From: a virus
Reading direction: 5' to 3' (one strand)
Length of the DNA: 25,191 bases
Virus record (IMG/VR): IMGVR_UViG_3300025327_000149
Coordinates: 1 to 25,191 of that record
Positions 1 through 25,191 of the stretch are shown here, one piece after another (the first letter of the stretch is position 1; each line of letters starts with the position of its first letter). Position numbers and translations under genes: made by a program. The notes beneath the pieces were generated by a model. It made no database searches. It saw only the letters and a program-made list of their open reading frames with translations, and had not been told where the DNA came from.

Positions 1-280
1 CTACGTTGTCGAGCACGGAACCGAACTCACTTGTACGTGGGCGGAACATTAGTTTATGTTTCTTTCGGTTTAAGCTAACCACACAGTCGTAGAAGCGTTC
101 GGAGCTTTCGACCTTTGCCTCAAAAGCGCGCTTGCGAAACTGCTGGATGCGCATTTGAAGGCGATAGGCTTGGCTCTCGCTTTCACATTGAAGCTCGAAG
201 GCCTCACGCCCACCACGGAGCAACAGTTCCGCAAAGCGGGGGTCGAAACTGGCAAGAGAGCGGTGGAAGGGTTCGGTCAC
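1..280 (-). CDS. Small phage protein, 3' end outside window (GTG start)
   Basis: A leftward reading frame opens with GTG at 280 and stays open for 93 codons to the window edge, so the C-terminus is missing. The GTG lies 6 bp past the TAG of the preceding gene. A GGGAG at the end of that gene sits about 9 nt upstream and can serve as ribosome binding site. The visible protein begins MTEPFHRSLASFDPRFAELL and is rich in charged residues, with a helical stretch (QMRIQQFRKRAFEAKVESSE). I recognise no domain. It is the last visible member of the leftward small-gene operon. The start and coding call rest on the open frame, the spacing and the RBS; no function can be given. Confidence 0.7.
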   Translation of the reverse strand, partial: MTEPFHRSLASFDPRFAELLLRGGREAFELQCESESQAYRLQMRIQQFRKRAFEAKVESSERFYDCVVSLNRKKHKLMFRPRTSEFGSVLDNV

Positions 281-286
281 GAGTTA

Positions 287-607
287 CTACTCCCAGAAGG
301 GAATTTCGTCGCCCGCTGCCACCATTGGCTCGCTCTTAACGTTTGGCAAGCAAAGCGAGCTATGACGAACGTTCCAGTTGTGGCGACGAATGTACTCCGA
401 CACAACGAAGAAGAGGTCGGAGCCTATTGTATCGTCGTCGTAGTCCTTGCAAAGTTTGAACTGAACGTTCAGGTCGCCGGCCGTGCGACCAGTTACAACG
501 ATCCGAAGGTTCAGGGCGGGAATGTTAGCCTCTTGGAGTGCAGCGCGAACGGAGTCAATTGCAGCGAGAAGCGGGGCTGTGAGATTGTTCATTGCTTGGT
601 TGTTCAT
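287..607 (-). CDS. Hypothetical protein, 106 aa
   Basis: This 106-residue protein starts at ATG 607, which overlaps the TGA of the upstream gene as ATGA, and AAGGAAC lies about 7 nt before it. An internal Met at 592 is a weaker alternative start. The N-terminal third looks helical (LTAPLLAAIDSVRAALQEA). A beta-rich stretch follows (LNLRIVVTGR, LNVQFKLC), then an acidic DYDDDT turn. There is no signal peptide or membrane segment. It ends in tandem TAG TAA. The overlap shows it is co-translated with the 175-aa protein upstream. Function unknown. Confidence 0.85.
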   Translation of the reverse strand: MNNQAMNNLTAPLLAAIDSVRAALQEANIPALNLRIVVTGRTAGDLNVQFKLCKDYDDDTIGSDLFFVVSEYIRRHNWNVRHSSLCLPNVKSEPMVAAGDEIPFWE

Positions 608-1131
608 GGGGAGTTCCTTTCAAAAGAGAGCGCTTTACGGGCGAGACGAACTATGTTAAGCTTGCTGTTGTTGGCGCGAGTGACTCGAACGATGGCGGCA
701 TTGGCGCTGGCGGCGTTGGCGGTACGATCTGCTCCACTAAGCCATTTTTGTGCCCACTTTTTAAATGACGCATTTTCATAAACAGCAAGAGCACAAAAAA
801 TTGCATAGGCGACTCTTTGGTTCGCGGTTACTTCGAGCAATTTTATTTGCTTTTTTGTTGTAAACCTTCGACAGCCAACTTTAAGATCACCTTCACGCTT
901 CCCAATAATTCCTTGGCCCTCCCAACAAATTGGGTTGAAAATTTGTGCGTGGATTGGGTTCATGAATATGGCAATGGGAACCGACACGTAAGCATGTATC
1001 CAGCTATCAGAGCATAGGTCTTGGTCGCTTGAACCAACGGCTTCGTGGGTTACGTTTTCACCCCATTGGGTTTCATTGCTTTCGCCTTTTCGGGTTTTCC
1101 CGTCTTGGGTTGTAAGTTTGTAGAGGCGCAT
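604..1131 (-). CDS. Conserved phage-type hypothetical protein, 175 aa
   Basis: The frame is open further upstream, but the start at 1131 is preferred because AAGGAG lies just before it and because upstream starts would overlap the preceding gene deeply. The protein begins MRLYKLTTQDGKTRKGE. It carries a WGENVTHEA block, an SDSWIHAYVSVPIAIFMNPIHA block and a conserved-looking KVGCRRFTTKKQ block. A QRVAYAIFCALAVY helix leads to WAQKWLSGADRTA near the C-terminus. I recall this layout in hypothetical proteins of phages and mobile elements, but no named function. It shares ATGA with the next gene. The Ala/Asn-rich tail (AANAASANAA) looks low complexity. Confidence 0.88.
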   Translation of the reverse strand: MRLYKLTTQDGKTRKGESNETQWGENVTHEAVGSSDQDLCSDSWIHAYVSVPIAIFMNPIHAQIFNPICWEGQGIIGKREGDLKVGCRRFTTKKQIKLLEVTANQRVAYAIFCALAVYENASFKKWAQKWLSGADRTANAASANAAIVRVTRANNSKLNIVRLARKALSFERNSP

Positions 1132-1147
1132 GGTGAACAACTCCTTG

Positions 1148-1537
1148 CTAAAGTTCAATTTTGGACCGAAGAAATTCTTCAGCTTCTTCGTGAAGTGCTT
1201 CTGGGAGCCGCGCCACGCCACGTAAAGAGCGGATACGGAAATCGTGGGGGGTTCGAAGGGAAAAGTCGTGTAGTGCGGCGAGCATTCCACGACTCCAGCC
1301 ACAGTCGGTGTAGTAAACGGAGTAGTCTGCGACAGCAAGCCAAGCAAGTCCGGCGCGGATCCCTAATTCGCGCTCACCTTTAACTTCATCGCGAAGGATT
1401 CCTGGCTGTGTGTAGAGGAGGTGAGAGGCGATTGGGCTTTCGCCTCGATGAAGGCAGTTCGAGACACAGGCACGAGCGTAAGCTAGGTTACGCTTGACAT
1501 CGCCTGCATAGGGCGATTCGACGATAACTCGTTTCAT
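1148..1537 (-). CDS. DUF7768-like protein, 129 aa
   Basis: The protein begins MKRVIVESPYAGDVKRNLAY. It contains the motifs YARACVSNCLHRGESPIASH, HLLYTQPG, GIRAGLAWLAVAD and YYTDCGWSRGM, which I recognise as the DUF7768 pattern found in many phages and bacteria. The fold is probably Rossmann-like, resembling nucleoside 2-deoxyribosyltransferases, although the reaction is not established. ATG 1537 overlaps the TGA of the zinc-ribbon frame upstream as ATGA. GAGGAAC is spaced correctly before it, which settles the start against a longer in-frame extension. The gene ends in TAG, 16 bp before the next start. Family call from motif memory, not from a search. Confidence 0.87.
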   Translation of the reverse strand: MKRVIVESPYAGDVKRNLAYARACVSNCLHRGESPIASHLLYTQPGILRDEVKGERELGIRAGLAWLAVADYSVYYTDCGWSRGMLAALHDFSLRTPHDFRIRSLRGVARLPEALHEEAEEFLRSKIEL

Positions 1538-1680
1538 GGCCGTTCCTCTTGATGTCCACACTCGCAACAGAAGATTTCAATTGAGTCGCTGGCAAAGCCA
1601 CAACGCGGGCAGTACTACCAGTCGCGTTTGTTGCGGGGGTCAAATTTTCGTGGACTGGACGACGGGCCACGGCCTCTCAT
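1534..1680 (-). pseudogene. Zinc-ribbon mini-gene interrupted by in-frame TAG
   Basis: The 49-codon frame starts at ATG 1680, overlapping the TGA of the upstream gene as ATGA. It ends at TGA 1534, overlapping the ATG of the DUF7768-like gene as ATGA. Both ends therefore fit the operon exactly. Codons 1-21 encode MRGRGPSSSPRKFDPRNKRDW, codon 22 (1617-1615) is TAG, and codons 23-48 encode a four-cysteine ribbon (YCPRCGFA, then FCCECGHQEERP). No ATG, GTG or TTG lies after the TAG, so the ribbon can only be made by amber readthrough, tRNA suppression or a sequence that differs from the one given. At least seven other genes here end in TAG, so reassignment of TAG is unlikely. Reading: recent nonsense mutation, base-call error, or programmed readthrough. 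Confidence 0.7.
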
Positions 1681-1862
1681 CGGCGTTCGTCCTTCTGGCG
1701 CTGTCGCGCGGCGTCGATCATGTCGGCGAACTTGTCGCGGTAACGGTCGTAGGCGGCGTCGGCGGTTCTGTCATAAGCTTCGTCCCAGGTTGCATCCAGA
1801 TGCTCGTCCATGTACTGAGCAACTAGCTCTTCGTGCGCGGCGATGTAAAGGTCTTTGCTCAT
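1677..1862 (-). CDS. Small helical acidic protein, 61 aa
   Basis: The true start is ATG 1862, overlapping the TGA of the membrane-protein gene as ATGA, with AAGAGA upstream. In-frame sequence further upstream would run across that neighbour. The protein begins MSKDLYIAAHEELVAQYMDE and continues with HLDATWDEAYDRTADAAYDR. It is almost entirely helical and ends in a basic DAARQRQKDERR tail. Short proteins of this make-up (an 'HEE...YMDEHPDATWEEAY' pattern) recur in phage early regions, without known function. No metal-binding or membrane motif is present. Its TGA overlaps the start of the interrupted zinc-ribbon frame. Confidence 0.85.
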   Translation of the reverse strand: MSKDLYIAAHEELVAQYMDEHLDATWDEAYDRTADAAYDRYRDKFADMIDAARQRQKDERR

Positions 1863-2050
1863 TTGTGTTCTCTTGCTCCGTGGACGAAGTTTCCGTTGGC
1901 ATCGAGCACTGGCGCCCAGCGAGGTGACGCGCTGCCAGCTTCGCAAGCGAGTTCGCTGGTGACGAACAAGATTGTAGCAACGGTGACAAGGATCATGACG
2001 AGGACGGTCCAGCTGATGAGGCACTCTTCGACGGAAAGGTAACGGCTCAC
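1859..2050 (-). CDS. Small single-pass membrane protein, 63 aa
   Basis: It starts with GTG at 2050, which shares bases with the TGA of the upstream gene (GTGA). After MSRYLSVEECLI there is a hydrophobic segment of about 20 residues (WTVLVMILVTVATILFV, roughly 14-30). A soluble C-terminus follows (GSASPRWAPVLDANGNFVHG). One transmembrane helix with a short N-terminus suggests an inner-membrane protein. Small membrane proteins in phage early operons often act on the host envelope or in superinfection exclusion, but nothing in the sequence assigns such a role here. It overlaps the 61-aa gene by ATGA. Confidence 0.8.
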   Translation of the reverse strand: MSRYLSVEECLISWTVLVMILVTVATILFVTSELACEAGSASPRWAPVLDANGNFVHGAREHK

Positions 2051-2298
2051 CGAATTAACTCCGCGGCCTGTGTTCGATAGATTTCGACTTTTTCTTTGTC
2101 TTCTTCGGAAGTGAGGCCGGTTGAGTATCGACGAACCATACTAAGATAGGCAGAGATGCAACGTGATTTTCGTTCAGTCCTAAACTGGATTACGATTTTG
2201 GAGCTGCCTTCATCCATATAGTCGATTAGACTAACAGTTCCAGCGTCTACGTCTAGGCAAATGGCGTGGACACTTTCAACGTTTATTGTGGTAATCAT
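2047..2298 (-). CDS. Hypothetical protein, 83 aa
   Basis: The protein begins MITTINVESVHAICLDVDAG and looks like a compact beta-rich domain (TVSLIDYM, SKIVIQFRTERK). A helical, charged C-terminus follows (LTSEEDKEKVEIYRTQAAEL). ATG 2298 overlaps the TGA of the 111-aa gene as ATGA. Its own TGA overlaps the GTG of the membrane-protein gene. It sits mid-operon among small unknown genes. No domain recognised. Confidence 0.82.
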   Translation of the reverse strand: MITTINVESVHAICLDVDAGTVSLIDYMDEGSSKIVIQFRTERKSRCISAYLSMVRRYSTGLTSEEDKEKVEIYRTQAAELIR

Positions 2299-2630
2299 GC
2301 TAAGCTCTCCAAAGAGGAAGCCGCTTTCGCCGCGCCCGCGCCTTCGGCGCGAGGCTGAGCGGCTTTACGGGCAAGGGTTTCTTGCCAGCGCGCCCAGACT
2401 TCGGCACCAACTCCTGTTCGGTTGCTCGCGCAGTGGGCGCAAACGGGCGTTGTGGTTAACGGAAGGTCCACGCGGTGAACGGGGTCTGTTGGGGCGAGAG
2501 AGTAACATGGGAGCAACTTTTGTGCTCGACCAAAAGTTGGTACGGCCTCGGCTAAGTAAAGGGTTGAGTGGGATTCGCGCGAGTCGCAGCTTGAGCAGTG
2601 TTGAGTGTGAACGTGAAGGACGTGTGGCAT
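2295..2630 (-). CDS. Putative zinc-binding small protein, 111 aa
   Basis: Two Cys-x2-Cys pairs are visible: HCSSC near residue 11-15 (in HVHTQHCSSCDSRESHSTLYL) and VCAHC near residue 64. This spacing suits a split zinc ribbon. The region between them includes several His residues and a Pro/Thr-rich loop. The C-terminus is helical and Ala-rich (WQETLARKAAQPRAEGAGAA). ATG 2630 lies 7 bp after the TAA of the preceding gene. Zinc binding is inferred from Cys spacing only. This is one of three zinc-ribbon-like frames in the leftward operon. Confidence 0.78.
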   Translation of the reverse strand: MPHVLHVHTQHCSSCDSRESHSTLYLAEAVPTFGRAQKLLPCYSLAPTDPVHRVDLPLTTTPVCAHCASNRTGVGAEVWARWQETLARKAAQPRAEGAGAAKAASSLESLA

Positions 2631-2636
2631 GGCGAG

Positions 2637-2849
2637 TTAGTCCTTTGCAAAGAGTTCTAGGCCAAGCCCGCAATAACCGTCGCGGCCAATGGTCGTGTAA
2701 CGCTTTGGTGTTGTGCCCGGCTCGGGAAGTGTGAGCGGCGAAGCCGCGCCCCAACGCGCGAGCATGGCAAGGTGGCGAGCTTCGCGCTCGCTAGTTGCAA
2801 CAACGGTGGTGGCTTTGCCACTTGGACCAATGAAGGTGTAGGTTGACAT
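2637..2849 (-). CDS. Hypothetical protein, 70 aa
   Basis: The start at ATG 2849 gives MSTYTFIGPSGKATTVVATS. A purine stretch (GGGGGGGAC) lies about 8 nt upstream, and the longer frame would overlap the preceding gene. The N-terminus looks like a small beta hairpin (YTFIGPSGKATTVVAT), followed by a helix (EREARHLAMLARWG). A Gly/Tyr-rich end follows (TTIGRDGYCGLGLELFAKD). It resembles a short nucleic-acid- or ligand-binding module, but I recognise no family. It lies between two zinc-binding small proteins. Confidence 0.8.
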   Translation of the reverse strand: MSTYTFIGPSGKATTVVATSEREARHLAMLARWGAASPLTLPEPGTTPKRYTTIGRDGYCGLGLELFAKD

Positions 2850-2854
2850 TCTGT

Positions 2855-3067
2855 TTAGTCCCCCCCAAAAATGGAGTCTTGGCAAGCTTGGCAGAGGCCG
2901 CTGATCGCGAACTCGCGCTCGCTTAGTGCGTTACGGAATTCGCCGATTGGCGATTTGCAGCTTGGGCAGCGGCGCTCGGCGAGTGCGTCTGTTGCGTCTG
3001 TTCCGGCTTTGCCAAAGGCGATTGTTGCGGCGAGGCGAGTGAATGGGCGAGAGCGGGGGTCGGTCAT
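2855..3067 (-). CDS. Small zinc-ribbon protein, 70 aa; first gene of leftward operon
   Basis: The second half holds two Cys pairs, RRCPSCKSPIG and GLCQACQDSIFGG, with CPxC and CxxC spaced for a four-cysteine zinc ribbon. The basic N-terminus (MTDPRSRPFTRL) could contact nucleic acid. Such small zinc-ribbon proteins are frequent first or early genes in phage operons and may regulate transcription, but that role is inference. It is the first gene after the divergent control region, 37 bp from the expected transcription start of the TTGACA promoter at 3111-3139. Its RBS is weak. Confidence 0.83.
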   Translation of the reverse strand: MTDPRSRPFTRLAATIAFGKAGTDATDALAERRCPSCKSPIGEFRNALSEREFAISGLCQACQDSIFGGD

Positions 3068-3110
3068 GGTAGGTTACTCTTTCGAGAAGCCTATTTGAGG
3101 GCTATTGGAC

Positions 3111-3139
3111 AAGGTAGCACATAGTGGGCAGTGTGTCAA
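3111..3139 (-). promoter_or_regulatory. Sigma70-like promoter for leftward operon
   Basis: On the minus strand TTGACA (3139-3134) is followed after exactly 17 bp by TACCTT (3116-3111). The -35 is a perfect consensus; the -10 matches 3 of 6. Transcription should start near 3104, giving a leader of about 37 nt before the zinc-ribbon gene at 3067. The GCAAGATTGTTGC dyads lie just upstream of the -35, where an activator or repressor would bind. Confidence 0.6.
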
Positions 3140-3150
3140 TGTGGGGATGT

Positions 3151-3194
3151 GCAAGATTGTTGCAAAGTTGGGGTGATTTGAGCAAGATTGTTGC
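3151..3194. repeat. 13-bp dyad repeated 31 bp apart (operator-like)
   Basis: GCAAGATTGTTGC occurs identically at 3151-3163 and 3182-3194. Each copy has dyad arms GCAA-N5-TTGC. The 31-bp offset is about three helical turns, so two bound dimers would face the same side of DNA. Relative to the leftward promoter the copies lie about 47-60 and 78-90 bp upstream of the start. Confidence 0.65.
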
Positions 3195-3210
3195 TTAGGA
3201 TTATAAGCAC

Positions 3211-3256
3211 AAGACTCCGACAAGACTCTGACTATACTCCGACTATACTCCCTGAC
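3211..3256 (+). repeat. Iteron array A (11-bp period, ACTCCGAC core)
   Basis: Four successive units are AAGACTCCGAC (3211-3221), AAGACTCTGAC (3222-3232), TATACTCCGAC (3233-3243) and a degenerate 13-bp TATACTCCCTGAC (3244-3256). The 11-bp period is one helical turn. The same core returns in inverted orientation at 3531-3563. Confidence 0.7.
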
Positions 3257-3258
3257 GT

Positions 3259-3281
3259 GGGGGGTTTTAGCTTGACCCCCC
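3259..3281. other. GC hairpin next to iteron array
   Basis: GGGGGGT (3259-3265) pairs with ACCCCCC (3275-3281) across a 9-nt loop. The C-run extends to 3284. There is no following T-run, so it is not a standard terminator. It directly abuts iteron array A. Confidence 0.5.
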
Positions 3282-3311
3282 CCCGCAGGCGTAAGCCGGG
3301 CGGTGTACGGG

Positions 3312-3438
3312 GACGTCTGCACAGGAGGCGGGGGGCGTGGTCTGGACGTCTCCCTCCCTATATATATGACGTCTAAAAAAAAAATTCTAACTACTCAAGA
3401 GAGAGTAAAGGGGGCAGTTTATAGAGGGCGTGGACGTC
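3312..3438. repeat. Cluster of four GACGTC palindromes
   Basis: GACGTC occurs at 3312-3317, 3345-3350, 3368-3373 and 3433-3438, three of them followed by T. Chance expectation for a 6-mer is one per about 4 kb, so four in 127 bp is notable. The third copy sits between the TATATATA tract and A10. A regulator site or a nuclease recognition site are both possible. Confidence 0.5.
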
Positions 3439-3455
3439 GGGGTAGTAAAGGGGGC
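3404..3455 (+). repeat. 12-bp direct repeat 40 bp apart
   Basis: AGTAAAGGGGGC occurs at 3404-3415 and again at 3444-3455. A GACGTC site (3433-3438) lies between them. The first copy follows an AGAGAG stretch and the second follows GGT. Role unknown; it adds to the repeat density of the control region. Confidence 0.5.
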
Positions 3456-3530
3456 GGTGGCACGGCGTGCCATTGCCCGCTTAACGGCAGGGGTGGGGGT
3501 CTTGGCGAAGTGCCAATGCTAGGGGATTCG

Positions 3531-3563
3531 GTCGGAGTATCATCGGAGTACGGTCGGGACGTA
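3531..3563 (-). repeat. Iteron array B (inverted copy of array A core)
   Basis: Three 11-bp units GTCGGAGTATC (3531-3541), ATCGGAGTACG (3542-3552) and GTCGGGACGTA (3553-3563) are the reverse complement of the ACTCCGAC core of array A. They keep the same 11-bp period. Together the arrays flank about 275 bp containing the hairpin, GACGTC sites and AT tract. Confidence 0.68.
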
Positions 3564-3644
3564 GTGGCGTTTCACGATTAGACGGGCGTGGGTGCGATTT
3601 GGTGCTTGGGGGTATGTGGTGGTGGACTCGATGACAAATCGCAT

Positions 3645-3709
3645 AGCGCTGCAGCGCTGCACCGCTGTGGGCCAATCCGTTTAGAGTCTAGGCTACAGCT
3701 GGCCAGCTG
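3645..3709. repeat. Two 14-bp perfect palindromes
   Basis: AGCGCTGCAGCGCT (3645-3658) and CAGCTGGCCAGCTG (3696-3709) are both perfect palindromes, with centres 51 bp apart. A 9-bp odd dyad TAGAGTCTA (3681-3689) lies between them. They stand upstream of the 185-aa gene and could be operator or replication-protein sites. Confidence 0.5.
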
Positions 3710-3813
3710 CGGCGTTAGCGGGCAATGTAAGGCGAAGCTCGCGGACAAAGTTCGCAACAATATTGCTCAAATAAGGGTTGCGCCGCGCGCCCGATTATGC
3801 CATATTCGCCCGA

Positions 3814-3842
3814 GGCAACAATCCCGTTGCCAGCTAGGAGAA
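3814..3842 (+). promoter_or_regulatory. Leader hairpin and RBS of 185-aa gene
   Basis: GGCAAC (3814-3819) pairs with GTTGCC (3826-3831) around the loop AATCCC. The hairpin ends five bases before a strong AGGAGAA (3836-3842) that fixes the start at 3849. The same AATCCC loop tops the hairpin after the capsid gene. Confidence 0.5.
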
Positions 3843-3848
3843 CCTAAA

Positions 3849-4406
3849 ATGTCTGACGTCAACACAAGCGGCGAAGCCACACGCGCCGCGATCGCCAAGC
3901 GGGAGTGGATAAACGACAGTGCCGAAAAAGTTGTCGCCGGCGATCCCACAGCGGTCGGCTTCCGTTACACCTACCTCGCCACTGGCAAGTCGGTCGACTA
4001 TATCATTGGCGAGGCTGGTAAGCTGAGCACAATGTTCGGAATCATGGGTGGCTTGACCAAAGTGGGCAATATCGTCAACTCTATCATCAACGCCGACGAC
4101 TACGTCGGCGCCACGGACCCAATGATTGAAGTGAGCGATTGGCTCGCCAAGGCAGACGCGGGCGAGTGGCGTGAGCCCGGCGAAGGCGTGGCGCGTGGGC
4201 CAAAGTATGATAAAGACGTCCTCGCTGCTGCGTTGCTTGCTACGTTGGCGGGCGCTGCAAAGGGCGACGTTGCCCACTATCGCCTGCGCCTGGACGACAA
4301 GTCGTATTACGCAAAGGTGCGCAACAACGTCCAGGTGATGAGCGCCTACATGCAGGAGATGGCCAAGCGCGGCACCGCGCCCGACGACTCGGGCTTGCTC
4401 GCCTAA
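3849..4406 (+). CDS. Hypothetical protein, 185 aa, monocistronic
   Basis: The start at 3849 is set by AGGAGAA six bases upstream; the frame is open to 3588 but that part covers palindromes and has no RBS. The protein begins MSDVNTSGEATRAAIAKREW. A YLATGKSVDYIIGEAGKL stretch and a Gly-rich GIMGGLTKVGNIVNS stretch follow. Next comes an acidic region (INADDYVGATDPMIEVSDWL), then GEWREPGEGVARGPKYDKDV. The C-terminal half is helical and Ala-rich. I vaguely recall similar phage hypothetical proteins, but none with a function. It is bracketed by the control region and an intrinsic terminator, so it is probably expressed alone and perhaps abundantly. A DNA-binding, replication-accessory or regulatory role is inference from position only. 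Confidence 0.85.
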   Translation: MSDVNTSGEATRAAIAKREWINDSAEKVVAGDPTAVGFRYTYLATGKSVDYIIGEAGKLSTMFGIMGGLTKVGNIVNSIINADDYVGATDPMIEVSDWLAKADAGEWREPGEGVARGPKYDKDVLAAALLATLAGAAKGDVAHYRLRLDDKSYYAKVRNNVQVMSAYMQEMAKRGTAPDDSGLLA

Positions 4407-4432
4407 GCCTGAACGAACTAACCCTCCCACCT

Positions 4433-4460
4433 GGACCGGCAAAGTTGCCGGTCCTTTTTT
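4433..4460 (+). terminator. Intrinsic terminator after 185-aa gene
   Basis: GGACCGGCAA (4433-4442) is complementary to TTGCCGGTCC (4445-4454). This gives at least an 8-bp GC-rich stem, followed directly by six T residues (4455-4460). It lies 26 bp past the stop and separates the 185-aa gene from the packaging and structural block. Confidence 0.92.
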
Positions 4461-4483
4461 GGGGAATTACATACTTAACTCCC

Positions 4484-4512
4484 TTGACAACGGCTAGGGA
4501 GTAAGCTACATA
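4484..4512 (+). promoter_or_regulatory. Sigma70-like promoter for rightward structural block
   Basis: TTGACA (4484-4489) is followed after 17 bp by TACATA (4507-4512), giving a start near 4519. The -35 overlaps an inverted repeat, ACTCCCT (4478-4484) and AGGGAGT (4496-4502). It sits directly after the terminator and before the 99-aa gene. It has the same TTGACA-N17-TAC architecture as the leftward promoter. Confidence 0.68.
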
Positions 4513-4529
4513 GGGAGGCTAGGCCTCCC
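4513..4529. promoter_or_regulatory. Operator-like inverted repeat at promoter start
   Basis: GGGAGGC (4513-4519), loop TAG, GCCTCCC (4523-4529) begins immediately after the -10 and spans the expected start site. A repressor bound here would block initiation. Alternatively it forms a 5' mRNA hairpin. With ACTCCCT/AGGGAGT at the -35 the promoter carries two dyads. Confidence 0.5.
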
Positions 4530-4551
4530 CCGGCCTTTTGGGAGAATGACC

Positions 4552-4851
4552 ATGAAACTCGACCTTTCCCGCCAAGAGCGGTATTCGATTTGCGATGCCA
4601 TTAATCGTGAATTGCAGCGGATGGCGGCTGATTACTCGGCTTCTTGTGATCGAAAAGCCCCAAATAAGGTGCTTTTTCATGAACACGGCTTACTTATGCG
4701 CCTTCGTGACAAGGTGCTGACTGGCAAGAGCTACGCGCAACAGGACGCCGATGCTCAACGCGCTGCTGAGGCTTCTGAACGTCCGATGTGGGGATCGCAG
4801 CAGTGGGCCGAGACGTGCGGCGACGATCTTGGCGAAAGCTCGGATTTCTAA
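4552..4851 (+). CDS. Hypothetical protein, 99 aa
   Basis: I chose ATG 4552 (MKLDLSRQERYSICDAINRE) over ATG 4546. GGGAGA ends too close to the first ATG but is about 7 nt from the second. The protein is helical and charged: a 'Q-E-R-Y-S-I-C-D-A-I' N-terminal helix, then FHEHGLLMRLRDKVLTGKSY and an acidic end (TCGDDLGESSDF). It is the first gene downstream of the 4484-4512 promoter. No domain recognised. Confidence 0.8.
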   Translation: MKLDLSRQERYSICDAINRELQRMAADYSASCDRKAPNKVLFHEHGLLMRLRDKVLTGKSYAQQDADAQRAAEASERPMWGSQQWAETCGDDLGESSDF

Positions 4852-4891
4852 ATGTCCAGAAGCTAACGATGTACCGCCATACCCCCTCCCC

Positions 4892-5011
4892 ATGACCCTG
4901 ACCTCGGCTCGAATCGCAAAGCCAAACGGGAAGTTTGCCAACTTTTACCGTAAACCGCCCGTTAAACTGTTCCACCTCTGCGCTCACATCTTTCCCCGCC
5001 AAGCTGCCTAG
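4892..5011 (+). CDS. Possible leader mini-gene, 39 aa
   Basis: The frame begins MTLTSARIAKPNGKFANFYR, is basic and Pro/Phe-containing, and ends in TAG one base before the ATG of the small terminase-like gene. It has no purine RBS. A nine-codon frame at 4869-4895 (preceded by AGAAG) overlaps its ATG as ATGA, so re-initiation could pass ribosomes along the chain. It may be a real small protein, a translational coupler, or noise. This and the 4852-5012 gap contain nothing else I can support. Confidence 0.3.
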   Translation: MTLTSARIAKPNGKFANFYRKPPVKLFHLCAHIFPRQAA

Positions 5012-5012
5012 C

Positions 5013-5648
5013 ATGACCCAGGCACTTCGCACCGGCAACTTCCAACTCTCCTCGCCAGATGTAAACCGCCGGTATCGGTGGTGGCACGAAGCAATCATTG
5101 ACGATATGATGGCCTTTCCGCTAGACAGCTTAAGGGACCGGGCGAGTCGCCTTGGCTACTCGATCAGTTACTTGTCTGTGCTCACTAACAGCGATATGTT
5201 TCAACTATTTTATCAGAAGCGGAAAGCTGAGCACTCTGAGCTGCTTACAACGAGCCTCGTGGAGAAAACAGGTGCCGTTGCTGCCAAGACCTTGGACATG
5301 ATGCTAGAGCAGCTCGAAACCAAGCGAACCGCCATTCCCTTCGGCGTTTTGGCGGACACTGCACAAAAGTCTCTTGCGGCGCTCGGTTATGGTTCAAAAC
5401 CAGCGCCCGCCGCCGTTATTGTGAACAACAATCAACAAACGCTAGTTGCCCCAGCTGTCTCACGGGAGCAACTTGCAGAGGCCCGTAACGCCTTGCTTCG
5501 CAGTGAGCAGGCGCGAGTCATTGACGCACCCGTAACGCCGTTGCCTTTTGGCACAAGTGCGTTACTCGCGTCGCCCATGTCGCAACCACAGGAAAGCGTC
5601 GATGCCACTCGGCTTGCTCCCGGCAACGAACAATCTGGCGAGGGTTGA
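5013..5648 (+). CDS. terS: Putative terminase small subunit
   Basis: This 211-aa protein should bind the phage packaging site and hand DNA to the large terminase. After MTQALRTGNFQLSSPDVNRR there is RYRWWHEAIIDDMMAF. A helix-turn-helix-like segment follows (PLDSLRDRASRLGYSISYLS, near residues 32-52). A helical oligomerisation stretch comes next (KTGAVAAKTLDMMLEQLET). A Pro/Ala/Gln-rich tail follows NNNQQT and could be the portal- or TerL-contacting end. ATG 5013 lacks a Shine-Dalgarno but is one base after the stop of the 39-aa frame. A TTG start at 4935 is possible but lacks a spaced RBS. The assignment rests on the HTH pattern, length and position before the nuclease and TerL. Confidence 0.72.
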   Translation: MTQALRTGNFQLSSPDVNRRYRWWHEAIIDDMMAFPLDSLRDRASRLGYSISYLSVLTNSDMFQLFYQKRKAEHSELLTTSLVEKTGAVAAKTLDMMLEQLETKRTAIPFGVLADTAQKSLAALGYGSKPAPAAVIVNNNQQTLVAPAVSREQLAEARNALLRSEQARVIDAPVTPLPFGTSALLASPMSQPQESVDATRLAPGNEQSGEG

Positions 5649-6174
5649 TTCGTCTCCGAACATGACGTGTTGTGCTCCGCCCCCGTGGTTTAATGCGGCG
5701 GAAGGGGTGCGCGCCGCGTGGCTCACTGGTGACGAGCCATTCGGGCGCACCCCACCCTCGCGAAGATCGGGAACCCCTGCCATGCGCGCAGGGCACCGCT
5801 ACGAGCGAAAAGCTTTAACACACCTCAAAGAGGTCTTTGGAGTAGGTTTTCGCTCAAGCGTTTGGTTTCGTTACGCAGGCGATGCGGGAATTCGTTACTG
5901 TCAAGTGGACGGCTTGTTGCACTGTGAGGCGGTGACGGCGATCTTTGAAGTCAAAGTCACGTTCACTAGTGACGCTTGGTGGCAGCTTCGCAAACAATAC
6001 GAGCCCGTTGTTCGCAAGGCATTACTTCCAAAGCGCCTCGTCCTTGTCATTATCTGCAAGAGTTTTGATCCCGCTGCCGCGTTCCCTGAGCCGGTGAACC
6101 ACCTGCGGGGGCTTGACCGACAGCTTATCGAGCGCGGCAGCGACCAAATCTTTGTTTATTCGTGGAGGCCTTAA
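5602..6174 (+). CDS. PD-(D/E)XK family nuclease / VRR-NUC-like protein
   Basis: The core is YCQVDGLLHCEAVTAIFEVKVT: Asp103, then Glu116-Val-Lys118, the catalytic D...ExK of PD-(D/E)XK nucleases. A helix with WWQLRKQYEPVVRKAL follows. RAGHRYERKALTHLKEVFG precedes the core, matching the conserved Glu-bearing first helix of these enzymes. The family includes Holliday-junction resolvases and VRR-NUC enzymes; in phages such proteins next to terminase probably trim branched DNA before packaging, which is inference. ATG 5602 has AGGAAA eight bases upstream and overlaps terS by 47 bp. A later ATG at 5662 is less well supported by RBS. The gene ends in TAA, touching the fibre's GTG. Confidence 0.8.
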   Translation: MPLGLLPATNNLARVDSSPNMTCCAPPPWFNAAEGVRAAWLTGDEPFGRTPPSRRSGTPAMRAGHRYERKALTHLKEVFGVGFRSSVWFRYAGDAGIRYCQVDGLLHCEAVTAIFEVKVTFTSDAWWQLRKQYEPVVRKALLPKRLVLVIICKSFDPAAAFPEPVNHLRGLDRQLIERGSDQIFVYSWRP

Positions 6175-8736
6175 GTGCGCTCCAACCTGGACCAAAACAA
6201 GGCGCAGCGGCTTGACATTCAGTCAGCCCAATACGGTATTAACCGAGTTCCGTTAATTGCAAACATTGTTCTTGTCGCCGACGGTCCTGCCTTTAACTTC
6301 TTTGAGGCGAGCGGCGCGAACCGTGATGTGACGTTGCCCACGAATAAGCGTGGTGCAATGGTGGGAGTTGTTAACTATGGGGCCTCAAACAGCCTCATCG
6401 TAAAAACGCCCGCGGGCTCAACACTTGCCACGCTTCAAGTTTCAGAGGGAGCGCTCTTTGTTTGTTCCGGTCAAGAGTGGCGGTGGTTCGCCTATTCGCC
6501 CACCGCGTATCTTGACCCGACTGAGATCAGCTCGCCCGACACAACTATTACCGTTACAACGGTTGGAAATGCGGTGACGCTTGAAGTCAATGAGCCCGCC
6601 GTTGACCATAATGCGCTCTTGAACTTTGTTGCAGATAAGCACGTTGCGCATTCAGGCGTTAGCATTACCGCTGGCTCTGGGCTAAGCGGAGGCGGGACGA
6701 TTGATGCTTCTCGAACTCTCTCACTTGATATCGTTAGCCTTACAGGCGCGGCGCCCGTGCTCGCAGATAGCTTTGCCTTCTACGACTTGAGCCTTACGGC
6801 GAACCGTAAGGCGACGCTCACAGACCTGAACGGAATTCTAGACCACAACGGACTTCTTAACTACTCGGCTAACCGTCACATCGACCACACGGGCGTTAGC
6901 ATTTCAGCGGGAGAGGGTTTAACTGGTGGGGGTGCTATCGATTCCACTAAGACAATCAGCCTCGCGATTAACAGTCTTGCCGCCGACACGCCGATTGCTG
7001 CAAGTGTCTTCGCCTTCTACGATACCGTTGCGGGTGAGCACAATAAGGTGACACTATCGGGGTTGCAGAGTGCGATCTTTGATAGTCCCACTCTTGTTGT
7101 TGATTCAATTACTCATCGAGTTGGCATCGGTACATCAACCCCAGAGTCTTTGCTAGAGTTAGTTAAGGCTAATTCAGGTACTCTAGGCGCTTGGCTTGTT
7201 TTAAAAAATTCTGCAGCAGAAGCATCAGGAAATTACACAGGCATTGGTTTTACTAACACCAATGGGACGGCTGGCTACGTCAAGGGCGGCATTTATTATA
7301 GGTCTATAAGTCCGTATACTTATGGACGTGGCGACATTGTTTTTGTCCAAAACTCCACCGAAAACAGTAGCAATGCTACGCTGTCCAATGTGAAGATGGT
7401 TATTGGCAACAACGGAAAGATTGGGATCGGCGGGGAAATTGATACGGGCTGGGCAGGATCACTTATTAATCTGAGTGGTGCTGCGGATCAGAATGTTGTT
7501 ACTGTTCAAAATACAGTCGATGCGACTGGGCAATCTGCCATAATGTTCCGTGACTATAACGGATTCGAGCATGGCGCAATGGGCTTTGGCAATGTACGCA
7601 CGGCTGCAGGTATCGACAGTTTTACTAAATATATGTACATCGAAATGTCCACAAGCGATGCTTCCCTTCCGATAGGTTTTGAAATTGTAAACACAGACTT
7701 TACCGGCAATGTTGTCGTTGGGGCAACTCCTAGTGTTGTGGCACAATATAAAGTGTTAGATGTCAATCCCACTGGAAAGATTCTATTTCATCAGTTTATT
7801 AAGCGTAACCAGCTTGTATTAAGCACCGATGGTAAAATAGGCATCAATACGGAGACTCCTCAGTACGGCCTTGATATTAATATTGGGTCATCCAGAATTG
7901 TATTTTCAGATGTTGGCATAAATTCTACTTTTGGAACGAATGTCTCCGGTGCTGATTTAGTTCTTATATCCAATGCTGCTAGTAAATCAGCCACGCTGAA
8001 ATCGACTGGGCAGTTTCAAATTCCAGAGAACATTGCCTCTACGTCTACCACCACTGGCGGGCTAGTTGTGACTGGAGGTGCTGGGTTTGGCGGAAAGGTT
8101 AGCACGGTAGCTAGTGCCACAGCGACGGCTGGGTTGAATGTACCACATGGGGCTGAACCGACATCCCCTGTGAATGGTGATGTGTGGACAACAACGGCTG
8201 GTTTATTTAGCCGCATAAACGGTGCAACGATAGGTCCATTGGTGGCTGCGATATCTTACGGCACTGGCGTTGTTACTGCACTCGGGATCAATGTTGGTGC
8301 CGACGGCGCATTTGTGGTGAAAGGCGGCGCGCTCGGCTCACCATCATCCGCCGGGACCATGCCTAACTTTATAATGGGTTCCTCTGGGTTAACATTTAAT
8401 GGGTCGACAGCAGGGCAATTTAGAATGGATGGGGCATCATCTACTTTCATTATGTCGCCTATTGCGGGTTCGGTAATATTCGGTTCAAACACAGCAGCTA
8501 CGGGCGTGATAATGACTATTAACGTCGGTTTCGAAGGAGCGCGTATTAATTCAAGTGGCGGGGTTCACATCGGAGACACCAATGTTGACCCAGGAGCCAA
8601 TAACCTAGAAGTCCAGGGAACGATTAACTCGGTCGCTGGGTACAAAGCTAACGGAACGGCGGGGGTCACAACTTTTGGCCCCGCCGCTGTGGCTTCAATC
8701 ACCGTCAAGAATGGAATCGTAACTGCAATCTCCTAA
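6175..8736 (+). CDS. Tail fibre-like protein, 853 aa, with 80-aa duplication
   Basis: It starts with GTG right after the nuclease stop, with GGAGG eight bases upstream. Residues about 30-115 form a beta module ending in FVCSGQEWRWFAYSP. Residues about 143-222 and 223-302 are an imperfect duplication, each with D-H-N-x-L-L-N, GVSI-AG-GL-GGG-ID and an AFYD element. This 'DHxxL' pattern is typical of phage fibre shafts. GIGTSTPESLLEL (about residue 318) and IGINTETPQYGLDI (about residue 560) match GIGT-P fibre motifs. It ends in ITVKNGIVTAIS, a common fibre C-terminus; no S74 chaperone is visible. The middle (about 7100-8050) is AT-richer than its flanks, suggesting module exchange. Likely role: host-receptor binding. 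Confidence 0.83.
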   Translation: MRSNLDQNKAQRLDIQSAQYGINRVPLIANIVLVADGPAFNFFEASGANRDVTLPTNKRGAMVGVVNYGASNSLIVKTPAGSTLATLQVSEGALFVCSGQEWRWFAYSPTAYLDPTEISSPDTTITVTTVGNAVTLEVNEPAVDHNALLNFVADKHVAHSGVSITAGSGLSGGGTIDASRTLSLDIVSLTGAAPVLADSFAFYDLSLTANRKATLTDLNGILDHNGLLNYSANRHIDHTGVSISAGEGLTGGGAIDSTKTISLAINSLAADTPIAASVFAFYDTVAGEHNKVTLSGLQSAIFDSPTLVVDSITHRVGIGTSTPESLLELVKANSGTLGAWLVLKNSAAEASGNYTGIGFTNTNGTAGYVKGGIYYRSISPYTYGRGDIVFVQNSTENSSNATLSNVKMVIGNNGKIGIGGEIDTGWAGSLINLSGAADQNVVTVQNTVDATGQSAIMFRDYNGFEHGAMGFGNVRTAAGIDSFTKYMYIEMSTSDASLPIGFEIVNTDFTGNVVVGATPSVVAQYKVLDVNPTGKILFHQFIKRNQLVLSTDGKIGINTETPQYGLDINIGSSRIVFSDVGINSTFGTNVSGADLVLISNAASKSATLKSTGQFQIPENIASTSTTTGGLVVTGGAGFGGKVSTVASATATAGLNVPHGAEPTSPVNGDVWTTTAGLFSRINGATIGPLVAAISYGTGVVTALGINVGADGAFVVKGGALGSPSSAGTMPNFIMGSSGLTFNGSTAGQFRMDGASSTFIMSPIAGSVIFGSNTAATGVIMTINVGFEGARINSSGGVHIGDTNVDPGANNLEVQGTINSVAGYKANGTAGVTTFGPAAVASITVKNGIVTAIS

Positions 8737-8752
8737 CCAAAGGAACCTTGCT

Positions 8753-9172
8753 ATGAAGATGACCCTTAGCCTACGACAAGTTATCATGCTCGTAAACGGA
8801 CTGAACTTCGCCTTAGCAGGCCGCTCAAAGATCGTTCGGCAAAATAACGAAGACGTGCAGTCGCTTCCAGTGCCTTTTGTACTCGACGCGGATACCTTGC
8901 TTGTGCTTGCAAAGAATGTGAACAAGGCTACACCAATCGTTCAGGCTTATGAGACAGCGCGAAATGTAACAGTCCTCGAAGCGCGCCAAGAGGCCGGCGG
9001 AACGATCCTTCCAAATAGCGTGGAAGAGGCAAAGCTCGCGGCTTCGCTCGAAAAGCTTTTGGAGCAGGATCAAGAGGTTGAGCTTGAGCAGGTCGAAGCC
9101 GCAAGGTTTAAGCTTGACACCAATCTAGGGCTCGCTCCTATTATTGTAGGTCTAATTCCTATCCTGAAGTGA
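8753..9172 (+). CDS. Conserved phage-type hypothetical protein, 139 aa
   Basis: Clear RBS (AAAGGAA, 8739-8745). The protein begins MKMTLSLRQVIMLVNGLNFA, with helices LVLAKNVNKATPIVQAYETA and EEAKLAASLEKLLEQDQEVE. A short beta end follows (LGLAPIIVGLIPILK). The pattern of helical N-half, 'E-V-E-L' strand and hydrophobic C-terminus recalls small phage proteins such as DUF1617-like members, but I cannot assign it firmly. It lies 7 bp before terL and is probably co-translated. Confidence 0.78.
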   Translation: MKMTLSLRQVIMLVNGLNFALAGRSKIVRQNNEDVQSLPVPFVLDADTLLVLAKNVNKATPIVQAYETARNVTVLEARQEAGGTILPNSVEEAKLAASLEKLLEQDQEVELEQVEAARFKLDTNLGLAPIIVGLIPILK

Positions 9173-9179
9173 AAGCACG

Positions 9180-10703
9180 ATGAGCGAACAACTCTCGCGA
9201 GCGGAACTAATCAAGCTTTGTGCGGTAGACAGTGATTTGTTCGCGAGAGTTTACTTTCCAAAAGCTGTTCGGCAAAAGTCACCAGACTTCGACAAACAAC
9301 TTTGGGCTGCGATTGAAAATCCCTTACACCGTTTACTAAATCTTCGAGTGTTTCGTGGCGCAGGCAAAACTACGAAGCTTCGTCTCTTTGCTGCAAAGCG
9401 TATCGCTTACAATGTATCTAAAACGATACTTTACATTGGAGCGAGTGAGAGTCATGCTACTCGTTCGATCCAATGGCTTCGGGCAAGAATTGATCCCGGT
9501 ATTGGGCGTGACGGCTTAAGTCGTCCGACTGAATTTGCACAGACGTTCGGCCTGCGCCCCGGTCGAAAATGGCAAGAGCACGAGATTGAAATCTATCACG
9601 GAATAGATGACACGCCGATTTGGGTTCTCGGTGTTGGTGTTACGGGAAACATTCGAGGTATTAACTTCGATGACTATCGCCCTGACCTTATCATTGTCGA
9701 CGATTGTATTACGGATGAGAACGCGGCCACCCAGGCTTCTGCGGAAAAAACCTCCGACCTTATTCTAAACGCTGTTGCGAATTCGCTTGCCTCGTCGCAG
9801 GAGTTTCCGAACGCGAAACTTGCCATGTTGCAGACGCCGATCTCGAATTATGACATTTCGGTCCAGGCGGAGAAGGACCCAGAGTGGCACACAGAGTCCT
9901 TTGGGTGTTGGACGAAAGAGACTGAGGACTTGCAGATACCGCAGCAACGAAGCTCTTGGGAAGAAATGTTTCCGACGAAAACGCTCCAGGCGCGGAAGCA
10001 AAATGCTATCGCGCAGCGCCGTTATTCGGGTTTTGCCAAAGAAATGGAGTGCAAGCTTGTTCAATCAGAGACGACGTGCTTTAACGCAAACTGGCTCCGC
10101 CTTTACGATGAGGTGCCGCGCCGCGGCTCGACGGTGATTGCAATCGACCCAGTTCCGCCACCAAGCGACAAGCAACTCGCAACGAACCTTAAGACTAAGG
10201 ACTATGAAGCGATTTCGGTTGTTTCTCGTGTGGAAGGAAACTACTATCTGCTCGACTATGCGGTCAGTCGAGGCCATGACCCACAGTGGACCGAGGCCAA
10301 GCTTTTTGAATTCGCGCTTCAATATAAGCCGCTTTGCGTGGTCGTTGAAGCCGTCGCAGCGCAACGATATCTCAAATGGTTCTTGCAAAAGGCGATGGAG
10401 CGACGGCGACGGTTCATTCCGATTAAGGAAACGCCAAACGATCAGCGGTCGAAGTTCCATCGCATTGTGACTTCGCTGAACGGTGTTGCGAGCGCGGGGC
10501 GCTTTTGGTGCTCAAAACACCATTCGGAATTCATTGTTCAGTTCGAAAATTACGGACAAGGCTACAAGGGGCCAGACGACTTAATCGAATCTGTATCAGT
10601 CGCGGTCAGTGAGTTGACAATGCCGCTGCTCGAACTCGGCCTTGACGAGTACACAGACACCGGAGAAGTTTCACCGTGGCCCCGCGCACGGACTGCACCT
10701 TGA
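9180..10703 (+). CDS. terL: Terminase large subunit
   Basis: This is the 507-aa packaging motor: an N-terminal ATPase and a C-terminal RNase H-like nuclease. The deviant Walker A RGAGKTT lies at residues 59-65, with the preceding Arg typical of large terminases. Walker B LIIVDD is at 170-175, followed by CITDENAAT. The nuclease shows Asp323 in VIAIDPVPPPS, Glu390 in VVVEAVAAQRYL and Asp466-Asp467 in KGPDDLIESV, the three acidic positions expected. A fibre gene separates it from the small subunit and nuclease, which is unusual. It is followed 14 bp later by portal. Length is normal for the family. Confidence 0.95.
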   Translation: MSEQLSRAELIKLCAVDSDLFARVYFPKAVRQKSPDFDKQLWAAIENPLHRLLNLRVFRGAGKTTKLRLFAAKRIAYNVSKTILYIGASESHATRSIQWLRARIDPGIGRDGLSRPTEFAQTFGLRPGRKWQEHEIEIYHGIDDTPIWVLGVGVTGNIRGINFDDYRPDLIIVDDCITDENAATQASAEKTSDLILNAVANSLASSQEFPNAKLAMLQTPISNYDISVQAEKDPEWHTESFGCWTKETEDLQIPQQRSSWEEMFPTKTLQARKQNAIAQRRYSGFAKEMECKLVQSETTCFNANWLRLYDEVPRRGSTVIAIDPVPPPSDKQLATNLKTKDYEAISVVSRVEGNYYLLDYAVSRGHDPQWTEAKLFEFALQYKPLCVVVEAVAAQRYLKWFLQKAMERRRRFIPIKETPNDQRSKFHRIVTSLNGVASAGRFWCSKHHSEFIVQFENYGQGYKGPDDLIESVSVAVSELTMPLLELGLDEYTDTGEVSPWPRARTAP

Positions 10704-10717
10704 AAGGTTAAACGCAA

Positions 10718-12682
10718 ATGCCTTCGATGACAAAAATCGTCCCGCCGCGCGACCCACTTCACAAGAAGCTTGTGGACATGCTCTCGTCGCGCATTAAGCT
10801 TGCACAGAAGGGGCAAAGCGACCAGTACGCGAAGTGGCAAAAGGCCGAAGACACTATTCTCGCCTATGTGCCGGAGAGTGATCTTGACGCGCAGCGCCGA
10901 ACCAAGCGGGAGTCGAACGGTGAGCCGAAGTACACCACGATCAAACTTCCGTACACGTATGCGCTGCTTATGTCGGCGCATACTTATCTAACTAGTGTGT
11001 TCTTTGCGAGGTCGCCCGTTCATCAGTTCGCGGGGCGCCACGGCGAAACAGAGGATCAGGTGCAGGCGCTCGAGGCGCTTATCGCTTATCAGACGGAAGT
11101 TGGCGAGTTGCTTGGTCCGTACTATCTTTGGTTGTATGATTGCCTCAAGTACGGGGTGGGCGTCATCGAAGAGTATTGGGAGAACGAGGAAATTCAGTTC
11201 GCTTCGATCCAGGAGCAGCCCGATCCGCTCGATCCGGCACAAATGGTCAAGATGCAGATTCGGGCGAAGATGCCCGGCTACTCGGGTAATCGAATTTGCA
11301 ACATTTCACCGTTTGACTTCTTGCCGGACCCTCGGGTTGCAACTGGACGCTATCAGCAAGGCGAGTTTGTGTTTGTTCGTAAGCGTCTCTCCTGGGAAAC
11401 GATCGTGCGCCGAAAGGCGCAAGGCTACTACATGAACGTGGAGGAGCTAACGGAAGGAGTCTGGAAGGACTTCGCAATGTCGGTCGGGAATGACCCACAG
11501 CAGAGTCAGCTTGTGCGGCCCGAGGACAATCTTTCACTCATTACGGACAGTGGTGACGTCAAACGGCCTTCGATCATTACCGTTTACGAGGGATGTATCT
11601 CCATTATTCCAAAAGAGTGGAAGCTTGGCGACAGTGACTTTCCTGAAAAGTGGATGTTTACGATCACGGGCGATCTTTCAACGGTGATTGGCGCGACGCC
11701 GCATGGCGCGATGCATGGCCGCTTCCCTTACGGGGTTATCGAGAGCGAGGTTGAGGCTTACGGTACTTGGAACCGTGGAATGCCCGAAATCATTGAACCA
11801 ATCCAGAATGTGCTTGATTGGTTACTCAATCAGCATTTCTTCAATGTGCGCGCCGCGCTCAATAATCAGTTCATCCTTGACCCAAGTAAAATTGTTGCGA
11901 AGGATGCCGAAGATGGCGGGCCGGGCTTCACCTATCGGCTTCGACCTGAAGCCTATGGACAGGATATTCGAACCTTTTTCCATCAGGTGCCTGTTGCCGA
12001 CGTGACGCGAGGGCACATTGCGGACATTCAGTCGATGTTTGGCATCGGTGAAAAGGTGTTTGGGGTCAATGACCAGATCATGGGGGCGCTTAGTGGAACC
12101 GGGCGAAAAACGGCGACGGAAGTGCGCACGAGCACTGGTTTCGGCGTCAATCGACTCAAGACGATTACTGAGTATGTTAGCGCAACGGGTTTTTCGCAAC
12201 ATGCGCAACGGCTTGTGCAGAGTTCTCAACAGTATTATCAAGCCGAAAAGAAACTTAAGATTGTCGGGGGACTAATTAAAGATATGTCGCCAAGCGCGGC
12301 GATGGCCTTTATTGACGTGTCACCTGATCGCATCCAGGGCTTTTATGATTTCCTTCCTGTGGACGGGACGTTGCCAGTGGACCGTTTGGCACAAGCAACT
12401 ATGTGGAAGGACTTGATGCTTCAAATGCGAAACGTGCCCGGCCTGATGATGCAATTCGATATGAGTAGGATTTTTGCTCATGTTGCGGCACTCGCAGGAG
12501 TCCGTAACGTGGACCAGTTTAAGGTTCAAGTAGGAAGCCCACAGCAGCTTAATCAGCAAGCGGAAGCTGGCAACGTCGTGTCGATTAAAGCTGGAAGCAA
12601 TCCACGCGGAGTACCAACCGCTGGAGCGGGAGGCGGGGCGCCCGCGCCCCTTGCACCCGCGCTTTCACCTCAACAGGAGTAG
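10718..12682 (+). CDS. Portal protein
   Basis: This 654-aa protein forms the dodecameric portal ring that DNA passes through. It begins MPSMTKIVPPRDPLHKKLVD, continues with a helical N-terminus and a KLPYTYALLMSAHTYLTSVFF segment. YYLWLYDCLKYGVGVIEEYW and ISPFDFLPDPRVATGRYQQG follow; these are typical of podovirus portals (P22/T7 size class). The GRKTATEVRTSTG segment sits in the conserved C-terminal core, and the tail is Gln/Pro/Ala-rich. TGAAAGG lies upstream of ATG 10718. Position after terL and before scaffold and capsid genes fits. Confidence 0.93.
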   Translation: MPSMTKIVPPRDPLHKKLVDMLSSRIKLAQKGQSDQYAKWQKAEDTILAYVPESDLDAQRRTKRESNGEPKYTTIKLPYTYALLMSAHTYLTSVFFARSPVHQFAGRHGETEDQVQALEALIAYQTEVGELLGPYYLWLYDCLKYGVGVIEEYWENEEIQFASIQEQPDPLDPAQMVKMQIRAKMPGYSGNRICNISPFDFLPDPRVATGRYQQGEFVFVRKRLSWETIVRRKAQGYYMNVEELTEGVWKDFAMSVGNDPQQSQLVRPEDNLSLITDSGDVKRPSIITVYEGCISIIPKEWKLGDSDFPEKWMFTITGDLSTVIGATPHGAMHGRFPYGVIESEVEAYGTWNRGMPEIIEPIQNVLDWLLNQHFFNVRAALNNQFILDPSKIVAKDAEDGGPGFTYRLRPEAYGQDIRTFFHQVPVADVTRGHIADIQSMFGIGEKVFGVNDQIMGALSGTGRKTATEVRTSTGFGVNRLKTITEYVSATGFSQHAQRLVQSSQQYYQAEKKLKIVGGLIKDMSPSAAMAFIDVSPDRIQGFYDFLPVDGTLPVDRLAQATMWKDLMLQMRNVPGLMMQFDMSRIFAHVAALAGVRNVDQFKVQVGSPQQLNQQAEAGNVVSIKAGSNPRGVPTAGAGGGAPAPLAPALSPQQE

Positions 12683-12688
12683 CACGTT

Positions 12689-13021
12689 ATGACCTTGCCT
12701 TCACCAGAACAGGTTAACATCCTAAAACTTGGTCGCATTATGCGCGACGGAGTTAACTCGGAGTTTTGGCTCGCTTTTAAGCAAGTGCTCCAGCACCATA
12801 TCGACACGCGCGAAGCACTTATTCGGACGCCGCTACATGCACTTCCGCAAGTAGGAGCAGACGGACTGCCAACTCCCTACGCGGCGGGCGATCTTGCGAC
12901 GAGGGCGGCTGTCATGGAGTCCGTTAAGGGGGCGCTTATCACCTTGAAGCTCGTCACAACACTTCCTGACACAATCATCGCACAGGCAAGTGATCTTGCC
13001 AAGGAGAATTCAAGTGACTGA
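12689..13021 (+). CDS. Hypothetical protein between portal and scaffold, 110 aa
   Basis: The RBS AGGAG overlaps the end of portal. The protein begins MTLPSPEQVNILKLGRIMRD and is helical throughout, with HIDTREALIRTPLHALP and ATRAAVMESVKGALITLKLV. Its 3' end overlaps the scaffold start by 8 bp, so the two are co-translated. The position suggests a small head-assembly or minor virion protein, but nothing in the sequence proves this. Confidence 0.83.
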   Translation: MTLPSPEQVNILKLGRIMRDGVNSEFWLAFKQVLQHHIDTREALIRTPLHALPQVGADGLPTPYAAGDLATRAAVMESVKGALITLKLVTTLPDTIIAQASDLAKENSSD

Positions 13022-13922
13022 CACGCCCTCCGCCTCGCCTCCACCGACACCCACTACGGGTGCCCTCGCTTCGGCCCCTTCGTCTACGCCCGTTTCGGAG
13101 CCTACTAACTCTGCCTCGCCACTTGCCGATGATTTCTCTCAACTTGGTGAGCCCGACGACGACTTCGTTGAGCTTGCAAGTGAAGCACCTGCGCCTGCGG
13201 AAGTTGCTCCGCCTCCCGCCGAACCGGCAAAGCCCGCCGTCGAGCCGCCTAAGGCTCCCGAGCCAGCGAAGCTCGCTCAGCCAGAAGTGAAGCCGCCCGT
13301 TGCGCCGGTGCCGGAAGCTCCGAAGGAGATTGCGGCGGCAGCCGCTCCTCCTCCGTCGGAACCGCAAGCCCTGGCTGAACAGCTCACAGAGCATCGTGCC
13401 GCACTTATCGACGCGATCGCCTCCGAGCGGTTCAAGCTAAGTCCTGAGGAAATGAATGCACTCGAAATCGACGCTGCTGGCGCGATCCCGAAGTTGCTCT
13501 CCCGTGTGTACTATGAAGCTGTTACAGCCTCACTGAACCATATTCAGAATTTTGTTCCGCAGATGCAAGCGAACTTCCGTAAAGCCGAACAAGCGAACGC
13601 GGAAGCCGAGAAGGTCTTTTACGGAGCTTTTCCGACGCTTGATAAAGCGAAGCACCACGCTGATGTGATGCAGTTTGCCCAGCTTTTCCGAACGGTTAAT
13701 CCGAACCTTTCGCGAAATGACTTTGTTGCGATGGTTGGGGCCGCCGTTATGGCGAAGCATGGCATTGCGCCGGGAGCGCCTCTGAATGGGAAAGGCCCAA
13801 GTGTCATTCCTCAACCGGCTGCTACTCCTCCGTTTGTTCCCGCTCAGGCGGGCGCGACGGTGAAGATGACTCCCGAAGAGCCAAGCCCGTGGGCGGGCCT
13901 CGGGCACGACTTTGAAGAGTAG
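13014..13922 (+). CDS. Putative capsid scaffolding protein
   Basis: GTG 13014, with AAGGAG nine bases upstream, is the best start. The first 110 residues are low complexity, rich in Pro, Ala and Glu, with an acidic stretch (SQLGEPDDDFVELASEAPAP). The helical part follows (EQLTEHRAALIDAIASERFK, PQMQANFRKAEQANAEAEKV). A C-terminal segment ends in an acidic PWAGLGHDFEE. Disordered acidic N-terminus, coiled helices and position between portal and major capsid protein match scaffolds, which guide capsid assembly and leave before maturation. A minor head protein is the alternative. Confidence 0.8.
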   Translation: MTDTPSASPPPTPTTGALASAPSSTPVSEPTNSASPLADDFSQLGEPDDDFVELASEAPAPAEVAPPPAEPAKPAVEPPKAPEPAKLAQPEVKPPVAPVPEAPKEIAAAAAPPPSEPQALAEQLTEHRAALIDAIASERFKLSPEEMNALEIDAAGAIPKLLSRVYYEAVTASLNHIQNFVPQMQANFRKAEQANAEAEKVFYGAFPTLDKAKHHADVMQFAQLFRTVNPNLSRNDFVAMVGAAVMAKHGIAPGAPLNGKGPSVIPQPAATPPFVPAQAGATVKMTPEEPSPWAGLGHDFEE

Positions 13923-13948
13923 TGGCTAAGCGATAAAGGACTTTGACC

Positions 13949-15184
13949 ATGACTGGTCTAGCTGGCCTTCGCGGAACAGGCGACTGGGGCACGGATGAGC
14001 GCCCAAAGAATTTCCGTGAAAGCATTTTGTTCTTCTCCCCGAATGGAACGGCGCCGATCTTTGCGCTTAGCTCGAAAGCGGGCAAGAAGTCAGTGAACGA
14101 TCCCGAGTTCGCCTGGTGGGCGGAATCGAACAACATCTTCCGTTTGCAGATAAACGGCGCACTCGGTTCTGGTGACACGACGATTACGGTGGACTCGGCC
14201 GATCCAACAAGCACCACAATGAGTGCGCTCTATGGTAACGCCACGCACTTGAAGCCGGGCGACTTGCTTCTTGTGGAGAAAACGGACCAAGCGACGTTCG
14301 ACAACGAACTGATCCAAGTCGATACAGTGTTGTCGGCGACGCAGTTCACTGCAACGCGCGGAGTTGGCGGAAGTTCGGCGGCGAGTATCAGTGACGACGT
14401 GTTCCTCACATTGATTGGTTCGGCTTATGCGGAAGGCACGAGTGCGCCTTCAGCGACCAGCAAGAATCCGATCAAGTTCTCGAACTATATTCAGATCTTC
14501 AAGGATAGTTACGAGATCACGGGAACCGCCGACAAGACGCTCGCGCGAACGGGCTCCGCTTGGAGCAATGACAAGAAGCGGAAGATGTTTAAGCACTCGG
14601 CCGATATCGAGTGGTCGATGCTTTTCGGGCGTGCTTACGAAACCACGGGCGACAACGGTAAGCCGTTGCGGTTCATGGGCGGACTTCGCGAACAGATTCC
14701 GGCGAGCAACACGACTGTGTTTGCTTCGGCGGTGACGGCAGCGAGCTTTGCGGACGCCGTTGCGCCCTGCTTTAACTTCGACTTCGGTGGCGGCGACACG
14801 CGCATCGGCTTCATGGGGAACGTTGCCCGAACAGAAATGGGCAAGGTGATCCAGGGAACGACTGGCATTCGGATGGAACTCGGCAACACCATCAAGATGT
14901 GGGGGATGAACTTCCAAGAGTTCATCATGCCAATGGGCAGGCTGTTGCTTAAGTCGCATCCGTTGCTCTCCCGTCATCCGCGGTACGACAACTCGATGTT
15001 TGTCGTCGACTTTTCCGTAATGAAGTACGTCACGATGACGGGAAGGCCGGATGGAAAGACATACGACGACGTGCAGAATAAGGACGAAGACGTGCGGCGC
15101 GGTTATATCCAGAGCGACTGTTCGCTCATGGTCGACGGCGGCGGCTTGACCTGCGCCTATCTCGGCAACATTAGCGCAACCTAA
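13949..15184 (+). CDS. Major capsid protein (SU10/DUF5309-like)
   Basis: ATG 13949 has AAAGGAC upstream; TTG 13943 is in frame but too near the RBS. The protein begins MTGLAGLRGTGDWGTDERPK and is 411 aa. A GDTTITVDSAD segment and KPGDLLLVEKTD form a beta domain, followed by YIQIFKDSYEITGTADKTL. A KKRKMFKHSADIEWSMLFGR helix and GLREQIP are features I associate with the DUF5309/SU10-type HK97-fold capsid proteins. Codon choice is strongly C-ending, as in a highly expressed gene. It is followed by a stable hairpin and the head fibre gene. Confidence 0.9.
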   Translation: MTGLAGLRGTGDWGTDERPKNFRESILFFSPNGTAPIFALSSKAGKKSVNDPEFAWWAESNNIFRLQINGALGSGDTTITVDSADPTSTTMSALYGNATHLKPGDLLLVEKTDQATFDNELIQVDTVLSATQFTATRGVGGSSAASISDDVFLTLIGSAYAEGTSAPSATSKNPIKFSNYIQIFKDSYEITGTADKTLARTGSAWSNDKKRKMFKHSADIEWSMLFGRAYETTGDNGKPLRFMGGLREQIPASNTTVFASAVTAASFADAVAPCFNFDFGGGDTRIGFMGNVARTEMGKVIQGTTGIRMELGNTIKMWGMNFQEFIMPMGRLLLKSHPLLSRHPRYDNSMFVVDFSVMKYVTMTGRPDGKTYDDVQNKDEDVRRGYIQSDCSLMVDGGGLTCAYLGNISAT

Positions 15185-15198
15185 CTTGAAGGTGCGCT

Positions 15199-15224
15199 GG
15201 AGCGCGGCAATCCCGCCGCGCTCC
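15199..15224 (+). terminator. Hairpin after major capsid gene
   Basis: GGAGCGCGGC (15199-15208) pairs perfectly with GCCGCGCTCC (15215-15224) around AATCCC. No T-run follows, so it is either a weak or factor-dependent terminator or an mRNA 3'-stabilising hairpin that lets capsid mRNA accumulate over downstream genes. The loop equals that of the 3814 hairpin. Confidence 0.6.
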
Positions 15225-15251
15225 CTGAACGAACCCTGAAAGGTTCAGCAA

Positions 15252-16166
15252 ATGCGAAGCAATGTTGAAGGTTCGAGGCTGAGTGGAAATCTCTTGATGG
15301 AGAAGAACAAGCTTGGCCATATTTTCCAGTTGTTGGGCGCCACGTTCACAATGGACGCGGACATGCCCCCGCTGGTTTCGCTCGATCCGGGCGGTAGCGC
15401 TCGGACTGTTCTGCTTCCGGCTGAGGAAAAGGGTCTGTGGTTCCTTATCAGCAACACGGCGAACGCGAGTGAGCTTCTAACGGTTAAGGAAGACAGTAAC
15501 ACGACCACTATCGCAACGCTCGATCAGGACGAGTACGGGCTGTTCTTCTGCTCAGTGAACGAGGCGGGGGCGCTCGAGTGGCGCGCTCTAACGCCAAGTG
15601 GCATTGGTGATGCGCTCACGCTTGGTAGCTTGACCGTTTCAGGCGCGACTGCTCTGAACGGCAACACCGACATTGGTAATGCGGTGACGGACACGGTCGG
15701 CTTTTATGGTTCAACGAAGGTGGTTCAACCTGCTTCGGCGAGCCAAGCGGCGGTGACGCTTACGTTTAAGACTGCTCTAGTCACAACTCTTAAAACAGCG
15801 CTCGTTACCACGCTCAAGACTGCTATGACGGTAACGGCGGCGACCGCCGCCGGCACAACGGGCGCCATCAAGACTACGGGCGCGGCTTATGGCTATACGA
15901 CGAGTACACAGGCGAACAAGATCGTTTCGCTTGTCAATCAGCTCAAGGTTGACATGGCCGCGACGAAAGCTCGTGTAGACCAAGGTGTGGTCGACGTGGC
16001 CGCGATCAAAGCTCGTGTGGATCAAGGTGTCGTTGATGTTGCTTCAGTTAAGGCTCGTATCGATCAAGGCATCGTCGATATGGCGGCTGTGAACGTGCTT
16101 CTAACTGCGATCCGCGCTGGCCTCATCCCGACTTCTGGCGTTGGTGTCCTAAAGGGTGCTGCGTAA
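15252..16166 (+). CDS. Putative head fibre / capsid decoration protein
   Basis: TGAAAGG lies before ATG 15252. The N-terminal 115 residues form a beta module (MRSNVEG..., RTVLLPAEEKGLWFLISNTA, GLFFCSVNEAGALEWRALTP) related to the 853-aa fibre. A central VGFYGSTKVVQPASASQAAV matches a motif frequent in phage fibre or decoration proteins placed after the capsid gene. KTALVTTL is repeated in tandem (near residue 177). Then three 14-residue repeats of the form V-A-A-x-K-A-R-V-D-Q-G-V-V-D predict a trimeric coiled coil, ending in LLTAIRAGLIPTSGVG. Its stop overlaps the ATG of the glycosyltransferase-methyltransferase, so it may be that enzyme's substrate; this is inference. Confidence 0.82.
   Translation: MRSNVEGSRLSGNLLMEKNKLGHIFQLLGATFTMDADMPPLVSLDPGGSARTVLLPAEEKGLWFLISNTANASELLTVKEDSNTTTIATLDQDEYGLFFCSVNEAGALEWRALTPSGIGDALTLGSLTVSGATALNGNTDIGNAVTDTVGFYGSTKVVQPASASQAAVTLTFKTALVTTLKTALVTTLKTAMTVTAATAAGTTGAIKTTGAAYGYTTSTQANKIVSLVNQLKVDMAATKARVDQGVVDVAAIKARVDQGVVDVASVKARIDQGIVDMAAVNVLLTAIRAGLIPTSGVGVLKGAA
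15957..16082 (+). repeat. Three 42-bp coding repeats in head fibre gene
   Basis: Units at 15957-15998, 15999-16040 and 16041-16082 each encode 14 residues with the pattern A-x-x-K-A-R-(V/I)-D-Q-G-(V/I)-V-D. A partial fourth unit starts at 16083. Fourteen residues equal two heptads, so adding or losing a unit keeps a coiled-coil register. Confidence 0.85.
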
Positions 16167-17488
16167 TGCCGCGCGTTCTGCATTTGGGAGGCCTCCGAAA
16201 GGGGGCCTCTCAGAGGCTCTTCATCGCGACGCCGGTGATGGATTCGCCAGACCCCGAATACGTTCATTCAATCTTGCAAACGCAACTCGCCTTGTTCGCC
16301 GCGGGAATTGAAATGGATTGGACGCTGCTCGTTGGCGAGTGTCACGTTGACGACGCGCGGAATTTCCTCGTTCGTGAGTTTCTCGAAAGTGCTTGCACGG
16401 ATTTGCTGTTCATCGATGCGGACGAAGGTTGGTCGCCGGTTGAGCTTGTGAAACTTGCCGGTTGGGACTGCGATGTGGTAGCGGGCGTGCTGCCACGGAA
16501 GGCAGACACCGACGAAGGATATCCGGTTCGGTTGCTTCCAGGCGAAATCACGACGGATTCCCGTGGCTTGATTGAAGTCGAGGGCGTCGGTACAGGTTTC
16601 ATGCGGATTCGTCGCAATGTTCTCGAACAGATGTATGAAGCGGAACCTCGAAAGCACCGTGACAAGTTGAACGAGGATCAGAAACACCAAATTCCGATTC
16701 TTTTCGAGCGCGACTACGTAGACAGTCTTCGACTAAGCGGCGACTACGCTTTCTGTCGCAAGTGGAGGAAGCTGGGAGGGAAAATCTTCATCGACCCGGA
16801 CATGGGTTTTGCACATGTTGGGACGAAAGTCTGGACCGGACATCTTGGGCGCTACCTGTGCCAGAAGGAAAACCTGCTCACCCCAAAATTCTGTGCCGCG
16901 TTTAAGCGAATTCAGTCTGGAAAGTGGACTTTCGCTGACTTTGAGCAGATTTACGCTGAATGGAACAACCCGTTTTCGCTCGACCCAAAGGGCGCGGCAG
17001 CTCTATTCGAAGTTGCTCGAACGACAGTCGGGCATATTCTTGAAACGGGCTCTGGGCTTTCAACGTTGCTCTTCGCAGCCGCGGGCGCGGGGGTCTTTTC
17101 GCTTGAGCATGAGCTTTCGTGGGTGCAGCGAATGAAAACGGCGGTCGTGCAACTTGGGCTTGGGGACAAGGTCGAGCTTCACTACGCGCCGCTGCGCGAA
17201 TACAAGAGCGGAAACATCTGGTATACGATAGATACGGTCCTCCCAGACCACGTGGGTCTAGTGTTCTGCGACGGACCTCAGCGCGCGTGGGGAAGGGACG
17301 GAATTTTTGAAATTCTTGGCCATTTCGATGCCGCGCCCTTTATTTTCGACGATGCAAACGACGAGGAACTGTTGTCGAAGGTCGAGGCGTGGGCAAAGGG
17401 GCGTGGCCGCTCGGTTCAGGTGGTTGGCGAAGGACGGAAACTTGCAGTAGTTACTCCGCTTGCAGAGGTTCGAGAGGCCGCTGAATGA
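16166..17488 (+). CDS. Glycosyltransferase-methyltransferase fusion, 440 aa
   Basis: Residues about 18-225 form a GT-A glycosyltransferase: RLFIATPVMDSPDPEYVHSI, then DLLFIDADEGWSP with the metal-binding DAD at 84-86. VEGVGTGFMRIRR and SGDYAFCRKWRKLGGKIFID (Asp193) followed by FAHVG match Anp1-like/GT2-type C-terminal motifs. Residues about 270-430 form a class I SAM methyltransferase: ILETGSGLST (motif I, 293-297), acidic SLEHE (Glu314) and VFCDGPQ (Asp369). Its ATG overlaps the head fibre's TAA (TAATG) and its TGA overlaps the adaptor's ATG, so it is embedded in virion expression. It could glycosylate and methylate virion proteins or sugars. Substrate unknown. No frameshift between the domains. 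Confidence 0.85.
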   Translation: MPRVLHLGGLRKGASQRLFIATPVMDSPDPEYVHSILQTQLALFAAGIEMDWTLLVGECHVDDARNFLVREFLESACTDLLFIDADEGWSPVELVKLAGWDCDVVAGVLPRKADTDEGYPVRLLPGEITTDSRGLIEVEGVGTGFMRIRRNVLEQMYEAEPRKHRDKLNEDQKHQIPILFERDYVDSLRLSGDYAFCRKWRKLGGKIFIDPDMGFAHVGTKVWTGHLGRYLCQKENLLTPKFCAAFKRIQSGKWTFADFEQIYAEWNNPFSLDPKGAAALFEVARTTVGHILETGSGLSTLLFAAAGAGVFSLEHELSWVQRMKTAVVQLGLGDKVELHYAPLREYKSGNIWYTIDTVLPDHVGLVFCDGPQRAWGRDGIFEILGHFDAAPFIFDDANDEELLSKVEAWAKGRGRSVQVVGEGRKLAVVTPLAEVREAAE

Positions 17489-18126
17489 CCTACACGCGCG
17501 CAACGGCAGTTTCACGAATTCAGCGCGGGCTCGGCTTTCGCACCGACCTTGAAGATGAAATCGTCGATGCGCTGAAAGAGGCGCAACGGTTGCTTGAACG
17601 TGGTAAGAGCCTTCCATATTTCCTTTTGGGTGAAGACCAAACGCTCACAGTTGCAAGCGGGAGCGCCGATGTTTCGCTCCCAACAGGCTTTATTCGGGAA
17701 AAGCAAGACGAGCCTCTTCGGTTCACGGACAGCGACAACAACCTTATCAAGCTTGAGAAAGTCTCGCTCGACGTGGGCGTCACGCGCTTCGCAGACGTTG
17801 ACGCCGGAAAGCCTCAAGCCTATGCGCTGCGCAAGTCGGCGATTAAGTTTTTCCCAACTCGCGACACTGCCTATTCGCTTACCTGGAGCTATTTCGTTGC
17901 AGCCGACGAACTCACCACCGACATTACAAATGCGTGGTTGACGAACGCACCTGAGGTGCTCGTGGGTGCGGCGGGCATGATTATCTCTTCGGACCTCGGC
18001 GCAAACGGCGAGAAGGCGATGGCGAAGTTCCAGCAAATGTTCAATATTGCCTGGGCAGGTGTGTTTGCAGAAGGCGTGTTGCGCGAGGACGAGAACAAGC
18101 CTGTGATTGTTGGTGGGAGGCTATAG
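17485..18126 (+). CDS. Head-tail adaptor protein
   Basis: This 213-aa protein likely forms a ring beneath the portal, like P22 gp4 or T7 gp11. It begins MTYTRATAVSRIQRGLGFRT, then helix IVDALKEAQRLLERGKSLPY and beta part LPTGFIREKQDEPLRF. AYALRKSAIKFFPTRDTAYSL precedes TWSYFVAADELTTDITNAWL. The 'EAQ..LE.G..LP.FL', 'Y.L...YF.....L' and 'N.WL...P..L' layout is one I recognise from podovirus adaptor proteins. The start overlaps the preceding TGA (ATGA) and its TAG overlaps the GTG of the next gene. Confidence 0.82.
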   Translation: MTYTRATAVSRIQRGLGFRTDLEDEIVDALKEAQRLLERGKSLPYFLLGEDQTLTVASGSADVSLPTGFIREKQDEPLRFTDSDNNLIKLEKVSLDVGVTRFADVDAGKPQAYALRKSAIKFFPTRDTAYSLTWSYFVAADELTTDITNAWLTNAPEVLVGAAGMIISSDLGANGEKAMAKFQQMFNIAWAGVFAEGVLREDENKPVIVGGRL

Positions 18127-19109
18127 TGGGGCTCGAAGCCGCAACCTTTATTTCAGACTTTACAACGACGAACCCAATTTCAACCGATGTGGTTTCGCAA
18201 GGGGACGACCACGTTCGTTTGCTTAAAACGGTTCTCAAGGCAACATTCCCGAATGCAACGAAAGCGTTCTACTTTCCAGACACGGCGGCGAAGTCAGCCG
18301 ACTTCACCATCGTTGCGACTGATCTGAACAAGACCTTCCTTGTTACGACAACGGGCGGGAACGTAGCGGCAACGTTGCCTTCGCTTGCGAGTGGTGATGC
18401 AGGATGGTTCTGTTATATCATCAAGGTTACGACGGATGCGAATGCGGTGTTCATTACGCCCGCTTCTGGCACGATTCAGTCGGGGGCGGTTGCGAGCTTG
18501 GCAAAAACGCGCCGCGCGATCCCCGGTATTCCATCCCGCGTGTGGTGGACGGGCAGCGCGTGGTTCGCAGAGCGCGCAGAAAAGGCTCCTGTTGGCGCAA
18601 TTATCGATTTTGACGGCGCAACGGTTCCGGTTGGGTACGAGCTGCCGAACGGGCAGACGCTCAGTGGGACGGCGGGGAGTGTTTATCCCGACTACTATGC
18701 GGTTAAAGGTGGGTTGACTACTCGCGACGTGACGGGCCGTGTAATTGCAATGAAGGAGGCGAGCGCCACTCGCTTAACAACGGCGGGCGGTGGCGTAGAC
18801 GGAGCAACGCTTGGTGCTGCTGGTGGGGGAGAAACGCACACACTAACTACAGCAGAGCTTGCAGCACATACACATATTGCCTCGTCAAATGTTACTGACC
18901 CAGGGCACGCTCATACATTGGGCGCAGGTGGTGGTGGCGGCAATCTTCAAAACGGCGGGACAATTATTACCACGTCTGGAGCCGGTTCTGTGGCTTCAGC
19001 GACAACCGGAATAAGCGTTGCGACAACGAATGCAAACGCAGGTAGTGGTACGGCGCACGCAAACGTGCAACCGACCATCGTGCTCAACAAACTTCTTGTT
19101 GTGGAATAG
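18126..19109 (+). CDS. Tail fibre with phage tail collar domain
   Basis: GTG 18126 shares its G with the TAG of the adaptor; GGGAGG lies upstream. The N-terminus MGLEAATFISDFTTTNPIST and QGDDHVRLLKTVLKATFPN is a widespread virion-attachment segment. A beta module follows (FLVTTTGGNVAATLP ... VWWTGSAWFAERA). PVGAIIDFDGATVPVGYELP (from about residue 155) is the tail collar domain (PF07484 type). The C-terminus holds AHTH, GHAH and TAHA, H-x-H elements that coordinate metal in T4 gp37-like tips, around a Gly-rich loop. Probably a receptor-binding fibre. Confidence 0.87.
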   Translation: MGLEAATFISDFTTTNPISTDVVSQGDDHVRLLKTVLKATFPNATKAFYFPDTAAKSADFTIVATDLNKTFLVTTTGGNVAATLPSLASGDAGWFCYIIKVTTDANAVFITPASGTIQSGAVASLAKTRRAIPGIPSRVWWTGSAWFAERAEKAPVGAIIDFDGATVPVGYELPNGQTLSGTAGSVYPDYYAVKGGLTTRDVTGRVIAMKEASATRLTTAGGGVDGATLGAAGGGETHTLTTAELAAHTHIASSNVTDPGHAHTLGAGGGGGNLQNGGTIITTSGAGSVASATTGISVATTNANAGSGTAHANVQPTIVLNKLLVVE

Positions 19110-19114
19110 CCCAA

Positions 19115-19261
19115 ATGACCACAGTTGCAATTGTGGGTTGGATTCTTGCCATCGGCCTTGGCATTGGCTGGTGGATCGATCATCGTGGCATAGCTGGAAT
19201 TAGGTCCGATCTAGCGGACGCTAGGCACGAAGCACAGCGCCTCAAAGACAAGGTGTCTTGA
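19115..19261 (+). CDS. Small membrane protein, 48 aa (lysis-associated?)
   Basis: Between the collar fibre and the lysin is a 48-codon frame beginning MTTVAIVGWILAIGLGIGWW. It has one transmembrane helix (residues 4-20), then a basic loop (IDHRGIAGIR) and a charged helix (SDLADARHEAQRLKDKVS). Its TGA lies one base before the lysin's ATG, with codons neatly coding throughout. N-terminal anchor plus periplasmic or cytosolic coiled coil suits an inner spanin or an accessory holin, but the protein is short. The RBS is weak. Confidence 0.7.
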   Translation: MTTVAIVGWILAIGLGIGWWIDHRGIAGIRSDLADARHEAQRLKDKVS

Positions 19262-19262
19262 C

Positions 19263-20138
19263 ATGGCTCAATATTCCTTTGAACGACTGCGGCCTGAATA
19301 TGAGGGGCTGTGGGGGCAAATGGTCGTGCTCAAAACACAGGCCGCGACCGATCAAGCCAAAAAGGTGATTGTCAATAAATCAAGGTATCTTGAAGTCGAA
19401 CGCAGAACTAGCGTGCCGTGGTTTGTCGTCGGCTGCTTGCATATGCGGGAGAGTAACGGCGATTTCAAGACCTACTTGGGTAACGGGCAACCGTTAAACC
19501 GTGTGACCACAATCGTACCGAAGGGGCGCGGGCCGTGGGGTTCGTTCGAGGATGGCGCAGAGGACGCCTTAGAAATTGACCATCTAGACCAAGTTAAGGC
19601 GTGGTCTGCGGCGCGCGTTGCCTATGCGATGGAATCGTTCAACGGCTTCGGATACCGTTCTCCTTCGCGCAATATTCCATCACCTTATTTATGGGGTGGC
19701 ACTAATGTACAAAAATCAGGAAAGTTTGTCCGCGATGGCGTATATAATCCAAAAGTCATGGACCCGCAAATCGGAGGCATGGCCGTTCTTAAGCAGATAA
19801 TGAAATTGGATTCTACAGCAAAGTTTAGTGCCTCGCCTCAGAAGCCTGCTGCACCGCCTGCCGATGAAACCCCGACCGTATCGCCAAAAGCAGAAGACAA
19901 TGAGAGCCAACTGAAGCCCCTCGCCAAGTCAAAGACAATGTGGGGCAACACCATTCAATGGCTATCCGGCGCGGGCGCGACAGTCATGGCGGCTCTAGCT
20001 GGCGTACCGTGGCAGGTGTGGGTTGTGATTGCCGTGTTGATCGTGATCGGAGCCTTCCTTGTCTACAAAGGCAGGATCGACGTGCAGAAAGTGGTGCAGC
20101 ATCTCAGTTCCGATGATACAATCGATGAGGCTGCGTGA
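19263..20138 (+). CDS. Membrane-anchored endolysin (lysozyme-like)
   Basis: Residues about 50-160 carry VPWFVVGCLHMRESNGDFKT with candidate catalytic Glu63, YLGNGQPLNRVTTIVPKGRG, and ESFNGFGYRS...SPYLWGG. I know this pattern from lysozyme-like cell-wall hydrolases of alphaproteobacteria and their phages. A Pro/Glu-rich linker (about 190-220) leads to a transmembrane segment (PWQVWVVIAVLIVIGAFLVY, about 249-268) and a short tail. C-terminal anchoring means export or release depends on the holin or a membrane topology not visible here. It is tightly coupled to the 48-aa gene upstream and the 3TM holin downstream. Confidence 0.83.
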   Translation: MAQYSFERLRPEYEGLWGQMVVLKTQAATDQAKKVIVNKSRYLEVERRTSVPWFVVGCLHMRESNGDFKTYLGNGQPLNRVTTIVPKGRGPWGSFEDGAEDALEIDHLDQVKAWSAARVAYAMESFNGFGYRSPSRNIPSPYLWGGTNVQKSGKFVRDGVYNPKVMDPQIGGMAVLKQIMKLDSTAKFSASPQKPAAPPADETPTVSPKAEDNESQLKPLAKSKTMWGNTIQWLSGAGATVMAALAGVPWQVWVVIAVLIVIGAFLVYKGRIDVQKVVQHLSSDDTIDEAA

Positions 20139-20536
20139 TGTGGTCATTTCTTGCTTCGTTTATTGGAGGTCCAATTATTAATGGACTGGTCAAAGCCTAT
20201 AAGGCTAAGATTGACGCTAAGAGCAAAGACAACGCGATGGCTGTTGATCTTGCGGCGAGTGAAATCCAAGGCGAGATTGCATTGCGTCAAACAGAGGCGT
20301 CAATCATTCGTCAAGAACAGGGCTGGTGGCTCACAGCACTACCTCGTCCCATTATGGGGCTTTCAGCGGCTTTCTTGGTAGGGAAGCTATTTGTTTGGGA
20401 CCTAGCCCTTGGTCAATGGACAGGCGGTTCAACCGACTTACTTTCAGATCAAGCCTACTGGCTTCTGACAGTAATTGTTACAGCCTATTTCGGGAGCCGT
20501 ACTCTCGAAAAAGTGGTAAAAATCTTCAAGCGATAA
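20138..20536 (+). CDS. 3TM holin family protein
   Basis: I chose ATG 20138, which overlaps the lysin's TGA (TGATG) with GAGG seven bases upstream; GTG 20135 is in frame but too close to the RBS. The N-terminal helix SFLASFIGGPIINGLVKAY precedes a charged linker. EQGWWLTALPRPIMGLSAAF runs into a second membrane segment (LVGKLFVW), and AYWLLTVIVTAYFGSRTLEK is the third. This matches the 'holin of 3TMs, for gene-transfer release' pattern (PF11351). It would permeabilise the membrane at lysis. Confidence 0.82.
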   Translation: MWSFLASFIGGPIINGLVKAYKAKIDAKSKDNAMAVDLAASEIQGEIALRQTEASIIRQEQGWWLTALPRPIMGLSAAFLVGKLFVWDLALGQWTGGSTDLLSDQAYWLLTVIVTAYFGSRTLEKVVKIFKR

Positions 20537-20548
20537 GGCGAGTGTGTA

Positions 20549-20929
20549 ATGGTAGAGGAACAAGAACCCTTCCGTCAAGCGACTGAGCTTGTGTTTGACC
20601 GAAGGGTCAATCTTGTCAGTCTTGCAAACTTGGTCGTTCTCGCAGGAATTCTTATTACGGCGCTCGCTTCCTGGTATGGAATGGTGGGAAGGGTGGACAC
20701 GCTCAGTGTTCGAGTTGATAGCCTCGGGCGTGAGCTGTCCGAAGCACGAACTTTGACCTCCAGTGTTCAAGCTCGATCTGATGGTTATGCCCGCGAACTT
20801 CAGGTGAAGAGTGAGAACATTTCTACGCGACTTTCCGTGGTCGAAACACATGTCGGTACAATTCTAAGCACGGTCAGCAGAATGGAACTGCGACTCGACA
20901 GCACAAAACGCTCAGATGGCCCTCGTTGA
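20549..20929 (+). CDS. Single-TM coiled-coil protein (possible spanin)
   Basis: A transmembrane helix (VSLANLVVLAGILITALASW, about residues 23-42) follows a short cytosolic N-terminus. About 80 residues of heptad-rich coiled coil come next (VDTLSVRVDSLGRELSEART and ISTRLSVVETHVGTILSTVS). The topology (N-in, one TM, long periplasmic coiled coil) fits an inner-membrane spanin. No separate lipoprotein partner with a lipobox was seen, so the role stays tentative. It overlaps the tail hub gene by 14 bp. Confidence 0.75.
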   Translation: MVEEQEPFRQATELVFDRRVNLVSLANLVVLAGILITALASWYGMVGRVDTLSVRVDSLGRELSEARTLTSSVQARSDGYARELQVKSENISTRLSVVETHVGTILSTVSRMELRLDSTKRSDGPR

Positions 20930-22481
20930 AATCAACGAACTTGGTTCGATCGGCCTTATCCGGGACGTGGAAAGCCATTTGCTTCCGCCCGAGGCTTGGA
21001 CAACCGCCGACAATATGCGATTTCGAGACGGTGGCGCGGAGCGCCGAGGCGGGCGTGCGCAGGTGTTCGGAACGCCAGGCGTCGCGCCGCATTTTGCAAT
21101 GGCGGTTACGAACTCGGCTCAGACGTGGTGGCTTTACACTTCGCTAACAAAGGCATATGTTTTCGACGGGACAACGCACACAGATATAACGAGGGCGGCA
21201 GGCGACTACACAACTGGAGCCAGTCGAGACTGGAGCGGAACCTTGCTCGGTGGGGTTCCAGTTTTGAACAACTTTGCAGACGTGCCGCAGTATTGGTCGG
21301 CTTACGCTGCGGCGACTGATCTTGTGGCGTTAACAAATTGGCCCGCGGGCAATCGCGCGAAGGTGATTCGAGCATTCGGCGCCTCGCTTATTGCACTACA
21401 TCTTTCGGATAGCGGAACGGTTAAGCCACATCTTGTTCGCTGGTCACACCCGGCGGACCCTGGAAGTGTACCGTCTTCGTGGGACATTACCGATGCGACA
21501 AAGGATGCAGGTGAAACGGACTTGCCGGACGTTAACGCAGGGCTAATTCGCGACGGGCTTCCACTTCGCGGCAACTTCTACATTTATAAGGACGGGTCGA
21601 TTTGGCGCATGACGTTCGTGGGCGGCGCCTTTAAGTATAACTTCCAGGTGTTTTCGGAAGCGGCAGGAATTCTAGCCCCGCGCTGCGTGACGCTCACAAC
21701 CGACGGCACTCAACATGTTGTTGCAACGCAAGACGATGTGATTGCGCACAACGGTAATTCGGTTCAATCGTTGCTCGACAAGCGAATGCGCCGAACGCTG
21801 TTCAACAACATTGACGACGACAACTACCTCAACTCGTTTATCTTCACTAATCCGTTTTCGAATGAGATTTGGTTTTGCTACCCAGAAAGTGGAAGTACCA
21901 ATCCTAGCCGTGCCCTCGTTTGGGCTTATAAGGAAGGGCAGTTTGGGGCACTCTCAGAAAAAAGTGTTAATTTTCGCAATGCGGCGCAAGGGATTATTGA
22001 GTCTGCCTCTAATGAAACCTGGACAACAATCACCGATACTTGGGCAACTACGTCGTTGCAGTGGTCGCAAGCAACGCGGCGCAAGGTCGTGTTGTGTGGA
22101 ACGGACGCGACGAAGTTCTATCAGCTCGACGAGGGAACCACGGACGCGGGGACGGCGATTAGTGCAACGCTTCAGCGCGTTGGGCTTTCGATTATTGGGA
22201 AGGATCGAAGAGGAAATTGGGTCACAGACTTTAACTCGCGGAAGTTTGTAACTCGAGTGTGGATTACGGCGAGCGGTGGGCCGATTAATGTTCGGATCGG
22301 ACATCAGAATGTGCCAGACGGGTCAGTAACTTGGAGCACGGTGAAAGTGTTCACGCCCGCGACCGACAAGTGGGTGGACGTTGCGATTTCTGGCGTGGCG
22401 GTTGCGATTGAGTTTTCGGCCGCAGTTCACTTTCGGATCTCCTCGTATAAGCTTGAGCTTGATGTGATTGGAGAATACTAA
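20916..22481 (+). CDS. P22 gp10-like tail hub / DNA stabilisation protein
   Basis: This 521-aa protein begins MALVEINELGSIGLIRDVES, with TADNMRFRDGGAERRGGRAQ. The 'N-E-L-G-x-x-G-L-x-x-D' and 'N-x-R-F-x-D-G' openings are typical of gp10-like podovirus tail proteins. Repeated beta blades follow (GVPVLNNFADVPQYW, YIYKDGSIWRMTFVG, DVIAHNGNSVQSLLDKRMRR, SNEIWFCYPESGS). A C-terminal beta sandwich ends at LELDVIGEY. It would plug the portal and attach fibres. Its stop TAA overlaps the next ATG. Confidence 0.85.
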   Translation: MALVEINELGSIGLIRDVESHLLPPEAWTTADNMRFRDGGAERRGGRAQVFGTPGVAPHFAMAVTNSAQTWWLYTSLTKAYVFDGTTHTDITRAAGDYTTGASRDWSGTLLGGVPVLNNFADVPQYWSAYAAATDLVALTNWPAGNRAKVIRAFGASLIALHLSDSGTVKPHLVRWSHPADPGSVPSSWDITDATKDAGETDLPDVNAGLIRDGLPLRGNFYIYKDGSIWRMTFVGGAFKYNFQVFSEAAGILAPRCVTLTTDGTQHVVATQDDVIAHNGNSVQSLLDKRMRRTLFNNIDDDNYLNSFIFTNPFSNEIWFCYPESGSTNPSRALVWAYKEGQFGALSEKSVNFRNAAQGIIESASNETWTTITDTWATTSLQWSQATRRKVVLCGTDATKFYQLDEGTTDAGTAISATLQRVGLSIIGKDRRGNWVTDFNSRKFVTRVWITASGGPINVRIGHQNVPDGSVTWSTVKVFTPATDKWVDVAISGVAVAIEFSAAVHFRISSYKLELDVIGEY

Positions 22482-23158
22482 TGGTGTTCGTTCCGACACA
22501 GGCGCCGGTTGTTAGTGAACATGATGTGCAAGAGCTCGCAAAGTGGACGGAGACTGAGCTTCAACGCCTCGCGCAGTTGCTCCAGGAGGATGAAGGTGTT
22601 CCGGCGAACGAGTTGCATGTTGCACCGGACAAGCCTCGTGAGGGGCAAAGAGCGTTTGCTGATGGAACAGACTGGAACCCCGGAAGCGGGCGCGGCCCGT
22701 ATATGTATGTTAGCGGGGCGTGGACGTTCACGGGCTATGTTGCTCCGCAAGACCTTACACCGTATCTCACCAAAGCGGATAATCTTGCGAGTGTTGTCAG
22801 CGCGGCGACTTCCAGAAGCAACTTAAGCGCTGCGGCAAAGGCGCAAGACGAATATATCTCTGGCACGATTAAGGTTCCTGCCAATCAGGACTACCGTGTT
22901 ATTGAGAAAATCCCTTATGGCGCAACGCTTACGTCGTTTACGGGGAAGCTTTCTGCGGGAACCCTTACGGCAACGCTAAAGATCAACACAACGGCAGTCA
23001 TGGATGGAGCGCTTAGTGCAACAACTTCACAAGGAAGTGTGACGCCAAGCGCCGCCAACGTGCTTTCTGCTAACGACTTGCTTGTAGTTACTATAAGCGC
23101 AGTTGCGAGCGCCATGGACTTTTCCTTCACAGTTAAGTACTCGAGGACTCTTGCTTAA
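22481..23158 (+). CDS. Putative virion (tail) protein, 225 aa
   Basis: ATG overlaps the TAA of the tail hub gene (TAATG). The N-terminus (EHDVQELAKWTETELQRLAQ) is helical. A module follows (LHVAPDKPREGQRAFADGTD, YMYVSGAWTFTG) of a type found near the virion-attachment ends of fibre and structural proteins. The C-terminal half is a Ser/Thr/Ala-rich beta domain (YGATLTSFTGKLSAGTLTAT). Probably a minor tail or fibre-connector protein; no precise family. Confidence 0.8.
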   Translation: MVFVPTQAPVVSEHDVQELAKWTETELQRLAQLLQEDEGVPANELHVAPDKPREGQRAFADGTDWNPGSGRGPYMYVSGAWTFTGYVAPQDLTPYLTKADNLASVVSAATSRSNLSAAAKAQDEYISGTIKVPANQDYRVIEKIPYGATLTSFTGKLSAGTLTATLKINTTAVMDGALSATTSQGSVTPSAANVLSANDLLVVTISAVASAMDFSFTVKYSRTLA

Positions 23159-23805
23159 TGCCTGAATTCTTCTACGACGAAAAAGGCAAAGTCGCTATTG
23201 AGTTTGAGGCTCATAGCGAAGATAGTGTGGGCGCAAGCTCATATACGTTTTCGGCACAGGCGTTTGGAGCAGCGGCTGACGGCCGTTACATCGTGGCTGC
23301 TTTGTCTTGGATGAGTAATGCGGGCGACCGCACAATTTCCAGCGTTACTATTGGTGGCGTGTCGGCGACGATTCTTGTGGAAGGAAGTAATGCGGGTCGA
23401 GGCTGTGCGATTTGCATTGCGCTTGTTCCAACGGGCACTAGCGGCAACGTGGTGTTGAACCTTAGTGGCGCTTGTCTTGGGGCAACGAGCACAACGTATC
23501 GAGTTACGGGAATTCTTGCCAGCGCCGCGGCTTCGACGGCTACGAGTGCAGCCAACAACCCGACAGCGACTATGAACATTGCCGCGAATGGTGGTCTTAT
23601 CGCGATTGCTCAAGCGCGGGCGGGCGCGGCGCCAACAACATTGTGGACAGGAGCAGTAGAAGATTGTGACGATACATACGTGTCGTTTAATCAACGCTCT
23701 TCCGCGAGCGATACGAATGACGACGCGGTTTCGTCTTTAGTAGTAACTGCCACCTTTACGGCAACGCTAGGCAGTTTTGGCGTTTTCGCTACCTTTGAGC
23801 CTTAA
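23158..23805 (+). CDS. Putative virion beta-sandwich protein, 215 aa
   Basis: ATG overlaps the preceding TAA. After MPEFFYDEKGKVAIEFEAHS there is a Gly/Ala/Thr-rich beta domain with RYIVAALSWMSNAGDRTISS and VTIGGVSATILVEGSNAGRG. VVLNLSGACLG and LIAIAQARAG follow. 'R-x-I-V-A-A-L-S-W...V-T-I-G-G-V-x-A-T' is a pattern I associate with phage structural beta-sandwich proteins. Likely a minor capsid or tail decoration. It lies directly before the ejection proteins. Confidence 0.8.
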   Translation: MPEFFYDEKGKVAIEFEAHSEDSVGASSYTFSAQAFGAAADGRYIVAALSWMSNAGDRTISSVTIGGVSATILVEGSNAGRGCAICIALVPTGTSGNVVLNLSGACLGATSTTYRVTGILASAAASTATSAANNPTATMNIAANGGLIAIAQARAGAAPTTLWTGAVEDCDDTYVSFNQRSSASDTNDDAVSSLVVTATFTATLGSFGVFATFEP

Positions 23806-23812
23806 GGGTCAA

Positions 23813-24292
23813 ATGAGCTACTTAGATAGCACGCAAGACGAGCTTCAAGTTGCTAAGAGCGCGCGGATTTTTCTTCTTAGCAACGTAAGCGAGATTTCGT
23901 ACTACTGGCCGGAGCTTGAAAAGTGCTTAGACGAAACTCGCGACCTGTGGTGCGAGTCGTTTACGAAGGATTCGATTCTCGCCCGCGCAATAGCGGGCAG
24001 GGTTCAGATTTGGGTCGTTTGTCGAAACGATGTACTCGACCTTGCTTTCATGACTCAAGCTTACCAGACTGATGTAATGAAAATTCTTCAAGTGTTTTGG
24101 ATGTTTGGGAGAGACCTTTCCAACGTTCTTGAACTAATTTCGCTTGTACTCGATAAGTACGCGGCGCAGATTGAGGCAGAGCGGCTTGAAGTAGTCGGGC
24201 GCCCCGCGTTCGTGCGAATGCTTCGCTCGCTAGGCGCAGATTTCCAGTACGTGACTTGTGGGCGGAATGTTCGCCCAATAACGAGGAACTAG
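23813..24292 (+). CDS. T7 gp13-like internal virion protein (GNAT-like)
   Basis: I chose ATG 23813 (MSYLDSTQDELQVAKSARIF) with AAGGG upstream; an upstream in-frame start would overlap the previous gene. Features are ARAIAGRVQIWVVCRNDVLD, then AFMTQAYQTD and the C-terminal RLEVVGRPAFVRMLRSLGAD. The 'I-E-x-x-G-R-x-x-(W/F)-x-R-x-L...G' ending and VW core match the GNAT-like internal virion protein A fold of T7-like phages. It may lack acetyltransferase activity. Position with the Gly-rich ejection protein supports a role in the internal core or DNA ejection. Confidence 0.75.
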   Translation: MSYLDSTQDELQVAKSARIFLLSNVSEISYYWPELEKCLDETRDLWCESFTKDSILARAIAGRVQIWVVCRNDVLDLAFMTQAYQTDVMKILQVFWMFGRDLSNVLELISLVLDKYAAQIEAERLEVVGRPAFVRMLRSLGADFQYVTCGRNVRPITRN

Positions 24293-24296
24293 TTCG

Positions 24297-25088
24297 ATGG
24301 CAAAGGGCGGGGACGTTACACAGACCACGACACAGCAGCTTAGCCCTGAACAGCAAGAGCTACTGGGTCTTGCGATGCCCGGACTTAGACAGTTTGCTGC
24401 ACAGGGACCACGAACGCCGGATCAGAGCTTTGTCGCTGGCTTTGATCCTATGCAAACGGCGGGGCAGAATCAGGTGCTCGGCGGGATTGGGGCGCAGGGC
24501 GACATTGTAGGTTCAGCAGCACGCGGGAATCAATTCCTCACAAGCGGCGACGTGTTGAAGGCGAGTTCAAATCCAGGTCTTGCGAGTTACATGGACGCCG
24601 CAGTACAGCCGATATATCAAAACCTTACTCGTTCGGTCCTTCCTGGTGTTCGTGGCGAGGCTCAAAGCGCCGGGCAATTTGGTGGAAGCCGACAGGGGAT
24701 CGCAGAGGGGCTCGCAGGTGCGGGCGCCTCGGAAGCGGCGGGACGAGTAACAGGCGATATTGCGAACCGTGGTTACACTTCGGGACTGAGTGCGATGACG
24801 CAAGGGATTGGAATGGCACCAGGGATCGCCGGGGCGCAGAGTATTCCAGGGTTAACGACAAGCGGCGTCGGCGACGTGCGACAAGGCTTAAACCAAGCTC
24901 AGCTCGGCGAACAGGCAAATCGCTGGAATTACCAAAACCTATTTCCGTTGCTCATGGGTCAGCAGTACGCAGGAATGGCCGCTGGGCTCCCTGGAGGCAG
25001 CACGACAACGACGGGTAGTGGGCCGAAAACGAATCCGTGGATGCAAGGCGCGGGACTCGGCCTCGCGGGCCTTAGCTTGTTTATGTAG
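24297..25088 (+). CDS. Putative internal virion / DNA ejection protein
   Basis: GAGGAAC precedes ATG 24297. The 263-aa protein begins MAKGGDVTQTTTQQLSPEQQ and is rich in Gly, Ala and Gln. It carries DQSFVAGFDPMQTAGQNQVL, a NPGLASYMDAAVQPIYQNLT stretch and a SAGQFGGSRQGIAEGLAGAG stretch. It ends in a hydrophobic GAGLGLAGLSLFM tail. This Gly/Ala-rich pattern with SGxFGxSRQ is common in podophage ejection proteins (T7 gp14-like position), which form the trans-envelope channel. Assigned from composition and neighbourhood. Confidence 0.8.
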   Translation: MAKGGDVTQTTTQQLSPEQQELLGLAMPGLRQFAAQGPRTPDQSFVAGFDPMQTAGQNQVLGGIGAQGDIVGSAARGNQFLTSGDVLKASSNPGLASYMDAAVQPIYQNLTRSVLPGVRGEAQSAGQFGGSRQGIAEGLAGAGASEAAGRVTGDIANRGYTSGLSAMTQGIGMAPGIAGAQSIPGLTTSGVGDVRQGLNQAQLGEQANRWNYQNLFPLLMGQQYAGMAAGLPGGSTTTTGSGPKTNPWMQGAGLGLAGLSLFM

Positions 25089-25100
25089 AAAGGATAGCAA

Positions 25101-25191
25101 ATGGCGAACGGTCAACCTCGACACTGGCTCGACAGCTTGCTTGGAGCAATGTCGCCTTCTTCGTGGATGACGCCCGAAATGGGCAGTCTGA
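25101..25191 (+). CDS. Next virion gene, 5' end only
   Basis: AAAGGAT lies before ATG 25101, and the frame is open for 30 codons to the window edge. It begins MANGQPRHWLDSLLGAMSPS, with several Met and Trp residues. Following the gp13/gp14-like pair, it could be a further ejection protein or an internal core protein, but too little is present to say. Confidence 0.7.
   Translation, partial: MANGQPRHWLDSLLGAMSPSSWMTPEMGSL

Follow-up and report, generated by a model that had tools for sequence, protein, structure and literature searches.

A glycosyltransferase-methyltransferase fusion linked to a probable head fibre tip in podovirus head operons: a candidate portable cassette for virion glycosylation

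Introduction

To our knowledge, virion glycosylation has been recorded in only a few tailed phages, and both its acceptors and its enzymes are mostly unassigned. The locus considered here raises that question in a compact form. In a SU10-like podovirus record of 25,191 bases, analysed over its whole length and hereafter called the window, a single gene joins a glycosyltransferase (GT) to a methyltransferase (MT) and is wedged between a probable head-fibre gene and an adaptor gene. What does the product of such a gene modify, and is the protein encoded just before it the acceptor? The evidence set out below leads us to propose, with a probability that we place a little under 60%, that the fusion belongs to a portable cassette with which the phage O-glycosylates the tip of its own head fibre and methylates that sugar.

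Viral enzymes of related function provide points of reference. The chlorovirus PBCV-1 encodes A064R, a GT-GT-MT protein that adds rhamnoses to the capsid N-glycan and O-2-methylates the terminal one (PMC9614988). The archaeal virus STIV encodes A197, an essential GT that possibly glycosylates the STIV capsid protein, which is known to be glycosylated (PMC10551542). Mycobacteriophages are reported to carry glycans on the C-termini of their capsid and tail-tube subunits (Freeman et al., 2023, cited in PMC12619734) and are, like the phages of the present proposal, tailed phages with virion glycans; no MT fusion or fibre cassette is described for them in the citing paper. A literature search of partial coverage returned no description of a GT-MT fusion associated with a phage head fibre.

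A single fused gene within the head operon

The fusion gene occupies positions 16166-17488 (plus strand, as do the coat, fibre and adaptor genes) and runs uninterrupted from ATG to TGA, encoding 440 amino acids in which a GT-A glycosyltransferase precedes a class I SAM methyltransferase. Pfam matches to the portal (PF23899), coat (PF17236) and adaptor (PF24175) families identify the virus as a SU10-like podovirus, with the major capsid protein of SU10 type at 13943-15184 (PF17236, E 1.5e-31) and the SU10-type adaptor at 17485-18126 (PF24175, SU10_adaptor, E 2.6e-14). The initial annotation, made from the bare sequence, had described one frame joining the two enzymes, overlapping both neighbours by start and stop bases and followed by an adaptor gene, and all of this holds. 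The frame is open and carries DAD at residues 84-86, SGDYAFCRKWRKLGG at 191-205, ETGSG at 293-297 and FCDGP at 367-371; its start shares one base with the upstream stop in TAATG (16164-16168), and its stop shares four bases with the downstream start in ATGA (17485-17488). Moreover, the frame is not a product of chance, since podovirus MW202691 encodes a full-length homologue of 43% identity and the motifs recur in 65 non-redundant fused homologues.

Searches of Pfam and NCBIfam with the window protein gave no match, and a PDB search with the single sequence returned a lone nanobody, which was discarded as spurious. Elsewhere in the window, positions 19263-20138 encode a protein of 291 residues that weakly matches phrog_14712 (chitinase, E 7e-7) and is possibly a lysis or cell-wall enzyme.

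Folds and catalytic residues of the two domains

An AlphaFold model computed from a 64-row alignment (mean pLDDT 93.6, pTM 0.84) and its structural superpositions confirm the GT-A and class I MT folds that had been suggested beforehand. Residues 16-226 (16211-16843) form a single GT domain that superposes on STIV A197 (2c0n; Z 18.1, rmsd 2.1 over 162 residues, 24% identity) and also on the GT-A-like region of human LH3 (Z 16.6). This half matches phrog_1574 (E 1.1e-22), a PHROG entry of 240 positions with no assigned function and no MT part. Residues 230-434, including lead-in helices (16853-17467), superpose on TrmR (5zw3, Z 18.2) and on many COMT-like O-methyltransferases (Z about 16); the window domain differs from these enzymes of shared fold in being fused to a GT. 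PF13578 (Methyltransf_24) matches 14 of the 64 aligned members, with a best E of 5e-11, and a comparison of the family profile with the PDB independently recovered both O-methyltransferases and A197 (the latter at E 8e-4).

Both aspartates of the DxD motif, D84-A85-D86 (16415-16423), are invariant in 64 of 64 aligned members, as is D193 of the SGDYAFC motif (16742-16744), a candidate catalytic base. In the MT half, the SAM site is marked by motif I (E/DxGxG; here ETGSG, 17042-17056), with E293 and G297 invariant; E314, the acidic residue after strand 2, is invariant as well. The invariant set of the alignment further includes H60, D62, D63, R65, N66, R150, R182, H217 and D369. The last of these, part of a DGP motif, forms with D395 and D396 (17270-17353; the latter two conserved in at least 90% of the alignment) a candidate set of divalent-metal residues. 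The metal ligands of COMT are D141, D169 and N170, and the three conserved aspartates may play the same part as in COMT-like O-methyltransferases, the comparison being one of conserved residues. Because the catalytic residues are invariant or nearly so, both domains look catalytically intact as judged from alignment and model, and the 65 fused homologues keep these residues.

A064R is the closest analogue of the window enzyme, as each is a viral GT with a C-terminal class I MT in the same chain. On a virion protein, A064R both assembles a sugar and O-methylates it, and by analogy the same logic may apply here. The two differ in that A064R, which has two GT domains, comes from an algal virus and completes the N-glycan of its major capsid protein, whereas the window enzyme has one GT domain, belongs to a tailed phage and has a fibre as its probable substrate. 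The two-GT make-up is absent from the window enzyme; about a dozen of its relatives have instead one or two extra GT genes after the fusion. STIV A197 resembles the window GT in being viral and of GT-A fold, but it stands by itself as a GT, and the archaeal virus encoding it has no relation to tailed phages.

A composite fibre with a threonine-rich linker

The upstream gene, whose stop codon overlaps the fusion, encodes a probable head fibre of composite make-up and 304 residues (15252-16166) with partial matches to fibre-like proteins. Its N-domain, residues 1-113 (15252-15590), is common to the nearest SU10-like relatives. There follow a conserved junction containing DTVGFYGSTKVVQP (residues 136-160, 15657-15731), which matches the fibres of P22-like fused loci (best E 8e-9); a linker of 30% threonine (residues 160-222, 15729-15917), which is the proposed acceptor; and a C-terminal helical repeat stretch (residues 223-304, 15918-16163), with helices at 219-257 and 263-291 and a block pLDDT of about 80-91. 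Three helices are predicted within residues 162-291 by a model of mean pLDDT 61.7 that is confident in the helices only. The protein had initially been called a coiled-coil head fibre. Its residues 139-197 match small fibre-like proteins that other phages encode in the same slot (E 8e-9), but searches of Pfam and PHROG with the window fibre gave no convincing match, and a PDB search with the fibre profile gave nothing significant. Among 47 relatives of the fibre, three match phrog_6994 (head fiber protein) and six a tail spike family; the window fibre itself matched no curated family.

The small fibres share a motif resembling DGxxxGxSxTEKIGFYGxTPVVQ, followed by a linker and a short C-terminus, and the composition of the linker varies with the enzyme encoded next to it. 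At fused loci, threonine makes up 0.31 of the linker over 24 residues, and TTT occurs in 33 of 49; linkers accompanied by a stand-alone GT have 0.17 Thr and 0.16 Ser, and those without a GT 0.18 Thr and 0.06 Ser. The difference between fused and stand-alone loci recurs in a sample chosen by fibre sequence (Thr, p 0.003; Ser, p 0.004). The excess of Ser plus Thr in GT-bearing over GT-less loci was significant in the first sample and not in the fibre-chosen one (p 0.09-0.12). The threonine content of the coat shows no difference, so the Thr-rich linkers are not an effect of genome composition. Tandem TTVDTTTI-like repeats, which resemble mucin-type acceptors, occur in the fibres of four loci (L089, L090, L096 and L100); in the GT tree, L089 and L096 fall in a small, separate branch of fused proteins.

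Distribution of the family and its place among head genes

Scans of IMG/VR yielded about 80 loci and the 65 non-redundant fused proteins. The fused genes are not scattered away from virion genes: all 57 fused loci whose upstream sequence reaches far enough have a major coat gene at a distance of at most 1.2 kb, and an adaptor gene is recognised downstream in 46 of 53. Three coat families are represented at the 57 loci: 49 coats are of P22 or SU10 type and 8 of N4 type, the N4 call being verified by PF13252 in three of the 8. At six loci where the fusion stands beside an N4-type coat (PF13252; L022, L043, L044, L057, L061 and L062), an unrelated protein of 133-140 residues fills the fibre slot, with no family match among those tested. 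In a tree of the GT domain, a single supported group holds 58 of 62 fused proteins, that of the window among them, together with three stand-alone copies; the other four fused proteins lie elsewhere. Repeated origin of the fusion, or its loss, is therefore probable.

The family also has a member in a named bacterium. A 602 kb contig of Mesorhizobium wenxiniae WYCCWR 10195 (L094, NZ_NPKH01000023.1) carries, in order, a portal gene, a P22-type coat (PF11651), a fibre of 71 residues with a Thr-rich linker, the fusion and, in the adaptor position, a phrog_2941 virion structural protein; by its gene content, this is an apparent P22-like prophage.

This distribution bears on two alternatives in which the target is not the virion at all. 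Phage glycosyltransferases often modify host surface polysaccharide, and the fusion might accordingly alter the host surface and block superinfection, a view to which the presence of at least one copy in a bacterial genome, albeit an apparent prophage, lends something. We consider it very improbable, given that the window gene overlaps virion genes at both ends, that the model is compact and soluble, and that the enzyme co-varies with a virion fibre, as described below. Alternatively, the enzyme could glycosylate a modified base of the phage DNA, in the manner of T4-type DNA glucosyltransferases, and methylate the sugar. Distant stand-alone GT relatives do lie amid sliding clamp, recombination and replication genes in DLP6, phiM19 and vB_OspM_OC (L102, L103 and L104), and some members may thus modify DNA rather than virions. 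For the fusion we give this explanation equally little credence: the gene sits in the head operon and not in a replication region, and the thymidylate-synthase/hydroxymethylase superfamily (PF00303) is absent from the window and from 22 fusion-bearing records, including the complete circular 40.5 kb genome of MW202691.

Co-variation of the fibre tip with the enzyme

P22-type coat loci were gathered as a control in which the enzyme does not select the sample. Of 66 that could be classified with enough downstream sequence, 35 have a GT of this family in the slot that follows the coat, fused in 2 and stand-alone in 33; the other 31 lack one there. A fibre-like gene, detected with a profile built from fused, GT-bearing loci, lies near the coat in 35 of the 35 GT-bearing and 9 of the 31 GT-less loci (Fisher p 1e-10, the related genomes not being independent). 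A second control was chosen by scanning with fibre sequences only; among its 48 distinct tips with complete downstream sequence, a GT follows directly in 37 (28 stand-alone, 9 fused) and is missing in 11.

Distances between proteins were compared by Mantel and partial Mantel tests on 57 non-redundant loci, in which the permutations leave some shared ancestry. The C-terminal part of the fibre follows the GT closely (r 0.71; 0.69 after removal of coat and scaffold; 0.66 among fused loci alone) and shows no significant correlation with the coat (0.06, p 0.15). The N-terminal part behaves in the opposite manner, correlating with the coat (0.44) and little with the GT (0.10), while neither the adaptor (-0.06) nor the scaffold (0.03) co-varies with the GT. 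A natural swap repeats this pattern: in L015 and L132 the coat is 91% identical, the scaffold 81% and the adaptor 74%, yet the fibres share 42% and the GTs, which are of different classes, 27%. From the co-variation and this swap, the boundary of exchange likely lies within the fibre gene, near the conserved motif.

Since tip and GT are adjacent, their co-inheritance could also reflect hitchhiking, with the two travelling together between conserved flanks, perhaps by means of homing endonucleases, and bearing no relation of enzyme to substrate. The tip-enzyme unit is indeed contiguous. Between coat and enzyme lie open reading frames that look by eye like HNH homing endonucleases (L048, 7396-8004; L060, 1552-2049) or carry an endonuclease annotation, as in MW202691; L001 has one of these at 19194-19775. 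Such genes could drive the exchange of the cassette. Nevertheless, the fibre C-part hardly co-varies with the contiguous N-part (r 0.17), in contrast to its correlation with the GT, which disfavours hitchhiking with random breakpoints. The shift of linker composition with enzyme type and the pairing of tip and GT on two coat types, P22 and SU10, also speak against passive transport. Hitchhiking with fixed breakpoints may still apply, and overall we regard co-transport of unrelated functions as improbable.

The window as a transfer event

The window itself appears to record one such exchange. Among 80 loci with window-type coats, the fusion is confined to the window's own virus; a stand-alone GT is present at 23, and the majority are without any GT. 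The nearest relatives (L185-L188, coat 76-79% identical) encode a protein of 115-128 residues that matches residues 2-113 of the window fibre; the adaptor gene comes next, and there is no GT. After about residue 135, the window fibre continues into an added tip whose matches are the fibres of P22-type fused loci described above. By sequence comparison, then, the window locus consists of an imported tip and fusion set upon a local N-domain. L197 shows the same pattern: what is left of the local N-terminus is followed by a tip and then by a stand-alone GT. In this coat lineage the tip profile is found in the window and L197 only, both of which have a GT. A 311-residue open reading frame after the GT of L197 (7545-8480) looks by eye like a second glycosyltransferase.

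The same lineage gives reason to consider another acceptor. Twenty-two SU10-like loci have a stand-alone GT of the window family and no detectable fibre tip, from which it follows that the fibre is not the acceptor everywhere; in loci with a GT but without a tip, another head protein is the likely acceptor. Extended to the window, this would mean that the enzyme modifies the major coat or some other head protein, the tip being simply encoded nearby or acting as a partner (a docking site, for instance). Many SU10-like loci do have their stand-alone GT straight after the coat with no tip found (among them L236, L238 and L241), N4-type loci have the unrelated small protein in place of a fibre, and A064R decorates a major capsid protein (PMC9614988). 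The divergence of the GT, however, tracks the fibre tip far more than the coat or scaffold, and we think this explanation unlikely, though it deserves more weight than the others weighed here. The proposal that accompanied the initial annotation, which was of a virion-glycosylation system and named the head fibre as the first substrate to consider, is supported in its general interpretation; as to the substrate, the co-variation of tip and GT, which neither adaptor nor scaffold shares, favours the fibre, and the 22 loci without a tip confine that choice to part of the family.

A proposed mechanism and its significance

On the reading that we prefer, the fusion would be a bifunctional virion-modifying enzyme, produced from the head operon right after its probable substrate. 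The GT-A half would transfer a sugar from a host nucleotide sugar to the Thr/Ser hydroxyls of the Thr-rich linker of the fibre tip; a PF01370 epimerase was found in none of 23 records, and the sugar donor is therefore assumed to be host-derived. The fused MT would then O-methylate the transferred sugar with SAM. The outcome would be a shell fibre bearing a phage-made methylated O-glycan, which might benefit the virion through, for example, shielding or surface adhesion. Tip and enzyme would form a matched module that passes from phage to phage and from one capsid lineage to another; the N-terminal part of the fibre, which probably binds the head, would stay with its own coat.

A broader formulation is that of a mobile glyco-fibre module, in which a Thr-rich and sometimes mucin-like tip and a dedicated glycosylating and methylating enzyme are swapped across phages and capsid lineages by recombination at the conserved motif of the fibre gene. 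We advance this more tentatively, and would put it at somewhat less than an even chance. If it is true, the glycosylation of the shell is swappable independently of the capsid.

A family with a probable acceptor encoded next to the enzyme, natural swaps between relatives and a copy in a named bacterium makes the question of enzyme and acceptor directly testable. If the proposal is correct, part of phrog_1574 at least could be assigned a function, and it would suggest that phage shells can acquire or exchange sugar coats as a module.
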